This document shows positions 1 through 64,000 of a DNA stretch of 64,000 nucleotides, in pieces (positions within the stretch are counted from its first letter, which is position 1; each line of letters begins with the position of its first letter). The stretch lies in contig CAMDED010000017.1 in the NCBI GenBank assembly GCA_945893365.1, positions 1 through 64,000 on the forward strand, in the 5' to 3' direction. The position numbers were made by a program, and so were the translations under genes. Origin of the DNA: Candidatus Sulfopaludibacter sp. SbA3 (GTDB lineage: Bacteria > Acidobacteriota > Terriglobia > Bryobacterales > Bryobacteraceae). The notes under the pieces were generated by a model. It worked only from the letters and a program-made list of their open reading frames with translations. It did no database searches and had not been told where the DNA came from.

Positions 1-182
1 TGCGGGGCGTCGGTCGTCCATGGAAATGGCCGGCTGCTCGGCGACCTTCGGTCGCCTACGCGCCGGATGGTTTTGGTGATGGTTGGAAGGCCCGTCGAGC
101 ATAACTTAAACAAGGCCAAAATTGGTCTTGACTTTGGGGTCCACTTTATGCCGTGCTTCCGCCCCGTTATCGCGGCCATTGC

Positions 183-206
183 TATAAAATTGCGAAGTAG
201 CGGAAG
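183..206 (+). promoter_or_regulatory. Probable -10 element and ribosome binding site of the first gene
   Basis: A TATAAA hexamer lies at 183-188 and a purine-rich GGAAG site at about 201-206, 7-12 bases before the ATG at 213. A TTGACT hexamer at 128-133 is too far away to be its -35. Positions 1-182 hold no gene I can recognise, only a perfect 7-bp hairpin (GGCGACC, loop TTC, 40-56) without a T-tract. Confidence 0.4.
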
Positions 207-212
207 AGCCGG

Positions 213-1121
213 ATGGCACGAAGAATCAGCTGGAAAGCGATAGTTACATCCGCCGTTGTCTTGGTAGCCGTAGTTTCGGCGGCCGTCTACTACCTGCGAT
301 TACGAAGAGACTTCGCAACCTTGTCGGCGACAATCGAAGAGGAACCAACCCCAAAGCGCCCGCGACCGTTGCCGCCTAATGCGGCGGAGCCGAAGGCGCG
401 GGAGCAGCCGTCAAGGCCTGCGGCCAAGGGTGCGGAGCCGCCGCCGTCCCCCGCAGGCGAACCAGCGTTGCCCCGCGCGACCCGGCCCCGGCGAATCCCC
501 GCGTCTACGCACCCAGCGCCTCCCACGCCGGCAGCGGCGGAAGGGGACTTACCTCAGTCCGCGGAGGACTCGGCTATCGAGAAGGCGTTGTCCGAATTGA
601 AGGCGGGGAGGCTCCTGTTCAATCCGCCCGGAGAGATGGAAGTCGGGACTCGGGAACGAGTCGAGGTTCGCGTTGCACGAGATCCACGCGAAGACCTGAC
701 GCTTGCATTGAAAGGACGAGGGGCGCCTCAGGTCGAGACCATTCGGGTAGGCCGGTTCATGACCGTAAAGCTTACCGGGCCGGCGTTCGACATCAAATCT
801 CTGAGCAAGGACGACCAGTTCGTCGGAATGAGTGAATTCACGGAATGGAGTTACCTTGTAACCCCGCTTTTGGGGGGCCGGCAGAATCTCAACCTTTCGG
901 TTGGCGTGAGGATCAAGCTGCCGGGTGGCGGCGAGGAGACTCGCTACTATCCGGTCTTGGACAAAACGATTCGAGTTCGCGTGAATCCGGTCTTCTCGAT
1001 CGGACGGTTCCTGTCCGCGAACTGGCAATGGCTCGCCTCCGCCCTCGTTCTTCCGTTTCTCGCCTGGTGGTGGAAGCAGCGCTCGCAGAGGGGGAAGCCT
1101 CCCCCGGACATCGACCTTTGA
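213..1121 (+). CDS. Membrane-anchored protein with Pro-rich linker and C-terminal beta domain, unknown function
   Basis: A 302-residue protein with one N-terminal membrane helix (about residues 9-27). A long Pro/Ala/Glu/Arg-rich low-complexity linker follows (about 43-115). Then comes a compact beta-rich domain (about 125-262) opening with GRLLFNPPGEMEVG and RVEVRVAR, and a second membrane helix near the C-terminus (about 268-288, NWQWLASALVLPFLAWWW) with a basic tail. From memory, similar FNPP.EM-type domains ending in a membrane helix occur at the C-terminus of bacterial caspase-like or TPR effector proteins, but no enzymatic domain is present here. If both helices span the membrane, the linker and beta domain share one compartment. 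It is monocistronic, converging on the dehydrogenase gene with a 16-base gap. Function is not assigned. Confidence 0.75.
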   Translation: MARRISWKAIVTSAVVLVAVVSAAVYYLRLRRDFATLSATIEEEPTPKRPRPLPPNAAEPKAREQPSRPAAKGAEPPPSPAGEPALPRATRPRRIPASTHPAPPTPAAAEGDLPQSAEDSAIEKALSELKAGRLLFNPPGEMEVGTRERVEVRVARDPREDLTLALKGRGAPQVETIRVGRFMTVKLTGPAFDIKSLSKDDQFVGMSEFTEWSYLVTPLLGGRQNLNLSVGVRIKLPGGGEETRYYPVLDKTIRVRVNPVFSIGRFLSANWQWLASALVLPFLAWWWKQRSQRGKPPPDIDL

Positions 1122-1137
1122 TCGAAAGCCGTTTGAC

Positions 1138-2445
1138 TTACAGCCGCACGATCTTGTCCGAAGCCATTCCCTTCAGTGCATTCCGCGTGTCCACGATCAG
1201 GCTTGCCCGGTCGAGAACTCCGCGGTAGTCGACGGATGAGTGGTCCGTCACGATCACCACGCAATCGGCGTCGCGCACAGCGTCGTCTCCCACTCCATGC
1301 TCGAGCGCCGCGCTCTGAAGCTTCTCGCCGTCCAGTCTAAGCTCCGGTACATGTGGATCGCTGAACGTCAGTAGCGCGCCGCGTTTTCTCAACAGCAGCA
1401 TGATGTCGAGGGCGGGCGACTCGCGCACATCGTCGATGTCCTTCTTGTACGCCACGCCGAGGATGTGGATGCGCGATCCCTTCACCGGTTTACCGCGGTC
1501 GTTGAGGGCGTTCTGAATCTTGTCGACGACAAAATGAGGCATCTGGCCGTTGATGTACCCGGCCAGTTCGATGAAGCGCGCCTCAATGCCGGCTTGCTTC
1601 GTTTTCCACGAGAGATAGAAGGGGTCAATGGGGATGCAGTGCCCGCCGAGTCCCGGTCCGGGAAAGAAAGGCATGTAGCCGAATGGCTTTGTGGCAGCCG
1701 CGTCGATCACTTCCCACACGTTGACGCCAATCCGGTCGCACATCATGGCGATTTCGTTCACCAGACCGATATTGATCATCCGGAAAGTGTTCTCGAGCAA
1801 CTTCACCATCTCCGCCACCTGAGTGGAACTGACCGGCACTACCGTTTCGATGGCCTGCGCGTAAAGCGCTCTGCCGTGCTCCGTGCATTCCGCCGTGACG
1901 CCGCCAACCACTCTCGGGATGTTCGCGGTTTGATACTTCCGGTTCCCCGGGTCCACGCGCTCGGGCGAGAAGCAAAGAAAAAAATCGCGGCCCGCGCGCA
2001 ACCCGCCTTGTTCGAGCATGGGTAGCACCACCTCATCGGTCGTGCCCGGATACGTGGTCGATTCGAGGATCACGAGCATTCCATCATGGATGTAGTTGGC
2101 GATCTGCTGGGTGGCCGCGACGATGAAGCTCATGTCCGGATCCTTGGTCTTCCGAAGCGGAGTCGGGACGCAAATGTTCACCGTGTCGAGGCCCGCGATG
2201 ACGGAGAAATCGGCGGTCGCCGACAGCCGTCCCGAGGCCACCAGAGACGCGAGCGCCGCGCATGGAACATCTCCGATATACGAATCGCCGGCGTTGACGC
2301 GCGCCACTTTAAATTCATCCACGTCGATGCCGGTGACTGTAAAGCCCGCCCGCGCGAATTCCACGGCAAGCGGGAGTCCCACGTAGCCCAGGCCAACCAC
2401 GCCCACGCGCGCGGAGCGGTCAAGAATCTTGCCCCGCAGCTCCAT
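1138..2445 (-). CDS. Nucleotide-sugar dehydrogenase (UDP-GlcNAc/UDP-glucose 6-dehydrogenase family)
   Basis: A 435-residue NAD-dependent enzyme that oxidises C6 of a UDP-sugar to the uronate for surface polysaccharide. The N-terminal Rossmann motif is VGVVGLGYVGLPLAVEF. The middle segment has STTYPGTT and FSPERVDPG, typical of WbpA-like members, and the catalytic cysteine lies in GLGGHCIPIDPFYLSWK. The C-terminal UDP-binding domain contains GVAYKKDIDDVRESPALDI. I chose the ATG at 2445 because the longer reading frame back to 2694 runs through a palindromic repeat and does not resemble the family. It lies downstream of the SIS and DapF-like genes on the same strand, separated by that repeat. 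Family is clear; UDP-GlcNAc versus UDP-Glc specificity is not. Confidence 0.92.
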   Translation of the reverse strand: MELRGKILDRSARVGVVGLGYVGLPLAVEFARAGFTVTGIDVDEFKVARVNAGDSYIGDVPCAALASLVASGRLSATADFSVIAGLDTVNICVPTPLRKTKDPDMSFIVAATQQIANYIHDGMLVILESTTYPGTTDEVVLPMLEQGGLRAGRDFFLCFSPERVDPGNRKYQTANIPRVVGGVTAECTEHGRALYAQAIETVVPVSSTQVAEMVKLLENTFRMINIGLVNEIAMMCDRIGVNVWEVIDAAATKPFGYMPFFPGPGLGGHCIPIDPFYLSWKTKQAGIEARFIELAGYINGQMPHFVVDKIQNALNDRGKPVKGSRIHILGVAYKKDIDDVRESPALDIMLLLRKRGALLTFSDPHVPELRLDGEKLQSAALEHGVGDDAVRDADCVVIVTDHSSVDYRGVLDRASLIVDTRNALKGMASDKIVRL

Positions 2446-2496
2446 CCTTAGGGCTCGCCGGGCTGTTCCGAATTTGCCGATGGAACCGTGGTAGCG

Positions 2497-2575
2497 GTGG
2501 GGCGGGCCATCGTCGTTTGCGGCCTGCCATGTTCGCGGTTGAAGGCAGGCGACGAAAGACGATCGCCCGCCCCAC
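2497..2575. repeat. Palindromic intergenic repeat, copy 1
   Basis: Two arms of about 32 bases form an imperfect palindrome: the left arm begins GTGGGGCGGGCCATCGTC (2497) and the right arm ends in GATCGCCCGCCCCAC (2575), with a loop of about 15 bases. A related palindrome with the same core (ATCGTCGTTTG, CGCCTGCC, GGCAGGC, GCCCCAC) lies at 20583-20661. It occupies the gap between the dehydrogenase and the DapF-like gene. The structure is REP/MITE-like; no transposase is associated. Confidence 0.75.
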
Positions 2576-2599
2576 CGGCAGTCAACTGAAACGGTTGTC

Positions 2600-3427
2600 T
2601 CATTGCGAGTCCTTAGGCCGCTGGTCAAAGTAAAACTCGCCCCCGCAGGTGATCTCTGCGGGTCCGGTAAGGTAAAGCTCGCCGCCTTCTTCACGCAGAT
2701 CGAGAGGTCCCGCCTCGGTCAAAACGCGGACAGGACTCGTCACCAGACCCCGCGCCATCGCGGCCGCCGCGGCCCCCGTAGACCCTGTTCCGGAACTCAT
2801 GGTGCCTCCGGCGCCGCGCTCCCAGAACCTCACCTCGATTGTGTGGCCGTCGACGGGACGAAAAAAGGAGACGTTGGTCCGATTCGGAAAATACGGATGC
2901 GACTCGATCTCGCGGCCCACGCCGCGCCAGCCGAAATCGAAGTTTTCAACCTGGACCGCGCATTGCGGGTTTCCCACCTGGATGAGCGACACGTCGAGCG
3001 GTCCGGAAGACAGAGTTAGAGCGAAGCGCGCATCGTCCACGCGCGCCGCGCCCATGTTCATTTCAAAAAGAAAAGTTAGACCTCGCCGGTCAAGTACGCG
3101 AAGGTGTTTTATACCGGCCCCTGTAAGAATGCGGACTTCGCGCGATTCGAGGCCGGTGTCGAGCAGGAAGGCAGCCGCGCAACGGGTACCGTTGCCGGAG
3201 ATTTCAGACTCGCTGCCATCGGAGTTGAACAGGCGGATCGCGCCGTGGTGGCCGGCGTCGCGCCTGGGCGGCGGAGAAATCAGAATCCAGCCGTCGGCGC
3301 CGGGGCCCGCGTGCCGGTCGCAGATCGCGCGCGCGGCATCGCGCAGCACATTGGCAGGCGCGTCGCTGGCCCATGTGAGGAGAAAATCATTGCGCGCGCC
3401 GTGCGCTTTCGCAAATGGAATTCGCAT
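2600..3427 (-). CDS. dapF: Diaminopimelate epimerase-like protein with both catalytic Cys replaced by Ser
   Basis: A 275-residue protein with the two-fold DapF fold. FNSDGSESEISGNGTRC at residues 67-83 matches the first active-site signature N-x-D-G-S-x4-C-G-N-G, and WERGAGGTMSSGTGSTGA near 202-219 matches the second. DapF interconverts LL- and meso-diaminopimelate using two cysteines as acid and base. Here the first is Ser77 and the second Ser212; Cys83 belongs to the neighbouring RC position and is not the catalytic residue. Length and the rest of the motifs are normal, so this is not decay. It starts 7 bases after the stop of the SIS gene and is probably co-transcribed with it. No other lysine or peptidoglycan gene is nearby. 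It may be a working Ser/Ser variant or have another substrate. Confidence 0.85.
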   Translation of the reverse strand: MRIPFAKAHGARNDFLLTWASDAPANVLRDAARAICDRHAGPGADGWILISPPPRRDAGHHGAIRLFNSDGSESEISGNGTRCAAAFLLDTGLESREVRILTGAGIKHLRVLDRRGLTFLFEMNMGAARVDDARFALTLSSGPLDVSLIQVGNPQCAVQVENFDFGWRGVGREIESHPYFPNRTNVSFFRPVDGHTIEVRFWERGAGGTMSSGTGSTGAAAAAMARGLVTSPVRVLTEAGPLDLREEGGELYLTGPAEITCGGEFYFDQRPKDSQ

Positions 3428-3434
3428 CCGGCGG

Positions 3435-3995
3435 CTACGCCTTCTCGCCGTCCATGAAGTAGTAGCAAATCATGTGGCACACGATCATATGACCGTCCTC
3501 GATCCGGCCCATGTGGGGCTCGGCCACCCGGACGTTGATCTGCGCCAGGGGACCGAGTTGGCCTCCATCCCGTCCCGTCAGGGCGACCGTCTTGCATCCG
3601 ATCGAATTGGCGTATTCGATGGCGCGCAGCACGTTGGGCGAATTGCCGGACCCGCTGATACCCATGAATAGATCGCCCGCTTCGGCGAAATTTTTCAGCT
3701 GCTCGACGAAGACGGCGTCGTAACCGACGTCGTTGGCGTAGGCGGTAATCGTGGGTAACTGATCGGTCAGCGCCATGATGCGGAATCGATGGGGCTTCTG
3801 AAAACTGGCTCCCTTGACCATGTCGCAGGCGAAGTGCGAAGCCGTGGAGGCGCTTCCGCCATTGCCGCAGACAAAAATTCGTCTGCCATTTGCACGGGCG
3901 TCTTTGAACAACTCAATCACTTGGCTGACGCCTTCGAGGTCGATCGTATCCAGAGCCCTGATCAGGCCGGATTTATAGGTAGCGGGAAAACTCAT
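3435..3995 (-). CDS. gmhA: SIS-domain sugar isomerase, D-sedoheptulose 7-phosphate isomerase-like
   Basis: A 186-residue protein of GmhA length. The SIS core is visible as FVCGNGGSASTASHFACDMVKG (sugar-phosphate loop), ALTDQLPTITAYANDVGYDAVFVEQL, and LFMGISGSGNSPNVLRAIEYA. The C-terminal segment has EDGHMIVCHMICYYF, where the GmhA active-site His is expected. The family converts sedoheptulose 7-phosphate to D-glycero-manno-heptose 7-phosphate, the first step of LPS heptose synthesis; some relatives act on other phosphosugars. It is the first gene of a minus-strand group with the DapF-like gene and, beyond a repeat, a nucleotide-sugar dehydrogenase, which fits envelope sugar supply. Confidence 0.88.
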   Translation of the reverse strand: MSFPATYKSGLIRALDTIDLEGVSQVIELFKDARANGRRIFVCGNGGSASTASHFACDMVKGASFQKPHRFRIMALTDQLPTITAYANDVGYDAVFVEQLKNFAEAGDLFMGISGSGNSPNVLRAIEYANSIGCKTVALTGRDGGQLGPLAQINVRVAEPHMGRIEDGHMIVCHMICYYFMDGEKA

Positions 3996-4071
3996 GTACC
4001 TTAGCTATTCTATCAGGATGGGCTGGAGATCGTTCAATTCAACGCCAGCCGGCCGCAGAGTCGCCAATATC

Positions 4072-5784
4072 CTATGGCGCGTCCACCACCGGCAGCACAA
4101 TCTGCGACGGCCGCGCCTCCGAGTGATAGACCGTCTGCCGCGCCACTCGAGTCTTCGCTGAAGCGCCCAGATCTTCGCCCGTGTTCGGATTGCGGTCGAA
4201 CTGCGGAAAATTGCTGCTCGTGATATCGACCCGGATGCGATGACCGGGCAGGAAGACATTCGCCGTACCCGCCATGCCGATCTCAAACTCATAGGTCTGG
4301 CCGGGAGTGAGCAGCTCCATCTTGTCAAGGCCTTTGCGAAAGCGCGCGCGCAGGATCCCCTCCGCGACGTTCATGGCGAAACCATCCGGCTGTACATCGA
4401 TCAGCTTGACCATCCAATCGGTGTCGCGGCCGTCCGTCGACGCATGGAGCTTCATCTTCACCGGCCCCGCAATGGCCAGCGGCTTTGTCAATGGCTCGCT
4501 CGTGTACCCGAGTACGTCCGCCCGCTTCTCGATCTCACGCTGATCGCGGGGACCGGCAATGGTCGGCGTGCCGCAGCAGTTGTTGCCGCCCACCGTCGGA
4601 ACGGGTGAATCCGGATCGTAAGTGTACTGATCCCGCTCGGCGCCCGCGGGCTTGCTTTCTCCCAGTTTGCCGCCGGCCGCCAGGTAATACGGAGTGTATC
4701 GCGTCCCCGGCAGCGGCCAGTCCGCGGCGTGCTTCCATTTGTTGACGCCCATGAAGAAGATCTCAACGGGCGGCTCCCGGTCGATGCCGTTGTCTTCGCC
4801 CTTCAGATAGTGGTTGTACCAGCGAAGCTCGCGGTCGAAAAGCGATCGCATCGCGGTCTCTCCGAAGTCGATATCGCCATACTTCCGGCTGGCGCCGTGT
4901 CCCCAGGGACCAACGGTCATTTTGCTTTCCTTCCGCGCGCGCTCCGTGGCGCCGCTCGCGCGCATCCCGGTGTAGCCGTCGATCGTGCCCGCGAGGAAGA
5001 TGTCGAACCAGCCGCCCCAGGTGTGCGCGGGAACCTTGATGTTGGCGAACCGCTCCTCGTCCGCGATCTCTTTCCAATACCCGTCGTAGCTTTGGTGTTT
5101 CAGCCATTCGCGATAGTGCGGCGCCAGGCGCGCCTCGTCGAGGGGCAGTTTCCGCAACACTTTCTCGTACTTCCAATCCTCCGGCGCGTACGCTTCGGTG
5201 TGCCAATACTGCGGCTGCATGATGCGGTACGGCATGCGCACCGCGCCCCATCCGTAGTTGAAGGAGAGGCGGAACGCGCCGCCGAAGTACGCCCAGTTCT
5301 TGTAGATGTTCGTGGATGCGACCGCGGGGAACAGGGTCACCAGATTGGCCGGAGCCTGGCTTGCGGCGGCCCATTGCGTGTGCCCAAGGTAGGAGCCTCC
5401 GAACGTTGCCACCTTACCGTTCGACCAGGGCTGCACGGCGGCCCACTGAATGGTATCGTGCCCGTCGCGTGCCTCGTCGCGGAACGGCCGCCACTGGCCC
5501 TCGCTTTCGAGGCGGCCGCGGACGTCCTGGAAGATCGTAACGTACCCGTTCTGCGCGAGGTGAATCATCGAAGTGTGGGAGCCGTCGCGCTGCACGCCGT
5601 ACGGCGTGCGCGAGATGAGCACGGGATACTTGCCCTCGCGCGCGGGACGGTAGACGTCCGCATACAGCTTGACGCCGTCGCGCATGGTGACGGCCACATG
5701 CTGGTCGACTACGATGGGCGGCGGCCCCGCCGCGAAACAAGCGGAGACGGCGAGAAGCGAGGCGGTTGGAAACACGGTGCGCAT
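4072..5784 (-). CDS. Secreted CocE/NonD family hydrolase (X-Pro dipeptidyl-peptidase-like, S15)
   Basis: A 570-residue alpha/beta hydrolase with an N-terminal signal peptide (MRTVFPTASLLAVSACFAAG), so probably periplasmic or secreted. The nucleophile elbow is GGSYLGHTQW. The N-terminal part carries the family signature MRDGVKLYADVYRPA. The C-terminal jelly-roll contains DTDWMVKLIDVQPDG and FLPGHRIRVDITSSNFPQFDRN, the standard end of the family with the catalytic His. Members cleave acyl esters, amides or X-Pro dipeptides, so the substrate cannot be named. It is monocistronic on the minus strand; 3996-4071 separates it from the SIS gene. Confidence 0.88.
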   Translation of the reverse strand: MRTVFPTASLLAVSACFAAGPPPIVVDQHVAVTMRDGVKLYADVYRPAREGKYPVLISRTPYGVQRDGSHTSMIHLAQNGYVTIFQDVRGRLESEGQWRPFRDEARDGHDTIQWAAVQPWSNGKVATFGGSYLGHTQWAAASQAPANLVTLFPAVASTNIYKNWAYFGGAFRLSFNYGWGAVRMPYRIMQPQYWHTEAYAPEDWKYEKVLRKLPLDEARLAPHYREWLKHQSYDGYWKEIADEERFANIKVPAHTWGGWFDIFLAGTIDGYTGMRASGATERARKESKMTVGPWGHGASRKYGDIDFGETAMRSLFDRELRWYNHYLKGEDNGIDREPPVEIFFMGVNKWKHAADWPLPGTRYTPYYLAAGGKLGESKPAGAERDQYTYDPDSPVPTVGGNNCCGTPTIAGPRDQREIEKRADVLGYTSEPLTKPLAIAGPVKMKLHASTDGRDTDWMVKLIDVQPDGFAMNVAEGILRARFRKGLDKMELLTPGQTYEFEIGMAGTANVFLPGHRIRVDITSSNFPQFDRNPNTGEDLGASAKTRVARQTVYHSEARPSQIVLPVVDAP

Positions 5785-5953
5785 AGGCGACTATGTTATC
5801 GAATCTGAAGCCGGGCTGGCGGCTAGGCTTTCAACCGCCTGGGCTGATTGCGGCGAAGTTCACATTGATTTCCGACCCGAGCGCGATGGGCCCGCAGGCC
5901 GAAGCTTTGGCTTCCCGGCGAAAACGCGAGTGCGCATTCCTTTTGGCGCTAAC

Positions 5954-6385
5954 ATGAGAGCCGTGTACCAGATTGTCGTCGACACCAACGTCGTGGTCTC
6001 CGCTTTGCTTTCTCGCCGAGGTGCTTCGCACCGGCTCCTTCGGCTTGTGGGCGACGGGCGTTGGAAGATGAATCTTTCGGTTCCGCTCGTCTTCGAATAC
6101 GAACAGACGATGAAGCGCCTCTGTACAGGAAGTGCCCTAACGGAAAGCGGCATCGACGACATTCTTCATTTTCTTTGCGCCAGCGCCAATCTGCGCCCGA
6201 TCTTTTTCCTTTGGCGGCCGCTCCTTCCGGACCCCGGCGATCACATGGTCCTTGAGCTCGCTGTGGAGAGCCGGGCGGACTTCATCGTGACCTTCAACGA
6301 AAGGGACTTCGATGGTGCCGGACAGTTCGGCATCTCCGTGGCGCCACCAGGCGCGTTTCTTGCGATAATGGGCGAGAAGCCATGA
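5954..6385 (+). CDS. PIN-domain ribonuclease toxin (COG1569-like)
   Basis: A 143-residue protein beginning MRAVYQIVVDTNVVVSALLSRRGA, the start of a PIN domain with the first metal-binding Asp at residue 10. Further acidic residues appear in VFEYEQT, LLPDPGDHMVLELAVE and FIVTFNERDF, giving the usual four-acid site. PIN toxins are Mg2+-dependent RNases that cleave tRNA or mRNA. The reading frame is open back to 5669, but only from the ATG at 5954 does it look like the family. Its stop overlaps the start of the next gene by four bases (ATGA), the toxin-first order common in this subgroup. Confidence 0.85.
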   Translation: MRAVYQIVVDTNVVVSALLSRRGASHRLLRLVGDGRWKMNLSVPLVFEYEQTMKRLCTGSALTESGIDDILHFLCASANLRPIFFLWRPLLPDPGDHMVLELAVESRADFIVTFNERDFDGAGQFGISVAPPGAFLAIMGEKP

Positions 6386-6621
6386 CTCTGCACATAACTC
6401 TTCCCGAATCGCTTTACCAGTGGATCGCCGATCTGGCGACCCGCCAACAGGTTTCGGTCGAGAGGATGGCCGCCGCCGCCCTGACGGAGCAACTGGCCGC
6501 TTGGGCCCGAGTGGAAGGGATGGCAAGGCAGGGTAGCCGTGATCGTTTTTTGGCCGCCTTGGACAGTGTGCCCGACATCGAGCCCGCGCCCGAAGACCGG
6601 TTCGTTACATCCGGCTCGTAA
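6382..6621 (+). CDS. Antitoxin partner of the PIN toxin
   Basis: A 79-residue protein starting in the ATGA overlap with the PIN toxin. The first 45 residues (LHITLPESLYQWIADLATRQQVSVERMAAAALTEQL) look like a short beta strand followed by two helices, as in ribbon-helix-helix antitoxins. The acidic C-terminal tail (DSVPDIEPAPEDRF) would suit binding to the toxin active site. The role is inferred mainly from size, position and coupling to the toxin. Confidence 0.72.
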   Translation: MTLHITLPESLYQWIADLATRQQVSVERMAAAALTEQLAAWARVEGMARQGSRDRFLAALDSVPDIEPAPEDRFVTSGS

Positions 6622-6730
6622 CTTCCGGGCTGTGCGGAGCCGGGAGACATCGGCATGGGCTACCAGCCCCGGCTACTGTTTGGTTTCGGCCACGCGGTCG
6701 ACGGCCCAACGGAAACAACTGGACTCCATA

Positions 6731-6994
6731 TCAGAACGGAACGTTGTCGTCCGTGATTCCTTGAGAATCGGGTCCCGGTTCGGCCTCCTCCGAAGGAGGT
6801 TGATAGTCCGTCAAACTAATCCACTCGAGGTCCCACTGGTTCGCCGTATAGATCACCAAGCCACCCTTCTCATCGAAAACGTTCGCTGAGATCTTCAGGA
6901 GCTTCGAGGGTTCTACTGGATCGCTCCTGAGCCATTCCTCGTATTCAGGACCGTCCCAATGGTCTCTAGCCGCTCTTGGTTTGGGCTTCCACAT
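6731..6994 (-). CDS. Small acidic protein with SSB-like C-terminal tip (DDNVPF)
   Basis: An 87-residue protein, opposite in strand to its neighbours. A charged N-terminal half (MWKPKPRAARDHWDGPEYEEWL) is followed by a short amphipathic middle (KLLKISANVFDEKGGLVIYTANQWDLEWISL), a Pro/Glu/Gly/Ser-rich spacer, and the end TDDNVPF. The end closely resembles the bacterial SSB tail D-D-D-[IL]-P-F, which recruits DNA repair and replication proteins. No OB fold or SSB N-terminus is visible. The codon pattern reads as coding and no better gene overlaps it. It could be a small decoy or adaptor that binds SSB partners, or the ending may be coincidence. Confidence 0.55.
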   Translation of the reverse strand: MWKPKPRAARDHWDGPEYEEWLRSDPVEPSKLLKISANVFDEKGGLVIYTANQWDLEWISLTDYQPPSEEAEPGPDSQGITDDNVPF

Positions 6995-7218
6995 GAGCTT
7001 TCATCCCACCGGATCTCGCGGCCGCGAGTCGGGATTCATCCAAGACAATTTACGCTCAAATGCTTGGCATCTTGGTGTACTCTGTTTTCTAGTGAGTGCT
7101 CGACGAAGACTTCCAGATTCCCGTGCCCACGGCGCCCATGCTCGCCGACTACCGGCGGTGGGCGCGCGCCATCTCCGCGATCTGCCCGGCGTGGGGGATG
7201 GCAGGGGTGGCGCGGAAC

Positions 7219-8466
7219 ATGGCATCTGACCCTCCCGGTCCGCGCTACAAGTGGCATGTAGTCGCGATGCTCTGGTGGACGGCGTTCTTCAACTACGCCG
7301 ACCGCCAGGCGATCTTTTCGGTGTTCCCGCTGCTCGAAAACGAGATGGGGTTGACCACGCTCCAACTCGGCCTGCTCGGCTCCGCCTTTGCATGGGTCTA
7401 CGGGTTGGGCGCTCCGTTCGCCGGCGCGATCGTCGACCGCGTCCGGCGGAAGACCGCCATTCTTGGCGGACTGCACGCCTGGAGCCTGATCTGCATGGCG
7501 ACGGCGCTCTCGAAGAACTTCCGCCATCTGCTCTTCTTCCGGGGCGCGGAAGGGTTGGGCGAGACGTTCTATTTCCCCGCTTCCGTTTCGCTGATCAGCG
7601 ATTACCACGGGAAAGCAACCCGGTCGCGCGCGCTCGGCCTGCATCAGACCAGCGTCTACGCCGGCACCGTCGCCGGCGGATTCTTCGCCGGGCTGATCGG
7701 ACAGCATTACGGTTGGCGATGGTCGTTCATCGTGTTCGGGGGCATGGGCGTGCTGCTTGGTTTCGTCCTGAACAAGCTGCTGATCGAACCCGAACGCGGC
7801 GCATCCGAGGAGACGCCGGAGAACGCGAACCCGGACGAACGTCTGCCGATGCTGGCGTTCATGAAGCTGCTCAGGACAACGCCGCTCGCGCTCATCCTGA
7901 TGGCTGCGTTTCTCTGCTCGAACTTCGTGGCGGTGGTGCTCCTCTCGTGGATGCCGAAGTTCCTCTACGACCGCTTCCACCTGAGCTTGGCGATGGCGGG
8001 ACTCACCGCCACGGTGTTTGCGCAGGTCGCCAGCATGGCTGGCTCGGCCCTGGGCGGATGGATGGCCGACAGCCTCCGCGAGCGCACTCCGGGCGGGCGA
8101 ATGATCGTGCAGGCGGTTGGCGTGCTATGCGGAGCGCCGTTCGTCTACCTGTGCGGCCAGACGCAGTCGGTCGCCTGGCTGATCGTCGCACTGATTTCGT
8201 GGGGTCTGTTCAAGGGCATCTACGACGCCAACATTTTCGCCTCCCTGTTCGACGTCGTTCCTCCCAAGGCTCGCGGTTCGGCGGCCGGTTTCATGAACAT
8301 GATCGGGTGGCTCGGCGGCGGCGGCTCCGCGCCGATTGTAGTTGGGTGGGTCGCCCAAAGCACTGGCTTGGGCGCCGCAATCTCGCTCGCGGCCATCGTG
8401 TACGTAGCGGCCGGAGTCCTTCTGCTAGTGGGTATTCTGCGTTTTGCTCCGCGCCAGCCTGCATGA
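7219..8466 (+). CDS. MFS transporter (anion:cation symporter-like)
   Basis: A 415-residue inner-membrane protein with about twelve hydrophobic segments. Family signs are NYADRQAIFSVFPLLENEMGL in and after TM1, the loop 2-3 motif GAIVDRVRRKTAI, and RGAEGLGETFYFPASVSLISDY, typical of ACS-type carriers for organic anions. The second half repeats the pattern (GGWMADSLRERTPGGRM). I chose the ATG at 7219 because an AGGGGTGG stretch sits 9-16 bases upstream and the extra N-terminal residues from 7096 are not hydrophobic or family-like. The next gene starts 22 bases after its stop. Substrate unknown. Confidence 0.88.
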   Translation: MASDPPGPRYKWHVVAMLWWTAFFNYADRQAIFSVFPLLENEMGLTTLQLGLLGSAFAWVYGLGAPFAGAIVDRVRRKTAILGGLHAWSLICMATALSKNFRHLLFFRGAEGLGETFYFPASVSLISDYHGKATRSRALGLHQTSVYAGTVAGGFFAGLIGQHYGWRWSFIVFGGMGVLLGFVLNKLLIEPERGASEETPENANPDERLPMLAFMKLLRTTPLALILMAAFLCSNFVAVVLLSWMPKFLYDRFHLSLAMAGLTATVFAQVASMAGSALGGWMADSLRERTPGGRMIVQAVGVLCGAPFVYLCGQTQSVAWLIVALISWGLFKGIYDANIFASLFDVVPPKARGSAAGFMNMIGWLGGGGSAPIVVGWVAQSTGLGAAISLAAIVYVAAGVLLLVGILRFAPRQPA

Positions 8467-8488
8467 TTCTGCTTGTATCATTGAAATA

Positions 8489-11419
8489 GTGCGCTGCCGA
8501 TGGCTCCCCGTCCTCATTCCGTTACTGCTAACCGCAGGTATTCCGGCGGCGGGAACGGACGGCTACGAAGGCAAGCGCATCGTGTCGATTTCCTTCGAAC
8601 CGGAGCGCCAACCCCCCGATTCGGCGGAGTTGCAGGCGATGCTCCCGCTGCGGACCGGGAACCCGCTGAAGATGCAGGATGTCCGCGCCGCCATCAAGAG
8701 GCTTTATGCGACGGGGCATTATCTGGACATTGAACTGGATGCGCGGCCGGAGGCGGGCGGCGTCGCGCTGCGTTTTCTCACGAAGAACAGTTGGTTTACC
8801 GGCCGCGTGTCCGTTGAGGGCGCGCCGGCGGAACCACCCAACAACGGTCAACTGGTGAACGCCACCGGCCTCGATCTGGGACAGCCCTTCTACGGATACG
8901 ATGTGCGAAACGCGGCCGCGGCCATCCAGCGTACCCTTGAGGCAGATGGATACTACGAAACCACCGTGGTGCCCGAGCTCGAGTACGACCAGGAGACCTA
9001 CCAGGTTCATGTGCACTTCAAGATCGAGAGCGGCAAGCGCGCGCATTTCGAGCAGCCGGCGATTGAGGGCGCGGAGAGCGAAGCTATCGCCGGGAAGATC
9101 GCAAAGTCCACCAAGTGGAAGGGCTGGTTTGGATGGCAGCCATTCACCCGAACGCGCGTACAGCGAGGTATCGACGGAATCGGCAACTATTACAGGAAGC
9201 GTCAGCGCCTGCTGGCCACGGTTGCGGTCGACGACCTTGTCCACGACGCGGAACAGCGCTCGGTGAAGCCCGTACTCACCGTGAATGCCGGCCCGGTCCT
9301 CGATGTACGCGTGGTAGGCGCCAAAATTTCAAGCGGCAAGCTGAAGCGTTACCTTCCGATTTACGAAGAGAGAACCGTGGACCGGGACTTGCTTGTCGAA
9401 GGCCAGCGGAACCTGCGCGACCACTTTCAGGGGGAGGGTTACTTTGAGGTGGAAGTGGAATTCAAGGAGCAGCGCGTGATAGACGGCCATGCCTACCTCG
9501 ACTACATCGTCAATTTGGGCGCGCGGCACCGGCTGGCCTACGTGAGCGTTCAGGGAAACAAATTCTTCGACAAGGAAACCATTCGGGAACGGATGTTGCT
9601 GACGCCGAAGTCGCTAGCGGAACGCCGCGGACGCTACAGCGAGAGTCTGCGCCGCCGCGATGAAGAGAACATCGCCGCGCTCTACCAATCGAACGGCTTT
9701 CCGTCGGCCAGGGTTACGTCTAGAGTGATTGACGACTACCAGGGCCGCCGAGGGGATCTTGGCGTCTTCCTGACGGTGGAGGAAGGCCCGCAGTGGTTCG
9801 TTTCGAAGCTCGAGGTGCAGGGAGTGGGAGCGGAGCAGCGAGAGACGATTGTGGCGCTGCTGGCTTCCGGAGAGGGACAGCCTTTCAGCCCATCGAGCGT
9901 GGCGATCGACCGCGACAACGTCCTCGCGTTCTTCTTCTCCAATGGTTACCCGAACGCGACGTTTGAATGGAGTTCCGAGCCCGACGGGCCGAACCGCGTC
10001 CGCCTGCTCTATGTCGTTTCGGAAGGACTGCGGCAGTTCGTGCGAGGCGTGCTCGTCGGAGGACTCGAGACGACGCAAAAGAAGCTGGTGGATCGCAACC
10101 TTTTGCTCGCGCCGGGCGATCCTCTTTCGCAAATTGGCATGGCGGATACGCAGAAGCGCCTGTACGATTTGGGCGTCTTCGCCAGGGTAAACATGGCGAT
10201 GCAAAATCCCGACGGCGATACGCAGCGAAAATATCTGCTCTATGAAGTCGAGGAAGCGCGCAAGTATTCGCTCGCAACCGGCTTCGGCGCGGAACTGGCG
10301 CGGATCGGCGGCAGCCAGACCAGTTTCGACTCCCCGGCCGGAAAGGCGGGCTTCAGTCCTCGCGTGTCGTTCGACGCGAGCCGGCTGAATCTGCGGGGGC
10401 TGGGCCACACGCTGAGCTTCCGCAGCCGGCTTTCCACATTGCAGCGGCGCGCCCTGCTAACCTACACCGCGCCGCGGATTCGGAACGAGCAAGGGTTGAA
10501 TCTTTCCTTCTCCGGACTCTATGACGATTCGCGCGACGTGCGGACGTTTTCCGCGAAGCGTCAGGAGGCGTCCGTGCAGCTTTCGCAGCGGATTTCGAAA
10601 CCGACTACCGCCTTCTACCGTTTCAGCTACCGGCGAGTGAGCGTCGACGAAAACTCGCTCAAGATCAATCCACTGCTCATCCCATTGCTCGCCCAGCCGG
10701 TGCGTCTGGGAATCCTCTCAGGCAACCTTATCCGCGACAAGCGCGACGATCCGACCGACGCGCACAAGGGCAACTATAGCGCTCTCGACGCTGGAATCGC
10801 CTCGAATATTTTCGGGTCGCAGGCGAACTTCGTGCGCCTTCTGGTGCGAAACAATACGTACCATCCGATAGGCAAGAAACTAGTCCTTGCGCGTTCCACC
10901 ACCGCTGGATGGGTGGCGGCGTACAATTTTTCGAGCGACCTGGCCGCCACCGATGGCGTGCCTCTGCCCGAGCGGTTTTTCACCGGGGGCGGCAGTTCCC
11001 ACCGCGGATTCCCCGAGAACCAGGCTGGCGTCCGCGACACGACAACCGGATTTCCGCTGGGCGGCAACGCCGTGTTCATCAACAACGTGGAATTGCGATT
11101 TCCTTTATGGGGCTCGACGATTGGAGGCGTTCTTTTTGAAGACGCCGGGAATGCGTATGCCCGCCTCCGGGATGTGTCGTTTCGCGTGCGGCAGCGGGAT
11201 ATTAAGGACTTCAACTATATGGTCCACTCGGTCGGGTTCGGAATCCGATACCGGACTCCGGTTGGCCCCGTGCGTCTCGACTTTGCACTCACGCCGAACT
11301 CTCCACGCTTCTTCGGATTCGAGGGGACGCGTGACGATCTGCTATTCGGGCGGGGCCGCGAGACCAACCAGCGGCTCAACCGCTTTCAGTTCCATTTCTC
11401 TATCGGGCAGGCGTTCTGA
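8489..11419 (+). CDS. Outer-membrane assembly factor of the Omp85 superfamily (TamA/BamA-like)
   Basis: A protein of about 976 residues. A signal peptide (RCRWLPVLIPLLLTAGIPAAGT) is followed by a long series of POTRA-like domains over roughly the first 600 residues (for example IVSISFEPERQPPDSAELQAMLPLRTGNPL, LAYVSVQGNKFFDKETIRERMLL and VRGVLVGGLETTQKKLVDRNLLLAPGDPL). The last 390 residues form the membrane barrel with FTGGGSSHRGFPENQAG, the conserved loop-6 RGF motif, and GFGIRYRTPVGPVRLDFAL before a C-terminal aromatic (GQAF). The family inserts beta-barrel proteins into the outer membrane. The GTG at 8489 gives the cleanest signal peptide; a TTG at 8444 overlapping the MFS gene is the alternative. 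A SurA-like gene and tamB follow. Confidence 0.9.
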   Translation: MRCRWLPVLIPLLLTAGIPAAGTDGYEGKRIVSISFEPERQPPDSAELQAMLPLRTGNPLKMQDVRAAIKRLYATGHYLDIELDARPEAGGVALRFLTKNSWFTGRVSVEGAPAEPPNNGQLVNATGLDLGQPFYGYDVRNAAAAIQRTLEADGYYETTVVPELEYDQETYQVHVHFKIESGKRAHFEQPAIEGAESEAIAGKIAKSTKWKGWFGWQPFTRTRVQRGIDGIGNYYRKRQRLLATVAVDDLVHDAEQRSVKPVLTVNAGPVLDVRVVGAKISSGKLKRYLPIYEERTVDRDLLVEGQRNLRDHFQGEGYFEVEVEFKEQRVIDGHAYLDYIVNLGARHRLAYVSVQGNKFFDKETIRERMLLTPKSLAERRGRYSESLRRRDEENIAALYQSNGFPSARVTSRVIDDYQGRRGDLGVFLTVEEGPQWFVSKLEVQGVGAEQRETIVALLASGEGQPFSPSSVAIDRDNVLAFFFSNGYPNATFEWSSEPDGPNRVRLLYVVSEGLRQFVRGVLVGGLETTQKKLVDRNLLLAPGDPLSQIGMADTQKRLYDLGVFARVNMAMQNPDGDTQRKYLLYEVEEARKYSLATGFGAELARIGGSQTSFDSPAGKAGFSPRVSFDASRLNLRGLGHTLSFRSRLSTLQRRALLTYTAPRIRNEQGLNLSFSGLYDDSRDVRTFSAKRQEASVQLSQRISKPTTAFYRFSYRRVSVDENSLKINPLLIPLLAQPVRLGILSGNLIRDKRDDPTDAHKGNYSALDAGIASNIFGSQANFVRLLVRNNTYHPIGKKLVLARSTTAGWVAAYNFSSDLAATDGVPLPERFFTGGGSSHRGFPENQAGVRDTTTGFPLGGNAVFINNVELRFPLWGSTIGGVLFEDAGNAYARLRDVSFRVRQRDIKDFNYMVHSVGFGIRYRTPVGPVRLDFALTPNSPRFFGFEGTRDDLLFGRGRETNQRLNRFQFHFSIGQAF

Positions 11420-11513
11420 TATGCGAACGGTCACGATGGGCGCTTGCAGGGGTGATACAGAAATCGCCGGACGAGTCGCCGGAACGCGCCGTAGGGTCTC
11501 CGGCGTCGCCGTT

Positions 11514-11540
11514 GACAGGCCGGGAGACCTGTCCCACATG
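11514..11540 (+). repeat. Short repeat overlapping a start codon (GGAGACC family), copy 1
   Basis: A 6-bp inverted repeat (GACAGG at 11514-11519, CCTGTC at 11528-11533) followed by CCACATG. A near-identical stretch occurs at 49458-49480. The last three bases are the start codon of the SurA-like gene, so the hairpin would sit over its initiation site. Confidence 0.45.
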
Positions 11541-12134
11541 TTAGCGCGCTTCGCCGCGGCGGTGCTGTTATGCGCCTGCGCGGCGGCGGAGATCGTCGAT
11601 CGAATCGCCGTCAGCGTCGGCAACGGCGTCATTACGCGGGAGGAGGTTCGCCGGGAGATCCGGTTGACGGCGTTCCTGAACGGCGAAGCACTCGACACGG
11701 GCGCCTCACCGATGAGGGCGGCCGCCGAGCGGTTGATCGAACAATTGTTGGTCCGCAAGGAAGTGGAACTCGCTCACTACCCGAGCCCGGGAACTGTCGA
11801 GATCGAGCCGCTGATGAAAAATCTCGACCTCAAGAAGCTCCCTGCCTATGGGTTGACCGAAGAGGATCTGCGCATCCACTTCACGTGGCAGGTACAGCTC
11901 CTCCGATTCGTCGATTTCCGCTTCCGGCCTGGCGTGCAGGTTTCAAGCGCCGAGATTCAAGAGTTCTTCGAGAAAAAGATTCTGCCCTCGAAGCCCGGCG
12001 TTGCTTTAGACGACGTTCGAACGGAGATCGAGCGGATTCTGACCTCGGAACAAGTGGACAAGCAGCTTGACGCCTGGATTAGCGAAGCGCGGAACCGCTC
12101 GCGTATCGAGTTCCGCGACGAGGCGTTCCATTGA
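11538..12134 (+). CDS. Periplasmic SurA-like chaperone without a PPIase domain
   Basis: A 198-residue protein. The signal peptide MLARFAAAVLLCACAAAE is followed by IVDRIAVSVGNGVITREEVRREIRLTAFLNGE, the usual beginning of SurA/PpiC chaperones. Helical segments after it (AAERLIEQLLVRKEVELA, EEDLRIHFTWQVQLLRFVDFRF) match the SurA N-terminal chaperone domain, and the last part (DDVRTEIERILTSEQVDKQLDAWISEARNRSRIEF) matches the helix and strand normally found after the parvulin domain. The parvulin domain itself is absent. It would hold unfolded outer-membrane proteins for the barrel encoded upstream. It overlaps tamB by four bases. The start is the ATG at 11538 within a short repeat. Confidence 0.82.
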   Translation: MLARFAAAVLLCACAAAEIVDRIAVSVGNGVITREEVRREIRLTAFLNGEALDTGASPMRAAAERLIEQLLVRKEVELAHYPSPGTVEIEPLMKNLDLKKLPAYGLTEEDLRIHFTWQVQLLRFVDFRFRPGVQVSSAEIQEFFEKKILPSKPGVALDDVRTEIERILTSEQVDKQLDAWISEARNRSRIEFRDEAFH

Positions 12135-15100
12135 GCCGGGGCCGGAAGACCGCCGCAGTCGCGGGCGCGCTTGCGATCGCCATCGCCACGGCAGCCGTGC
12201 TTACGGTGCGCTCGGAATGGTTCCAGGAAGTTGTCCGCCGGCGAGTCGTCGCCGAGCTCGAACGCGCGGCCGGCGGCCGTGTGGAGATTTCCCGTTTCGC
12301 TTTCACGTGGAGTACCCTGCAGGCCGAAGTGACGGGGCTGACCGTCCACGGGATGGAAACCGCCGGCGCCGCTCCCCTGTTGACGGCCTGTACGGTGCGG
12401 ATCGGGCTGAACGTATCCTCGCTGTTTCGGCGGAAGGTGGAGATCGCGTTTCTTGATGTGGAGGAGCCTCGGGTAAACGTGATCGTTAACGCCGACGGCA
12501 CAACCAACCTGCCGGAGCCGAAAGGGACCCGGGGGAACGCGATGGACACCATTCTCGACCTTGCGATTGGCCGGTTCTCGGCGCGGAACGGTTTTGTGCA
12601 ATATGCGGACCGGAAGGCCGCCTTCGATGTCCGGGGGGAAAACCTCCGCACCCGATTCGTCTACGATTCCCCGCGCAAGCTTTACATGGGCGATCTTTCC
12701 GCGCGCGCCATACTCGTCCAGTCCGGAAACTTTCCGCCCGTCCCGCTCGACGTGAGTCTTCGAGGGATCGCCGTGGGTCGCAACGGAGCGGAGATGGCGA
12801 GCGCCGGGATCGCGTATGAGGGTTCCCGCGCCGTGATTTCGGGCTTGCGTTACAACTCAGACATGGCGCCGCCGGAGACATCCGCTCGGATCGAAGCCAC
12901 TCTCGCGTTGAGCGGCCTGACGAAGGGAGCGCTCGGCCGGGCGCTGAAACTGCCGATGACGGGAGGCGTTGCCGGTTTCGGCGGCGAGGTGCGATTCAGA
13001 AGTCTTACCGACTATTCCGTGAAGGGTAATGCAAGCTTTTCCGGCATTACGCTCGCGCAAGGAAAGCTGAGAGCGGCGGGCATTCGCGGAGCCGCGGCGT
13101 TCGATGTGGGGCCGGAGAAAACCGTGCTCAGCGGAGTCTCGATTTCCGCTCAAGGGGGGAGGCTTACCGGGTCCGGCGAAGTCGTTCGTTTCAAAGATTA
13201 CCGTCTCAAAGGCGAGCTGAAAGGGTTTCCTCTCGCGTTTGAAGCCTGGAGCGGCGTCGTATCGGGAACGCTTGAAGCTGAGGGACGCATCGGCAGCGAG
13301 CCTCGCCGCGCAGCCGCGAAGCTGCGGATCGCACCGGGGGGCGGCGGCACTCCCGCAAGCGGCGCGATCGATGCCGTCTACGACGGAGGGAGCCGTACGG
13401 TCACCCTTGGCGAATCGTCCATTACGGCCGGGTCCACAAAGATTGGTTTCTCCGGAACTCTCGGGAACAGAATGCATGTCCGCCTCGAGTCTTCAAATCT
13501 CGGCGACGCTCGTCCGCTTGTCGAAGATCTGCCCGTGCGGTTGCGTTCCGGCAGCGCGCTGGTTGAAGGGGTGCTCGTGGGGAAAATCGATTCGCCTTCG
13601 TTCTCCGGCCGCCTTGATCTGACGAACTTCGAACTAGCCGGGGAATTGTTCGACCGCTTCTCGGGCGACGTCTCGATTGACGAAACATCGCTCGCGCTTC
13701 GCAATGCGGATGTCACCCGGCGCGGGGCCAAGGCGCGAGGCGAGGGACGCATCTCGCTCACGCATTGGAAACCGGAGCCCGCGAGCCCAATATCGGCAAG
13801 CGGTTCCTTCACTAACTTCGATACCGCCGAATTCATGCCCGAAATCTCCGTGCTTGCGTCGGGGCAGGCGCGAGTTTCCGGGACGTTTTCAGACCCGCGC
13901 GTCTCCCTCGATACAGCGGCGCAGAACGCCACGGTATTCGGCGAGAAGCTGGACCGTATTCAAGCGAGTCTTGAATATTCAAAACAGGCGATCGAACTGC
14001 GCTCGGCGCAAGTCACGGCAGGGACGTCGCGCGTGGACGCCGCGGGCGCCTACGCCCCGGGCGGCGCCGTCACGTTTCGAATCTCGTCCAACCGGATGGC
14101 GGTCGAGAGCCTCAATACTCTATCGAAGCTGCGGTCCGGCGTTTCAGGAACCCTTGAGATCTCGGCCGCGGGAACTGGAGTTTGGCGCGGCGGGAAGGAT
14201 CCTTTTATGTTGACGGATCTCACTGCCCAGGCCGCGGCTCGCGATCTACAGATAGACAAGAAACCCGTGGGCAACGCCTCGCTTACCGCAAAGTCCGCAC
14301 GCGAGAATGGAGCCACCGATTTGTCGGTGTCGCTCGAATCCGATTTCCTGAACGCGAACCTGCGGGGGTCCGGCAAGTGGACGTTTGCGGACAAGTACCC
14401 GGGATCGTTCGAGCTGCGGTTCTCACCGGTCTCATTGCAGCGCGTCCAGGAATGGTTCGCGCCTGCGTCCTCCCCAAAGCTGGATGGCACGGCGGAAGGC
14501 ACGCTGCGGGTTTCCGGCCCCGCTCTCGAATGGAAGGATTGGACGGCGTCGCTTGAGATTCCCAAGCTTGAACTCAGCCCGCCGGCCTCGGAAACTACGC
14601 GCGTGCAACTCCGCAACTTGAAGCCAGTCCGCTTGTCGCTTGCAAAATCCGTCGTGAACATTGAGAGCGCGGTCCTGGCGGGACCCTCCATGAATCTGGC
14701 GGTATCGGGAAAGGTCTCCCTGCTTGAGAATAACCCGCTCGACGTGCGCGTTACCGGCTCCATGCAACTCGCGGCAATGCAGAGTTACAACCGGGACATT
14801 CTCGCTTCCGGATCCGCGGAGTTGCAGGCGTCCGTGAGGGGCTCACTTCGGGAGCCGCGCGCGTCCGGCCGCTTGGATATCAAGGATGCTTCGGTGAACG
14901 TCGCCGATTTGCCAAACGGGATTACCAAAGCGGCCGGCGTCATCCTTTTCGACGGAAACCGCGCCACCATTCAGTCGTTAACCGGCGAAACCGGCGGCGG
15001 CAAAGTATCGCTCAACGGCTTCGTGGGTTTTGGAGGGGGGGATATCGTCTACAGGCTCCAGGGGAACGGAACGCAGATCCGTTTACGGTATCCGGAGGGT

Positions 15101-16027
15101 GTGAGTACGACGGTGAACGCCGAGCTTAGCCTGACGGGTTCGCAAAAGCGGAGCCTTTTGTCGGGCGCAGTTACGATTGTGCGGACGGGCTTCAATCCCC
15201 GAACCGACTTTTCGTCCCTGCTGGCGAAATCCGCCGAGCCGGTCAAGGTTGCGTCGGCGCGAACCGGCCCGCTCGCCGGCATCGATCTGGACGTGCGGAT
15301 CGAGACTTCGCCCGATATCAGTTTTGAAAGCTCGCTCGCGCAGGATATTCAGGTGGAAGCCAGCCTGCGCTTACGCGGCACCGCCTACAATCCGGCGCTG
15401 CTTGGCCGCATCGCAATCACGCAGGGCGAGGTGACTTTTTTCGGCACGAAGTATACGATTGGCCAGGGATCGATTACGTTCTCGAATCCGGTCAAGATAG
15501 AGCCTGTGTTCGACGTGGACGTGGAGACGCGCGTTCGCGGGATTGACGTGATTCTGACGCTTTCCGGCCCGATCGATAAGCTCAACGTAACGCATCGTTC
15601 CGATCCGCCGCTCGAATTCAGCGAGATTGTCGCACTTCTGGCCACGGGGCGCGCCCCCTCGTCGGATCCGGCGCTCGCGGCGGCCCAGACGCGGAGCCCG
15701 CAAAGCTTCTCGCAAGTGGGCGCGAATGCGATTCTCGGCCAGGCGATCGCCTCTCCCGTTTCGGACCGCCTGCAGCGTTTTTTCGGCGTGAGCAAGCTGA
15801 AGATCGATCCAAACCTCACGGGGGTCGAGAACAACCCGCAGGCGCGGCTTACCGTGGAGCAGCAGATCACGCGGAATCTGACTTTCACCTACATCACGAA
15901 CCTTACGCGCAGCAACCCGCAGGTAGTGCGCGTCGAATGGACGCTGAACAAGGAATGGTCCGCGGTCGCGGTGCGGGAGGAGAATGGCCTGTTCGGTATG
16001 GATTTTCTTTACAAGAAACGGTTCTGA
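12131..16027 (+). CDS. tamB: TamB-like translocation and assembly module protein
   Basis: A 1298-residue protein with one N-terminal membrane anchor (TAAVAGALAIAIATAAVLTV) and an AsmA-like first segment (RVEISRFAFTWSTLQAEVTGLTVHGME). A very long beta-rich repeat region follows. The C-terminal DUF490 domain (roughly the last 340 residues) includes NVADLPNGITKAAGVILFDGNRATIQSLTGETGGG, GRIAITQGEVTFFGTKYTIGQGSITFSNP and the conserved ending VEQQITRNLTFTYITNLTRSNPQVVRVEW. TamB spans the periplasm and works with TamA-type barrels in outer-membrane assembly or lipid transport. The start is a TTG whose last two bases lie in the upstream stop codon (TTGA), implying coupled translation. The order barrel-chaperone-tamB makes a coherent operon. 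Confidence 0.93.
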   Translation: MSRGRKTAAVAGALAIAIATAAVLTVRSEWFQEVVRRRVVAELERAAGGRVEISRFAFTWSTLQAEVTGLTVHGMETAGAAPLLTACTVRIGLNVSSLFRRKVEIAFLDVEEPRVNVIVNADGTTNLPEPKGTRGNAMDTILDLAIGRFSARNGFVQYADRKAAFDVRGENLRTRFVYDSPRKLYMGDLSARAILVQSGNFPPVPLDVSLRGIAVGRNGAEMASAGIAYEGSRAVISGLRYNSDMAPPETSARIEATLALSGLTKGALGRALKLPMTGGVAGFGGEVRFRSLTDYSVKGNASFSGITLAQGKLRAAGIRGAAAFDVGPEKTVLSGVSISAQGGRLTGSGEVVRFKDYRLKGELKGFPLAFEAWSGVVSGTLEAEGRIGSEPRRAAAKLRIAPGGGGTPASGAIDAVYDGGSRTVTLGESSITAGSTKIGFSGTLGNRMHVRLESSNLGDARPLVEDLPVRLRSGSALVEGVLVGKIDSPSFSGRLDLTNFELAGELFDRFSGDVSIDETSLALRNADVTRRGAKARGEGRISLTHWKPEPASPISASGSFTNFDTAEFMPEISVLASGQARVSGTFSDPRVSLDTAAQNATVFGEKLDRIQASLEYSKQAIELRSAQVTAGTSRVDAAGAYAPGGAVTFRISSNRMAVESLNTLSKLRSGVSGTLEISAAGTGVWRGGKDPFMLTDLTAQAAARDLQIDKKPVGNASLTAKSARENGATDLSVSLESDFLNANLRGSGKWTFADKYPGSFELRFSPVSLQRVQEWFAPASSPKLDGTAEGTLRVSGPALEWKDWTASLEIPKLELSPPASETTRVQLRNLKPVRLSLAKSVVNIESAVLAGPSMNLAVSGKVSLLENNPLDVRVTGSMQLAAMQSYNRDILASGSAELQASVRGSLREPRASGRLDIKDASVNVADLPNGITKAAGVILFDGNRATIQSLTGETGGGKVSLNGFVGFGGGDIVYRLQGNGTQIRLRYPEGVSTTVNAELSLTGSQKRSLLSGAVTIVRTGFNPRTDFSSLLAKSAEPVKVASARTGPLAGIDLDVRIETSPDISFESSLAQDIQVEASLRLRGTAYNPALLGRIAITQGEVTFFGTKYTIGQGSITFSNPVKIEPVFDVDVETRVRGIDVILTLSGPIDKLNVTHRSDPPLEFSEIVALLATGRAPSSDPALAAAQTRSPQSFSQVGANAILGQAIASPVSDRLQRFFGVSKLKIDPNLTGVENNPQARLTVEQQITRNLTFTYITNLTRSNPQVVRVEWTLNKEWSAVAVREENGLFGMDFLYKKRF

Positions 16028-16082
16028 ACGGGGGGCGCCCCGTAGCGTTTGCCGGAGAGCGTCAACAGGGTCATTCCGGGCA

Positions 16083-16111
16083 ATGACGGCGTATATACGT
16101 TGCGATACAAT
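16083..16111 (+). promoter_or_regulatory. Promoter of the BrnT/BrnA-like operon
   Basis: ATGACG at 16083-16088 and TACAAT at 16106-16111 are separated by exactly 17 bases. The predicted transcription start falls at about 16118-16120, on the GTG start codon, so the message would be leaderless. No Shine-Dalgarno sequence is seen. Confidence 0.45.
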
Positions 16112-16119
16112 GTTGGGTT

Positions 16120-16401
16120 GTGGCTAGTGCAATCGAATTCGATTGGGATGAGGAGAACAGCACGCACTTGGCAGCCCACAAGGTGGCGCCCGCGGAATTC
16201 GAACAGTTGCTGAACAACGAACCTTTGGACCTGGACTACGACCTGATTGATGACGAAGAGCGGTACCGCTCTGTCGGCCTGACGAATGTAGGCCGCTTAT
16301 TGTCAGTGGCCTGGACGATTCGCAACGGCAGGGTACGCGCCATTACCGCCTTTCCGGCTAGCGTTTCGGACAGGAAGGCTTTTCTGGAGAGGCCAAAATG
16401 A
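16120..16401 (+). CDS. brnT: BrnT-family toxin
   Basis: A 93-residue protein matching the BrnT pattern: IEFDWDEENSTHLAAHKVAPAEFEQLL at the start, DLIDDEERYRSVGLTNVGRLLSVAWTIRNGRVRAITAFPAS in the middle and a DRKAF end. BrnT has a RelE-like fold and acts as a ribonuclease that stops translation. It starts at a GTG and its stop overlaps the antitoxin start by four bases (ATGA). The catalytic residues vary in this family, so activity cannot be judged from sequence alone. Confidence 0.82.
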   Translation: MASAIEFDWDEENSTHLAAHKVAPAEFEQLLNNEPLDLDYDLIDDEERYRSVGLTNVGRLLSVAWTIRNGRVRAITAFPASVSDRKAFLERPK

Positions 16402-16739
16402 AGAATCAGAACGAGAAACCCAAGCGCGTCGTGCCGGCTTTCGCCACCGAGGCTGAAGAAGCGGAATGGTGGTTTAGGAACCGCGCCAAACATGGCAAAC
16501 AACTACTCGCCGCCGTCAAGAGCGGGAAAGCCCAGGTTTTGACGCAAGAGAAACTGCGGGAGCGGATCGCCGCGTCCGGGAAAGCGCCGGCGCCGGTGGT
16601 ATCGTTACGGATTCCCGAAGCAGATTTGGCTCTTGCGCGAAAGCAGGCTGAACAAAAGGGCTTGCCTTACCAGACCTACATCAAATCGCTATTGCACGAA
16701 ACACTCACCGAGCGAGAGAAGCGAAAGGTGGGGTGGTAG
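16398..16739 (+). CDS. brnA: BrnA-like/CopG-type antitoxin
   Basis: A 113-residue protein. The N-terminal part (VVPAFATEAEEAEWWFRNR) is common in antitoxins paired with BrnT-type toxins. The C-terminal part has a ribbon-helix-helix domain, VVSLRIPEADLALARKQAEQKGLPYQTYIKSLLHETL, for DNA binding and autoregulation. The ATGA overlap with the toxin indicates coupled expression. BrnA proper usually has a shorter N-terminus, so a generic CopG antitoxin is the alternative label. Confidence 0.8.
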   Translation: MKNQNEKPKRVVPAFATEAEEAEWWFRNRAKHGKQLLAAVKSGKAQVLTQEKLRERIAASGKAPAPVVSLRIPEADLALARKQAEQKGLPYQTYIKSLLHETLTEREKRKVGW

Positions 16740-16875
16740 GCCACCCAGTTCGAACGACGGAGCCCTCCCACGGAAATCCCTATGGCCGAAATGCTCAAGT
16801 CCCGGTCAATTGCCGACCTCTCCGAATTCCCTCGCGGCGCCGATATTTCAGAATCAAAAACATAATTGGATCGCT

Positions 16876-16939
16876 TTTCCGGTTAATGCCGGAAAGTGTT
16901 TAAGAAATAACGTTCGCAAGTCGCGTAGCCGTGTATACT
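16876..16939 (+). promoter_or_regulatory. Hairpin and -10 element between brnA and psd
   Basis: The interval 16740-16970 holds no gene. A hairpin with 7-bp arms (TTTCCGG and CCGGAAA, loop TTAATG) lies at about 16876-16896 and may end the toxin-antitoxin message, although the T-run after it is weak. TATACT at 16934-16939 is a good -10 for psd; its best -35 (TTCGCA at 16913) has only a 15-base spacer. A GGGAGAAAACC ribosome site precedes the ATG at 16971. Confidence 0.35.
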
Positions 16940-16970
16940 GGTTGAGATTTCCGAATTCAGGGAGAAAACC

Positions 16971-18107
16971 ATGTCCTACGAACCGGTCGTCGATGAGCTT
17001 GTTGAAATGATCCGCACCCACAAATGGGAAGCAGCCTTCCAGCAGGCGGTCGACCTCGCGCACAAGAGCGGCGTGATCGAGATGCGCGATGTCAAGACCA
17101 CCGCGGACTACCTCGGCTTCATCAACGGCCTGCTCCGCTGGGTCCCCTCCGAGAACGTTCAAGGGAAGGACATCTACAACCACTTGTGCAAGTTCCACTT
17201 CGTACTCGATCAGCCACCCGTGCGCCGTCTCCAGAACGCAATCCTCCCGCATCCCGAAGCCCCGCCCTTGACGCCGCTCTCCGCCTGGATGGTTCGCTTC
17301 GCAAAGGCGATGGGCGCTTTCCTCGACACTCCGGAGTCCATCACGCCTGAGTCGCTGGCGAGTTTCCGGGCGTCGCCCAGTTACAACATGAGCGACTACA
17401 TGGAGCCCCGGGGAGGCTGGCGCACGTTCAACGAGTTGTTCGCGCGGTCGTTCAAGCCCGGATACCGGCCCGTGGCCGCCGTCGCGAATCCGAGCGTGAT
17501 TGTCAGTCCGGCCGATTCCACCTTTGACGGCCAGTGGGAGATTCGAACCGACTCCCACGTCACAGTGAAGAACCTGCACTGGGAGATCCGCGAGCTGATG
17601 GAGGGAAGCCCGTACAAGGATCGATTCGTCAACGGCATCTTCATGCACGCTTTTCTGGGCCCGAACGACTACCACCGGCAGCACGCCCCCGTCGGCGGGA
17701 CCGTGCTCGAAGCCCGCGTGATCCCCGGCCAGGTGTACCTCCAGGTCATCGCCGAACCCGTGGCCGGCGACGCCACGGGCGCCAAATCCCTGAGGCCCCG
17801 CCGCACGTTCGACGCTCCGGACGACGCCGGGTATCAGTTTGCGCAGGCGCGCGGGCTCATCGTCCTAGACACCCCGATCGGCCTCGTCGCCGTTCTGCCG
17901 ATTGGAATGTGCCAGGTCTCCTCCGTGATCGTCACGGCCGAAGTAGGCGTCACCGTGCGCAAGGGCGAGGAGCTGTCCTACTTCCAGTTCGGAGGATCGG
18001 ACATTATTCTCTTGTTTGAAGCCAAGAGCAATGTAAGCATCACCGCTCAGGTGGGCACCCACTACAAGATGGGGACGCGCATCGCGCAAGCCTTTCCGGT
18101 TATCTGA
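16971..18107 (+). CDS. psd: Phosphatidylserine decarboxylase-type enzyme
   Basis: A 378-residue protein. The N-terminal 160 residues form a helical domain, including LSAWMVRFAKAMGAFLDTPES. The catalytic part starts with GGWRTFNELFARSFKPGYRPVA and continues with SPADSTFDGQW, FMHAFLGPNDYHRQHAPVGGTV and VAVLPIGMCQVSSVI. The pyruvoyl-forming site is YFQFGGSDIILLF, with Ser343 in a GGS context rather than the LGST of the E. coli enzyme; such variants are known in the family. Psd converts phosphatidylserine to phosphatidylethanolamine after self-cleavage. The ATG at 16971 has a clear ribosome site. A decayed relative follows directly downstream. Family assignment is firm; the true substrate may differ from phosphatidylserine. 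Confidence 0.87.
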   Translation: MSYEPVVDELVEMIRTHKWEAAFQQAVDLAHKSGVIEMRDVKTTADYLGFINGLLRWVPSENVQGKDIYNHLCKFHFVLDQPPVRRLQNAILPHPEAPPLTPLSAWMVRFAKAMGAFLDTPESITPESLASFRASPSYNMSDYMEPRGGWRTFNELFARSFKPGYRPVAAVANPSVIVSPADSTFDGQWEIRTDSHVTVKNLHWEIRELMEGSPYKDRFVNGIFMHAFLGPNDYHRQHAPVGGTVLEARVIPGQVYLQVIAEPVAGDATGAKSLRPRRTFDAPDDAGYQFAQARGLIVLDTPIGLVAVLPIGMCQVSSVIVTAEVGVTVRKGEELSYFQFGGSDIILLFEAKSNVSITAQVGTHYKMGTRIAQAFPVI

Positions 18108-18218
18108 CGATTCTTCTTTCAGAGGCGGACATGGACGCCGCCGCTCTGGACGCCGCTATAGACGCTTCTTGATCCGGCGGTCCGGATACGTGCCGCCCGA
18201 ACGCGCCGGGCTCGATGC

Positions 18219-18612
18219 ATGGCTCAAGCGTTCGCCGCCCGCTTGGACAAAGAACCGGTCCGGACATCTCTGCAACCCCCGGTTGCCGCGCCCGGCTACC
18301 CGATCGACGCCGGCGGAATCGCACGGAAGTACGTCGAAAATATCGAGGAGGCGCCCGGCCCGGCACAAAACGTGCATAAGTTGCTGCACGCCTTCGATCT
18401 CATCGTCACTACCGCTCCAAGGTTCGTGAAGGCCTAAGGAAACGTTTTCCCGATGAGGCAGCTGTCCGTTACCCTCCCCGTAACGATGCGATCCGCCAGG
18501 ATCCTCAAGGCGTGGCACAGCTTCCTGGACAGTCCGGCGAGCCACTATGAGGTGAATCGGGAACCGCACGGCGGGCTCTCCAAGGCGTCCTGGAAGCTGA
18601 AAGGAGACTTGA
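18219..18612 (+). pseudogene. Decayed second phosphatidylserine-decarboxylase-like gene (N-terminal remnant)
   Basis: One reading frame, interrupted by a TAA at 18435-18437, holds two pieces that look like the helical N-terminal domain preceding Psd catalytic domains. The first is RKYVENIEEAPGPAQNVHKLLHAFDLIVTTAPRFVKA; the second is ARILKAWHSFLDSPASHYEVNREP at about 18495-18570. The intact gene upstream has a comparable stretch (SAWMVRFAKAMGAFLDTPES). The segment between the two pieces is shorter than expected and no catalytic domain follows, so both a nonsense change and deletions are implied. The match is from memory of the family. Confidence 0.4.
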
Positions 18613-18693
18613 TTCCAACACAAGATGATCCTGAAAATGGAGATGCAAGGCGATCTGCGGCCGGGTGCAAGTACAATGTGGAACGCCGAAGGG

Positions 18694-18798
18694 CTGAGCG
18701 AAAAGCGGGCCGACGCATTTCTCGCGGCCAGCGAGGGAAATCGAATTCAGGGCGAGAGCCGGGGCGAGGTGCGCGGCTGGATTCGGACAGTCTTGGGG
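18694..18798 (+). pseudogene. Possible N-terminal remnant of an IS transposase
   Basis: The frame reads LSEKRADAFLAASEGNRIQGESRGEVRGWIRTVLG and then loses similarity. It resembles the beginning of integrase-type transposases common in Acidobacteria, which start with a helix of the form AFLxASExxRFEGxxRxExYxWVxRxL. No catalytic DDE region or terminal inverted repeat is seen. From 18108 to 18876 I see only this and the decayed psd-like piece. Confidence 0.3.
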
Positions 18799-18876
18799 AT
18801 GTGCTACGTGAGGCGCCCGCCTGGTGTCCGTTCCGGCTCCAGTCGGGTGACGGCGCTAGGATTTTACCCCGCCCCG

Positions 18877-20151
18877 CTAGCGCCCCGCCTTGGCATCCCG
18901 AACGTCGTAACACCAGAGCGTACCGATGTCGCGGATGTAAAGCCGCCCGTTTGCCACCACCGGATACGTCCACGCCATTTCCCTCGACCGCACGCGTTTC
19001 GGCGGGCTCGACGGCGTGAATCGCCCCTTTTCGCGATAGGCATCGGGCGACGCCTCCACAAGCGCCACTTCGCCATTCTCCCCATGCACGTACAAGAGCC
19101 CGTCGGCGTACTGCACCGCGCCAGGGCCCACGGCTGGAGCCTGCCACTTTATCTTCCCGGTCAGGAACTCGGCCGCCACCATGCCCTTCGGATTGGTTCC
19201 GTACAAGGTTCCCGAAAGCAGAATCTGACCGCCGAGAGTGTTCGGCACGTCCCGCTCGAAATAGACCTCCTCCGCGGTGACTCCGTCCTTCGTCGCATGC
19301 AGTTGGACAAGCCCACCCCCGAAACGCCTCGCATTGGCGCTGTAGACGTAGCCGTTGTCCGCCACCGGAGTCGGGATGTTGGCGGGCCCTGTGCTCGTCT
19401 TGTCGTAGCGCCAGAGGAACCGACCGGTCTTCGCATCGACGCCCACGACGCCCTTGTCCAGAAACTGGATGTACTGCCTGCGGCCGGCGGCCTCGGCGGC
19501 AATGGCGGAAGCGTACGCGGCAAGATCGCCGCCGGGAACGGCGGATTTCCAAATGACCGCGCCCGTCTTCTTGTTGAGCGCGACGAGCGTCGCATCAGGC
19601 CCGCCGGGCGTGGCCACCAGCGCGTCGCCGTCAATCAGGGGCGACTCGGCATAGGCCCACTTTCCGGGCTTGCCGCCGAAATCGCCGCGGAGACTTTTCT
19701 GCCAGAGAGTCTTCCCCGTGGCTCTTTGCAGACAGACCAGATCGCCATCGGAGCTGAGCGCGTAGAGCATGTCGCCGTCAATCGTCGGGGTGGACCGGCT
19801 CATGGGGTAGGGCGGCTCCTGGTTTGGACTCCCTACATTTCCGAGACGCGTAGTCCAGAGCGGCTTGCCGTCCTCTACCGAGAGAGCCTGGACGAACTCG
19901 TTCTCCATGCCGCGGTTGCCGAGAATATAGATTCGGTTTCCCATCACGGCCGGCGTTGAATAGCCGTCGCCAATGTCCTGAACCTGCCAGAGCAACTTCG
20001 GTCCCGCGGGCGGCCAGTCCTTCAGCAGGCCGCGCTCCTTCGAGACGCCGGTCCGCTCCGGTCCGCGCCACTGTGGCCAGTCGGATGCGCTGCCGGGCAA
20101 GGCTAACAATCCGAGACCGGCAGTAAGAAGAACAAGCCAGCGCGATTTCAT
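18877..20151 (-). CDS. Secreted PQQ-like beta-propeller protein
   Basis: A 424-residue protein with a signal peptide (MKSRWLVLLTAGLGLLALPGSAS). After it comes DWPQWRGPERTGVSKERGLLKDWPPAGPKLLWQ, the standard opening of the acidobacterial and planctomycete PQQ-like repeat family. Several propeller blades follow, each with a motif like VEDGKPLWTTRL, RATGKTLWQKSL, KKTGAVIWKSAV or AKTGRFLWRYD. These proteins are related to BamB and quinoprotein dehydrogenases, but no PQQ or metal ligands of a dehydrogenase can be pointed to, so a scaffold or binding role is as likely. It is monocistronic on the minus strand, divergent from the small gene at 20195. Confidence 0.88.
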   Translation of the reverse strand: MKSRWLVLLTAGLGLLALPGSASDWPQWRGPERTGVSKERGLLKDWPPAGPKLLWQVQDIGDGYSTPAVMGNRIYILGNRGMENEFVQALSVEDGKPLWTTRLGNVGSPNQEPPYPMSRSTPTIDGDMLYALSSDGDLVCLQRATGKTLWQKSLRGDFGGKPGKWAYAESPLIDGDALVATPGGPDATLVALNKKTGAVIWKSAVPGGDLAAYASAIAAEAAGRRQYIQFLDKGVVGVDAKTGRFLWRYDKTSTGPANIPTPVADNGYVYSANARRFGGGLVQLHATKDGVTAEEVYFERDVPNTLGGQILLSGTLYGTNPKGMVAAEFLTGKIKWQAPAVGPGAVQYADGLLYVHGENGEVALVEASPDAYREKGRFTPSSPPKRVRSREMAWTYPVVANGRLYIRDIGTLWCYDVRDAKAGR

Positions 20152-20194
20152 ATTGGGATCTCCAGTTCCCCATGATATACGCTAAGGGATACCA

Positions 20195-20461
20195 GTGAAA
20201 CAGGACGCGGAGTTCTTCGAGGGCAAAGACCCACATTTATTGTACATCGCGAAGAAACTCAAGGACGCGCTGGCGCTTGAGATTCTGCTATGCGAGGCCG
20301 GAATCGACTACGGCGTCGAGGCCGACGAGTACAGTGGCGGCCTGCTGTTCCGGAGCCAGCGCACGGGTGCGTTTTTTTACGTGTTGCCGGAAAGCGTCGA
20401 GCAGGCGCGGAGGCTACTCGAGGAGCGCGGGTATAAGCAAGTCTCGCCGCCTGGCTTGTAG
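20195..20461 (+). CDS. Small conserved-looking protein, DUF2007-like
   Basis: An 88-residue soluble protein. The pattern KKLKDALALEILLCEAGIDYGVEADEYSGGLLFRSQRTGAFFYVLPESVEQARRLLEERGY resembles DUF2007 proteins, in which a helix-strand pair followed by Vxx(E/D)xxxxAxxLL forms a small ACT-like fold. The GTG start at 20195 is preceded by AAGGGA at suitable distance. It is divergent from the beta-propeller gene and alone in its transcription unit. No function is proposed. Confidence 0.6.
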   Translation: MKQDAEFFEGKDPHLLYIAKKLKDALALEILLCEAGIDYGVEADEYSGGLLFRSQRTGAFFYVLPESVEQARRLLEERGYKQVSPPGL

Positions 20462-20582
20462 GTTCAGTCGGGGGTGCCCACTCGCGGAACCGGGAACGCG
20501 ACGCGGCCGACGCACCCATAGTAGACGGCGGCTTCGACTGTTAGCTTGAGCTTCGGGTCTGTCACAAAATGACCGCTGCAAT

Positions 20583-20661
20583 TGAGCGGACGATCGTCGT
20601 TTGCCGCCTGCCATTCGGGCTCCGCACACGGCAGGCCACGAGCGACGATGGCCTGCCCCAC
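20583..20661. repeat. Palindromic intergenic repeat, copy 2
   Basis: An imperfect palindrome of the same family as 2497-2575, with left arm containing CGATCGTCGTTTGCCG and right arm ending GATGGCCTGCCCCAC; the loop (ATTCGGGCTCCGCACAC) differs. Both copies are followed within about 12 bases by CAGTCAAC. It fills the gap 20462-20719, which holds no gene. Confidence 0.7.
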
Positions 20662-20719
20662 CCCCACCACAGTCAACGCCCAAATGTGGCGCGGCTATTT
20701 TGTGGCCCCGCGACGGCGG

Positions 20720-22735
20720 TCAGTCGATGGAGAGACCCACGCGCGGCGCTTCCTGCGTCTGACCGCCACTCGCGGAGCCGAGAATCGCGACGCGTCCGGC
20801 GCGACCGATGCGGGCGGAGGCTCCGGCCGTCAGCTTGAGCTTCACTTCGCTTGCGCCGGGCCCGGCCACGGCTTCGTTCAGGGTTACGTCGGGCGGGAGG
20901 TTCTCCATCGAAAACCGGATGGGTTCCTCGAAACCGCCGGCGCGCCGAATCGAGACCATGAACTCCGCGCTCCCGCCGCGCACCAGATTGACGGCGCTGA
21001 CCGCGGCTTCCAGTGAAAACAGCGGCTTCTCAGCCACGGCCACCGTGGCCCGGCCGACCATTGCGAATGTCGCGCCCTCGCCACCGCCGCTCGATATGCG
21101 AGCCGAGCGCCATGCGGTGTGTACGGGCACGGCGCCGGACTCAGTCTGAACGGACTCGACGTGAATCTCCCCGAAAGAGCCAGCCCTCGCGCCCTTGGCC
21201 CTGAGAGTAAATTCACCCTCGTTCTTGCCCTCCGGAATGGTGACTGGCTCCGCGGCCACGCCCTCCGGCAGCCCCGCCAGCTTGAGCGTGACGGGTCCGT
21301 CGAATCCGTCGCGGCGCGTGCACGCGATCTTCAGCTTCGCCGGCTCGCCGCCCTCGTAAACGTAAGGATTGTCCGTCGCCAGCATCAAGTCGAAATCGGG
21401 TTTGGAAGGGCCCGCGAGCAACTGATAGGGGAAGTTCTCGCCGGTGGTCTTGAAGAGGTTGCGGATCTCGACCCGATAGGTCCCGGCGTCCTTGAACTTA
21501 TGAGAAATGCGCGAGTCCTTGTTGAACTGCGGCCCGGGGAAATTGCCATCGTCGTTCCGCGCAATCTCCTTACCCGCGGCGTCGAGAATGCGCAGGAGCG
21601 AATCGGCCGGCGATCCGAACCGCTGCGCGCGGACTTCGAAAACCAGTGCTTCGCCTTCTTTGGCGTCGAAAGAGTAGAGTTCCGGCTCGCGGTAGCGGGC
21701 GATTCCCGTGACCGATACGGGCATTTCCAGGCGGCTGCCGCCCTTGTGGCGGGGCGTGGAATCCACCAGAAAAGTGGCGGCGCCCGACCGTCCGTCAGCC
21801 CCTACTAGAGCCAACTCGCGCGGCCCGTCCGCCGCGTCCGCGGGAACCTGAATGCGAATCGCGGCCGTAGTTCCGCGCATCTCGCGGACCTCGCCTTTGA
21901 AACCCGCCGCGCTGAACCAAAGCCGCGAGGAGGAGTCGGCAAGGCCTGCGCCAAACAGCGTGGCGTCGACCGTCTCGCCCGGACGCATACTGATTGGCGA
22001 GACCGTTTCCAGATGCGGCGCCTTGCGGATATCGAGCTGATAGGCGAAAGTCGGGTCGTTGCGTGTGTGCGTGGGCTGGAGGACCGCATAGTATTCGCCA
22101 TCGGCGGCGAAGGTGTGGACGAGGAACGGATCCCAGATAAACACGTCCTCGCTGTGGGCGAGCTTGCGGCCGCGTTCGTCGATCAAAATGAGCGCCGGAT
22201 CGAGGCTGTTGCCGTTGCGCGCGGAGCGGACGTCGAAAATCCAGGTGTCCCCTTTTTTCACGCGGAACTTGAAGAAGTCGAAATCGCCGTCGACGTTCAG
22301 TCTGCCGTTGACGGTAGCGGGCAGCGCGATCGGCTGAGCCTGCTCGATCGAAGAGTTCGGCTCGCGCTCGTCCAGGTGCGGCTGATCGCCGACGCGGAAG
22401 AGCAGCAGGTTCGATGCGCCGCGAGGGGTAACGACGCGGAAGTAGTGGGGGCCGAAGGCGGCGTCCGGCGCCACGACCATCTCGAGGGTGAGCCGCGTGT
22501 AGCTCCCGCCGATGATTTTCGCGGAAGCAAAGCCGTCCGGAAACACGACCGTCCGGGCGCGGTCCAGGTACTCACCGATGATCTCCGCTTTCACGGTTGC
22601 GCCCGGCCTCGATCCCTGAGGAAACACCGAAGACATGGCTGGCAGGCGATGCCGGACGTCCTCACCCGCGGCAGCCGCGACGGACAGCAGAGCCCCTAGA
22701 GTAACGAAAGGGGCGTTCATGAAACCGGCTTTCAT
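20720..22735 (-). CDS. Secreted protein with bacterial pre-peptidase (PPC) domains
   Basis: A 671-residue exported protein. A hydrophobic N-terminus (MNAPFVTLGALLSVAAAAGEDV) is followed by an Ig-like region (MSSVFPQGSRPGATVKAEIIGEYLDRA). Two PPC domains follow: EREPNSSIEQAQPIALPATVNGRLNVDGDFDFFKFRVKKGDTWIFDVRS near residues 150-200, and a second around YSFDAKEGEALVFEVRAQRFGSPADSLLRILDAAGKEI with an AGTYRVEIRNL end. Further beta-sandwich segments reach the C-terminus. This layout is common in Acidobacteria and Planctomycetes beside DUF1549 proteins, which are absent here. It starts inside the stop of gmd (ATGA overlap), so it is the last gene of that chain. Probably cell-surface or carbohydrate-binding; unproven. 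Confidence 0.82.
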   Translation of the reverse strand: MKAGFMNAPFVTLGALLSVAAAAGEDVRHRLPAMSSVFPQGSRPGATVKAEIIGEYLDRARTVVFPDGFASAKIIGGSYTRLTLEMVVAPDAAFGPHYFRVVTPRGASNLLLFRVGDQPHLDEREPNSSIEQAQPIALPATVNGRLNVDGDFDFFKFRVKKGDTWIFDVRSARNGNSLDPALILIDERGRKLAHSEDVFIWDPFLVHTFAADGEYYAVLQPTHTRNDPTFAYQLDIRKAPHLETVSPISMRPGETVDATLFGAGLADSSSRLWFSAAGFKGEVREMRGTTAAIRIQVPADAADGPRELALVGADGRSGAATFLVDSTPRHKGGSRLEMPVSVTGIARYREPELYSFDAKEGEALVFEVRAQRFGSPADSLLRILDAAGKEIARNDDGNFPGPQFNKDSRISHKFKDAGTYRVEIRNLFKTTGENFPYQLLAGPSKPDFDLMLATDNPYVYEGGEPAKLKIACTRRDGFDGPVTLKLAGLPEGVAAEPVTIPEGKNEGEFTLRAKGARAGSFGEIHVESVQTESGAVPVHTAWRSARISSGGGEGATFAMVGRATVAVAEKPLFSLEAAVSAVNLVRGGSAEFMVSIRRAGGFEEPIRFSMENLPPDVTLNEAVAGPGASEVKLKLTAGASARIGRAGRVAILGSASGGQTQEAPRVGLSID

Positions 22736-23742
22736 GACACGGACTCCAATGCCGGACGAAGCAGGCGCCCCACCCCGCAGGCGGCACAGTCGGCTTCCAA
22801 CATCTCACGAACTAGCTCATGGAAGCCGGTCTGGTGGCGCCACCCTAGAATTTCGCGGGCCTTGGTTGCGTCTCCGAGCAAGACCATCGCTTCGGCGGGG
22901 CGGAAGAAATCGCGGTCGGGCACGACGTATTGCCTGTAGTCAAGGCCGGCGATCGAGAATGCGTAATCCGCGAACTCGCGGACGGTGTGGCATTCGCCTG
23001 TGGCAATGACGTAGTCGTCCGGCTCGGGCTGCTGCAGCATGCGCCACATCGCGTCGACGTATTCGCGCGCATGACCCCAGTCACGCTGGGCGTCAAGGTT
23101 CCCGAGGCGCAACTCGGCCGATTCGCGGGCCAGAATGCGAGCCACGCCGGCCGTAATCTTTCGCGTTACGAACTCAAAGCCGCGGCGCGGAGACTCGTGA
23201 TTGAACAGTATCCCGCTCGAAGCGTGCATTCCGTAGGCCTCGCGGTAGTTGCGGGTCAAGTCGAAGCCCGCGACTTTACTGATACCGTACGTGGAACGCG
23301 GATGAAAAGCGGTGCGCTCGTTCTGCGGCGCCGATTCCGCCTTGCCGAACATCTCGCTCGATCCGGCGAAATAGAAGCGGCAGTGTGGGGCCAGATTCTT
23401 GACGGCGGCAAGGAGAAAATGCGTGCCGTTGATGTTGGAATTCAGAGTGGAGAACTCGTCGTCGAACGAGTATGTCACGAAGCTTTGCGCCGCCAGGTGA
23501 TAGCACTCATCGGGCGCGACGCGCGTCACCACCTGATGAATACTGGCGTAACTTTCGAGCGATGCCGCGTGCAATTGAAGCTGGCGGCGGATCGGACTGA
23601 GGCGGGAAAGCCTATGCTCGGGGTCTTCAAGCGCCACGCGGCGAACCACGCCGTGAACCTCGTAACCCTTCGCGAGGAGCAACTCCGCCAGATAGGAGCC
23701 GTCCTGTCCTGTGATGCCGGTGATCAGCGCTCGCTTGGCCAT
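22732..23742 (-). CDS. gmd: GDP-mannose 4,6-dehydratase
   Basis: A 336-residue short-chain dehydrogenase/reductase. Visible motifs are RALITGITGQDGSYLAELLLAKGYEVHGVVRR (NADP-binding), HLAAQSFVTYSFDDEFST, FAGSSEMFGKAESAPQNERTAFHPRSTYGISKVAG (active-site Ser and YxxxK), NHESPRRGFEFVTRKI and the substrate loop LGNLDAQRDWGHAREYVDAMW. It makes GDP-4-keto-6-deoxymannose, the precursor of GDP-fucose, GDP-rhamnose and related sugars of surface polysaccharide. I chose the ATG at 23742, where the motif begins; 22 extra residues upstream are unlike the family. It follows the lipoprotein gene by four bases. No GDP-fucose synthase is next to it. Confidence 0.93.
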   Translation of the reverse strand: MAKRALITGITGQDGSYLAELLLAKGYEVHGVVRRVALEDPEHRLSRLSPIRRQLQLHAASLESYASIHQVVTRVAPDECYHLAAQSFVTYSFDDEFSTLNSNINGTHFLLAAVKNLAPHCRFYFAGSSEMFGKAESAPQNERTAFHPRSTYGISKVAGFDLTRNYREAYGMHASSGILFNHESPRRGFEFVTRKITAGVARILARESAELRLGNLDAQRDWGHAREYVDAMWRMLQQPEPDDYVIATGECHTVREFADYAFSIAGLDYRQYVVPDRDFFRPAEAMVLLGDATKAREILGWRHQTGFHELVREMLEADCAACGVGRLLRPALESVS

Positions 23743-23746
23743 GAGG

Positions 23747-24292
23747 TCACTTGGCTTCGAGTCCGACCGCGGAAACAACCACGCCGAGCTCACGCCGGTC
23801 GGCTTCACCGGGAGCCAGGAATTTATCGAGAGCGAAATTCACCGTCACGCTCTCGGCGGCAAGCAGCTTTGCATCGACGTCCCGCTGGTAAGTGTGACCT
23901 CCGGCCTCGCCGAACGTCTGCGGCGGGAGCGCCGCGCCCTGCACGTCCGCGCTCAGCGTGATCGCCTTCGACTGTGCGAACACAGGATCGGGGATCGTAA
24001 GTTTCAGGCTCAAAACCGCGCCCTTTTGCGGCGCGCCGGGAGGCGGACGGAGAACGACGGAAAATTTCCCCGCGGTCCATCGCCAGGCGTTGTGTTCCAC
24101 GGGGTGCCAGCCGGTCACGAGCTGCTTCGCAACGGCGGGGTCGGCCATGTGGATCATCGACGCCATGACGCCGCCCGATTCATCGGTCGCGACGGCCGGC
24201 GCTTTCTTCGCGCCACATGCGGGGAATAAGCACAACCCAATCGCCGGGATCGCCAAGCTCGCGAAGCTCGCGAGTTTCCTCTTTCCGTTCAT
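23747..24292 (-). CDS. Putative lipoprotein of unknown function
   Basis: A 181-residue protein. The N-terminus MNGKRKLASFASLAIPAIGLCLFPACGAKK ends in a lipobox-like FPAC, giving Cys26 as the likely lipid-modified residue. The rest is a single beta-rich domain (WRWTAGKFSVVLRPPPGAPQKGAVLSLKLTIPDPVFAQSKAITLSADVQG) with no catalytic motif. The start shares one base with the stop of the molybdopterin oxidoreductase (TGATG) and gmd begins four bases after its end. It could be a structural or binding partner of one of them. Confidence 0.75.
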   Translation of the reverse strand: MNGKRKLASFASLAIPAIGLCLFPACGAKKAPAVATDESGGVMASMIHMADPAVAKQLVTGWHPVEHNAWRWTAGKFSVVLRPPPGAPQKGAVLSLKLTIPDPVFAQSKAITLSADVQGAALPPQTFGEAGGHTYQRDVDAKLLAAESVTVNFALDKFLAPGEADRRELGVVVSAVGLEAK

Positions 24293-26343
24293 CAATCTCC
24301 GCTCTTTTCGACCTGCACGAGGCAATTATAAAACGTCGGGCCGCCGCCGAAATCCGTAAGACGTTCCGAGGTTAGCGCGTTGACGTTGCGGCCATCCGGG
24401 GCGCGCTTGTTCCATCGCACGGAAGGCGCGCAGACGACGCCCCTCGCGGTGAAAGCGCCAACCTTGGCGATCAGCACGCAGACCCCGCGATCGTTGAACA
24501 CGCGCACATTGTCTCCATCCGCAATTCCCCGTTCGGCGGCATCCGCGCCGTGGAGCGCAATCGTGGCGGTCTGGCGATCGACGAGCGGAATGTTGCCGAA
24601 GGTGGAGTTCATGCTGTTGTCGTTCTTCGGCGAAATGAGTTCCAGGGGATACTTCTCGCGAAGCCCGCTCGATCCGAGCCTTGATTCGACCGGCGGCTCG
24701 TACTCGATCGTGTGCGCGTTGAATTCGCACTTGCCGCTCGGCGTGCCGAATCCGCCCCGCGCGAAGGGCCGAAAGGGATCGCCGTTGGGCGCGACTTTCA
24801 GCCGTACCGAATGCTCCCGGTCCAATTGCTCGATCGTGATGTCTTTCAAGAACGGATGACCGGAACCGAGTAGCGTGCGAATCATGTCGTCTTCGGTGTC
24901 GCTGAAACATGGGTCGTCGAAACCCATGCGGACGGCCAGCAGACGGAAGACCTCCTGATTCGATTTGGTTTCGCCGGGCGCGGGCAGCGCGGGTCGCGCC
25001 AGTTGCAGATAGTGATGTCCGTAAGCGTAGTAGAGGTCGGTGTGTTCGAGAAACGTCGTGGCGGGCAGAAGGATGTCCGCGTGATCGGCCGTGTCGTTCT
25101 GGAACTGCTCGAGAACGACGGTGAACAGGTCCGGCCGCCTGAGACCGCGCAGCACCAGATTCTGGTTGGGAGCGATGGCGGCGGGGTTCGAATTGTACAC
25201 GACAATCGCCTTGACGGGCGGATCGTTCAACTCCGTGAGGGCCTGGCCGAGCAGGGTCATGTTTACCAGGCGCGCTTCACGGCCGAGAGGAGAGCGTTCC
25301 TGCAGGTCGGCGCGCTCGAGTCCGGCGCGGTTGAGGTGAAACGTCTGCGAGGTGGAGAGCTGCAGTCCGCCGCCGATGTCCTTCCAGGCCCCAACCAACG
25401 CCGGGAGATAGGCAATCGTGCGCACCGACATGGCGCCCCGCTCGGAACGCTGCACGCCCAAATTCAGCCGGATTGCGGCCGGGCGCGTGGAAGCATACTC
25501 GCGCGCCAGCGACACGATATCTTCCCGGCCGATTCCCGTGAGCGCTTCGACACGCTCCGGCGTGAAACCGCGAGCCTTGGCGGCAAGGCCGTCGAAGCCC
25601 AGCGTATGCTGTTCCACATACTCGGCGTCATGCAATTTCTCGCCGATGATGACGTGCATCAGACCGAGCGCGAGAGCGGCGTCGCTGCCCGGATGAATAA
25701 AGAAATGCTTATCCGCCAGCCGCCCCGTGCGGTTTTGGTGAGGATCGATGCAATAGAAACGAGCCCCGTTGCGCCGCGCCTCGACGATAAACGGCCACAA
25801 ATGGACGTTCGTTCCGAGGATGTTCGCGCCCCAGGCAATGATTAGTTTCGAATGGCGGAATTGCTCCGGCTCCGTGGCATAGCGCACGCCCAACGCCTGG
25901 GTAAGACCGACGCCACCGGCGGCCGAGCAGATGGTCCGCTCCAGACGAGACGCTCCCAGCCGATGGAAGAAACGGCGGTCCATACCCGATCCATTAAGCA
26001 AGCCCATAGTGCCGGCATAGCTGTAAGGCAGTATCGACTCCGGGCCGAACTCGCCCGCGATCGCGCCGAGTTTCGAGGCGATCTCGCTCAGAGCCTGGTC
26101 CCAGGTGATCCGTTCGAAACGGCCTTCGCCCTTCGCTCCCACCCGGCGCTGCGGATACAGCAACCGCTCGGGCGAGTATTCGCGGTCGAGATATTTCGCG
26201 ACCTTGCCGCACAGAAAGCCCTGTGTAATCGGATGCTCGGGGTTACCCCGCAGACGCGAGCCGCGGCCGTTTTCGACGTTTACGAGCAGTGAGCAGGCGT
26301 CCGGGCAATCCAGCGCGCAAACGGAATGACGTATTTCCGGCAT
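24292..26343 (-). CDS. Molybdopterin-dependent oxidoreductase (DMSO reductase superfamily)
   Basis: A 683-residue enzyme. The N-terminal 4Fe-4S site is formed by Cys9, Cys13, Cys17 and Cys45 (CALDCPDACSLL and GFLCGKV), as in formate dehydrogenase-like members. Later come ILPYSYAGTMGLLNGSGMDRRFFHRLGAS, the probable molybdenum-ligand region TICSAAGGVG, AWGANILGTNVHLWPF and the C-terminal molydopterin-binding domain (GIADGDNVRVFNDRGVCVLIAKV). No TAT signal is seen, so it is probably cytoplasmic. No separate FeS or membrane subunit lies nearby; the reaction cannot be named. It is first in a chain followed by a lipoprotein gene, gmd and a PPC protein. Confidence 0.9.
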   Translation of the reverse strand: MPEIRHSVCALDCPDACSLLVNVENGRGSRLRGNPEHPITQGFLCGKVAKYLDREYSPERLLYPQRRVGAKGEGRFERITWDQALSEIASKLGAIAGEFGPESILPYSYAGTMGLLNGSGMDRRFFHRLGASRLERTICSAAGGVGLTQALGVRYATEPEQFRHSKLIIAWGANILGTNVHLWPFIVEARRNGARFYCIDPHQNRTGRLADKHFFIHPGSDAALALGLMHVIIGEKLHDAEYVEQHTLGFDGLAAKARGFTPERVEALTGIGREDIVSLAREYASTRPAAIRLNLGVQRSERGAMSVRTIAYLPALVGAWKDIGGGLQLSTSQTFHLNRAGLERADLQERSPLGREARLVNMTLLGQALTELNDPPVKAIVVYNSNPAAIAPNQNLVLRGLRRPDLFTVVLEQFQNDTADHADILLPATTFLEHTDLYYAYGHHYLQLARPALPAPGETKSNQEVFRLLAVRMGFDDPCFSDTEDDMIRTLLGSGHPFLKDITIEQLDREHSVRLKVAPNGDPFRPFARGGFGTPSGKCEFNAHTIEYEPPVESRLGSSGLREKYPLELISPKNDNSMNSTFGNIPLVDRQTATIALHGADAAERGIADGDNVRVFNDRGVCVLIAKVGAFTARGVVCAPSVRWNKRAPDGRNVNALTSERLTDFGGGPTFYNCLVQVEKSGD

Positions 26344-26400
26344 GATCTATGAATTATACCCGTTACGGTACGCTGACAGGCGTGGACTCCGTCTGTTGAG

Positions 26401-27474
26401 TCAGGGTTCGAGCAGAATTCGCGCGATGCGGTCTCGCATATCGGTCAACTTCGCGGCCTCCAGGTTCGCCATCAAGGCGAACGCAATGCCCTCTTCCGGG
26501 AAGAGCTGCAGGTACGTCGTGGTCCCCTGTTGCCCGCCCCCGTGCCCAACCGTCCGGCGGCCTTCGAACTCGCCGGAGACCCAACCCATGCCGTAGCGAG
26601 TGGGCGTTCCATCGCGGAGCTTCTGCGATGTCCACATCATACGCACGGTTTCGTCCTTGAGGAGCCGGCCACTCTTCGCGGCGAGCGCGAAATTCACAAG
26701 ATCGGTTGCGGTGGCGCTCAGGCCGCCACCGGGTATCTTATTGCTCGTGTCCGCGAGCGAGCAGTTCTCAATCTGTTTCGCCGCGGAAAGCCGGTATCCG
26801 CGCGCCCGATGCGGAATAATCGAGTAAACGTCGTCGGGGCCGATATGTTCCATGCGCGCCGGCATGAAGATGCGCTCGCGGATGTAGTCGGTGAACTTCA
26901 TGCCTGAAGCGATCTCGACCGCCGCGCCCAAGAGGTTGAAGCCGTACGACGTGTAGTGGTACTGCGTGCCCGGTTCGGCGATGAGGGGGTCGGCTTGAAA
27001 GATCTTGAGGGGCGCGATACGGTCGGTGTAGTGGCGCGTGCTGTCCATTTCTTCGGTGCCGCTGTAGTGGCGGATACCGCCGAGATGCCCCAGCAACTGA
27101 CGTACGGTGACCGGCCACTGCTTCGCGGGCATGGACGGCACGTAACGCTCGATGCCCGCGTCAAGATCGATCCTGCCGCTCTCAACGAGTTGGAGCACAG
27201 CAACCGCCGTGACCGGCTTCGAAATAGAGCCGAGCCGGATGACCGTGGAAGCCGTTACGGGAACGAAGTTCTCGAGGTCGGCGGTGCCGAATCCCGCGGC
27301 CCATTTCAGAGTGGAGCCGGTGGCGACGGCGGCCGAAACGCCTGGAATGCTGTTTCGCGACATCTCGGTCGAGATTGCCTGCTCGATGCGGCTCCGCTTT
27401 TCGGGCGGAAGCTGCGCAAGAAGGACAAGGGGAAACAGGGTGAGAAGCGTGAGGCGGCGAGTCATGCGAGACAT
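26401..27474 (-). CDS. Exported serine beta-lactamase-like hydrolase
   Basis: A 357-residue protein with signal peptide MSRMTRRLTLLTLFPLVLLAQ. The penicillin-binding fold shows SxxK as SISKPVTAVAVLQLV, the second motif as YTSYGFNLLG, and HGGG in RRTVGHGGGQQGTTTYLQLF as the third. This is the class C/esterase-type family, whose members include esterases, D-aminopeptidases and peptidoglycan-active enzymes; a true beta-lactamase role should not be assumed. ATGs at 27474 and 27465 are both possible starts. It is monocistronic on the minus strand, 57 bases before the Mo-enzyme gene region and divergent from hicA. Confidence 0.87.
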   Translation of the reverse strand: MSRMTRRLTLLTLFPLVLLAQLPPEKRSRIEQAISTEMSRNSIPGVSAAVATGSTLKWAAGFGTADLENFVPVTASTVIRLGSISKPVTAVAVLQLVESGRIDLDAGIERYVPSMPAKQWPVTVRQLLGHLGGIRHYSGTEEMDSTRHYTDRIAPLKIFQADPLIAEPGTQYHYTSYGFNLLGAAVEIASGMKFTDYIRERIFMPARMEHIGPDDVYSIIPHRARGYRLSAAKQIENCSLADTSNKIPGGGLSATATDLVNFALAAKSGRLLKDETVRMMWTSQKLRDGTPTRYGMGWVSGEFEGRRTVGHGGGQQGTTTYLQLFPEEGIAFALMANLEAAKLTDMRDRIARILLEP

Positions 27475-27623
27475 GATAGCGCGCCGGCGAGTGCTGGTAG
27501 CCGTACGATGCGCGCCGTTCCCGGCGAGCGGGTACTGACCCGAGTGAAGGTCGGAAACCAAGGGTGAATGCCGCTCCCACGGCGTTTTTCGGACTAAACA
27601 GATGTGTTGTATCCTAAAAGCAA

Positions 27624-27806
27624 GTGACGAGCGCCGAGTTCAGGCGGTGGCTGGAAAAGCAAGGGTGTACTTTCGAACCCGGCAAGGGAGGTCACCTTAA
27701 GGTCCGGCTGGGGCAGCGCTTCTCGGTCCTTCCGATGCACGGATCGAATAAGGAAATCGGCAAAGGACTCGCGGAAAGGATCAAGAAGGATCTCCGTTTC
27801 AAGTAA
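27624..27806 (+). CDS. hicA: HicA-type mRNA interferase toxin
   Basis: A 60-residue double-stranded-RNA-binding-fold toxin. TSAEFRRWLEKQGCTFEPGKGGHLKVRLGQRFSVLPMHGSNKEIGKGLAERIKKDL is a full-length HicA, with the catalytic His in GKGGH at residue 24. HicA cleaves mRNA and tmRNA. It starts at GTG 27624. TATCCT at 27610-27615 would place transcription initiation at or near the start codon, and no ribosome site is evident. hicB follows after six bases. Confidence 0.9.
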   Translation: MTSAEFRRWLEKQGCTFEPGKGGHLKVRLGQRFSVLPMHGSNKEIGKGLAERIKKDLRFK

Positions 27807-27812
27807 GGAGGA

Positions 27813-28241
27813 ATGATGTTGCGATATCCCGTAAAACTGGAACGCGATACCAACGGGACAATCCTGGCCAGCTTTCCAGATGTGCCCGAGGCTCATACTT
27901 TCGGCAAAGACCGCGAGCAAGCCCTCGCGCGCGCGGCGGACGCTCTCGAAACCGCCTTCATGGGTTATATGGAGAACCGCTTGGCAATCCCTGAACCTTC
28001 GTCAGTTAAGCGCGGATCGTATGTCGCCCTCCAGGCGCTGACCGAAGCGAAACTGGCCCTTTATTCAGCCATGCGGGCGGGGAGGATCAGTAAGACTGAA
28101 CTGGCTCGCAGATTGAACTGCCATCTCCCCCAGGTGGACCGTCTGCTCAACTTGGGGCACGGCTCACGGCTCGACCGGTTGGAAACGGCATTCCGCGCGT
28201 TGGGCAAGGAATTGTCTGTGCAGATTCTCGATGCGGCTTGA
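27813..28241 (+). CDS. hicB: HicB-type antitoxin with C-terminal helix-turn-helix
   Basis: A 142-residue protein. The N-terminal partial RNase H fold is MLRYPVKLERDTNGTILASFPDVPEAHTFGKDREQALARAADALETAFMGYM, the canonical HicB signature. The C-terminal half carries a helix-turn-helix (AGRISKTELARRLNCHLPQVDRLLNLGHGSRLDRLETAFRALG), which would bind the operon promoter. An AAGGAGG ribosome site sits just upstream of the ATG. Confidence 0.92.
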   Translation: MMLRYPVKLERDTNGTILASFPDVPEAHTFGKDREQALARAADALETAFMGYMENRLAIPEPSSVKRGSYVALQALTEAKLALYSAMRAGRISKTELARRLNCHLPQVDRLLNLGHGSRLDRLETAFRALGKELSVQILDAA

Positions 28242-28495
28242 AAGCATCGTACGCCCGATTCCTGCCGAGCGGCGAGATCTGGTGCCGGTGGCAAAACGGC
28301 TCGCCGCCCGCCAATCTAGGTGCTACAGTCGCGTGTCTATGTTTGATCGGTATATGTTTATTAGTCTTGATCGGCCAGTCTATTAGGGGCCGAAGTGACA
28401 AGAACGCGAGTGCATCGGCCGCGAGCAGCTGAACCGGCGCGCCGGAGGGTGAGGCCTAGTCGCTAGCTGGCGATAAGGCTTGCTCAAAATGGATT

Positions 28496-28522
28496 CCTCC
28501 CGGGGCTTGGCGCTCCCGGAGG
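28496..28522 (-). terminator. Possible terminator of the secretin/pseudopilin operon
   Basis: A hairpin with CCTCC (28496-28500) pairing GGAGG (28518-28522), extended by further G-C pairs, lies about 80 bases beyond the last pseudopilin gene on the minus strand, with ATTTTG following. The T-run is weak. Apart from this I see nothing in 28242-28600; a 64-codon frame at 28238-28432 with a hydrophobic stretch is not convincing. Confidence 0.3.
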
Positions 28523-28600
28523 CAATGAACATGGCGCACCAACACCTGACACGCCCGGCCTAATTCAGCAGCAAGCGCGCAAGCCAGTCCTCTCACAGAC

Positions 28601-29035
28601 TCACCATTCCGAGTACGAAGTCCCGTCCAGGCCCATCTTGTCGGACCCGCTGCGCACGTCGAAGATTCCCGGCTCCGTCTGGCTCACGCTGGTCATCGCT
28701 TCTTCCATGATAATGCGCCACTGGGCGTCCGAATTCGTAATGGGATCGACCGGCACCTTGTGCAGATAACCCTCGGTAACCAGATCCTGGAGCGACTGAG
28801 GCGCCTTCTGCTTGTCGTAGGTGTACTCGTCGATCACCATCCGCAGAGTGAACAGGTTGCTCTTGAGTACGTTCTCCTTCGCGCGGAGAATGGACTTCTG
28901 ATACATCGGCAGCGCGATCGACGTGAGAATCGTGACGATCGACATCACAATCATCAGCTCGATCAGCGTGAAGCCGCTGCTGCCGGCGCGTAGTCCTTGA
29001 CGCACCCCTCTACCACTCTGAATACGGAGTCCCAT
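28601..29035 (-). CDS. Type II secretion/type IV pilus pseudopilin (GspG-like), second copy
   Basis: A 144-residue prepilin. A basic leader ends in GSSG before FTLIELMIVMSIVTILTSIALPMYQKSILRAKE, the standard prepilin peptidase site (G|FTLIE) and N-terminal helix. The globular part (LRMVIDEYTYDKQKAPQSLQDLVTEGYLHKVPVDPITNSDAQWRI) is GspG-like and the protein ends in GTSYSEW. The ATG at 29035 lies within the end of the upstream gene and has AAGG at suitable distance; a GTG at 29005 would give a shorter leader but has no spaced ribosome site. It is last in the operon secretin-pseudopilin-pseudopilin. Confidence 0.88.
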   Translation of the reverse strand: MGLRIQSGRGVRQGLRAGSSGFTLIELMIVMSIVTILTSIALPMYQKSILRAKENVLKSNLFTLRMVIDEYTYDKQKAPQSLQDLVTEGYLHKVPVDPITNSDAQWRIIMEEAMTSVSQTEPGIFDVRSGSDKMGLDGTSYSEW

Positions 29036-29477
29036 TCGGCGCCTTTTCCGTGCTCTTCGTGAAAACGTCAAAAACGTTCTGCCCACCGCCGCCCGACGAC
29101 TTTGGATCGTCCTGAACGCTTCGTGTACCCCAGTCGATGCCGTTCGTCATCGGGTCCCTGGGAATGCGGCGCAAAAACTTGATCTTCTTGTCCACCTGCC
29201 CGGACATCTTCACGCCCTCCACAAGCATCAGTAGCGTCTCCGGATAACCCTCGCTCCCCTGCTTCACGGGACCCAGAAGGTTCAGGTCGGCGGCGTCTTT
29301 ATACTTGTCGATCGCGGCGCGCATCTCGCGCAGCGCGTACAACAGCTCCCTCTCGCGCTCGCGCCGTACCTTGGAGCGCGCAAGGGGCACCGCCATCGTG
29401 GAAAGCACCAGCATGATCGTGAATGCGACGATCAGCTCGACGAGCGTCAATCCGCGTCTTGATCCAAACCCGCGCAC
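29010..29477 (-). CDS. Type II secretion pseudopilin (GspG-like), first copy
   Basis: A 155-residue prepilin with a very short leader (MRGFGSRRG) before LTLVELIVAFTIMLVLSTMAVPLARSKVRRERERELLYALREMRAAIDKYKD. The body has KFLRRIPRDPMTNGIDWGTRS, like GspG, and it ends in GTPYSEW, nearly the same last seven residues as the next pseudopilin. The GTG start is one base after the secretin stop codon, so translation is coupled. The two pseudopilins probably arose by duplication. Confidence 0.87.
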   Translation of the reverse strand: MRGFGSRRGLTLVELIVAFTIMLVLSTMAVPLARSKVRRERERELLYALREMRAAIDKYKDAADLNLLGPVKQGSEGYPETLLMLVEGVKMSGQVDKKIKFLRRIPRDPMTNGIDWGTRSVQDDPKSSGGGGQNVFDVFTKSTEKAPNGTPYSEW

Positions 29478-29478
29478 G

Positions 29479-31830
29479 CTACTTCACCGTTATCGTCATC
29501 TCCGGCAACGAGACCGGGATCGTATTCGTATCGGAATTTTGCAATCTCAACTGCGGCACGGATACCGCCGTCGAGCCCTTGCCAACCAGTTGGAACGTAA
29601 TCGTCGCGAGATTGCCGGAACCGCTGACGCCTTTTCCGCCCGGCAGCCGGTTGAGCGCCAGGGTTACTTCGCCAATGTCGTTTTGGACGTTCTTCGTGGG
29701 AACGACTGGTTGTCCGTCCGAGGCGAGCAGCCCTCCGGCGGCGATATCGTTGACGCGCAGAATCTTCGGATCGAATTTCAGCCTGATGTTCCCCGCAAAC
29801 AAATCCTTGGCGTTCTCAACCCGCAACGATACCGTCATGATCCCGCCGGCTTGGCCTTCGGCGCTCGAAGGAGTGAAGGCCGCCCGGGCTTCGCCTGATG
29901 CTGGAGTGGACGGGACGGGCGCGCCGGGCACGGCGGGTATAGCCGGCGCCGCCAGCGTGGTTGGAGCAGGCGTGCTTGGAGCAGGCGTGGTTACGGGCGC
30001 CGCGGGCGTCGTCCGAGACCCATAGTTAAGCTTCACGTTCGTCGCATTGCCCACCGCGATGCCCTTCAGATTCATTTCGGAGAAATCGGGCCGGCGCACG
30101 ATGTGGGGAACCATAACGACCAGGATCGAGTTCTCGCTGGTCTCGAATTTCTCGCTCGAAAACAACTTCCCAAGGATGGGAATACTCGCCAGTCCCGGAA
30201 TGCCGGAGAGGTTTTTGCTCGATTGCCTTTGCATCAAGCCGCCGAGAATATTAATCTCGCCTTCTCGCACGCGCATGTCGACGACCGCCTTGCGCTGCCC
30301 GATAATGGGCTGCGAGATGCCGCCCAAGTCGATCCGGTCGCGCACGGTCGAAATATCGATTTCGACGTGCATCGCGATTTCGTTCTCCCCTTGCACGTGC
30401 GGCGTGATATCGACGTTGACCCCGACATCCTGAAAGGTAAACTGCGTGTTGACGAGGGAATTGACGCCCACTCCGCCGATGCCCGGCTGAAAACTGCCGC
30501 TCGCGATCGGAACGCGGTCGCCGATCTTCAGCGACGACTTGAATCCGTCGGCCGCCCGGATCTGCGGCGACTGCAGTACCCGCGTATTGCTATCCGAAAG
30601 GGTCGCCTGGAGCAGCCCGCCCGGCAGCGTGATCGCGTAGTCGTGAATGGAAACGTGCGGGACGCGCGAAAGCGGGATCGGGCCGCCCGCCGTTACGGCG
30701 CCGTCGCTTCCCGTTGTGCTGCCGCCCGTATACGTGATGGGCGAATTGATGCCTTTCTGGGCAATTGCCGCCGCAAGGTCGCGGGTGCGGGTCTTGCTTA
30801 CTTCAAGCACCAGAACATCCACCACGATTTCCGATTTCGGCTTGTCCAGATCCGCGATCAGCTTCTCGGCCAGAGCCACGCGGTCGGCCTCCGCGCGAAC
30901 GATAATCGCGCTTTGCGCCGTATAGGTAAACAGCTTCTGGATATCCGTCACCGTTCTTAGAGCCGTCACAATTTCCTGCAACTCCTGCGCCGTCCCGATA
31001 TTGGTAAGATAGAACACTTTCATGATCATCTCGTCGTGGTCGCGCCGTTTCTGCGTGTTGTCGAGCGTCACGAAAATCGTGTTCGCCGAAAGCGCCTTCC
31101 AGAACGATTTCGTCATCAGGTTAAGGTAATCGAGCGTTTCTTCGAGCGTGGAGCCGTTGAACTCAACCGAGTAGTTTTTCGTGCTGCCGGTCAGGTTATA
31201 CTCCGGGTCCATGATCACGTTGATACCGGCCAGCTTCCCTACCGTTTCGTAGAGCACCTTGGGGGGCTGATTGTTCATCTTCAGCGTGATCTTCGCGCTC
31301 GAAATCGGCTGCAACTGGGGAATCCCGCCGTAGCTATCGAAGCGATCCTCCGACTGCCGCTTTGCGAGCTGAACCGGCGTCATGCCGGCCTCATCCTCCC
31401 GGGATTCGCCGTCAGTTTTCGCGTTTGGGTCTTTTTTTTTCTCCCGCTCGATCATCCCACGGGTTCGCCGGATCTCCTGATCCGCCATGCTCGACGAGGG
31501 ATCGATGGCGTAAGCTTTCTCGAATTCGGCAAGAGCCTCGGCCAGTTTCCCCTCGGTGCGCCTCTTCTGGCCCTGGCTGATATGCATGTGCGCGGCCTGG
31601 AATCGCACGCGGTTCAAGGAAAGCTGGTAGGCGGCGTCGCCCGGGTCTTCGCTTAGAGCCGCTTCATACTTTTCGAGCGCCGTGTCGTAGTCCTTCCGAA
31701 TCTCCGCCGTGCGGCCCTCCGCCAGGAGTTTGTCACCCTTGCGGTTTCGGGCTTCCGCCGTGCCGGAGCCGGGCCCAAGCATCGTCAGGACGGCTAGAAT
31801 TGCTATGATGAAACCTGAGCGGTATCCCAT
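29479..31830 (-). CDS. Secretin (GspD/PilQ-like) with N-terminal TPR and C-terminal cohesin domain
   Basis: A 783-residue outer-membrane channel protein. After a signal peptide (IIAILAVLTMLGPGSGTAEA) come TPR-like helices at about 30-125 and a charged linker. Secretin N-domains lie at about 180-340 (ITLKMNNQPPKVLYETVGKLAGINVIMDPEY; KVFYLTNIGTAQELQEIVTALRTV). The secretin core at about 340-585 has VPHVSIHDYAITLPGGLLQATLSDSNTRVLQSPQIRA and VREGEINILGGLMQRQSSKNLSGIPGLASIPILGKLF. A Pro/Thr/Ala-rich linker (605-648) leads to a cohesin-type domain (about 655-783: FAGNIRLKFDPKILRVNDI, GEVTLALNRL, LATITFQLVGKG). The cohesin end is an unusual fusion for a secretin. It heads an operon with two pseudopilins; no ATPase or platform gene is nearby. 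Confidence 0.92.
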   Translation of the reverse strand: MGYRSGFIIAILAVLTMLGPGSGTAEARNRKGDKLLAEGRTAEIRKDYDTALEKYEAALSEDPGDAAYQLSLNRVRFQAAHMHISQGQKRRTEGKLAEALAEFEKAYAIDPSSSMADQEIRRTRGMIEREKKKDPNAKTDGESREDEAGMTPVQLAKRQSEDRFDSYGGIPQLQPISSAKITLKMNNQPPKVLYETVGKLAGINVIMDPEYNLTGSTKNYSVEFNGSTLEETLDYLNLMTKSFWKALSANTIFVTLDNTQKRRDHDEMIMKVFYLTNIGTAQELQEIVTALRTVTDIQKLFTYTAQSAIIVRAEADRVALAEKLIADLDKPKSEIVVDVLVLEVSKTRTRDLAAAIAQKGINSPITYTGGSTTGSDGAVTAGGPIPLSRVPHVSIHDYAITLPGGLLQATLSDSNTRVLQSPQIRAADGFKSSLKIGDRVPIASGSFQPGIGGVGVNSLVNTQFTFQDVGVNVDITPHVQGENEIAMHVEIDISTVRDRIDLGGISQPIIGQRKAVVDMRVREGEINILGGLMQRQSSKNLSGIPGLASIPILGKLFSSEKFETSENSILVVMVPHIVRRPDFSEMNLKGIAVGNATNVKLNYGSRTTPAAPVTTPAPSTPAPTTLAAPAIPAVPGAPVPSTPASGEARAAFTPSSAEGQAGGIMTVSLRVENAKDLFAGNIRLKFDPKILRVNDIAAGGLLASDGQPVVPTKNVQNDIGEVTLALNRLPGGKGVSGSGNLATITFQLVGKGSTAVSVPQLRLQNSDTNTIPVSLPEMTITVK

Positions 31831-31882
31831 TACTATTCAATCTGTTTGACGTACCGGCTCTCCCTGGCGTTGAGAACAAAAG

Positions 31883-32365
31883 TTGGCCGATAAATCTTTC
31901 CAGTTCAAAATCCTGAGCGACAACCGTCAGGCGGGGCACAACTATTTCCTCATGGACCGCTACGAAGCGGGAATGGCGCTCGACGGGACCGAGGTCAAGG
32001 CAGCCAAGAGCGGCAAGGTCCAGTTGAAGGACGCCTACGCCGCCATCCTCAAGAACGAGGCGTGGCTCATCAACGCGCACATTAGCCAGTACTCGCATGG
32101 CAACCGCGAGAACCACGAGCCGGCGCGCAGCCGCAAGTTACTGCTGCACAGACGCGAAATCGACAAGCTGCTCGGCGAGACTCGCGAAAAAGGCCTTGCG
32201 CTGATCCCGACTAAAATGTATCTGAAAGACGGCCGCATCAAGTGTGAGATCGCCGTCGCCAAGGGAAAGAAACTTTACGATAAGCGCGAAACGGAGCGGA
32301 AGAAGACGGCTGAGGATGAAGCGCGCGCCGCGGTCCGGGCGAGTAAGATCAGGAATGCAGGTTAA
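31883..32365 (+). CDS. smpB: SsrA-binding protein SmpB
   Basis: A 160-residue RNA-binding protein that delivers tmRNA to stalled ribosomes. Recognisable parts are [109 protein letters not shown] and a basic C-terminal tail. The length is usual. The apparent start is TTG at 31883; no better start lies upstream in frame. It is divergent from the secretin operon. The tmRNA gene itself is not seen in the window. Confidence 0.95.
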
Positions 32366-32476
32366 TCCGCGTTTGCTTGAGGCCCATATTCTTCACCATG
32401 TTCCGAGTGGCGGGAACTACCGGCTGACAAGCTAGCACGCGCGCAAGTAGAATCGGGAACGAAGGATAAAGGTCGA

Positions 32477-33907
32477 ATGCAAATCGGATTGGAACGTGCG
32501 GGTGCGGCGGCGGTAGACACTGAGGCGCTGGTGATTTTGGGCTTCCTCGAACAGGTGCCGGAGCCCGTGCGGGATCTCGGAGAATTTTCCGGCAAGGCCC
32601 TGGAGATCACTTTGCTTCACCGGCCCGCCGGCTTCCGGGCCAAGCGCCTTCTCGTTATCGGCGGGGGCAAGCAGGCTGATTTCACCTCCGGCGATCTGCG
32701 AAAAGCGGCCGGCGCGGCGGTGCGGGCGCTGAAGGCCAAATCCGTCAAGCATATCGCCATGGCGCTCGACACCGGATTCTCCTCCCCGGACTACGTGGCG
32801 GCCGCGGTCGAGGGCGCCATCCTCGGCGACTACGAGCCAGATTGTCACAAGAGCCAGAAGGAGGGCAAGCGGCCGGTGGAGAGCTTCACGGTCCTGACTG
32901 CGGCAGAGGATGCCGAAGCCGGTATCGCGCGCGGGCGAATCCTGGGAGCGGCGCAGAACCTGACGCGAGAGCTGGTCAATGAACCCGGCAATCTTCTGAC
33001 CCCGATGGTACTCGCCGCCCGCGCGCAAACAATGGCCGCCGCGCAAGGACTTGAATGCGAGGTGCTCGACCGGGATCGCATGAAGCAACTCGGCATGGGC
33101 GCTCTGCTCGGCGTCGCGATGGGCAGCGCCGAACCTCCGGCCTTCATCGTGATTCGCTACCGTCCGAATGACCTTGCCGGAGCGAATGGCCCGCACCTCG
33201 GCTTGGTCGGCAAGGGCGTGACGTTCGATACGGGCGGCGTATCCATTAAACAATCCGACGGCATGGAAAAGATGAAGTACGACATGGCGGGTGGGGCGGC
33301 CATGATCGGCGCCATGCAGGCCATCGCGCAGGTGAAGCCTTCCATTGCGGTGACCGCTCTGATTCCAGCGGTCGAGAACATGTGCGGGGGCCGTTCGCAG
33401 CGTCCGGGCGACATCGTTACATCGCTTTCCGGCAAGACGATCGAGGTGCTGAACACGGACGCCGAGGGCCGCCTGATTCTGGCCGACGCCCTGACCTACG
33501 CAAAGCGCCTTGGCTGCACGCACCTTATCGACGCAGCTACTTTGACGGGCGCCATCGTGGTCGCGCTGGGACATGTGAACGCCGGCGCCTTCGCAAACGA
33601 CGACGCCCTCCTGTCGAAGCTCCTCGGCGCCGCCAGAGCCGAAGGGGAAAAGATGTGGCGCATGCCGCTCGACGAAGAGTACATGGACCAGCTCAAGAGC
33701 GCGTTCGCGGACCTGCCGAATATCGGCACGCGATGGGGCGGGGCGGCGACGGCCGCGATGTTCCTTAAGCAATTTGCCGGGGACACTCCGTGGGTTCATC
33801 TCGATATCGCGGGAACGGCGTGGCTCGATGAGGAGAAACCGCACCTTGCGAAGGGCCCGTCGGGAGTGGGGGTTCGCACGTTCGTCAGTCTGGCCGCAAA
33901 CTGGTAA
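32477..33907 (+). CDS. pepA: Leucyl aminopeptidase (M17)
   Basis: A 476-residue cytosolic metalloaminopeptidase. The C-terminal catalytic half has LVGKGVTFDTGGVSIKQSDGMEKMKYDMAGGAAMIGAM and the family signature VLNTDAEGRLILADALTYAKRL, carrying the two-zinc ligands and catalytic Lys and Arg. The N-terminal half is the usual alpha/beta domain. It removes N-terminal residues from peptides and in some bacteria also binds DNA. It follows smpB by 111 bases with an AAAGG ribosome site. Confidence 0.94.
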   Translation: MQIGLERAGAAAVDTEALVILGFLEQVPEPVRDLGEFSGKALEITLLHRPAGFRAKRLLVIGGGKQADFTSGDLRKAAGAAVRALKAKSVKHIAMALDTGFSSPDYVAAAVEGAILGDYEPDCHKSQKEGKRPVESFTVLTAAEDAEAGIARGRILGAAQNLTRELVNEPGNLLTPMVLAARAQTMAAAQGLECEVLDRDRMKQLGMGALLGVAMGSAEPPAFIVIRYRPNDLAGANGPHLGLVGKGVTFDTGGVSIKQSDGMEKMKYDMAGGAAMIGAMQAIAQVKPSIAVTALIPAVENMCGGRSQRPGDIVTSLSGKTIEVLNTDAEGRLILADALTYAKRLGCTHLIDAATLTGAIVVALGHVNAGAFANDDALLSKLLGAARAEGEKMWRMPLDEEYMDQLKSAFADLPNIGTRWGGAATAAMFLKQFAGDTPWVHLDIAGTAWLDEEKPHLAKGPSGVGVRTFVSLAANW

Positions 33908-33929
33908 GGCCGGACGGGAGGTTTGCACG

Positions 33930-35027
33930 ATGAAAAGAAGGGAATTCACCGGGAAGGTTGCCGCCGGTCTTGCCGCAACTTCCGCCAGCGGGATTACTCA
34001 GGCTCAGGCGGCGGGCACTCCGCGGAAGAACACGCTCATGCACGTGGGCGGCGATTACCACAGCGTCGCCGGGCCGGGCATCACTTCCAGGGAAAACCTG
34101 GAGTACAACTTGCGCTACGGCGTCAGGCATCTCACCGCGCAGATAGCGAAGCGGTCGAGCGATGGCGGCTGGGATGCCGATGAGTTGAAGCGGATGACGG
34201 ACGATTGCGCCAGGTACGGCGTCACCCTCGAAGCGATCCGAATGGAACCGGATATCATCACGTTTCGGAAAGGCGCGGAGCGCGACCGTGCGCTCGACTC
34301 CGTACTTGGAAATATCCGGAAAGCGTCCGAGGCCGGCGTGAAAATCATTACCTACCATTGGACCGTGATCCCGATACGGCGAAACAGGCAGACAAAAGGC
34401 CGGGGAAACGTCACCTATGCCGGCTTTAAGCTGGAGGAGAACTGGAAGGCCTTGCCGGAGGGCAAATCGGGAAGAGTGAGTTCCGAAGACTATTGGGAGA
34501 GAATCGGCCGTTTTCTCGAAGCGGCGATTCCGGTGGCCAAACAGCACGGCGTAAGAATGGCGTGTCATCCTTATGATCCGCCTGGATTGCCGTTCGGGTA
34601 TCAGGGGACCGACAGTTGGGACTCCCCGTCGGTTTTTGCGGCTATCAAGCGGTACGAATCGATTGTGGACAGTCCTTACAACGGATTTCAGTTGTGCCTG
34701 GGGACAACGGCTGAAGGGCTGAAGAATCCAGGCGCGGAGATCCTGCCCATCGTCCAGTACCTGGGCGGGCGCGGGAAAATTTACCAGATCCACATGCGCA
34801 ACATCCGCGGCGGCCTGTATGATTTCGAGGAAGTGTATCCCGATGAGGGCGAGGTGGATTTTTTCAAGGTGATGCGAATCCTCCGGGATACGCAATTCGC
34901 GGGCTCAATCTGTCCCGATCACATGCCGCATCATGCCGAAGATCCTGGAAGTTTGCAGTCGTTCGCGTTCGGCTACGGCTACGTCAAGGCGTTGATTCAG
35001 GCTGTGAATTCGGAAGTCCGGGGCTGA
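33930..35027 (+). CDS. TAT-exported mannonate dehydratase-like (UxuA family) TIM-barrel protein
   Basis: A 365-residue protein. The N-terminus MKRREFTGKVAAGLAATSAS is a twin-arginine signal. The barrel matches UxuA at GVRMACHPYDPPGLPFGYQG, FQLCLGTTAEG, KIYQIHMRNIRGG and PDHMPH, which correspond to the metal ligands (a Cys, several His) of mannonate dehydratase. UxuA itself is cytoplasmic and dehydrates D-mannonate to 2-keto-3-deoxygluconate, so an exported member probably has a modified role, as seen in other acidobacterial TAT-exported sugar enzymes. The start at 33930 has a CGGGAGG ribosome site, 22 bases after pepA. Confidence 0.83.
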   Translation: MKRREFTGKVAAGLAATSASGITQAQAAGTPRKNTLMHVGGDYHSVAGPGITSRENLEYNLRYGVRHLTAQIAKRSSDGGWDADELKRMTDDCARYGVTLEAIRMEPDIITFRKGAERDRALDSVLGNIRKASEAGVKIITYHWTVIPIRRNRQTKGRGNVTYAGFKLEENWKALPEGKSGRVSSEDYWERIGRFLEAAIPVAKQHGVRMACHPYDPPGLPFGYQGTDSWDSPSVFAAIKRYESIVDSPYNGFQLCLGTTAEGLKNPGAEILPIVQYLGGRGKIYQIHMRNIRGGLYDFEEVYPDEGEVDFFKVMRILRDTQFAGSICPDHMPHHAEDPGSLQSFAFGYGYVKALIQAVNSEVRG

Positions 35028-35066
35028 CTGGCACGGGTGCGTGGCGCGGCGTTCCCGGTCAAGACA

Positions 35067-35297
35067 GACTGGGCGTCCACCCTGGACAAGCGCCGGCGGT
35101 GCGCTCGAATCGCTCCGAAAACAATGGACGTCTGCGGGTTCGATCAGAGGGCCGACTGAGCCGCAAAAGTTCGAAACGTGTCCAGACTGGGGAGCCGACT
35201 GTGACCCCGGCGTGGATTCGAACTCTTTATCCGACCAACATCCAAAACGAATCGACGCTGGCCCACCATGCGTGCCAACTTCCGGATTGCCGACAAT
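35067..35297 (+). repeat. Dispersed direct repeat, copy A
   Basis: This copy fills most of the gene-free stretch 35028-35377. It has an AGACTGGGCGTCCACCCTGG part (from 35067), a stretch ending CGAAACGTGTCCAGACTGGG (to about 35191), and a third part from 35197 with GATTCGAACTCTTTATCCG. Bases 35169-35196 are identical to 40602-40629; 35197-35297 match 40712-40812 at roughly 80-85%; 35067-35195 match 41804-41935 more loosely. All copies face the same way. Confidence 0.7.
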
Positions 35298-35377
35298 CCC
35301 GAGGGCACGGCGGGTAACTTCCCACAAATCCGACGTCTGAGGAAACAGAGGTGCGCCTCTTGCCTTACCGCAGGATA

Positions 35378-35398
35378 TATGATACTTTGTTAGACAAA
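35378..35398 (+). promoter_or_regulatory. -10 element and probable PadR operator
   Basis: TATGAT at 35378-35383 is a good -10, followed by a perfect dyad TTTGT-TAG-ACAAA at 35386-35398 whose last base is the A of the padR start codon. A regulator bound there would block both transcription and initiation, which fits PadR autoregulation. No -35 is convincing. Confidence 0.45.
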
Positions 35399-35748
35399 TG
35401 CCCCGCAGCGACTCCCTAGGCCAGTTCGAGCAGCTTGTACTCACTTCGGTCGCAACGCTGGGCGATAACGCATACGGGATCACGATTCACAAAAAGGTAC
35501 ACGAGCTGGCTTCGTCCAAAGCTGTCACCTTGGGCGCTATTTACGTAGCGCTGGATCGGTTGGAGGGCAAGGGCTTCGTTTCGTCGTGGCTCTCGGAGCC
35601 GACTGCAGCGCGGGGCGGTCGAGCGAAGCGTTGCTACCGGCTGGAGGTCCCGGGCGAACGTGCCTTGAAGGAGTCCCTCGCTACCGCCCGCCGCATGGCT
35701 GTCTCAGTGACGCCTCTCTGGGGAGATCCCGACAAGGAGTTCGGGTAA
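35398..35748 (+). CDS. PadR-family transcriptional regulator
   Basis: A 116-residue winged-helix protein: LGQFEQLVLTSVATLGDNAYGITIHKKVHELASSKAVTLGAIYVALDRLEGKGFVSSWLSEPTAARGGRAKRCYRLEVPGERALKESL. This is the complete PadR domain, with the winged beta-hairpin near GGRAKRCYRL and a short dimerisation helix after it. PadR proteins are repressors, often responding to small toxic molecules and controlling adjacent transporters. The five genes downstream are packed with it, so it most likely controls the whole operon. Confidence 0.92.
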   Translation: MPRSDSLGQFEQLVLTSVATLGDNAYGITIHKKVHELASSKAVTLGAIYVALDRLEGKGFVSSWLSEPTAARGGRAKRCYRLEVPGERALKESLATARRMAVSVTPLWGDPDKEFG

Positions 35749-35750
35749 GC

Positions 35751-36485
35751 ATGATCACGATTCCTTTACACACCGACCCACCTCGATGGATGCAGGCTGC
35801 GGTTTCGTCTCTGCTGCCGCCCGCCTATCGGGAACCCGTACTCGGCGATCTGCAAGAACGATTCGCCGAACGCAGCGCACGCGCACGATGGCTCGGCTAC
35901 GTGGGCGACGTCGCGACTACGGTTCCTCAAGTGTTGCGGAGCCACATGCGGCGAAACGTAACCCGCGGATCGGCATGCGCCGCGGCAGTTCCCGGCGACC
36001 TGCGGAGCCGCGCGGAACAGCTCCAGACGCAGGTCTGGACTCGCAATGCCGTCATACTTCTCAGCGTCGTTTTGGTCATCGGGTCCTTCCTGCTCAATGC
36101 GCGAGGCGCGTGGCGATTCCACGAGTCGGTGAGTCTCGCGATGACGATCGGCTGGATTGGTGCAGCCTGGCGGTCATACGCGGTGCGCGGCCGATCGACA
36201 TTGGTTCCCGCTACGCTGTCTTGGAATGAACTGCGCGCGTTCCATCGCCACGAACTGATACGGCAAATGGATCTCGGGTGTCGCGAGTTCATCTACTGGT
36301 CCGTGCCCGCGGTATTGCTCATCCTCTACGCACTGGCTGTTGCGGTTCCCGGCTTCCGCGGTGGTGTGATGCTGCTGGGCGCCCTCGCGATGCAGAATTG
36401 CGTGATCGCTTGGGCGCACCGGATAGAGCGGCGCCGGTATCAACGCGAGCTGGACCGGCTCGACCAGGAGGTCGAGCAAGCATGA
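35751..36485 (+). CDS. Four-helix membrane protein encoded with PadR
   Basis: A 244-residue protein. The N-terminal 55 residues (PPRWMQAAVSSLLPPAYREPVLGDLQERFAER) resemble the permease-prefix segment that often accompanies PadR genes in Acidobacteria. Four hydrophobic segments follow (about residues 100-117, 126-140, 182-200 and 202-216), separated by a hydrophilic loop, and the C-terminus is a charged helix (RIERRRYQRELDRLDQEVEQ). It starts two bases after the padR stop and its own stop overlaps the peptidase start (ATGA). It may be a membrane sensor or accessory subunit of the downstream ABC exporter; no function is known. Confidence 0.75.
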   Translation: MITIPLHTDPPRWMQAAVSSLLPPAYREPVLGDLQERFAERSARARWLGYVGDVATTVPQVLRSHMRRNVTRGSACAAAVPGDLRSRAEQLQTQVWTRNAVILLSVVLVIGSFLLNARGAWRFHESVSLAMTIGWIGAAWRSYAVRGRSTLVPATLSWNELRAFHRHELIRQMDLGCREFIYWSVPAVLLILYALAVAVPGFRGGVMLLGALAMQNCVIAWAHRIERRRYQRELDRLDQEVEQA

Positions 36486-37984
36486 CCCGGTATCGGGTGC
36501 TGGCGACCGCCTCGGTCTGGGCCGCGCTCCTGGCCGGCTGCGGGACTATAAAGACTCAGACGGACACCCTCGATCTTCTAAAACGCTGCACCAGCAAACA
36601 GGGGCCCCTCGACGGCTACTGCGGAACGATCGAGGTTTGGGAGAATCGCCAAGCGCAGACCGGCCGCCGCATCAATCTGAAGGTAGTCGTCTTGCCGGGA
36701 GCGCGACGGGGAGAGAATCCCGACCCGCTGTTCTACCTCACCGGCGGACCCGGCCAGGGGGCTGCCCAGGAGGCGGCCGGCATCCAGCAGGCGTTCCGGC
36801 CCGTGCTGGCCGACCGCGACATCGTGCTGGTGGACCAGCGCGGCACGGGCGAATCGAACTCGTTGGCCTGCGACCCCAAAGAAGACGAGCCGCTGAAAGC
36901 CGATCCGGAAGCCGCCCTCCGCCTGCTGCGCGGATGCATGGAGCGCTTTGACGCCGACCTGCGCCTCTACACCACGCCGATCGCCATGGACGACCTGAAC
37001 CAGGTTCGCGAGTCGCTGGGCTACGGGCGCATCAACCTCTATGGCGCATCGTACGGCACGCGGGCGGCCATCGTCTATGTGCGACGCCATCCTGAGACGG
37101 TTCGCAGCGTGGTGCTGGACAGCGTCGCTCCCCCGGACATGATTCTGCCTCTGTACTTCGCGCGCGACGGCCAGCGCGCCTTCGATCGGTTGACCGCTGC
37201 CTGCGCTGCCGATCCGGGCTGCGCTCAAGCTTTCCCGAACCTCGCGGATCGCTTCGAGCAGTTGCTGGCGCGCCTCGACCGCAAACCGGAGCGCGTCACC
37301 GTGGCGCATCCGCGGACCGGCGAGCCGGAGCAGGTCGCCTTCGATCGCCTGACGATCGGCGGCATCGTCTTCAGCGCCCTCTACCTGCCGGAAACAGCGG
37401 CCATGCTGCCGTTCCTCATCCACCGCGCGGCGGAGGGCGACTACACGGGCCTGCTGGCGCTGGGCTCGGCGGGCGTCGGTGCAATCGAGGGGATGAGCAT
37501 GGGCATGCGGTACTCGGTGATTTGCGCCGAGGACGCTCCGCGAGTGAATGACGAAACGATCCTGCGCGAAGCCGGCGGCACATTCGCCGGTGCTGCGCTG
37601 GCCAAGGCGTTCCTCAAGCCCTGCGAGTTCTGGCCGCGTGGGGAGATCCCCGCCGACTACTATGCGCCGTTCGCATCGGAAGCGCCCACGCTGATTCTCT
37701 CCGGTGAGTTCGACCCCGTCACCCCGCCGGTCTGGGGCGAGCAGATTGCCAAGCAGTGGCGGAACACACGGCACGTAGTCGTGCCCGGCATCGGCCATGG
37801 CGCCACAGGGCGAGGCTGCATGATGCGCGTGATCCGGCGGTTCCTGAACGACGCGAACCCGGCCGGCGTGGATCCAAGTTGCGCGGAGACGCTCCGCCGC
37901 AAGCCGTTTTTCATCGGCTATGCAGGGCCGGTCGCGACAGGCGCCGCCACGAATCAAGTGAAATCGAAAGGGATTCGGCCATGA
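36482..37984 (+). CDS. Lipoprotein alpha/beta hydrolase (S33 tripeptidyl/prolyl aminopeptidase-like)
   Basis: A 500-residue protein. The N-terminus MTRYRVLATASVWAALLAGC ends in a lipobox (LAGC), so the mature protein is anchored at Cys20. The hydrolase fold shows FYLTGGPGQGAAQEAAG (oxyanion region), VLVDQRGTGES, the nucleophile in NLYGASYGTRAAIVY, the acid in LSGEFDPVTPPVWG and the His in VPGIGHGATGRGC. It belongs to the S33 group that trims N-terminal residues or tripeptides from peptides outside the cell. It is translationally coupled to the genes on both sides (ATGA at each end), which ties a surface peptidase directly to a PadR regulator and an ABC exporter. Confidence 0.88.
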   Translation: MTRYRVLATASVWAALLAGCGTIKTQTDTLDLLKRCTSKQGPLDGYCGTIEVWENRQAQTGRRINLKVVVLPGARRGENPDPLFYLTGGPGQGAAQEAAGIQQAFRPVLADRDIVLVDQRGTGESNSLACDPKEDEPLKADPEAALRLLRGCMERFDADLRLYTTPIAMDDLNQVRESLGYGRINLYGASYGTRAAIVYVRRHPETVRSVVLDSVAPPDMILPLYFARDGQRAFDRLTAACAADPGCAQAFPNLADRFEQLLARLDRKPERVTVAHPRTGEPEQVAFDRLTIGGIVFSALYLPETAAMLPFLIHRAAEGDYTGLLALGSAGVGAIEGMSMGMRYSVICAEDAPRVNDETILREAGGTFAGAALAKAFLKPCEFWPRGEIPADYYAPFASEAPTLILSGEFDPVTPPVWGEQIAKQWRNTRHVVVPGIGHGATGRGCMMRVIRRFLNDANPAGVDPSCAETLRRKPFFIGYAGPVATGAATNQVKSKGIRP

Positions 37985-38712
37985 TCCGTGTCGAAGCGGT
38001 ACGCAAGTGCTTCGGCGATGTGGTTGCCGTGGACGAGGTCTCCTTCGAGGCGCGCGACGGATTGGTGACCGGGCTTCTGGGGCCGAATGGCGCGGGCAAG
38101 ACCACCACGTTGCGCATGATCTACGGCCTGCTGCGGCCCGATCGCGGACGCCTCCAAGTAGACGATGCCGAAGCGACCGCCAATCCGCTGGAGGCGCAGG
38201 CGCGCATCGGCGCGCTGCCCGAGATCTCCGGGCTCTACACGCGGCTGACCTCGCGGGAACATATTGAGTACTTCGGGCGCCTTCGCGGCCTCTCGAAGGA
38301 GCAGCTTGAGACGAACGTCCGATACTGGACCACCGCGCTCGACATGGAGAGCATTATTCAGCGCCGAACCGCCGGTTTCTCGCACGGCGAGCGCACCAAG
38401 GTGGCCATGGCCCGCGCTCTGGTGCACCGGCCCCAGAACGTGATCCTGGACGAGCCCACCAACGGGCTGGACGTCATGGCCACGCGGGCTGTGCGGGAGG
38501 TAGTCCGTGCGCTTAGCAAAGAGGGCCGCTGCGTGGTGTTTTCGAGCCATGTGATGCAGGAGGTCTCGGCGCTATGTGACCGCATCGTGGTGATCGCTCA
38601 TGGACGCGTGGTCGCCAACGGCACGCCGGACGAGCTGCGCGAGCAGACCGGCGAACAGAACCTGGAAGACGCTTTTGTCGCCTTAACGGGGGAGAAGCAG
38701 AAGGCCGTATGA
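37981..38712 (+). CDS. ABC transporter ATPase, NatA-like
   Basis: A 243-residue nucleotide-binding subunit. Walker A is GLLGPNGAGKTTTLRM, the signature loop is FSHGERTKVAMARAL (SHGE in place of SGGQ), Walker B is QNVILDEPTNGLD and the switch His is in FSSHVMQEV. The architecture is that of single-domain exporter ATPases of the NatA/drug-resistance type. It overlaps the peptidase and permease genes by four bases at each end. Confidence 0.93.
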   Translation: MIRVEAVRKCFGDVVAVDEVSFEARDGLVTGLLGPNGAGKTTTLRMIYGLLRPDRGRLQVDDAEATANPLEAQARIGALPEISGLYTRLTSREHIEYFGRLRGLSKEQLETNVRYWTTALDMESIIQRRTAGFSHGERTKVAMARALVHRPQNVILDEPTNGLDVMATRAVREVVRALSKEGRCVVFSSHVMQEVSALCDRIVVIAHGRVVANGTPDELREQTGEQNLEDAFVALTGEKQKAV

Positions 38713-39890
38713 ACGCCAAACGCATCTGGGTCGTGGCCCGCAAGGAACTCGTCGAGGCCTTCCGCGACAGGCGGGCTGTGAACGGTCTGGTGATCGGTTC
38801 CCTAATCGGTCCGGTGCTGCTCGCGGGCATTCTCAATTTCCAGGTCCGGCGCCAGACGGCGACCGAGCTTCGCGTGCCGGTGACGGGTGCTCAATATGCC
38901 CCGCTGCTGGTGGACTGGCTGCGGCAGCAGCCGGATGTGACGGTGGTCGACGGGCCAAAAGATCTTGAGGCAGCGCAGGCCGTGGTGCGCGGCGGAGACG
39001 AAGGTTTCGTTTTAGCGATCCCAGAGGACTACGGGGAGAAGTTTGCCGGCATGAGGCCGGCTCAGGTGCAGATCGTGCGGGACAGCACCAACAATTCGTC
39101 CGGCGGGCGCCGCGAGCGTCTCCGGAGGCTGATCGCACAGTACAGCGCGGAAATCGGCGGGTTGCGCCTGGTTGCGCGGGGCGTGAGTCCCACGGTGGCC
39201 AACGCGGTTCCGGTGGCGGATCTGGAGATCTCGACGGTCCAACAGCGCGCCGCGCGCGTGCTGGCGATGCTTCCGATGATGGTGTTGCTGGCGGCGTTCA
39301 CGACGGCTATACAGATTTCCAGCGATTCCACAGCGGGCGAGCGCGAACGGGGAGCGTTGGAATCGCTGCTGCTCAATCCCGTGCCGCGAATCGAGCTGAT
39401 CACAGGAAAATGGATGGCCGCGGCGATCTTCGCCGTGATCGGTATGGTGGCCACCCTATGGTTGATGGTGGCGGCACTTGCGGTGGTCCCGTTTGCAGAC
39501 ACCGGAGTTCGCTTCTCCTTCACCGTGGCGCAGCTCCTTCAATGGCTGGCTGTGGTGTTGCCGGCAGGGCTGCTGGCCCCGGCAATTGAGCTTTATCTGG
39601 CCTCGTTTGCCAGGACGTTTAAAGAAGCGCAACAGTACATGGGCTTTGCGATCATGGTTCCGATGCTGGGGCTGATGGGCGCCGTGGCCTTCCCCGACGC
39701 GACCGGACTCTGGCTCGCCCCTGTGCCGATATTCGGGCAGTTCGAGCTGGCCAACGCGATCCTGGCCGGGGAATCGCCGGCGGCGATCTGGTACGTACTC
39801 TCGACGCTGTCATTGATTGCGTGCACTGCTGTGTTGGTGGGACTCACGGCGCGGTTGTTCAGCAGCGAGAAGATTATCATCGATCGATAG
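38709..39890 (+). CDS. ABC-2 type permease, NatB-like
   Basis: A 393-residue membrane subunit. One N-terminal helix (VNGLVIGSLIGPVLLAGIL) is followed by a large extracytoplasmic domain (about residues 45-180), then five to six helices, including MLPMMVLLAAFTTAIQISSDSTAGERERGALESLLLNPVPRIELITGKWMAA, the signature of NatB/ABC-2 permeases. With the preceding ATPase it forms an exporter; NatAB pumps Na+, while many relatives export peptides or drugs. The substrate here is unknown. The next gene starts 28 bases downstream. Confidence 0.92.
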   Translation: MNAKRIWVVARKELVEAFRDRRAVNGLVIGSLIGPVLLAGILNFQVRRQTATELRVPVTGAQYAPLLVDWLRQQPDVTVVDGPKDLEAAQAVVRGGDEGFVLAIPEDYGEKFAGMRPAQVQIVRDSTNNSSGGRRERLRRLIAQYSAEIGGLRLVARGVSPTVANAVPVADLEISTVQQRAARVLAMLPMMVLLAAFTTAIQISSDSTAGERERGALESLLLNPVPRIELITGKWMAAAIFAVIGMVATLWLMVAALAVVPFADTGVRFSFTVAQLLQWLAVVLPAGLLAPAIELYLASFARTFKEAQQYMGFAIMVPMLGLMGAVAFPDATGLWLAPVPIFGQFELANAILAGESPAAIWYVLSTLSLIACTAVLVGLTARLFSSEKIIIDR

Positions 39891-39918
39891 CGCTCGGAAC
39901 CATACGGAGGATAGGCGG

Positions 39919-40440
39919 ATGAGAAAGATCGACAGCGCGCAGCGCCGCCTCGAGTGGGTTCAGCCCGGGGCCCTAAAGATGTACTATGAATTGCGAAGCG
40001 ATAACGAACTCATCGCGACATTGGATTTCAGAAGCTTATTGGGCTCGTTCGCGACCGCGGAGAGTGCGGACGGATGCTGGACATTCAAGCGCATCGGATT
40101 CCTCCAGACGCGAGCGACGATTCGCGCTTGCGGATCGGACGCGGAGATCGCGACGTTTAAGAACAACACCTGGAGCGGCGGCGGCGGCCTGACGCTTGCC
40201 GACCGCCGAGAGTTCCTGGTAACCACCAACGTCTGGCAAACACAACTGGAAATCCAGACCGCTGCCGGGGAAGTGCTAGTTCATCTTCAGACTCGCGGCT
40301 TCTGGCAAAACTCCGCCTCTGTCGACGTCACGCCAATCGGACTCCAAATGCCGGAACTGCCTTGGATGGCGCTGTTTGCTTGGTACGTCATCGTCATGAT
40401 GCAGATGGACGCGGGCGGTGTCGCGGCTATTTCAGCCTAG
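39919..40440 (+). CDS. Tubby/LURP-one-like protein of unknown function
   Basis: A 173-residue protein of repeated beta strands: YYELRSDNELIATLDFRSLLGSFATAESADGCWTFKRIGFLQTRATIRACGSDAEIATFKNNTWSGGGGLTLADRREFLVTTNVWQTQLEIQ, ending with a hydrophobic helix ELPWMALFAWYVIVMM. The strand pattern with WTFKR, F.NNTWSGGG and TTNVW resembles the Tubby-C/LURP-one barrel, with a C-terminal hydrophobic helix that would lie inside or against the membrane. A CGGAGG ribosome site precedes the ATG at 39919. It is last of the PadR-exporter operon. Confidence 0.72.
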   Translation: MRKIDSAQRRLEWVQPGALKMYYELRSDNELIATLDFRSLLGSFATAESADGCWTFKRIGFLQTRATIRACGSDAEIATFKNNTWSGGGGLTLADRREFLVTTNVWQTQLEIQTAAGEVLVHLQTRGFWQNSASVDVTPIGLQMPELPWMALFAWYVIVMMQMDAGGVAAISA

Positions 40441-40570
40441 AGCGCCAAGACTCCGCCCGAATCTGGAATTTAATCGTCATTGCCTGGGGACGGACTGTAT
40501 TCGTCGGCCATCCGGAACGTGGCCCGAAGCGTTGTGGGAAGTTGGAATAGATAATTTACCGGATTACTCG

Positions 40571-40812
40571 CCATCCGCGAGTCCTTCGGCTCCTTTGGCG
40601 AGTTCGAAACGTGTCCAGACTGGGGAGCCAATCTGAAACTTCGCGACTTCACGCCATTTGATTGATTTCATTACGAGCATTTCAGAAGTTTCTTCTGGAT
40701 TGGCCCCACTTGACTGTGACCCCGGCGTCGATTCGAACTCTTTATCCGCAGCATCCCCCAAACGAATCGGCACGGCCCACTATGCGTGCCAACGTCCTGA
40801 TGGCCGACAAGC
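40571..40812 (+). repeat. Dispersed direct repeat, copy B
   Basis: It contains CCATCCGCGAGTCCTTCGGC at about 40571-40590 (shared with copy C), the 28-base block 40602-40629 identical to copy A, an unrelated 82-base insert, and 40712-40812 matching copy A again. The stretch 40441-40964 holds no gene I can support; a minus-strand frame at 40742-40957 is open but unrecognised. Confidence 0.65.
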
Positions 40813-40964
40813 CGGTCGCAATCGTAAACGCTAGGGCGTTGATCGTGAGTAACCCCTCGCTCCAGGTCCGGGTGGCGCAGCCTAGCGTCAGGTACACCTC
40901 CTCGTTAGCCGGCGGCTCCGGAAGCAGGCGCGGCGTCGGCTTCAGCCTCGTCACCATCAGGTCC

Positions 40965-41525
40965 TCACGTAATAGCGTGATAGCGAAGATAGACCATTCC
41001 GTTATCGAAACCGCGCTCGGCCAGGAGTTCCAGCGTTACGCGCACGTTGCCGGGCAGGACCGGCTTGCCGCCGCCAATGATGATAGGCGCCACGAACAGA
41101 TGATACTCGTCGACGATCCCGGCGCGGATCGCGTGGGCGGCGAGGGTGGGACCACCAACCGCAACATTGTGAGGCAATTGAGCCTTCAGGTCGCGAACCA
41201 CCTGGGGATCGAATTCCCGCTCGAGACGCGTCTTCCGTGTGGAGACGGTCTCCAGCGATTTGGAATAGACGATTTTGTCAGCCGCTTGCCAGATTCCGGC
41301 GAAGTCCAGGATGGCCGGCGTCCGACCGGGAATGACATCCGGCGTCTCCCAAACCGCCATCGTCTGGTACATTTTGCGTCCATAGAGATACGTGCCGATA
41401 GGGCGTACGATATCGTTGATGAAGGCATGCACCTCCTCGTCTGGCGCCGCCCAATCGAAGTCGCCGGTTTCATCCGCGATACAGCCGTCCAGCGACGTAG
41501 GCGTAACGTAGATCAGTTTGGCCAT
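40965..41525 (-). CDS. Dihydrofolate reductase-family protein (RibD C-terminal type)
   Basis: A 186-residue protein with the family opening AKLIYVTPTSLDGCIADETGDFDWAAPDEEVHAFINDI, then YLYGRKMYQTMAVWETP, KIVYSKSLETVSTRKTRLE, NVAVGGPTLAAHAIRAGIVDEYHLFVAPIIIGGGKPVLP. These match the NADPH-binding fold of DHFR/RibD-C proteins. Most stand-alone members have no known reaction. It is alone between two stretches of repeat-rich DNA and opposite in strand to the PadR operon. Confidence 0.9.
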   Translation of the reverse strand: MAKLIYVTPTSLDGCIADETGDFDWAAPDEEVHAFINDIVRPIGTYLYGRKMYQTMAVWETPDVIPGRTPAILDFAGIWQAADKIVYSKSLETVSTRKTRLEREFDPQVVRDLKAQLPHNVAVGGPTLAAHAIRAGIVDEYHLFVAPIIIGGGKPVLPGNVRVTLELLAERGFDNGMVYLRYHAIT

Positions 41526-41755
41526 CGTGCAGCCTCCGTGAAAATCGATCTCCAGCGAGCTTGCGTGTTCGCGGGCCCGCTTCGGAGTCCGACTAACATC
41601 GTATCAGTAGAGGGAGCCAATTCCTGATTGTCTCCATAAGCTCGGAATTCCGTGATTAAGCCGGGGAGCGCCGATTGGCAGTCTCGCCCGCGAGCTGTCG
41701 CCCAACGATAGATAACGACCAGTTGGCTCATGTCCGCCGATTCTGAGTGAATCAC

Positions 41756-41936
41756 GCGCCATCCGGAAGTCCTTGGGCTCCTTCGGCGAGTTCGAGACCT
41801 GTCCAGACTGGGCGCCCACCCTGGACAAGCGTCGGCGGTCCGCCCCGATGATTCTGAAAGCATTACACTTTGGCGGGTTCGATCACAGTGCCGGTTGGGC
41901 CGAAAAAGTCCGAAACGCGTCCAGACTGGGGAGCAA
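41756..41936 (+). repeat. Dispersed direct repeat, copy C
   Basis: The first part (41759-41820: CCATCCGGAAGTCCTTGGGC, GAGTTCGAGACCTGTCCAGA) parallels copy B. The second (41804-41936) parallels copy A, including CCACCCTGGACAAGCG, GCGGGTTCGATCA and CGTCCAGACTGGGGAGC. It sits in the 890-base gene-free interval 41526-42416. Confidence 0.65.
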
Positions 41937-42133
41937 AATTCCCAGGTCGAGCTCAGAGCGCCCTTTCCACCGACTTCACGAGCGGCTAGCGAGTCCGAGC
42001 GTCGCAATAATTCGATGAGTCGAGCAGGGTGGCGCTAGCATCCCCGGTCTTCCAAGGGGGCGCCTTCAGCGGTCACGGTGACGAGCTGTCGTTTCAAAGG
42101 AAATGGACTCAAGGAAAGCGTGTCAAGGCATTT

Positions 42134-42187
42134 GAATTTAACAACATGACCGAAATGGGCTCGGTTGGGTGATTTAAGAATATGACC
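42134..42187 (+). repeat. Pair of short direct repeats, possible decayed IS end
   Basis: GAATTTAACAACATGACC at 42134-42151 and GATTTAAGAATATGACC at 42171-42187 differ by a few bases and one gap. Repeated sites of this sort occur at the ends of some insertion sequences as transposase-binding sites. No transposase gene is nearby. Confidence 0.35.
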
Positions 42188-42307
42188 AGGCGGGGGTAAC
42201 TTTGCTCTTTTGGTAGTGTATGGATCTCCGTCGGGGGTCGCGCCCGCGCGGAGGTCCAAGGCCGAAGCGACGACGGGGCTGGCTCCGAAGAGGGCATCGG
42301 CATCGAG

Positions 42308-42354
42308 CCCTCTTTTGGGCGGCCAAACAGCCGCCCAGAGAGGGTTTTGTTTCT
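42308..42354 (+). terminator. Strong rho-independent terminator-like hairpin upstream of the radical SAM gene
   Basis: Nested arms CCCTC/GAGGG and GGGCGGC/GCCGCCC (42308-42344, loop CAAACA) are followed directly by TTTTGTTTCT. On the plus strand nothing recognisable lies upstream for it to end, so it may insulate the promoter at 42381 or end an unseen transcript. Confidence 0.6.
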
Positions 42355-42380
42355 CAACCTTCCTTTCTTGAACAATATTC

Positions 42381-42409
42381 TTGACATGAAGTACTTTGTA
42401 CTGTAAAGT
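42381..42409 (+). promoter_or_regulatory. Promoter with operator-like dyad for the radical SAM gene
   Basis: TTGACA at 42381-42386 and TAAAGT at 42404-42409 are 17 bases apart. Between them lies AGTAC-TTT-GTACT (42390-42402), a perfect dyad, overlapped by a second one, TACTTT/AAAGTA (42392-42410). The predicted start of transcription falls on or next to the ATG at 42417, so the message is probably leaderless. The TACTTTGT core also occurs at the padR start. Confidence 0.6.
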
Positions 42410-42416
42410 ATCTCTA

Positions 42417-43958
42417 ATGAACATAGCAGATCAGCCGTGGTTGCGACCTCCATCGCATCGATGGCGCCCGCCTGAGATGAGCCTGCCGCCCGTCCTCCAT
42501 CCCGACGCCCCCGCGGGGCCAATACAGCCGCGCTATGCGCTGCTCATTAATCCCTTCTACCCAAAAGATCCAAACGCGAGCTTCGGAAAGCACGTGCTTA
42601 CGCCGACACTCGCCTTGACCAGTTTCGCGGCGACGACACCGGAACACTGGCAGGTTCGGTATTGGGACGAGAATCTCCTGGACGGCCGGCCGCCTTTTGC
42701 GCCTATGCCCGAAGTGGTGGGGATCACGGTCCACCTGACCTTCGCGAAGCGGGCGTTCGAGCTGGCGCAATGGTACCGAAGCCGCGGAAGCAAGGTCGTA
42801 CTGGGCGGACTGCACGTCCTGTCGTGTCCCGAGGAGTGTGCGCCGCACGCGGACTCGCTTGCCGTTGGCGATGGCGTGCAGCTCTGGCCGCGCATTCTAG
42901 CGGACGTGGAATCGCGCTGCCTGCGATCGAAATACGTCGCGGCATATGAGAACGACTATCGCGAGGACCCGGCGCCAAGGCGATCGATTCTCCCGCGACG
43001 GAGCTTTCTCACGACCACCAGTCTGATTGCCACCCGCGGCTGTCACAACCGGTGCGGGTTTTGCTACCTGGCAACCGATGGCCTGCGTATGCCGTATCGA
43101 ATGCGGGGTCCCAACCAGATCGCCGCGGAGTTCCTGGCGGATACCCAACCCTACGCGGTCTTCGTCGACAACAATCTGGGATCGAACCGTGAGTACCTGC
43201 GCGAATTGTGTCATGAGCTGCGGCCGCTGAACAAGATTTGGAGCGCGGCAGTCAGTATTGATGTCACCGACGATCCGGCGTTGATCCGTGCCATGGCGCT
43301 CGGCGGATGCACGGGCGTGTTCGTGGGATTCGAGTCGCTCACGGATGAGAACCTCGCCGATGCAAGGAAGAAAACGCCGAAGACTGCCGACTATTCCCGC
43401 CGAGTGCGCATCCTGCACGAGAACGGCATCCAGGTGAATGGTTCTTTCGTGTTGGGATTCGATCACGACCGGAAAGACGTTTTCACCCGGACAGCCGATT
43501 GGATCGAGGAGAACCGCCTGGAGTGCGCGACATTGCACATTCTTACCCCCTATCCGGCGACCCCGCTGTTCAGGCAAATGGAAGCGGAGGGGCGTTTGTT
43601 GCACCGCGATTGGGCTCTGTATGACACGGCGCACGCGGTGTTCCGTCCGAAAAACATGTCGCCTGACGAACTTGAACAGGGTTATGCCTGGATTTATCAG
43701 CGCCTCTTCTCACACGCCTCGATTTGGCGGCGACGGCCCGCGGATTGGCGCGCCGTTGCGCCGTATCTGGCGATGTCGTACCTGTACAAGCGCTCCAACC
43801 GGTTCTGGCGGTTCCTCATCAAACACCACTTGGTGCATGCCGTGTGGCGGCCGCTGATCGAACTGACGCGACTCCGGCACGTACGGTTCCGGGCTGAATT
43901 GGTGGCGAACGAAGCGCCGGGCCGGCCGGGGGCCAATGTGGTGTCTGCCGGCGTCTAA
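42417..43958 (+). CDS. B12-binding-domain radical SAM protein
   Basis: A 513-residue protein. The N-terminal cobalamin-binding-like Rossmann region has ALLINPFYPKDPN and VVGITVHLTFAKRAFELAQWYRSRGSKVVLGGLHV. The radical SAM cluster is ATRGCHNRCGFCYLATDG (CxxxCxxC). The barrel continues with FVDNNLGSNREYLRELCHELRP, VGFESLTDENLADARKKT and GSFVLGFDHDRKDVF. A C-terminal helical region of about 150 residues carries DUF4070-like features (TPYPATPLFRQMEAEGRLLHRDW). Related proteins act in hopanoid or lipid modification or in methyl transfer; the substrate here is not evident. The ATG at 42417 sits at the predicted transcription start; an in-frame TTG lies at 42396. Confidence 0.9.
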   Translation: MNIADQPWLRPPSHRWRPPEMSLPPVLHPDAPAGPIQPRYALLINPFYPKDPNASFGKHVLTPTLALTSFAATTPEHWQVRYWDENLLDGRPPFAPMPEVVGITVHLTFAKRAFELAQWYRSRGSKVVLGGLHVLSCPEECAPHADSLAVGDGVQLWPRILADVESRCLRSKYVAAYENDYREDPAPRRSILPRRSFLTTTSLIATRGCHNRCGFCYLATDGLRMPYRMRGPNQIAAEFLADTQPYAVFVDNNLGSNREYLRELCHELRPLNKIWSAAVSIDVTDDPALIRAMALGGCTGVFVGFESLTDENLADARKKTPKTADYSRRVRILHENGIQVNGSFVLGFDHDRKDVFTRTADWIEENRLECATLHILTPYPATPLFRQMEAEGRLLHRDWALYDTAHAVFRPKNMSPDELEQGYAWIYQRLFSHASIWRRRPADWRAVAPYLAMSYLYKRSNRFWRFLIKHHLVHAVWRPLIELTRLRHVRFRAELVANEAPGRPGANVVSAGV

Positions 43959-44010
43959 TCTTGGTGATGCCGGACTCCGGGATCAGCCTCTGTGCCTCTC
44001 CCGCGAACTC

Positions 44011-44859
44011 TCAAACCTCAATCTCCGCGCCTTCGCACCCAAGGAAAAACCGCGAAGCATCGAGTTTGTACCGTTTCTGAACCGAGGCGGCGCAGGCGTC
44101 GAGGAAATCGTCGCTGTGATCGGGATCGTGGTGAAAAACCATCATGCGTTTCACCTCCGCCAGTTTCGTGTCCTCGGCTGCGTCGTCGAAAGTGCCGTGT
44201 CCCCACCCGCGGCGGGTGTCGTACTCGTCGACCGTGTATTGCGCGTCGCGGAGCACCAGGTCGGCGTTTCGCATGAAGTCGCGCACTTCCGCATCCTTCG
44301 CACGGGAATAATCCGTATCCCCGAACAGGCGCCTGTATGGCTCGTGGTCCGTCAGATACACCAGAACTTTCTTCTCGTATTCGATGCGGTAGCCGGAGCA
44401 TCCGCCGGGATGGTTCAGATCTAGGCGGCTTATGTCCGCGCCGCCGATCGTCAGTGCGTCCCCCGTCGAACGGAACTCCAGGTGCGCGGGCAGATCTTCA
44501 AGAGGCACCGGAAAGTAGTAGGGCTCGGTCTGCTTTCTGAGCGCTTCTTGAATAGGCAGCGAGAGCCCCGGCGGTTCATACACCGTAAGCGTCTTTTTCA
44601 GATGGTACGCCGGAGCGAAAAACGGAAAGCCCTGTATATGATCCATGTGCGTGTGGCTGATGAGCAGGCTGATGTTGACCGTCCCCGCCCGTTCAAGCGC
44701 CACGCCAAGCGCGCGGACACCGGTGCCCGCGTCCAGAACCAGCGTCTGTTCGCCGCAGCGCAACTCCACGCAGCATGTGTTACCTCCGTAGCGCATCGTA
44801 GCGCGTCCGGGACTTGCAACCGTTCCCCGTGCTCCCCAAACCTTAGCGATGAGCGCCAT
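44011..44859 (-). CDS. MBL-fold metal-dependent hydrolase
   Basis: A 282-residue cytoplasmic protein. It begins KVWGARGTVASPGRATMRYGGNTCCVEL, then LVLDAGTGVRALG and the metal motif ISHTHMDHIQGFPFFAPAY. Later His and Asp ligands lie in LTDHEPY, VLRDAQYTVDEYDTRRGWGHGTFDDA and MMVFHHDPDHSDDF. This subgroup is close to PDE-type and response-regulator-linked MBL proteins, which often cleave cyclic nucleotides or phosphodiesters. It is the last of three minus-strand genes but 42 bases separate it from the DUF1080 gene. Confidence 0.88.
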   Translation of the reverse strand: MALIAKVWGARGTVASPGRATMRYGGNTCCVELRCGEQTLVLDAGTGVRALGVALERAGTVNISLLISHTHMDHIQGFPFFAPAYHLKKTLTVYEPPGLSLPIQEALRKQTEPYYFPVPLEDLPAHLEFRSTGDALTIGGADISRLDLNHPGGCSGYRIEYEKKVLVYLTDHEPYRRLFGDTDYSRAKDAEVRDFMRNADLVLRDAQYTVDEYDTRRGWGHGTFDDAAEDTKLAEVKRMMVFHHDPDHSDDFLDACAASVQKRYKLDASRFFLGCEGAEIEV

Positions 44860-44901
44860 ACGTAGTAGCCAATGCCCGCGGATTGGCGCGGCCGGTTGCC
44901 T

Positions 44902-45546
44902 TTACGGCAGCTCCTTGATCCGGATATTGCGGAGCTCGACTCGGGTCCCGTGTCCCAGGAATCCGAGATACCCGGATGCCTTCGCGAGGCCGGGATGCTT
45001 CTTCAGGATCTCCGGATCCTTTACCGTGCCGAGATCAGCATCGACAATTACCGTGCCGTTCAAAGTGACCGTAATACGCCGTCCATCGGCCTTGATCTCT
45101 TCATAGTTCCATTCGCCGGTTGGCTTCTTGAATCCCTGCTTCGCGGGAAATACATCGTAAATCGAGCCATGGAATTGCGACGGTTTCAACCGTCCCCGAT
45201 AAACCGGCGCTCCGTCGTCCAGAATCTGGATCTCCATGCCCTGATACGCCGCGTCGCCTTCCAGGGGCGATCGAATCCCGACCCCGTTATTCGAGCCCTC
45301 TTCCAGGCGGAACTCAAAACGGAATACGAAATTCGCGTATTCCCTGTCCGTGAACAGGTTGCCGCCGCCTGTTTTCGGGCAAACGAGGATGCCGTTCTCC
45401 GGCACATATCCCTCGCCTTTCTTTCCGGAAATCTGCCACCCTTTCAGAGACTTACCGTCAAACAGGGACCGGAAACCCGGCTCGGATTCGGCTGCAAGGG
45501 CGAGTGCGCCGGCAAGGAAAAACGCTGCGGCTTTCTTCATGCTCAT
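44902..45546 (-). CDS. Secreted DUF1080 (3-keto-disaccharide hydrolase) protein
   Basis: A 214-residue protein with signal peptide [20 protein letters not shown]. The DUF1080 domain follows: [71 protein letters not shown], then [36 protein letters not shown] and a closing [22 protein letters not shown]. Such concanavalin-like proteins cleave or bind 3-keto sugars and are usually found beside Gfo/Idh oxidoreductases, as here. ATGs at 45546 and 45540 are both possible starts. Confidence 0.9.
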
Positions 45547-45586
45547 GAGTGTAACACCAGTGTGGAGACGGGTTTCCAATGTGACC

Positions 45587-46690
45587 CTAGACGTCCACTT
45601 CCTCCCACGAAACCACCCTCCGTTCGTAGATCGACTTTCGCCCCATCATGGCCGTAAGGGTCGAAATTCGGGCGGACTCGGCGTTATTTAATGGTTTTTT
45701 GCCGCCTTTCGCATGCTCGACAAAAGCCGCGAGCGAAAGGTAGTTGGAGTCCTCGCCGGCGGCCGGCGCTTCGAGCTTCCTCTCCCCCTTCTTGTCGAGT
45801 TCGACAAAAGTCCCGGTGGCGAGGTCGACCGCGCCCAGCGAACCGTACACGCGCTCCTTGATTCCGGAGAATCCCGGCGGATCGAAATAAATATGAGTGA
45901 AATTGAGCCGGACGTCGTTTGGAAACTCGTAAATCACGCTGTAATTGTCCATCGTCGTACGGCCGGGCGGCTCGTTCTTGAAGAGGTTGATGCCGCCGGA
46001 GCCGAAAGCCCGCAGCGGATGGGAGCCCGCGGCCCAAACCATGAGATCGATGATGTGGCAAGCCTGTTCCACAATGTTGTCGCCGGATCGCACCCTGTCG
46101 AAATACCAGGCGGTTTTCCTCGGAAGGTCGCCCGTGTGGCGGTGGCCTTCGAGAAACAAAACCCTACCGATTCCGCCTTCCTGGATAAACTTCATGGACG
46201 CCGCGCGGGTCGGGTCGTGGCGCAACTGGAAGCCCGCCTGAAAAATCCCCTTTGCGCTTGCAGCCGCGTTGGTGACGGCGCGGCATTCTTCCGGCGTGAG
46301 CGCCATCGGCTTTTCGCAATACACGTGCTTGCCGACTTCGAGCGCGGCCACTGCCATCGCCTTATGAAAATCGACCGGCGTCGCAATGACGACGGCGTCG
46401 ATATCCCTGCGGTCGAGCAGTTTCCGGTACTCGGTGTACGTCTCGGGAGCGCCGCCGGCCGCGATGACGGCATCGGCGGCCTTCTTCAGGTTATCCGCGT
46501 CGACATCGCAGATTGCGACCACTTGGACTCCGGGCACCTTCAGCATGTGCCTCAGCAGGAACGAGCCGCGATTGCCGACGCCGATGAACGCGACACGCGT
46601 GACGCTCGCGGGGGGCTGCGCCTGTAGCAGGGCCGCCCCGGCGGAAGCCACGGCGGGCATTTTCAGAAAATTGCGGCGGCTTTGGTCCAT
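45587..46690 (-). CDS. TAT-exported Gfo/Idh/MocA-family oxidoreductase
   Basis: A 367-residue NAD(P)-dependent sugar oxidoreductase. The TAT signal is [24 protein letters not shown]. The Rossmann motif is [18 protein letters not shown] and the conserved EKP is in [19 protein letters not shown]. Substrate-side features are [31 protein letters not shown] and [19 protein letters not shown]. Together with the DUF1080 gene 40 bases downstream it probably takes part in periplasmic 3-keto sugar chemistry. I chose the ATG at 46690; the frame extends upstream without family similarity. It is divergent from the gene at 46736. Confidence 0.9.
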
Positions 46691-46735
46691 ATTCGTTTCC
46701 GAAACACAATGATACAGTAGTATGCGGAGCGCGAA

Positions 46736-47938
46736 TTGGCGATAGTGGAAATCGACTACGCGAACGGGATCGTTGCGCGAGCGGGCGATGCCGGCCCTTG
46801 GTTTACCGAGGCCTGCGCCGCGGCCGGGATTCGCATCGTCCCCCGGGATTTCACTCCGCCCTCGACTGCCGGTCTGTGGCCGGGGATTCGCCATCCGCCT
46901 TCCGTGAAAGGCCGCGGCGACGAAGTGACCTCCGCGAGCCGCGAACCCTGGGTCGACGCGAACGGCTATCTGGCCGCCTGGTTGCGCGCTCTTCATCCCG
47001 ATCGTGCGCCCTTGCTCGGCTACCTGCCGGACCGCGCCGCCGGCCTTGAACCGGACCGCGCTGTGCCCTTCGACACGCTGGAACTGGCGCTGATCGAAGC
47101 CTGGGCCGCGGGCGGGAACTACCTTCTGTCGCTCGAGCCGCGATATCAGGCGGCGCTTTCGCGGGGCGAAGAAAAAGCCAAGGAAGCGTGGACGAGTCTG
47201 GTCCGCACCTCGCGCTGGCTGCGCGACAACATCCGGCTGTTTCGCACGGCTCCGTTCGACACCGTGACGGCTCTCGTCGAATCTGGCGAGGAGACGGCCG
47301 AGATCGCGAATTTGTTGTACCGCCGGAATGCTTCCCCTGCGCTCGCCCGCGCGGACAGACCTCCAGCGCCTTCCGCGGCAAGGCGCGCGCTGGTGGCCGC
47401 GAACATCAGGCCGCCATCGCCCGAGGCCAGGGCCCGAATGCTAGCCAACGCCGAATCCGGATCGACCCTGGTGGTGGCGCCACCAGCGGGGACGGGCGCG
47501 AGCGCCAACTGGTGGTCCGGCTCCTCTAACGCCGCGCGCTTGAAGCTCGTCCGCAGCGAGGCGGATCGGGATTTCTATTCGCTCGGCCGCGGCCAGGTGG
47601 TCGCCTACCAGCGTCCGGTCAATGACCCGAGCGAGTTCGCCCTCGACGTGATCGATATCGTGGCGCACCGGAATCGCGCCGTACGCCTGTGGAACGCACC
47701 GGCCGTGGTCGCCCTTGCCGCCAAGGGAGCGGCGCCCGGCCAGGCGATCATGCACCTGGTCAATTACGGTTCGCCTGTCGATAGTGAGATACAGGCTCGC
47801 ATTCAGGGCAGCTACCGGAAAGGGCAGTTGATCCGGCCAGAGGGCGCCCCAATTGAATTGAAACCCGCGGGCCGTGGGACCACGACGGAAGTGATGGTTC
47901 CCGAGCTGCGGCGTCTGGGAGTAGTCGTTTTCGGATAA
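46736..47938 (+). CDS. Hypothetical protein, possibly glycoside-hydrolase-related
   Basis: A 400-residue protein without a signal peptide. The middle resembles the end of a TIM barrel (FDTLELALIEAWAAGGNYLLSLEPRYQAALSRGEEKAKEAWTSLVRTSRWLRDNIRLF). It is followed by an Ala/Pro-rich linker, a Rossmann-like part, and a C-terminal beta domain (AIMHLVNYGSPVDSEIQARIQGSYRKGQLIRPEGAPIEL) like those that end some glycoside hydrolases. No catalytic residues can be named. It begins at TTG 46736 with GGAG upstream; GTG 46745 is possible. It is divergent from the Gfo/Idh gene and directly followed by the DUF362-like gene. Confidence 0.7.
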   Translation: MAIVEIDYANGIVARAGDAGPWFTEACAAAGIRIVPRDFTPPSTAGLWPGIRHPPSVKGRGDEVTSASREPWVDANGYLAAWLRALHPDRAPLLGYLPDRAAGLEPDRAVPFDTLELALIEAWAAGGNYLLSLEPRYQAALSRGEEKAKEAWTSLVRTSRWLRDNIRLFRTAPFDTVTALVESGEETAEIANLLYRRNASPALARADRPPAPSAARRALVAANIRPPSPEARARMLANAESGSTLVVAPPAGTGASANWWSGSSNAARLKLVRSEADRDFYSLGRGQVVAYQRPVNDPSEFALDVIDIVAHRNRAVRLWNAPAVVALAAKGAAPGQAIMHLVNYGSPVDSEIQARIQGSYRKGQLIRPEGAPIELKPAGRGTTTEVMVPELRRLGVVVFG

Positions 47939-47958
47939 ACTTGAAAATGGGAGGCAAC

Positions 47959-49245
47959 ATGAACACGAATATGACGCGGAGAGATCTCCTTCGCAGCGGC
48001 GCCGTTCTGGGCGCGGGAGCCGTGGCCGGCCAGGCCGTATCCGCTGCGCCGTCCCGCATTCCACAAGCATTTTTTGGACTCCATCCGTTCATCGAAGCCA
48101 ACCCCAAGGCCGTGTTCATCCGGCGAACGAACGTGCCGCACAAGATGGACGAGGCGGCGAAGCTTCACGAAGGCCTTACCTTGTCGCGCGAAATTTTCGT
48201 TCCGAAAGAGCGCGGCGGCATTCCCATCTCGCACCGTATCGTGCTCAAGCCGAACGTGTGCAGCGTCCGCGGCAAAGACCGCCCGCACGTGGAAAACTGG
48301 GGCACTGGCACGGACCCGCAGTTCTACGAAGGCATGGTGATGGGCCTGAAGGAGATCGGGCTGAAGAAGTTTCACTTCGTCGAGGCCAACAATTTCCACG
48401 CCTGGAATTACCGCGGTTTCGTCGATATCAATGAGCGGCATGGCATTGAGATGAACGAGTGCGAGCGGCGCGTCCGCAACTTCGGCGATGCCTACGACAT
48501 GAACTGGAGCAAGGTGCCGGACGCGGTGGTCTACTCCCGCATTCCGCATTACGCGCCGGTCAACGAACCCGATACCTGGCTGCTCAACATGGCGAAGTGG
48601 AAGGCGCATGGCATGTGCCTCACGCAGTCCGTCAAGAACGAGCAGGGACTTGTGGTGCTGCCGTTCGTGCGCTTCTGCCCGGGATGGAAGATGGTAACCG
48701 GCGTCCCGGATTTCATGAAGCCCGATATTCATCCGCGCGTCGAGCCTACAGTCAATAAGTTCTTCGAGCGTCACGTCAAGCTCAACTACGCCCGGTACGA
48801 TAGCGGGGCGAACCTGAGTCCGATGCATCAGGAGATCTGGGCGCACAAGACTTGCGACAACATGAGCGTCCTCAAAACGGGTCTCGCCATGATCGAGGGC
48901 ATCTACGGCCGCGACGGCAACGGGTTCGGCATCGGTAACGATCATTTGACGAACCTCGTGATGTTCGGCAAGGACAAGTTCCGGCTGGACCTGATCGGCC
49001 TTTATCTCGGCGGGCACGAGCCGGGAAACATCAATTTGTATCGAATCGCGAAGGAGCGGGGGCTGTCGGACACGTTCAATCCATGGGAAGTGCCCGTTTA
49101 CGAATGGGTGGATGGCGAGGCGGTTCCGCGCAAGCTCACTGACTTTCCGCGTACGGCGCTGAAGACGTACTATCTGCAGCGGAAGAACGAGCCCGAGTAC
49201 CACCTGGTTAACGAGCCGTTCGATTACGACAAGCATAAAGTGTAA
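47959..49245 (+). CDS. TAT-exported DUF362-like protein
   Basis: A 428-residue protein. The N-terminus MNTNMTRRDLLRSGAVLGAGAVAGQAVSAA is a clear TAT signal. The body has RIVLKPNVCSVRGKDRPHVENWGTGTDPQFYEGMVMGLKEIG, which matches the DUF362 opening (V-hydrophobic-KPN). Later parts are LLNMAKWKAHGMCLTQSVKNEQGLV and IEGIYGRDGNGFGIGNDH. DUF362 proteins are often iron-sulfur or redox related, but no Fe-S cysteine cluster is present. The ATG at 47959 is preceded by GGGAGG; upstream starts at 47941 and 47947 lack it. It follows the preceding gene by 20 bases. Beyond it, 49246-49526 holds a 60-codon frame of doubtful value. Confidence 0.82.
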   Translation: MNTNMTRRDLLRSGAVLGAGAVAGQAVSAAPSRIPQAFFGLHPFIEANPKAVFIRRTNVPHKMDEAAKLHEGLTLSREIFVPKERGGIPISHRIVLKPNVCSVRGKDRPHVENWGTGTDPQFYEGMVMGLKEIGLKKFHFVEANNFHAWNYRGFVDINERHGIEMNECERRVRNFGDAYDMNWSKVPDAVVYSRIPHYAPVNEPDTWLLNMAKWKAHGMCLTQSVKNEQGLVVLPFVRFCPGWKMVTGVPDFMKPDIHPRVEPTVNKFFERHVKLNYARYDSGANLSPMHQEIWAHKTCDNMSVLKTGLAMIEGIYGRDGNGFGIGNDHLTNLVMFGKDKFRLDLIGLYLGGHEPGNINLYRIAKERGLSDTFNPWEVPVYEWVDGEAVPRKLTDFPRTALKTYYLQRKNEPEYHLVNEPFDYDKHKV

Positions 49246-49457
49246 CCTGAATTACGGGATTTGGGCACAGGTGGCACGGGCGACTCGAAGTGGAATTCCG
49301 CGATGGTGCAGTTTATCGGTTCTTCGGCGTTCCCGCCCTCTGTCTTCAACAACTACCTGTGTCCGATTCCAGAGGCGCTTTCTTCAACCGGAGCGTCCGC
49401 AACCGCTTCGATTACCAACGCCTTAGCGGCCACGATTGACTAAACTAAGTGACATTG

Positions 49458-49480
49458 GGCCAGGAGACCGGTCCCACATG
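49458..49480 (+). repeat. Short repeat (GGAGACC family), copy 2
   Basis: GGCC, GGAGACC, GTCCCACATG in this order, matching 11518-11540 with a few changes. It lies between the DUF362-like gene and the flavoprotein gene. Confidence 0.4.
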
Positions 49481-49526
49481 CCGGCTCGGTTACCTGGGTT
49501 TTACAGGCCAAGGGCGTGGGCAACCA

Positions 49527-50798
49527 CTAGCCGATTTGCTTCCGCAGTTGTTGCGCCGCAATCAGGACCGGGTCCCACACAGTGGCGAAGGGCGGCGCGT
49601 AGGCGAGGTCGAGCTGTTCGAAGTCTTCGAGCCGCATGCGGCTGTGAAGCGCCGTTGCGATGACGTTGATCCTGGCGTGAACACCGTCCTCTCCGGTTAC
49701 GGTTCCGCCCAGCAAACGGCATGTCGCGCGATCGGCGATCAACTCCACGCCGACCTCGCGGCCACCCAGGTAGCGCGGCCTGCTCAGAGCGCCGATTCGC
49801 GCCGAGGCCGGTTGAAATCCGTCGCGGCGCGCCTCGGCGGCGGAAAGACCGCAGATTCCGATTCCGAGTCCGCAGACGCTCACGATCGAGGTTCCCACGA
49901 TGCCGGGAAACCGCTCCCTGCCCCCGGCCGCATTCGCGCCGGCGACGCGGCCCATCTTATTCGCGGTTGTGCCGAGCGGAATCCACGCGGGGCGGCCCGA
50001 AACCAGGTGGAGGGTCTCGGCGCAATCGCCCGCGGCGTAGATCCCGTTGATGTTCGTCTGCATGCGCTCGTCGACGCGGATGGCGCCGGTGCGGCCGAGC
50101 TCGATACCGGCGTCCGAAGCCAATTCCACGTTCGGCTTGAGTCCCGCGGCGGAAATCGCCAGGTCGAAACCGGGGGCTGCGCCGGATGCCGCTTCGGGCG
50201 CGCGAACTCCGAGAATGAGCTCCACGCCGAACCGCTCCAAATGCGCGCGGACCAACGCGGCGAGGTCAGGGTCCTCGCGGTGCAGTACGTACTCGGATTG
50301 CTGCATCAGCGTGACGCGGATTCCGTGGCGGCGCAACGTGTCGGCGAGTTCGAGCCCAATGTATCCGGCGCCTATCACGAGGGCGCGCTTCGGCTTCCGT
50401 TCGAGGATCAGGCGCTTGAGCCGTTCACCATCCTCAAGCGTGTGGAGCGTGATGCCGGGCGATGCCGGGCGCGCGCCGGTGGCGATGACCAGGCGGTCGT
50501 AGCGGAGGCGCTCACCGCCTTCAACCAGGACCTCGCGGCGTCCATGCGCGATGGTAACGGCGCGGGCGTTCGTGCGCACTTCGATGTTTCGTTCCTTGCG
50601 AAAATATTCGGGAGTGTAGACCGTCAGTTGCTCCGCGTTTTGCACGCGGCCGTCAACCAGGAACGGCAGGCCGCAGGCTCCATAGGAGATGTCGGCTCCC
50701 TTTTCGAGGACGGTAATTTCGAGCGAAGGGTCGATACGCCGCGCGCGCGTGGCCGCGCTCAGGCCCGCCGCCACGCCGCCGATCACAACCAGCCGCAC
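49527..50798 (-). CDS. FAD-dependent pyridine nucleotide-disulfide oxidoreductase (CoA-disulfide reductase/NADH oxidase type)
   Basis: A 423-residue flavoprotein. The N-terminal FAD site is VVIGGVAAGLSAATRARR and the single redox cysteine is Cys42 in DISYGACGLPF, as in CoA-disulfide reductase and NADH oxidase. YDRLVIATGARP and the NAD(P) site RALVIGAGYIGLELADTLRRHG follow, then GIYAAGDCAE and the dimerisation domain. It reduces a disulfide, persulfide or oxygen with NAD(P)H. No rhodanese domain is fused. The GTG start is eight bases after the STAS gene; it is the last gene of the six-gene minus-strand run. Confidence 0.9.
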   Translation of the reverse strand: MRLVVIGGVAAGLSAATRARRIDPSLEITVLEKGADISYGACGLPFLVDGRVQNAEQLTVYTPEYFRKERNIEVRTNARAVTIAHGRREVLVEGGERLRYDRLVIATGARPASPGITLHTLEDGERLKRLILERKPKRALVIGAGYIGLELADTLRRHGIRVTLMQQSEYVLHREDPDLAALVRAHLERFGVELILGVRAPEAASGAAPGFDLAISAAGLKPNVELASDAGIELGRTGAIRVDERMQTNINGIYAAGDCAETLHLVSGRPAWIPLGTTANKMGRVAGANAAGGRERFPGIVGTSIVSVCGLGIGICGLSAAEARRDGFQPASARIGALSRPRYLGGREVGVELIADRATCRLLGGTVTGEDGVHARINVIATALHSRMRLEDFEQLDLAYAPPFATVWDPVLIAAQQLRKQIG

Positions 50799-50806
50799 GG
50801 GGCTCT

Positions 50807-51211
50807 TTACGCCTTCTTGCTGCTCTGCACAAAGCTGAGGATGTCGAAGCGCTTGATTTCGCGGTCCGGGAAGAAGCTGTTGACGGCGTGCTGCTCGTCG
50901 TCGAAGATCTCAAAGATCGTGGCGAGCTTGGTCATCACCAACAATTCGATGGTGCGTTTGTTGAGGTTGAGCAGCTTGGCCACGCCGTCGGCCCTCTTCA
51001 AAGTGGTGGCCGCCATGACCAGAGCGCCGAGGCCGGTCGAATCGATGTAATCGACCCCGGCAAGATTGAGAATGACGTTCAACTTACTACTCGCCGTCAA
51101 TTCCTGAATCTTCTCTCGCATCACCGTAGCCTCGGGGCCGACCGTGATTCTACCGCTGAGGCTCAGAATCGTGATGCCTTCTTTTTCGCTCTGCTGAATG
51201 TCGAGACTCAT
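50807..51211 (-). CDS. STAS-domain anti-anti-sigma factor
   Basis: A 134-residue SpoIIAA/RsbV-like protein: GITILSLSGRITVGPEATVMREKIQELTASSKLNVILNLAGVDYIDSTGLGALVMAATTLKRADGVAKLLNLNKRTIELLVMTKLATIFEIFDDEQHAVNSFF. Ser58 in YIDSTGLG corresponds to the serine phosphorylated in SpoIIAA. About 25 extra residues follow the domain. Unphosphorylated STAS proteins bind an HPK-type anti-sigma kinase and free the sigma factor; no such kinase or sigma factor is encoded next to it. The large Hanks-type kinase three genes upstream is a possible modifier. Confidence 0.92.
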   Translation of the reverse strand: MSLDIQQSEKEGITILSLSGRITVGPEATVMREKIQELTASSKLNVILNLAGVDYIDSTGLGALVMAATTLKRADGVAKLLNLNKRTIELLVMTKLATIFEIFDDEQHAVNSFFPDREIKRFDILSFVQSSKKA

Positions 51212-51236
51212 AGTAGTAGGTGGGACCCGGAGGTCA

Positions 51237-51584
51237 CTAGACCGGCATCTTGAAGCCGATCATTTCTTCGACCCGCTCAGTCGCCACCATGTCGATCGCG
51301 TCCCAGGGGCAACCATCGAGAAACGCGCCATCGGGGCCTTTGGTCGTGCATTTTTTGCATCCGATGCACAGCACGGGGTCGACCTCGATATGCCCGAATG
51401 GGGGATGATCCTCGTCCGGAACCCAGTACATGCAGTCGGCTACCGGACAATACTCCACGCAAGCCGGAGATCCGGCGCAGCCCGTGCAGCACTCGGTGAT
51501 GACGGCGATCTCTTTCGGACGCTTCTTCCGCGGAGTCGCAATCCCTTCGGATTTCGGCTCCATCTTTTCGACCAGCGTGGGCAT
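51237..51584 (-). CDS. Two-cluster ferredoxin (4Fe-4S)
   Basis: A 115-residue iron-sulfur protein. The cysteine-rich segments are ECCTGCAGSPACVEYCPVADCMYW and LCIGCKKCTTKGPDGAFLDGCPWDAID; at least eight Cys in CxxC-type spacing support two clusters with short insertions in each motif. The first 40 residues are hydrophilic. I chose the ATG at 51584, since residues upstream are unlike the family. It lies between the ceramidase-like and STAS genes, 19 and 25 bases away, and could pass electrons to the flavoprotein at the end of the run. Confidence 0.88.
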   Translation of the reverse strand: MPTLVEKMEPKSEGIATPRKKRPKEIAVITECCTGCAGSPACVEYCPVADCMYWVPDEDHPPFGHIEVDPVLCIGCKKCTTKGPDGAFLDGCPWDAIDMVATERVEEMIGFKMPV

Positions 51585-51603
51585 AGAACGAAGTATGCCA
51601 CAC

Positions 51604-53046
51604 TCATTGGCCGCGGAACAATACGCCAAGCCTGCGCAGAGCCGCGGCTGTCATTTTCGGCGCCGCCTGTTTCTCCAGATAACTGGATTTCGCGCGCCAG
51701 GTTTCGTAGCCGCCGACTTCGTGGCCCTCCACGGTGGGAATATAGCCGCGATAGTCGTTTGCAAGCTCGACCGGAAAAGTCGCGCGGAACGGGCTCTTCG
51801 CTTTCACTTCGATTCCCAGTTCGACGAACGCCTCGCCGGGCAAAGTCGCAATGCCGAGATCGCCGATCCGCAGGGCCTGGATCGGGGTCTTTGCGGTCTT
51901 CGGATACTGCTCGTGAAGTAGAACCGTTTCGCGCGCGTAGATCGGAGAGCGGTCTTTCTGCACTGGCGCGGCGCCCGTCTGGCCAAGCCGTTCGCGCGCG
52001 GCGGCGGCCTCTTCCGCCGTGGGCAGCCGCACGCCAAACTCCAGTTCTTCGATCGACCCGCCAAGCTCCACCGAGTTCTGGAATTCGATGGTGCGCCAGG
52101 TCCTGTAGCATTCCGCGGCGAGAATGTCCGCGTACAAAGTCATCTGGGCATAGGGCGGGTAGGGCGCGCGCTTCTTCAGGAAATCGACGCCGTTGATATT
52201 CCCGGAACAAGCATTGGTAAGAATCGGGACGAAGGGTGGAAATCGCGTGGATGCGGCGAGACCGCTCAGCCGGGCCATGGCGACGGCCCACGCTCCGAAG
52301 TAGTCGGCGGTAAGATGTCCGCCGCCACCGCCGCCGACGTAGTGCAGCGCGTAGTTGCCGACGACGGCGATGGGTCGTCCATCGGCGGCCTCGACCGCGA
52401 GCACGCCGACGTCGGGATCGGTGGGACCGGCTGCTTTCACGATATTGGGACTGGCGACGGGCGGGTTCATCTGCACGCGATCGGTCGAGGCTCCGAACGG
52501 GTCCGGAGGAATCGTGCCGGGTTTCATGAAAAAGCGGCGGTTGAAGACGAGGCGGGGCTCGCGGCCAACGCCCCAGCCGATGCGGGCGGGCTCCAATCGC
52601 TCCATGGCGATTCGCACCGCATCCGCGATCCGCACCGTAAGCCAGTCCGTGTATTTCGGGTCGGGCACGCTCTGGAACAGGTGACCCGACGGCGGAGCGC
52701 TGTGCGTGTGCGTGGCGGAGATGAGAAGGTGAGAAGGCGGAAGCTGCAAGCTCGCCGCGACGATGTCCTTCGACCGGTCGATGACGGTGCGCGGAACGGC
52801 GCAGGAATCCACGGTGGCAATGGCGATCCGCGAGCGGCCGTTATCGAGCGCCAGACAGCGGACAAGCAATTCATCGTGAACGTCGGTCGCGATGCGGTCC
52901 GTCATGCCTCCGGCCATGGATGAGCCGAGATTTGGGGTAATGTTGACAGTCGCGGCGCCGGCGCGGAGAGTGCCTCCCGCAACCTGTGCGGCGGCGCCCC
53001 ACGAAAACGCGGGTGAAACGAGAAACGCTCTTCTGTTCATGTTCAT
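51604..53046 (-). CDS. Exported neutral/alkaline ceramidase-like protein
   Basis: A 480-residue protein. The N-terminus MNMNRRAFLVSPAFSWGAAAQVAGG is a TAT-like export signal. The ceramidase N-terminal domain shows LRAGAATVNITPNLGSSMAGG, VHDELLVRCLALDNGRSRIAIATVDSCAVPR and the zinc-site motif LLISATHTHSAPPSGH, then GVLAVEAADGRPIAVVGNYALHYVGGGGGGHLTADYFG. These are the usual features of the family that hydrolyses ceramide amide bonds, although many bacterial members lack a tested substrate. The C-terminal Ig-like domain of true ceramidases seems short. Its start is five bases after the kinase stop, so the two are coupled. Confidence 0.86.
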   Translation of the reverse strand: MNMNRRAFLVSPAFSWGAAAQVAGGTLRAGAATVNITPNLGSSMAGGMTDRIATDVHDELLVRCLALDNGRSRIAIATVDSCAVPRTVIDRSKDIVAASLQLPPSHLLISATHTHSAPPSGHLFQSVPDPKYTDWLTVRIADAVRIAMERLEPARIGWGVGREPRLVFNRRFFMKPGTIPPDPFGASTDRVQMNPPVASPNIVKAAGPTDPDVGVLAVEAADGRPIAVVGNYALHYVGGGGGGHLTADYFGAWAVAMARLSGLAASTRFPPFVPILTNACSGNINGVDFLKKRAPYPPYAQMTLYADILAAECYRTWRTIEFQNSVELGGSIEELEFGVRLPTAEEAAAARERLGQTGAAPVQKDRSPIYARETVLLHEQYPKTAKTPIQALRIGDLGIATLPGEAFVELGIEVKAKSPFRATFPVELANDYRGYIPTVEGHEVGGYETWRAKSSYLEKQAAPKMTAAALRRLGVLFRGQ

Positions 53047-53051
53047 GTTTA

Positions 53052-56000
53052 TTATGCTCCCGCCGCGTGGGATTTGGACAATGCCGGGCCGGATTTCGAG
53101 GTTTCCGCGGGCCACTCTCCCGGGGCGATCATTTGCGTCATCCGGGCGGGATTCCGGATGCCTTGGGCGGCCATCACGGCGTCCATCGCCGCTACCTCGC
53201 CGGCACCCTCTTCGCCCCCGCGAACAAGTCCGCGCGCCCGCCGCGCCGCTGCCGCGTGGAGGGCCATGCCAGTGGCCGCAAATGCGTGCGCCGCCGCGTC
53301 GAGACGCATCTCCGCCTCGTTCATCCGGCCGCGCGACGCCGCGATCCCGGCGTGAAGGAGCCAGGCAAGACCGTCCGTCCATTGCATCCTTTCGCGCTCG
53401 ACCTGTTTGGCCGCCCGCGCGGCTTCTTTTAGATCTCCCATGGCGACGGCGCATCGTCCCTTGGCATGCACCCACTCCGCCCGAATCACTTGCACGCGTA
53501 ACATCATGGAACGCTCGACAATAGGCTCGCTCTCGCGCAGCAATTTCCAGGCGGATGCCGGGTCGCCCCGGTAGAGAGAGACCTCGCCCTGCGCGAAAGA
53601 ATTCCAATAGTGCTGGATATGGAAGCCCCTATGCGACCACCGCTCCATGGCCAGCCTTAGTTCCTCCGACGCGCGCGCGGGGTCGTCCGCCGCCAGCCAG
53701 AGCACGTGTGAAATACGATTGAGCACGCCGGTCTCGGTATAGAGATCGCCGCGATCGCGCACGTCCTTCAGAACAACCGGATAGCGGGAGGCGACCTCCT
53801 TCAGATTTCCCTCAAAGCACCATGTGATCAGAGATAACAGACGCCCCGTGGTGGATTCCCAGGTAGTGGGAACGTCCGGGCCAGCGCGCAGCGCTTCGGC
53901 CTTGTCCAGGTATTCGCGCGCCGCCTGCCAGCGGCCCTGCGAAAAGCAGACCATGCCGGTCATGAAACCGATGTGAGCGTGCACGTACGGATTCCGGACG
54001 CGGGCGGCCACTGCGTGCGCGGCCGCGAGCAGCTCCTCACAACGCTGGATGGCCGGCCGGCCGGCGGTTCCAACATGGCCCGCCTCCATGGCGAGAGCTC
54101 GGGCCACTCGATACGGTTCGCCGGCTTTGAGGGCTAAGAGCAGGTGTCGCGACTGAAAATCGGCGGCGTAAATATTGTCGACCACGGCCAAGCCCGCTCC
54201 CACGCTCCAGCAGGCGTCGATGCGGACCAAATCCGCCGGCACGACCCGGCTGAAGTCGCGCTCCTTGAAACGGATGCCGCGGAGCCTCACCAGCGCGCGC
54301 CGCAACAGCAGCGAGGCCAGAGCGCCCCGCGGCGTATTCGCCATCCTGAGACCCACCGATTCAAGCACGCCGCGCATCGCTTCCATGCCCTCGTCGATGT
54401 GCCCGCTCAACAGGAGTTGCTCCGAGGCTCTGCGGCGCAGATCCAGGGCTTCCGCGGCGGACGCTCCCTTGGCCGCTTCGAGATACGCGCGGGCGGCCTG
54501 GTCGCCGCGGCCGGCGTTTGCGAGCGCGTCGCCCAGCTTGACGTGCAGGGCGCGCGAATGTTCCGGATCGCCGGGGTCGAGATCGAGCGCAAGCCTGTAG
54601 AGGCGCGCGGCCCGGTCGAAGGCGAGCGCGTCGGTTGCCTTCCGGGCGGCGGCCGCGGCGTACACCGCGGCCTTGGTTCTGTCGCCTCCGCGCTCGTAGT
54701 GGACCGCCATGGTTTCCGAATCGGTCTCGCGGCCGCTCGATTCATAACCGTGCGCCAGCCGCAGATGGTGCGCCGACGCTTTGGCCGGCTCCAGATGGGC
54801 GAGGACGGTTTCGCGAATGCGGTCGTGGTAGGTTTCAATTTCGTTGCGGTCGCCCGCGTCGCGCCCGCGCAGCATGCGCTCGGTCCGGAGCAGATGGAGC
54901 AGCGAAAGATCCTCGCTTTCGAAGTCCGCGGCGCGCCGCGCCAGATCGTCGGCGACAGGCTGTCCGGCGACGGCGACGACTTCGAGCAGCTTGCGGGCTC
55001 GTTCGGGCAACTCGGATACGCGCTGGTAGATCACATCGTCGAGCGTGAGGTGTTGTTCGCCGGTTCGCGCTCTGGGGCTTCGCAGCAATTCGATGAAAAA
55101 CGGACTGCCGCGCGCTTCCGCAACGATCGACGCCGCGCGCTCGGAGAAGCCGCCACCCGTGAGCGCCCCGGCAAGCGAACGCGCTTCCTCTTCCGTCAGC
55201 TCGCCCACTTCGATGGCGCGGACGGACTGGGCGCAAAGCACGGGTTCGAGCTCGCGCAGCAACGGGCTTGCCGGCGCTTCCTCGCTGCGATAGGACGCGA
55301 TCAGCAAGCAGGCGGGCGAGCCGGGCTCGCGCAGAATCTCCTTGAGGGGCCCGGCGCTGTCAAGGTCGCCCCATTGGAGATCGTCGATGAACAGGACGAG
55401 GGGTCTTGATCCGCCGAGCTTGCCCAGCAGCTCCCTAAGCGATGAAAACGCACGCCGCCGAAGCTCCTGCGAATCGAATATTTCGGGACTGCGGTTACGC
55501 GCTTCGATCACCGCTTCCACGCGACGCAAAACCGGAAAGAGGCGCGCCAGCGAGGCTACGTCCCGGGGCATCAGCCGTTCCGCATCGCGGTGTGGAAGCT
55601 TTTGCAGGTACTGGCTGAGAGTGTCCACCAGGCTGTCGAGCGCCTTGTACGGCACCGACTCGCGCTCATAGCAGCGGCCCGAGAGAATCACGATGCCGGG
55701 TTCAGCCAGATGCAGCTCGTCGAGAAAGTGACGGATGAGAGCGCTCTTCCCCATGCCCGACCGCCCGTAAACCCGTGCCGCCACGGTGCGCCCCTCACGG
55801 GTGGCGGCGAGGGCGTCGCGAAGCGCGGCCAGGTGGCGCTCGCGTCCGACGAAAACGGCGCTTCTTCCGGCTGCGGCATGGGAAACGAAACCGGGAACGG
55901 GCTCGGAGCCGGCTTGCAACCGCTTCAGTACGTCGCGCCCGGAAGGCCGCTGGCCGGGGTCGAAACGGAGTAGCTCAAGGCATAGGCTGTTCAGGTCGGA

Positions 56001-56819
56001 CGGCAGGGCGGCGGCCCAATGGGAGGGGGGCGCGAGGTTCTCATAATGCGCGCGGCTCGGGGTCCGGCGATTCAGGTTGCGGAAAGGAAGGCGTCCAGTC
56101 AAGGCTTGGTAAAGCATCACTCCGGCTCCGAACCAGTCGCTCGCCTGTCCGGCGGCTTGCCCGGAGGCTTGCTCCGGAGACATGTAGGCGGGGGTTCCCG
56201 CGACTCCCGCCTCTTCGGCGCTGCCGCCGGGGGCGAGTTCGGTAACCAGACCGAAATCGAGTACGACGACTCGCCCTTCCGGCGTCACCAGGACATTCGA
56301 CGGCTTGATGTCGCGGTGCAGGATGCCGGCCCCGTGAATGGCGAGGAGCCCTTCGGCCAATTGCGAAAAAGCCGCACGGAGGCGTCCGGCCGCGCCGACG
56401 GTCAGATGGAACGGCGCAGCGTCAAGCGTAACGTTCTCATGTTCTCGCGTCGCGGGCATCTCCGTCGTGTCGAGGGTAAGCGTGGATTCCGCCTTGGCGT
56501 TCTGTTGGGATTCACCGCCGCGAACGTAATCGAGGAAATCCACCCCGTGGATCAGCTCCATCGTGAAGAACCATTCCTCTTTGGTAGCCTGCAATTCGTA
56601 AAGAGTTACGAGGTTCGGATGGGTGATGTCGGCGAGCGCGCGGAATTCCTGTTTGAAGCGGTAGATGCGGGACGGATCGCGTTTGCGCAGGGACTTCAAG
56701 GCGACGACGGATTTCATCTTGCGGTCGTAGGCCCGGTAAACCACGCCGAAGGCACCGGAGCCGAGGCGGTCCTCAATTTCAAACCGCTCCGTGCCGTGGA
56801 ATGTGTCGACTGCGTCCAT
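53052..56819 (-). CDS. Giant Ser/Thr protein kinase with AAA-type ATPase and TPR-like repeats
   Basis: A 1255-residue protein. The Hanks-type kinase domain spans about residues 13-305: glycine loop LGSGAFGVVY (19-28), Lys42, HRDIKPSN with Asp170, DFG at 188-190 and SPE at 214-216. Residues 101-138 are a Gln/Thr/Glu-rich insertion. An ATPase of the AAA/NACHT-like type follows, with P-loop GRSGMGKS (352-359) and Walker B LVLFIDDLQW. The C-terminal half (about 700-1230) is helical and TPR-like. There is no transmembrane helix. Such kinases sense or scaffold in Acidobacteria and Myxobacteria. It starts 39 bases after the APC permease and is followed by the ceramidase-like gene. Confidence 0.92.
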   Translation of the reverse strand: MDAVDTFHGTERFEIEDRLGSGAFGVVYRAYDRKMKSVVALKSLRKRDPSRIYRFKQEFRALADITHPNLVTLYELQATKEEWFFTMELIHGVDFLDYVRGGESQQNAKAESTLTLDTTEMPATREHENVTLDAAPFHLTVGAAGRLRAAFSQLAEGLLAIHGAGILHRDIKPSNVLVTPEGRVVVLDFGLVTELAPGGSAEEAGVAGTPAYMSPEQASGQAAGQASDWFGAGVMLYQALTGRLPFRNLNRRTPSRAHYENLAPPSHWAAALPSDLNSLCLELLRFDPGQRPSGRDVLKRLQAGSEPVPGFVSHAAAGRSAVFVGRERHLAALRDALAATREGRTVAARVYGRSGMGKSALIRHFLDELHLAEPGIVILSGRCYERESVPYKALDSLVDTLSQYLQKLPHRDAERLMPRDVASLARLFPVLRRVEAVIEARNRSPEIFDSQELRRRAFSSLRELLGKLGGSRPLVLFIDDLQWGDLDSAGPLKEILREPGSPACLLIASYRSEEAPASPLLRELEPVLCAQSVRAIEVGELTEEEARSLAGALTGGGFSERAASIVAEARGSPFFIELLRSPRARTGEQHLTLDDVIYQRVSELPERARKLLEVVAVAGQPVADDLARRAADFESEDLSLLHLLRTERMLRGRDAGDRNEIETYHDRIRETVLAHLEPAKASAHHLRLAHGYESSGRETDSETMAVHYERGGDRTKAAVYAAAAARKATDALAFDRAARLYRLALDLDPGDPEHSRALHVKLGDALANAGRGDQAARAYLEAAKGASAAEALDLRRRASEQLLLSGHIDEGMEAMRGVLESVGLRMANTPRGALASLLLRRALVRLRGIRFKERDFSRVVPADLVRIDACWSVGAGLAVVDNIYAADFQSRHLLLALKAGEPYRVARALAMEAGHVGTAGRPAIQRCEELLAAAHAVAARVRNPYVHAHIGFMTGMVCFSQGRWQAAREYLDKAEALRAGPDVPTTWESTTGRLLSLITWCFEGNLKEVASRYPVVLKDVRDRGDLYTETGVLNRISHVLWLAADDPARASEELRLAMERWSHRGFHIQHYWNSFAQGEVSLYRGDPASAWKLLRESEPIVERSMMLRVQVIRAEWVHAKGRCAVAMGDLKEAARAAKQVERERMQWTDGLAWLLHAGIAASRGRMNEAEMRLDAAAHAFAATGMALHAAAARRARGLVRGGEEGAGEVAAMDAVMAAQGIRNPARMTQMIAPGEWPAETSKSGPALSKSHAAGA

Positions 56820-56858
56820 GTCCGCTTTCCGGAGGCGATACCGCGCCCCGTTCCGATG

Positions 56859-58172
56859 TTACCGCGCGCGCCGCCAGAACAGGTATGCGGGCACGCCGCT
56901 CGCGACGCACAGCAGGCCGAGGAGAGACGGCACGGGCTTGGTGGCGAGCGTGTTGGCGACGAAGAGCATCGACGTCGCGACGAATAAGACCGGCGTGATG
57001 GGATATCCCCACATCTTGTATGGCCTCGGGAAATCGGGATGCCTGCGCCGCAGCACGATCACACCGGCCACCGCCAGACCGTAGAAGATCCAGGAGGAGA
57101 AGATCACGTAGGAGAACAGCTTCTCGTAAGAGCCGCTCACCGCCAGAAGCGACGACCAGACTCCCTGAACCAGGACCGCGAACGCGGGCGTCTCGTACTT
57201 CGGGTGCACTTCGGCGATCTTCCTGAAGAACAGACCGTCGCGCGCCATCGCGAAGTAAACTCGCGGGCCGCCTAAAATGCCGCCGTTGAGCGCGCCGAAT
57301 ATGGAGACGAGAATGACCAGCGACACGATCGACGCCCCAGCCTCTCCCATGGTGCGGTTCGCCATCAAGGCCGCCACGCGCTCGGCCCCGGCAATCTCCG
57401 CGACGGACAGAATGTGAAGGTAGGCCAGATTGGCGCTCAGGTAAATCACGATGATTCCGCCGACGCCGAGCGATAGCGCGAGCGGAAGATTGCGTTCGGG
57501 CCGCTTGATTTCGCCCGCCACCATACCGCCCATGAACCAGCCCTGGTAGGCCCAGAGGCAGGCTATCGTGGCGACGCCGAAGTGGCTCCATGAAAACTCC
57601 GCCGGAGCGGTCCAGTGAAGAGCGGATGGCAGCGGGCTCAAGAGAGCGCTCCCGATCAGCAATGCGATGCCAAGTACTTTCGCGATCGTCATGACGTTCT
57701 GGACCGCGGCTCCCAGCCGCACGCCGCGGCAGTTTACAAGCGTGAGAATCAGGATCACGCCCACGGCCGCAATCTTCGCGCCCGTCGGCGTGAGCGGAAT
57801 GAAATGGCCAAGGTAAATGGCGAAACCGACGGCAAGCGTCGCCGTGCCGCCCGAGCGAATCACCAGTAGAAACGCCCAGCCGAAAAGGAAGGCCGTCAGC
57901 TTTCCCCAGCTTTCGCGGAGATAGACATACTGTCCGCCGCTCGCCGGATACATCGCGCCGAGTTCGGCGAAGGCGAGCGCGCCGAAATACGTGAGCACGC
58001 CGGCGAAGATCCAAACGGCCGCGATCAGAACCGGGTTTGGCAAAGTCCTCGCCACGTCGCTCGGCACGAGGAAGATGGCCGAACCCATTACCGTTCCGCC
58101 GACGATCATGGTGGCGTCGAACAGGCCGAGTTTACGCGGAAGATCGCGAGAGGCAGGTGTCACGGATGCCAA
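56859..58172 (-). CDS. APC-family amino acid permease
   Basis: A 437-residue membrane protein with about twelve hydrophobic segments. Family motifs are LGLFDATMIVGGTVMGSAIFLVPSDVA in TM1, GALAFAELGAMYPASGGQYVYLRESWGKL, and GALNGGILGGPRVYFAMARDGLF in TM8. The sequence suits LAT/APC-type amino acid exchange. The start is TTG at 58172; GTG 58163 is an alternative. It is the first gene of the minus-strand run ending at 49527, though the 39-base gap to the kinase leaves room for a separate promoter. Confidence 0.88.
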   Translation of the reverse strand: MASVTPASRDLPRKLGLFDATMIVGGTVMGSAIFLVPSDVARTLPNPVLIAAVWIFAGVLTYFGALAFAELGAMYPASGGQYVYLRESWGKLTAFLFGWAFLLVIRSGGTATLAVGFAIYLGHFIPLTPTGAKIAAVGVILILTLVNCRGVRLGAAVQNVMTIAKVLGIALLIGSALLSPLPSALHWTAPAEFSWSHFGVATIACLWAYQGWFMGGMVAGEIKRPERNLPLALSLGVGGIIVIYLSANLAYLHILSVAEIAGAERVAALMANRTMGEAGASIVSLVILVSIFGALNGGILGGPRVYFAMARDGLFFRKIAEVHPKYETPAFAVLVQGVWSSLLAVSGSYEKLFSYVIFSSWIFYGLAVAGVIVLRRRHPDFPRPYKMWGYPITPVLFVATSMLFVANTLATKPVPSLLGLLCVASGVPAYLFWRRAR

Positions 58173-58404
58173 TCATACTACGTCTTCCGGAACCTCACCT
58201 TGAGAAGTGGCGCGTCCGTCGCGTCCGGCTATATAGGTGGCTGCCGGGGCGAGATCCAGGCCGCCGCAAATGGAAATAGATCGCATTGATGAAGCTCTGT
58301 CTGTTGTGGGAGGCGAAACGGCGTTTCACCATGCCGGCCGCTCCTTCATGCGATCCAAACGGTTGCGCCCAACCGTACCACCACTGGAACGACGCCCACC
58401 GACT

Positions 58405-58479
58405 TCACAAAAAAGCATCGGCATTCTCAGGACGCGTCAACACCGTTAGGTAGCCGTCAATGACGATGCGGTCGAAACA
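58405..58479 (-). pseudogene. Possible fragment of a multicopy CFDR-type gene
   Basis: The minus strand reads CFDRIVIDGYLTVLTRPENADAFL before a stop. It resembles the start of a family (CFDRxVxxGYL) that I recall as repeated in many acidobacterial and other soil genomes. The remaining interval 58173-58594 shows no gene. It also has a 9-bp inverted repeat (CGGTCGTCC at 58529, GGACGACCG at 58572) with a 34-base loop. Confidence 0.25.
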
Positions 58480-58594
58480 GCGTGTGGAAAGCCGGCACGC
58501 TGCCAAACGGCTTTGTGAAAGTCTTCATCGGTCGTCCTCCCGGTTCTCGTCCTACGAAAACATCATCGGACGGACGACCGGTGGATTCAGGATT

Positions 58595-60385
58595 TCAAAT
58601 ATCTTTAGTTAGGACCTTCAATTCCGCAACTCCGCCCGCGCCAGCCGTTGCGGATTCCGCCACCTGGTCCGCCCATCCATCGGGAAGGTCGCCCGCGTCC
58701 TCGCGCAGATACCGCCAGTGCTGCTTCCTGATGGACGCCAGCAGCTCCTTCCGGCTCTTGATTCGCATGGGGCGTCCGCGATAGATCTTACCCATCCTGG
58801 CCATCAGCCATTCGGGCGCGGCGCTCGAGAACATGAGCAGCGGCCATGTGAAGTTCGGGCCGTTCAACTCCCGCAGCTTCCAAATCCAGGCGCCCAGCGC
58901 GCCCACCCGCCATGCCGTCGGCCCCCACCAACTGCGCAGCGCCGGCTTCAAGCTCATCTTCCAGCACTTCATCATCAATTGCCACTGGAGCGGCGTCATC
59001 TCGCGGCTTTGGGCCACGCCCTGCTTCTTTCCCATGCGCGTGTCTTCGAGCGGCGTGAAGATCGACGGGACGAAGAAGGCGAACAACCCGCGCCGCTCCG
59101 CTTCATAAAGAAAATCGAGCGTGGCGCGGCAGTCGTCATCGGTCTCGCCGGGGTTTCCGATCATCAGCGTCAACACCGGAAACCAGTTATTGCGGTTCAG
59201 GATCGTCAGTCCCTGCATCAACACGCTCGGCCACTCCTCAATCGGGAAGGGAACTCCTTTGCCGGGCATGATTTTCCGCGCCATGTTCACCGATGCCGTC
59301 TCCAGTCCGATCAGCGGCGACAAAATCCGGCCCTCGGGATGCGAGCTCACCGACGGCAGCTTCACGGGACTCTTATCCAGGAGAACCGCGCTCAGCTCCT
59401 CAATCAGCTTTGGATCGACCACCGCCGGCGCCATCGTCGAATGACTGAGAAGGTGATGGTCCACGCCCGGCGTCTCAACCACCGAACGGTATAAATCGAT
59501 CAGCGCTTCGCGATTCGGGAAATAGAACGGCGTATCCGTGTGCACCTGCCCCCAAATGAACATGTCCTCGGTGGCGAGCGAAATCTGCCGGTTGCCTTCG
59601 CGCACGTTGGCGCGCACGGCGTGCATGATCTTGTCCTTCGGGAAATCGATCTGCGGGTTGAGATCGGGCAGACAGAACTGGCAGCGGCGCCCGCAGCCGG
59701 TCGTCATCTCGACGACGCCGAAGGTCGTGCGTTTATCGGGAACCATCAGCCCCGCGCGATCCTTGGGATGCGCGACCTCCATGAAGCGCGGCAGACGCTC
59801 TCCGCGAAGAGCCCTCGCCACCAGCTCGAGCACGTCCTCGCTCTCGCTACGCCCGTCCACCACGCAGTCGACGCCCAGTTCTTCGTAGCTGCCGGTCTGC
59901 GAAATCTGCCAGCCGCCCGAGCCGCCGACGATCACTTGAAACTGATGGCGGTGCGGATTTTCCTTTAGCAGCGTGAAGAGTTTTTTCGAGTAGAAGGAAT
60001 TGATCGGCTCACGCGACGACCCGAAGATCGACGCGTACACGCCGGCGGCAAACGTCACGCCCAGCGGGTTGTGCGTCGACACGCCCACCAGACGCGTGCT
60101 CGGCCCGATGAACCTCGGCAAGTCGTCCGGGTAGCAGCACACGATATCCTCCGGCGCGACTCGCCGCAGCAGCGAGGCCTCTACCAGCCGCACGCCTGCC
60201 GGCATGAAGCGCGCCGAGCCGTCGTCGTTGCGCTCCATCTCGCGCCACTTCGGGTACTTCTGGTCGATGACCTTTTCCATCTTCACGGGCATTGACGCCA
60301 GAGCCATCTGGATGAAGTACCCCGCGTGATCGATCGTCTCCGTCAACGGAGCCGTCAAAACAATCGGTTTGCCGCCGTCCGACAT
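58595..60385 (-). CDS. B12-binding-domain radical SAM protein
   Basis: A 596-residue protein. The N-terminal region contains VGVSTHNPLGVTFAAGVYASIF and VIVGGSGGWQISQTGSYEELGVDCVVDGRSESE, a cobalamin-binding-like Rossmann domain. The radical SAM cluster is EMTTGCGRRCQFCLPD, followed by SLATEDMFIWGQVHT and, near residue 360, LIGLETASVNMARKI. A helical C-terminal region ends the protein. No second cluster is visible. It is monocistronic and divergent from the TonB receptor. The second such protein in the window (42417) differs clearly in sequence, so the two are not a tandem duplication. The product is unknown. Confidence 0.9.
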   Translation of the reverse strand: MSDGGKPIVLTAPLTETIDHAGYFIQMALASMPVKMEKVIDQKYPKWREMERNDDGSARFMPAGVRLVEASLLRRVAPEDIVCCYPDDLPRFIGPSTRLVGVSTHNPLGVTFAAGVYASIFGSSREPINSFYSKKLFTLLKENPHRHQFQVIVGGSGGWQISQTGSYEELGVDCVVDGRSESEDVLELVARALRGERLPRFMEVAHPKDRAGLMVPDKRTTFGVVEMTTGCGRRCQFCLPDLNPQIDFPKDKIMHAVRANVREGNRQISLATEDMFIWGQVHTDTPFYFPNREALIDLYRSVVETPGVDHHLLSHSTMAPAVVDPKLIEELSAVLLDKSPVKLPSVSSHPEGRILSPLIGLETASVNMARKIMPGKGVPFPIEEWPSVLMQGLTILNRNNWFPVLTLMIGNPGETDDDCRATLDFLYEAERRGLFAFFVPSIFTPLEDTRMGKKQGVAQSREMTPLQWQLMMKCWKMSLKPALRSWWGPTAWRVGALGAWIWKLRELNGPNFTWPLLMFSSAAPEWLMARMGKIYRGRPMRIKSRKELLASIRKQHWRYLREDAGDLPDGWADQVAESATAGAGGVAELKVLTKDI

Positions 60386-60473
60386 GACTGCCTCCTGGTA
60401 CTGAGGAGCATTTTACCTCGCACGGCCTCACGGGATCGAGAGGCCTTTCACGCGGGGATTGTTCCGTTAGGTG

Positions 60474-60502
60474 TTCAACTTCCTGTAATACTGCGCTAGT
60501 AT
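60474..60502 (+). promoter_or_regulatory. Possible promoter of the TonB receptor gene
   Basis: TTCAAC at 60474-60479 and TAGTAT at 60497-60502 are 17 bases apart; a GGAGG ribosome site lies at about 60515, ahead of the ATG at 60526. The hexamers are only fair matches. Confidence 0.35.
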
Positions 60503-60525
60503 CCTCATTGGAATGGAGGCTAGCA

Positions 60526-63500
60526 ATGAAAAACGCAGCATTAAGAGCATTAAGAACGTGGATTATTTTTCTGGTTGTGACCGGGGCCGGTCTCGCGCAG
60601 TTCGACACGGCGGTTGTACTTGGTACAGTGCGCGATCCGAGCGACAGTCCCGTGCCAGGCGCGGCCGTCACACTCACAAATGTCGAGACGGGGATCAAAT
60701 CCGTCACCAAGAGCGACGAGTCGGGCAGCTATCAGTTCTTGAACGTCCGGATCGGCACGTATCGGGTGAGCGCGGAAGTCACGGGTTTTGCAACAGCCGC
60801 CGTGGACAGCTTCGCGGTGCGGGTAAACGCGCGGCAGCGGGTGGATCTGGTTCTGCAAGTGGGGGCGGTCAGCGAGACCGTGCAGGTCACCGGCGCCGTC
60901 AAAGCGCTCGAAACCGATTCGAGCGACCGCGGGCAGGTGATCGGAACGAAACAAATCGTCGAGCTTCCGTTGAACGGACGCAACTACTCTGAGCTTGCGC
61001 TGCTCACGACAGGCGTCCGCCGCTCCGCCTACGCCTTCGCCAATCCGCCGCGCGAAGGGTCGTTTAACGCGAACGGGCAACGCAGCACCTTCAACAATTT
61101 TCTGCTCGATGGCGTGGATAACAACGCCTACGGCACGAGCAACCAGGGGTTCTCGAATCAGGTGGTGCAGGCCTCGCCGGACACCGTCGCCGAGTTCAAA
61201 GTCGTCACGAACAACATGAGCGCCGAGTATGGACGCACCTCCGGCGCGGTGATCAACGCATCGATGAAGAGCGGCACGAACGAATTTCACGGCAGCGCGT
61301 GGGAGTTCGTGCGCAATACAAGCCTCAATGCCGTTGGGTACTTCAAGCCTGTGGGCAACGTCAAGCCCACCCTGCAGCGGAACCAATACGGCTTTACATT
61401 TGGCGGGCCCATTGCGAAAAACCGCGCGTTCTTCTTTGCCGACTACGAAGGCTTCCGCGAGATCCAGAAGTTCCCCTCGTTCTCGAGCATCCCGACCCTG
61501 AACGACCGCCTGGGCATTTTCGATAAACCCGTGCGCAACGTCGTGACGGGCGAAATCTTTCCTGCCAATACGCCGATTCCGCCAACCCGCATCACGCCGT
61601 TCGCGCGCACGGTGCTGGCGAATCTGCCCGCGCCCACGAGCGCGGCGCGCGCCAACAATTTCAATCTGCTGCGCCGCGACAAGAACAACAACGACAAGAT
61701 GAACGTGAAGCTCGACGGGCAGATCAATAGCCGCATGACGGCATTCGTGCGCCTGAGCCACCGGAAGAGCAATATTTTCCAGCAGCCGGATATTTCCGGT
61801 CCCTCGGGCGGCGGCGGCAACGGCTTCGTCCGCGCGCTCAACCAGCAGCTCGCCATGGGTTTCACCTACACGGTGACGCCCACGTCGTTGTTGGAAGTTC
61901 GCATGGGAATTTCGAAGACGCGCGCCGGCAAGGAACCGTTCGGCCTGGGCGGACCGAGCATGCAGGCTTTGTTCGGCATCCCCGGACTCTCCGAGGATCC
62001 GCGGCTAAGCGGCGGACTGACGAACCAGAATATCGGCGGCTACACCGCCCTCGGGCGCCAGGCAACCAATCCGCAGTGGCAGCATCCGTTCCTCTACAAC
62101 CCGCGAGTGAATTATTCCCGCATCATGGGCAGGCACTCTCTCAAGGCGGGCTACGAATACCAGCGCATTCACACGGAAGTGCAAGACGTGAATCCGCTTT
62201 ACGGCGCGGACGTCTACGACGGCCAGTTCAGCCGCCCCACCGGCGGGGCCGCCGACACGGCCACCTACAACCTGGCCGACTTCATGTTCGGACAGCGGGC
62301 CGGCTATTCTCTGGTCAACTTCTTCGTTGCGCAGTACCGCCAGGCCATGAACTTCGCCTATCTTCAGGACGATTTCAAGGTGAACTCGAAGCTGACGCTG
62401 AACCTCGGCGCGCGCTACGAATATGCCACGCCGCAGTGGGAGAACGACAACAAGCTGAGCAATTTCGATCCTTTCGCGAACAAGCTGATTCCCGCGTCGA
62501 AGGGTTCGATCGCAAACCGCTCTCAAGTCGATCCGGACCGCAACAATTTCGCTCCCCGCGCCGGATTCGCCTACTCACTGAACTCGAAGACGGTCGTGCG
62601 CGGCGGCTACGGCATCAGTTATGTCCACTTCAACCGCGCGGGCGGCGGAAATCTCCTGGCGATCAACGGCCCGCAGGTAGTGATTGCGGCTATCTCGCAA
62701 GCGCCCGGACAACCCGGCTTTCGTCCGGCCGAACAGGGATATCCGGCCGGCCTGACGGATCCGGCGACGTTCGACCCGATCCGGTCCAACATTTCCTACA
62801 TGCCGCGCGACACGCGCACCGGGTATGTGCAGAACTGGTTTCTCTCCGTTCAGCGCGAGGTCGCGCGGAACACCGTGATCGATCTCGCCTACGTGGGCAA
62901 TCGCAGCAACAAGCTGCTTTTGTTCGCCGACTTCAATCAGGCGCGCCCGAACGGGCCGGCGGAAGAAACCGCGCTGCAGCTTCGCCGTCCGAACCAGAGC
63001 TTCGGGCCCATCACTCTTGCGGCCAACTACGGGTGGGCCAACTACAACGCGCTGCAAGTCAAGGTGGAGCGGCGCTACGCGGCGGGCTTCTTTGTTCTGA
63101 ACTCGTTCACGTATTCGAAGGCGATGGACAACGTGGGCCAGGCGCTCGAAGACCAGAACGGCAGCAATGGCGCGAGCGTGCAGAACTTCTACAACCTCGC
63201 GGCGGAAAAAGGCCCGTCGGGCTACGACCAGACTTTCAACAACACGACCAGTTTGGTGTGGCAAATTCCCGTTGGAAAGGGCAGGAGGTTCGCCGCGGAC
63301 CTGCCGGCGCTGGTTGACGGCGCGATCGGCGGCTGGCAGATCAGCGCCATCCACAACATGTGGAGCGGCGAGCCGATCAACCTCCGTTACAGCCCGGCCG
63401 CGGCGTCTCAAGTTTCAAACATCGCGGCGGATTGGCGCGGCGCCGTTTGGTACAGGCCGAATGTGAACGGGCCCGCGGTGACTCCGTCGGGGGGACGCAC

Positions 63501-63804
63501 GATCGACAACTACCTGAATATTGCGACGGTCACGCCGCCAACGGACCGCAGCCAGCCGTTCGGCAACGCGGGACGCAATGTCGCCCGCAGCCACGCGCTC
63601 TATCAAGCCGATATGGGAGTGCAGAAGGATTTCCACCTGCCGAGGGAAAACACCTACGTTCAGTTTCGCGCTGAGTTCTTCAATCTGCTGAACAAGTCGA
63701 ACTTCCGTCCCGCGAGTCCGAACCGTTCGACCGCGGCTTTCGGCACGATTCGGAGTACCTTCCCGGCGCGGCAGATCCAGTTTGCGTTGAAGCTTGTTTT
63801 CTAG
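60526..63804 (+). CDS. Oar-like TonB-dependent receptor with carboxypeptidase-regulatory N-terminal domain
   Basis: A 1092-residue outer-membrane protein. The signal peptide (LRTWIIFLVVTGAGLAQ) is followed by a CarboxypepD_reg-like domain: GTVRDPSDSPVPGAAVTLTNVETGIKSVTKSDESGSYQFLNVRIGTYRVSAEVTGF. Then comes the plug (QIVELPLNGRNYSELALLTTGV, FNANGQRSTFNNFLLDGVDNN, MSAEYGRTSGAVINASMKSGTNEFHG) and a long barrel ending in IQFALKLVF with a C-terminal Phe. This is the typical TonB/Oar family of Acidobacteria, thought to take up complex substrates or mediate adhesion. The start at 60526 has GGAGG upstream; TTG 60508 is in frame. It is divergent from the radical SAM gene. Confidence 0.95.
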   Translation: MKNAALRALRTWIIFLVVTGAGLAQFDTAVVLGTVRDPSDSPVPGAAVTLTNVETGIKSVTKSDESGSYQFLNVRIGTYRVSAEVTGFATAAVDSFAVRVNARQRVDLVLQVGAVSETVQVTGAVKALETDSSDRGQVIGTKQIVELPLNGRNYSELALLTTGVRRSAYAFANPPREGSFNANGQRSTFNNFLLDGVDNNAYGTSNQGFSNQVVQASPDTVAEFKVVTNNMSAEYGRTSGAVINASMKSGTNEFHGSAWEFVRNTSLNAVGYFKPVGNVKPTLQRNQYGFTFGGPIAKNRAFFFADYEGFREIQKFPSFSSIPTLNDRLGIFDKPVRNVVTGEIFPANTPIPPTRITPFARTVLANLPAPTSAARANNFNLLRRDKNNNDKMNVKLDGQINSRMTAFVRLSHRKSNIFQQPDISGPSGGGGNGFVRALNQQLAMGFTYTVTPTSLLEVRMGISKTRAGKEPFGLGGPSMQALFGIPGLSEDPRLSGGLTNQNIGGYTALGRQATNPQWQHPFLYNPRVNYSRIMGRHSLKAGYEYQRIHTEVQDVNPLYGADVYDGQFSRPTGGAADTATYNLADFMFGQRAGYSLVNFFVAQYRQAMNFAYLQDDFKVNSKLTLNLGARYEYATPQWENDNKLSNFDPFANKLIPASKGSIANRSQVDPDRNNFAPRAGFAYSLNSKTVVRGGYGISYVHFNRAGGGNLLAINGPQVVIAAISQAPGQPGFRPAEQGYPAGLTDPATFDPIRSNISYMPRDTRTGYVQNWFLSVQREVARNTVIDLAYVGNRSNKLLLFADFNQARPNGPAEETALQLRRPNQSFGPITLAANYGWANYNALQVKVERRYAAGFFVLNSFTYSKAMDNVGQALEDQNGSNGASVQNFYNLAAEKGPSGYDQTFNNTTSLVWQIPVGKGRRFAADLPALVDGAIGGWQISAIHNMWSGEPINLRYSPAAASQVSNIAADWRGAVWYRPNVNGPAVTPSGGRTIDNYLNIATVTPPTDRSQPFGNAGRNVARSHALYQADMGVQKDFHLPRENTYVQFRAEFFNLLNKSNFRPASPNRSTAAFGTIRSTFPARQIQFALKLVF

Positions 63805-63889
63805 CGGGAGCCGGCTCGGATCGGCAATTTTACTCGCCCGGCGCCGTCTGGCATTCATGGTCGTAAGCGAATTCGAACCGGCCGGCTGC

Positions 63890-63927
63890 CCCGATGGACG
63901 CGGTGGTATTCTTCCGCGTCCATCGGG
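63890..63927. terminator. Strong hairpin between convergent genes
   Basis: A perfect 14-bp stem (CCCGATGGACGCGG at 63890-63903, CCGCGTCCATCGGG at 63914-63927) with a 10-base loop sits between the TonB receptor and the partial gene on the other strand. The tail toward the plus strand is CCCGTTTCT, so it is a weak rho-independent signal but could serve both directions. Confidence 0.6.
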
Positions 63928-63934
63928 CCCGTTT

Positions 63935-64000
63935 CTAGTGGCCGTCGTCCGCGGTGGGACCGTAAATGCTCGGTACCTTGGCGTTCATCGCGCGCAGGTA
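63935..64000 (-). CDS. C-terminal end of a gene entering from outside the window
   Basis: The minus strand has an open frame from the window edge reading YLRAMNAKVPSIYGPTADDGH before a TAG at 63935-63937, just beyond the hairpin. Only about 21 residues are visible, so it is not identifiable. The placement of the hairpin right after the stop supports a real gene end. Confidence 0.4.
   Translation of the reverse strand, partial: YLRAMNAKVPSIYGPTADDGH

Follow-up and report, generated by a model that had tools for sequence, protein, structure and literature searches.

An apparent six-gene run in Candidatus Sulfopaludibacter and a likely redox unit with a SpoIIAA-like switch within it

Genes and features of the locus

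The window, a 64,000-nt stretch of a contig from Candidatus Sulfopaludibacter sp. SbA3 (Bryobacteraceae), carries six consecutive ORFs on the minus strand. From the permease end, their order is APC, KIN, CER, FDX, STAS and FLAVO. The six ORF ends of the original prediction were confirmed, and the recomputed gaps are 39, 5, 19, 25 and 8 nt. Its family assignments were also borne out by Pfam and TIGR profiles and, for CER, by predicted fold. ARAGORN also called a 93-nt tRNA-Ala at 47183-47275, within a long ORF, which is probably spurious.

APC (56859..58172), which is missing from the title of the original prediction, encodes an APC-family amino-acid permease (PF13520, E 2e-59). Its upstream segment GTAGTATGATTG is conserved in three species. 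The gene may start at GTG 58163 instead of TTG 58172; three species share a TATGAT shortly before this GTG. KIN (53052..56819) encodes a 1255-aa protein in which the profile search detected a Hanks-type kinase domain (PF00069, E 2e-45), an AAA_16 ATPase domain (PF13191) and a weak TPR-like match. CER (51604..53046) has a Tat-like N-terminus and a predicted neutral-ceramidase fold. Its score against PF04734 (26.3 bits) is below the Pfam gathering score of 32.1, and a PDB sequence search gave no relative of note. The AlphaFold model of CER resembles neutral ceramidases in fold (2zws, E 1e-23, TMq 0.66), with 2zws and 4wgk as the best predicted fold matches by far. The remaining three genes encode a ferredoxin (FDX, 51237..51584), a SpoIIAA-like protein (STAS, 50807..51211) and a flavoprotein (FLAVO, 49527..50798). 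A promoter-like element, also on the minus strand, precedes FDX (51592..51621).

Gene order in the genus and the family

Comparison with relatives indicates that the run very probably comprises three adjacent units, APC-KIN, CER and FDX-STAS-FLAVO. The six-gene run as such is coincidental packing, and the same-strand packing itself is real. Two other genomes of the genus, G001 and G002, both drafts, were compared by DNA search. In both, APC and KIN are adjacent (L219, L221) with a gap of 39-41 nt, whereas FDX-STAS-FLAVO is located on a separate contig. Homology with the window stops near the KIN stop codon (window 53104); after KIN, G001 has a large gene encoding cytochrome-like CxxCH motifs and G002 an ABC transporter. 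CER was absent beside both KIN and FDX in these two genomes. The family sample consisted of 61 Bryobacteraceae-like genomes, one per genus, with KIN orthologues in 3 and CER-like orthologues in 18; outside the window, neither gene was found among those adjacent to STAS. The KIN-APC pairing is confined to the genus. CER is a separate unit, which adjoins neither FDX nor KIN in any relative examined and has orthologues that stand alone elsewhere. Among the three units, only FDX-STAS-FLAVO is, by these comparisons, old and conserved.

The original prediction envisaged one six-gene operon in which KIN phosphorylates STAS, with CER, FDX and FLAVO as output. The shared strand, the gaps of 5-39 nt, and a kinase domain and a STAS Ser58 that both appear functional are in its favor. 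However, this reading fails because the six-gene order is absent from both same-genus genomes; KIN orthologues occur in 3/61 family genomes compared with approximately 58 for STAS, and FDX is preceded by a promoter-like element of its own. We consider a single operon highly improbable. The proposed phosphorylation found no support, with KIN orthologues never located near STAS, and KIN is a poor candidate kinase for Ser58. The proposed link to lipid breakdown was likewise unsupported; CER is a newcomer at the locus. What is retained of the predicted order is FDX-STAS-FLAVO and, very widely, STAS-FLAVO. Tight same-strand packing can mislead, as illustrated by six operon-like genes that split into three units.

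The promoter-like element before FDX was found by cross-species comparison; a sigma-70 consensus scan yielded nothing above chance. Located within TGTGGCATACT, it consists of TTGTTC (51621-51616), an 18-nt spacer and a -10 CATACT (51597-51592), which ends 7 nt before the FDX ATG at 51584. The element is conserved in G001 and G002 despite a different upstream gene, and the homology between the window and G002 starts at 51621, the first base of the −35-like TTGTTC box. A [T/C]ATA[A/C]T-short spacer-ATG pattern was observed at 16/16 FDX loci of the STAS-linked clade and at 65/114 FDX loci overall, compared with a mean of 0.6 in shuffles. Such a signal before STAS was detected in 0/10 ferredoxin-bearing genomes. 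Leaderless genes are common in Acidobacteria (9.7-19.4% in three species, mean 13.3%) and carry a TA-signal approximately 12 bp upstream of the start (PMC3160421). The FDX box pattern fits this known leaderless transcription, and transcription of FDX-STAS-FLAVO probably starts at a near-leaderless promoter of its own ahead of FDX. Weaker promoter-like elements precede APC (TATGAT before GTG 58163) and CER (CATAATAAACATG); both are similar to that of FDX and less tested. Across Acidobacteriota (L031-L150), the FDX start is preceded within a few bases by a conserved TATAAT-like box, which would suit a test of leaderless translation well.

Proteins of the conserved unit

FLAVO, with a GTG start, encodes a 423-aa pyridine nucleotide-disulfide oxidoreductase of the CoA-disulfide-reductase (CoADR)/Npsr class (PF07992, PF02852). 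It contains the FAD, NAD and dimerisation domains, a single-Cys SxxxCGxP active site, and CoADR-type GGVAAG and YxPP...DP motifs. The single redox cysteine of the original prediction is Cys42, the sole SxxxCGxP cysteine; Cys42, Tyr400 and Asp409 are each present in 39/39 orthologues. The best TIGR model is that of CoADR (TIGR03385; 356.5 bits, below the cut-off of 578.8), and the closest PDB matches are 6ruz and 3kd9. FLAVO shares the domain order, the single Cys near FAD, the YxPP...DP motif and the replacement of the peroxidase His10 by Ala with CoADR from Pyrococcus (3kd9) and Npsr from Archaeoglobus (PMC7969121). Conversely, it scores under the curated CoADR cut-off, lacks the C-terminal rhodanese domain of Npsr (no PF00581 match) and, unlike both enzymes, is encoded with STAS, a redoxin and NuoI. 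Residue 166 (50301-50303) is Gln, whereas Glu, which is usual for NADH binding, is found in 29/39 relatives; with Gln166, the window FLAVO may differ from its relatives in cofactor preference.

Alternatively, FLAVO could be an O2-reducing NADH oxidase or a peroxide-reducing enzyme, which would turn the unit, together with the redoxin and OsmC-like neighbours, into a module against oxidative stress. The family of FLAVO includes NADH oxidases, the redoxin is of the AhpC/TSA type, and an OsmC-like gene is located upstream of FDX in one genome (G055). However, 38/39 relatives carry Ala where NADH peroxidase has its catalytic His10, and the best-scoring models are those of CoADR. We regard an oxidase or peroxidase function as unlikely and favor a CoADR-type enzyme.

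STAS (134 aa) belongs to the SpoIIAA-like anti-sigma-antagonist family, scoring 66.6 bits against TIGR00377 (cut-off 53.45) and also exceeding the cut-off of PF01740. The predicted SpoIIAA-type serine was corroborated by alignment with Ser58 of SpoIIAA (1th8). The Asp57-Ser58 pair is invariant, with Ser58 present in 64/64 STAS proteins, and one full-length orthologue is present in approximately 58/61 family genomes. The same domain, with a DS(T)G serine at the equal position, is found in the SpoIIAA/RsbV anti-sigma-factor antagonists (1th8, 6m36, 1sbo). Unlike these proteins, the window STAS has redox genes as neighbours, and neither an anti-sigma kinase gene nor a sigma gene lies close by. 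It also carries an additional conserved C-terminal tail, NSFFPDREIKRFDILSFVQ, limited to this family in the searches made; matches beyond the family, most of which stop near residue 114-125, resemble general paralogues. No conserved RsbW-type kinase gene was found among the clustered neighbours of STAS. In the window genome, an RsbW-type kinase gene is located elsewhere (C238, L277:1043-1923), beside its own 114-aa STAS gene. In many genera, a two-component pair precedes STAS. In three genera (L205, L206, L179), the family STAS gene is directly followed by an NtrC-type regulator gene.

FDX (115 aa) matches PF12838 marginally (27.6 bits, cut-off 27). Nine cysteines are invariant in the alignment, arranged as CxxCx5Cx3CP and CxxCxxCx12CP plus a ninth. 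The two motifs ending in CP resemble those of 2[4Fe-4S] ferredoxins; however, the x5 and x12 insertions depart from the standard CxxCxxCxxxCP spacing repeated twice, and the ninth invariant Cys is a further difference. The AlphaFold model (pLDDT 52.6) is unusable for fold comparison, and a sequence search found no FDX relatives in the PDB. The family is Acidobacteriota-wide, with relatives in 64/101 genomes, approximately 40 of them close. In much of the phylum, the gene facing FDX encodes a HEAT-repeat protein and lies next to cytochrome oxidase genes, and in a sister family a stand-alone rhodanese gene directly follows FDX (L051, L052, L061-L066, L068). Some but not all members of the window's family have FDX in front of STAS. 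In the tree of STAS, a short protein, FDX-linked members do not all fall in one clade, and the tree could not establish that the FDX-STAS link arose only once.

A family-wide string and its proposed role

Gene order across the family reveals an ancestral-looking string, [RR-HK]-STAS-FLAVO-redoxin-NuoI-[CysE], in which RR is a response regulator and HK a histidine kinase. By this comparison, FDX-STAS-FLAVO is a rearranged piece of the string. Among the 61 family genomes, STAS is located directly upstream of FLAVO in 34/37 FLAVO-bearing genomes with a gap of 5-57 nt, and every FLAVO-bearing genome also has STAS; the probability calculated for this adjacency is a crude estimate, which shows merely that it is not due to chance. 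A CPxC redoxin is directly upstream of NuoI in 38/44 genomes, and in 28/55, STAS is found at most 3.3 kb upstream of NuoI. Complete strings were observed as RR-HK-STAS-FLAVO-redoxin-NuoI (L161) and FDX-STAS-FLAVO-redoxin-NuoI-CysE (L033), and pieces have been lost or moved in other genera. In the window genome, the redoxin gene and the nuoI behind it are on another contig (C271, L231:3443-4481) and do not adjoin STAS-FLAVO.

On contig C3 of this genome, the nuo operon contains nuoA to nuoH followed by nuoJ to nuoN; NuoH terminates at L268:11077, and NuoJ begins at 11095. These genes were named by eye from their translations, and NuoH by PF00146. The orphan NuoI family exceeds the TIGR01971 cut-off and is 72-100% identical among family genomes. 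Because no nuoI stands between nuoH and nuoJ in the operon (L268:9890-11595), the orphan is probably the missing complex I subunit, relocated. Several genomes with one NuoH have the orphan as the sole NuoI found. Compared with the complex I NuoI of TIGR01971, it is distinguished by being encoded in the STAS-FLAVO-redoxin string and not in the nuo operon. The split of nuoI from the nuo operon recurs across the family. Nothing relevant was found in the open-licence literature on STAS with CoADR, on an Acidobacteria anti-sigma antagonist with ferredoxin or on orphan nuoI. Every protein of the string is from a known family, the STAS-CoADR-class-redoxin-NuoI arrangement was not found in the literature searched, and the string is apparently undescribed.

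Overall, the explanation we favor, with some reserve, is that of three units, one of which is a conserved redox unit with a SpoIIAA-like switch. This unit is most likely an NADH-linked thiol/persulfide redox module, although the thiol/persulfide function itself is proposed tentatively, and an RsbW-type phosphoswitch at STAS slightly more so. With NAD(P)H and Cys42, FLAVO would reduce a disulfide or persulfide, either of low molecular weight or on a protein; its substrate could be of the CoA type or the CPxC redoxin, which is the likely partner. FDX would be an alternative, added electron carrier tied to the same thiol/persulfide pool. An unlinked RsbW-type kinase would phosphorylate Ser58, and the STAS switch would couple redox and NADH status to gene control. 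A redox branch of ferredoxin and flavoprotein with possible persulfide chemistry, as originally suggested, is plausible; what backs it is gene linkage, namely the CoADR/Npsr-class enzyme, the CPxC redoxin, CysE and, in the sister family, the rhodanese after FDX.

Several observations weigh against parts of this proposal. The RsbW-like kinase has an adjacent STAS of its own, and a different partner is possible for the window STAS. FLAVO falls short of the CoADR equivalog cut-off, lacks a rhodanese domain and carries Gln166. The redoxin and NuoI are not next to STAS-FLAVO in the window genome, the FDX-STAS link is confined to part of the family, and shared expression, instead of one pathway, may account for the conserved order. 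Indeed, the string could be an expression neighbourhood of housekeeping redox genes, with STAS acting on an unrelated sigma network and not on the redox enzymes. The genes are often separated or lost singly, STAS occurs without the other string genes in 10 sampled loci, and NuoI is a core respiratory subunit, all of which suit such a neighbourhood. However, the STAS-FLAVO adjacency across genera is far beyond chance and no FLAVO-bearing genome lacks STAS. We give the neighbourhood about one chance in three in qualitative terms, as a serious but lesser alternative to the redox unit with a switch.

Partner-switching STAS proteins are known mostly from sigma-factor and stressosome circuits. The location of STAS beside a CoADR-class reductase in most genera of the family, in a string with a displaced nuoI, suggests a metabolic or redox output for the switch. 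It is rather doubtful that the STAS phosphoswitch exerts direct control, whether by binding or via a sigma factor, over the NADH-dependent flavoprotein/redoxin pair and the NuoI supply in Bryobacteraceae. If this were true, one serine phosphorylation would set both respiration and thiol/persulfide redox, and some members would have a lineage-specific ferredoxin as well. The string constitutes a small gene set that is testable in a cultivated Bryobacteraceae strain.
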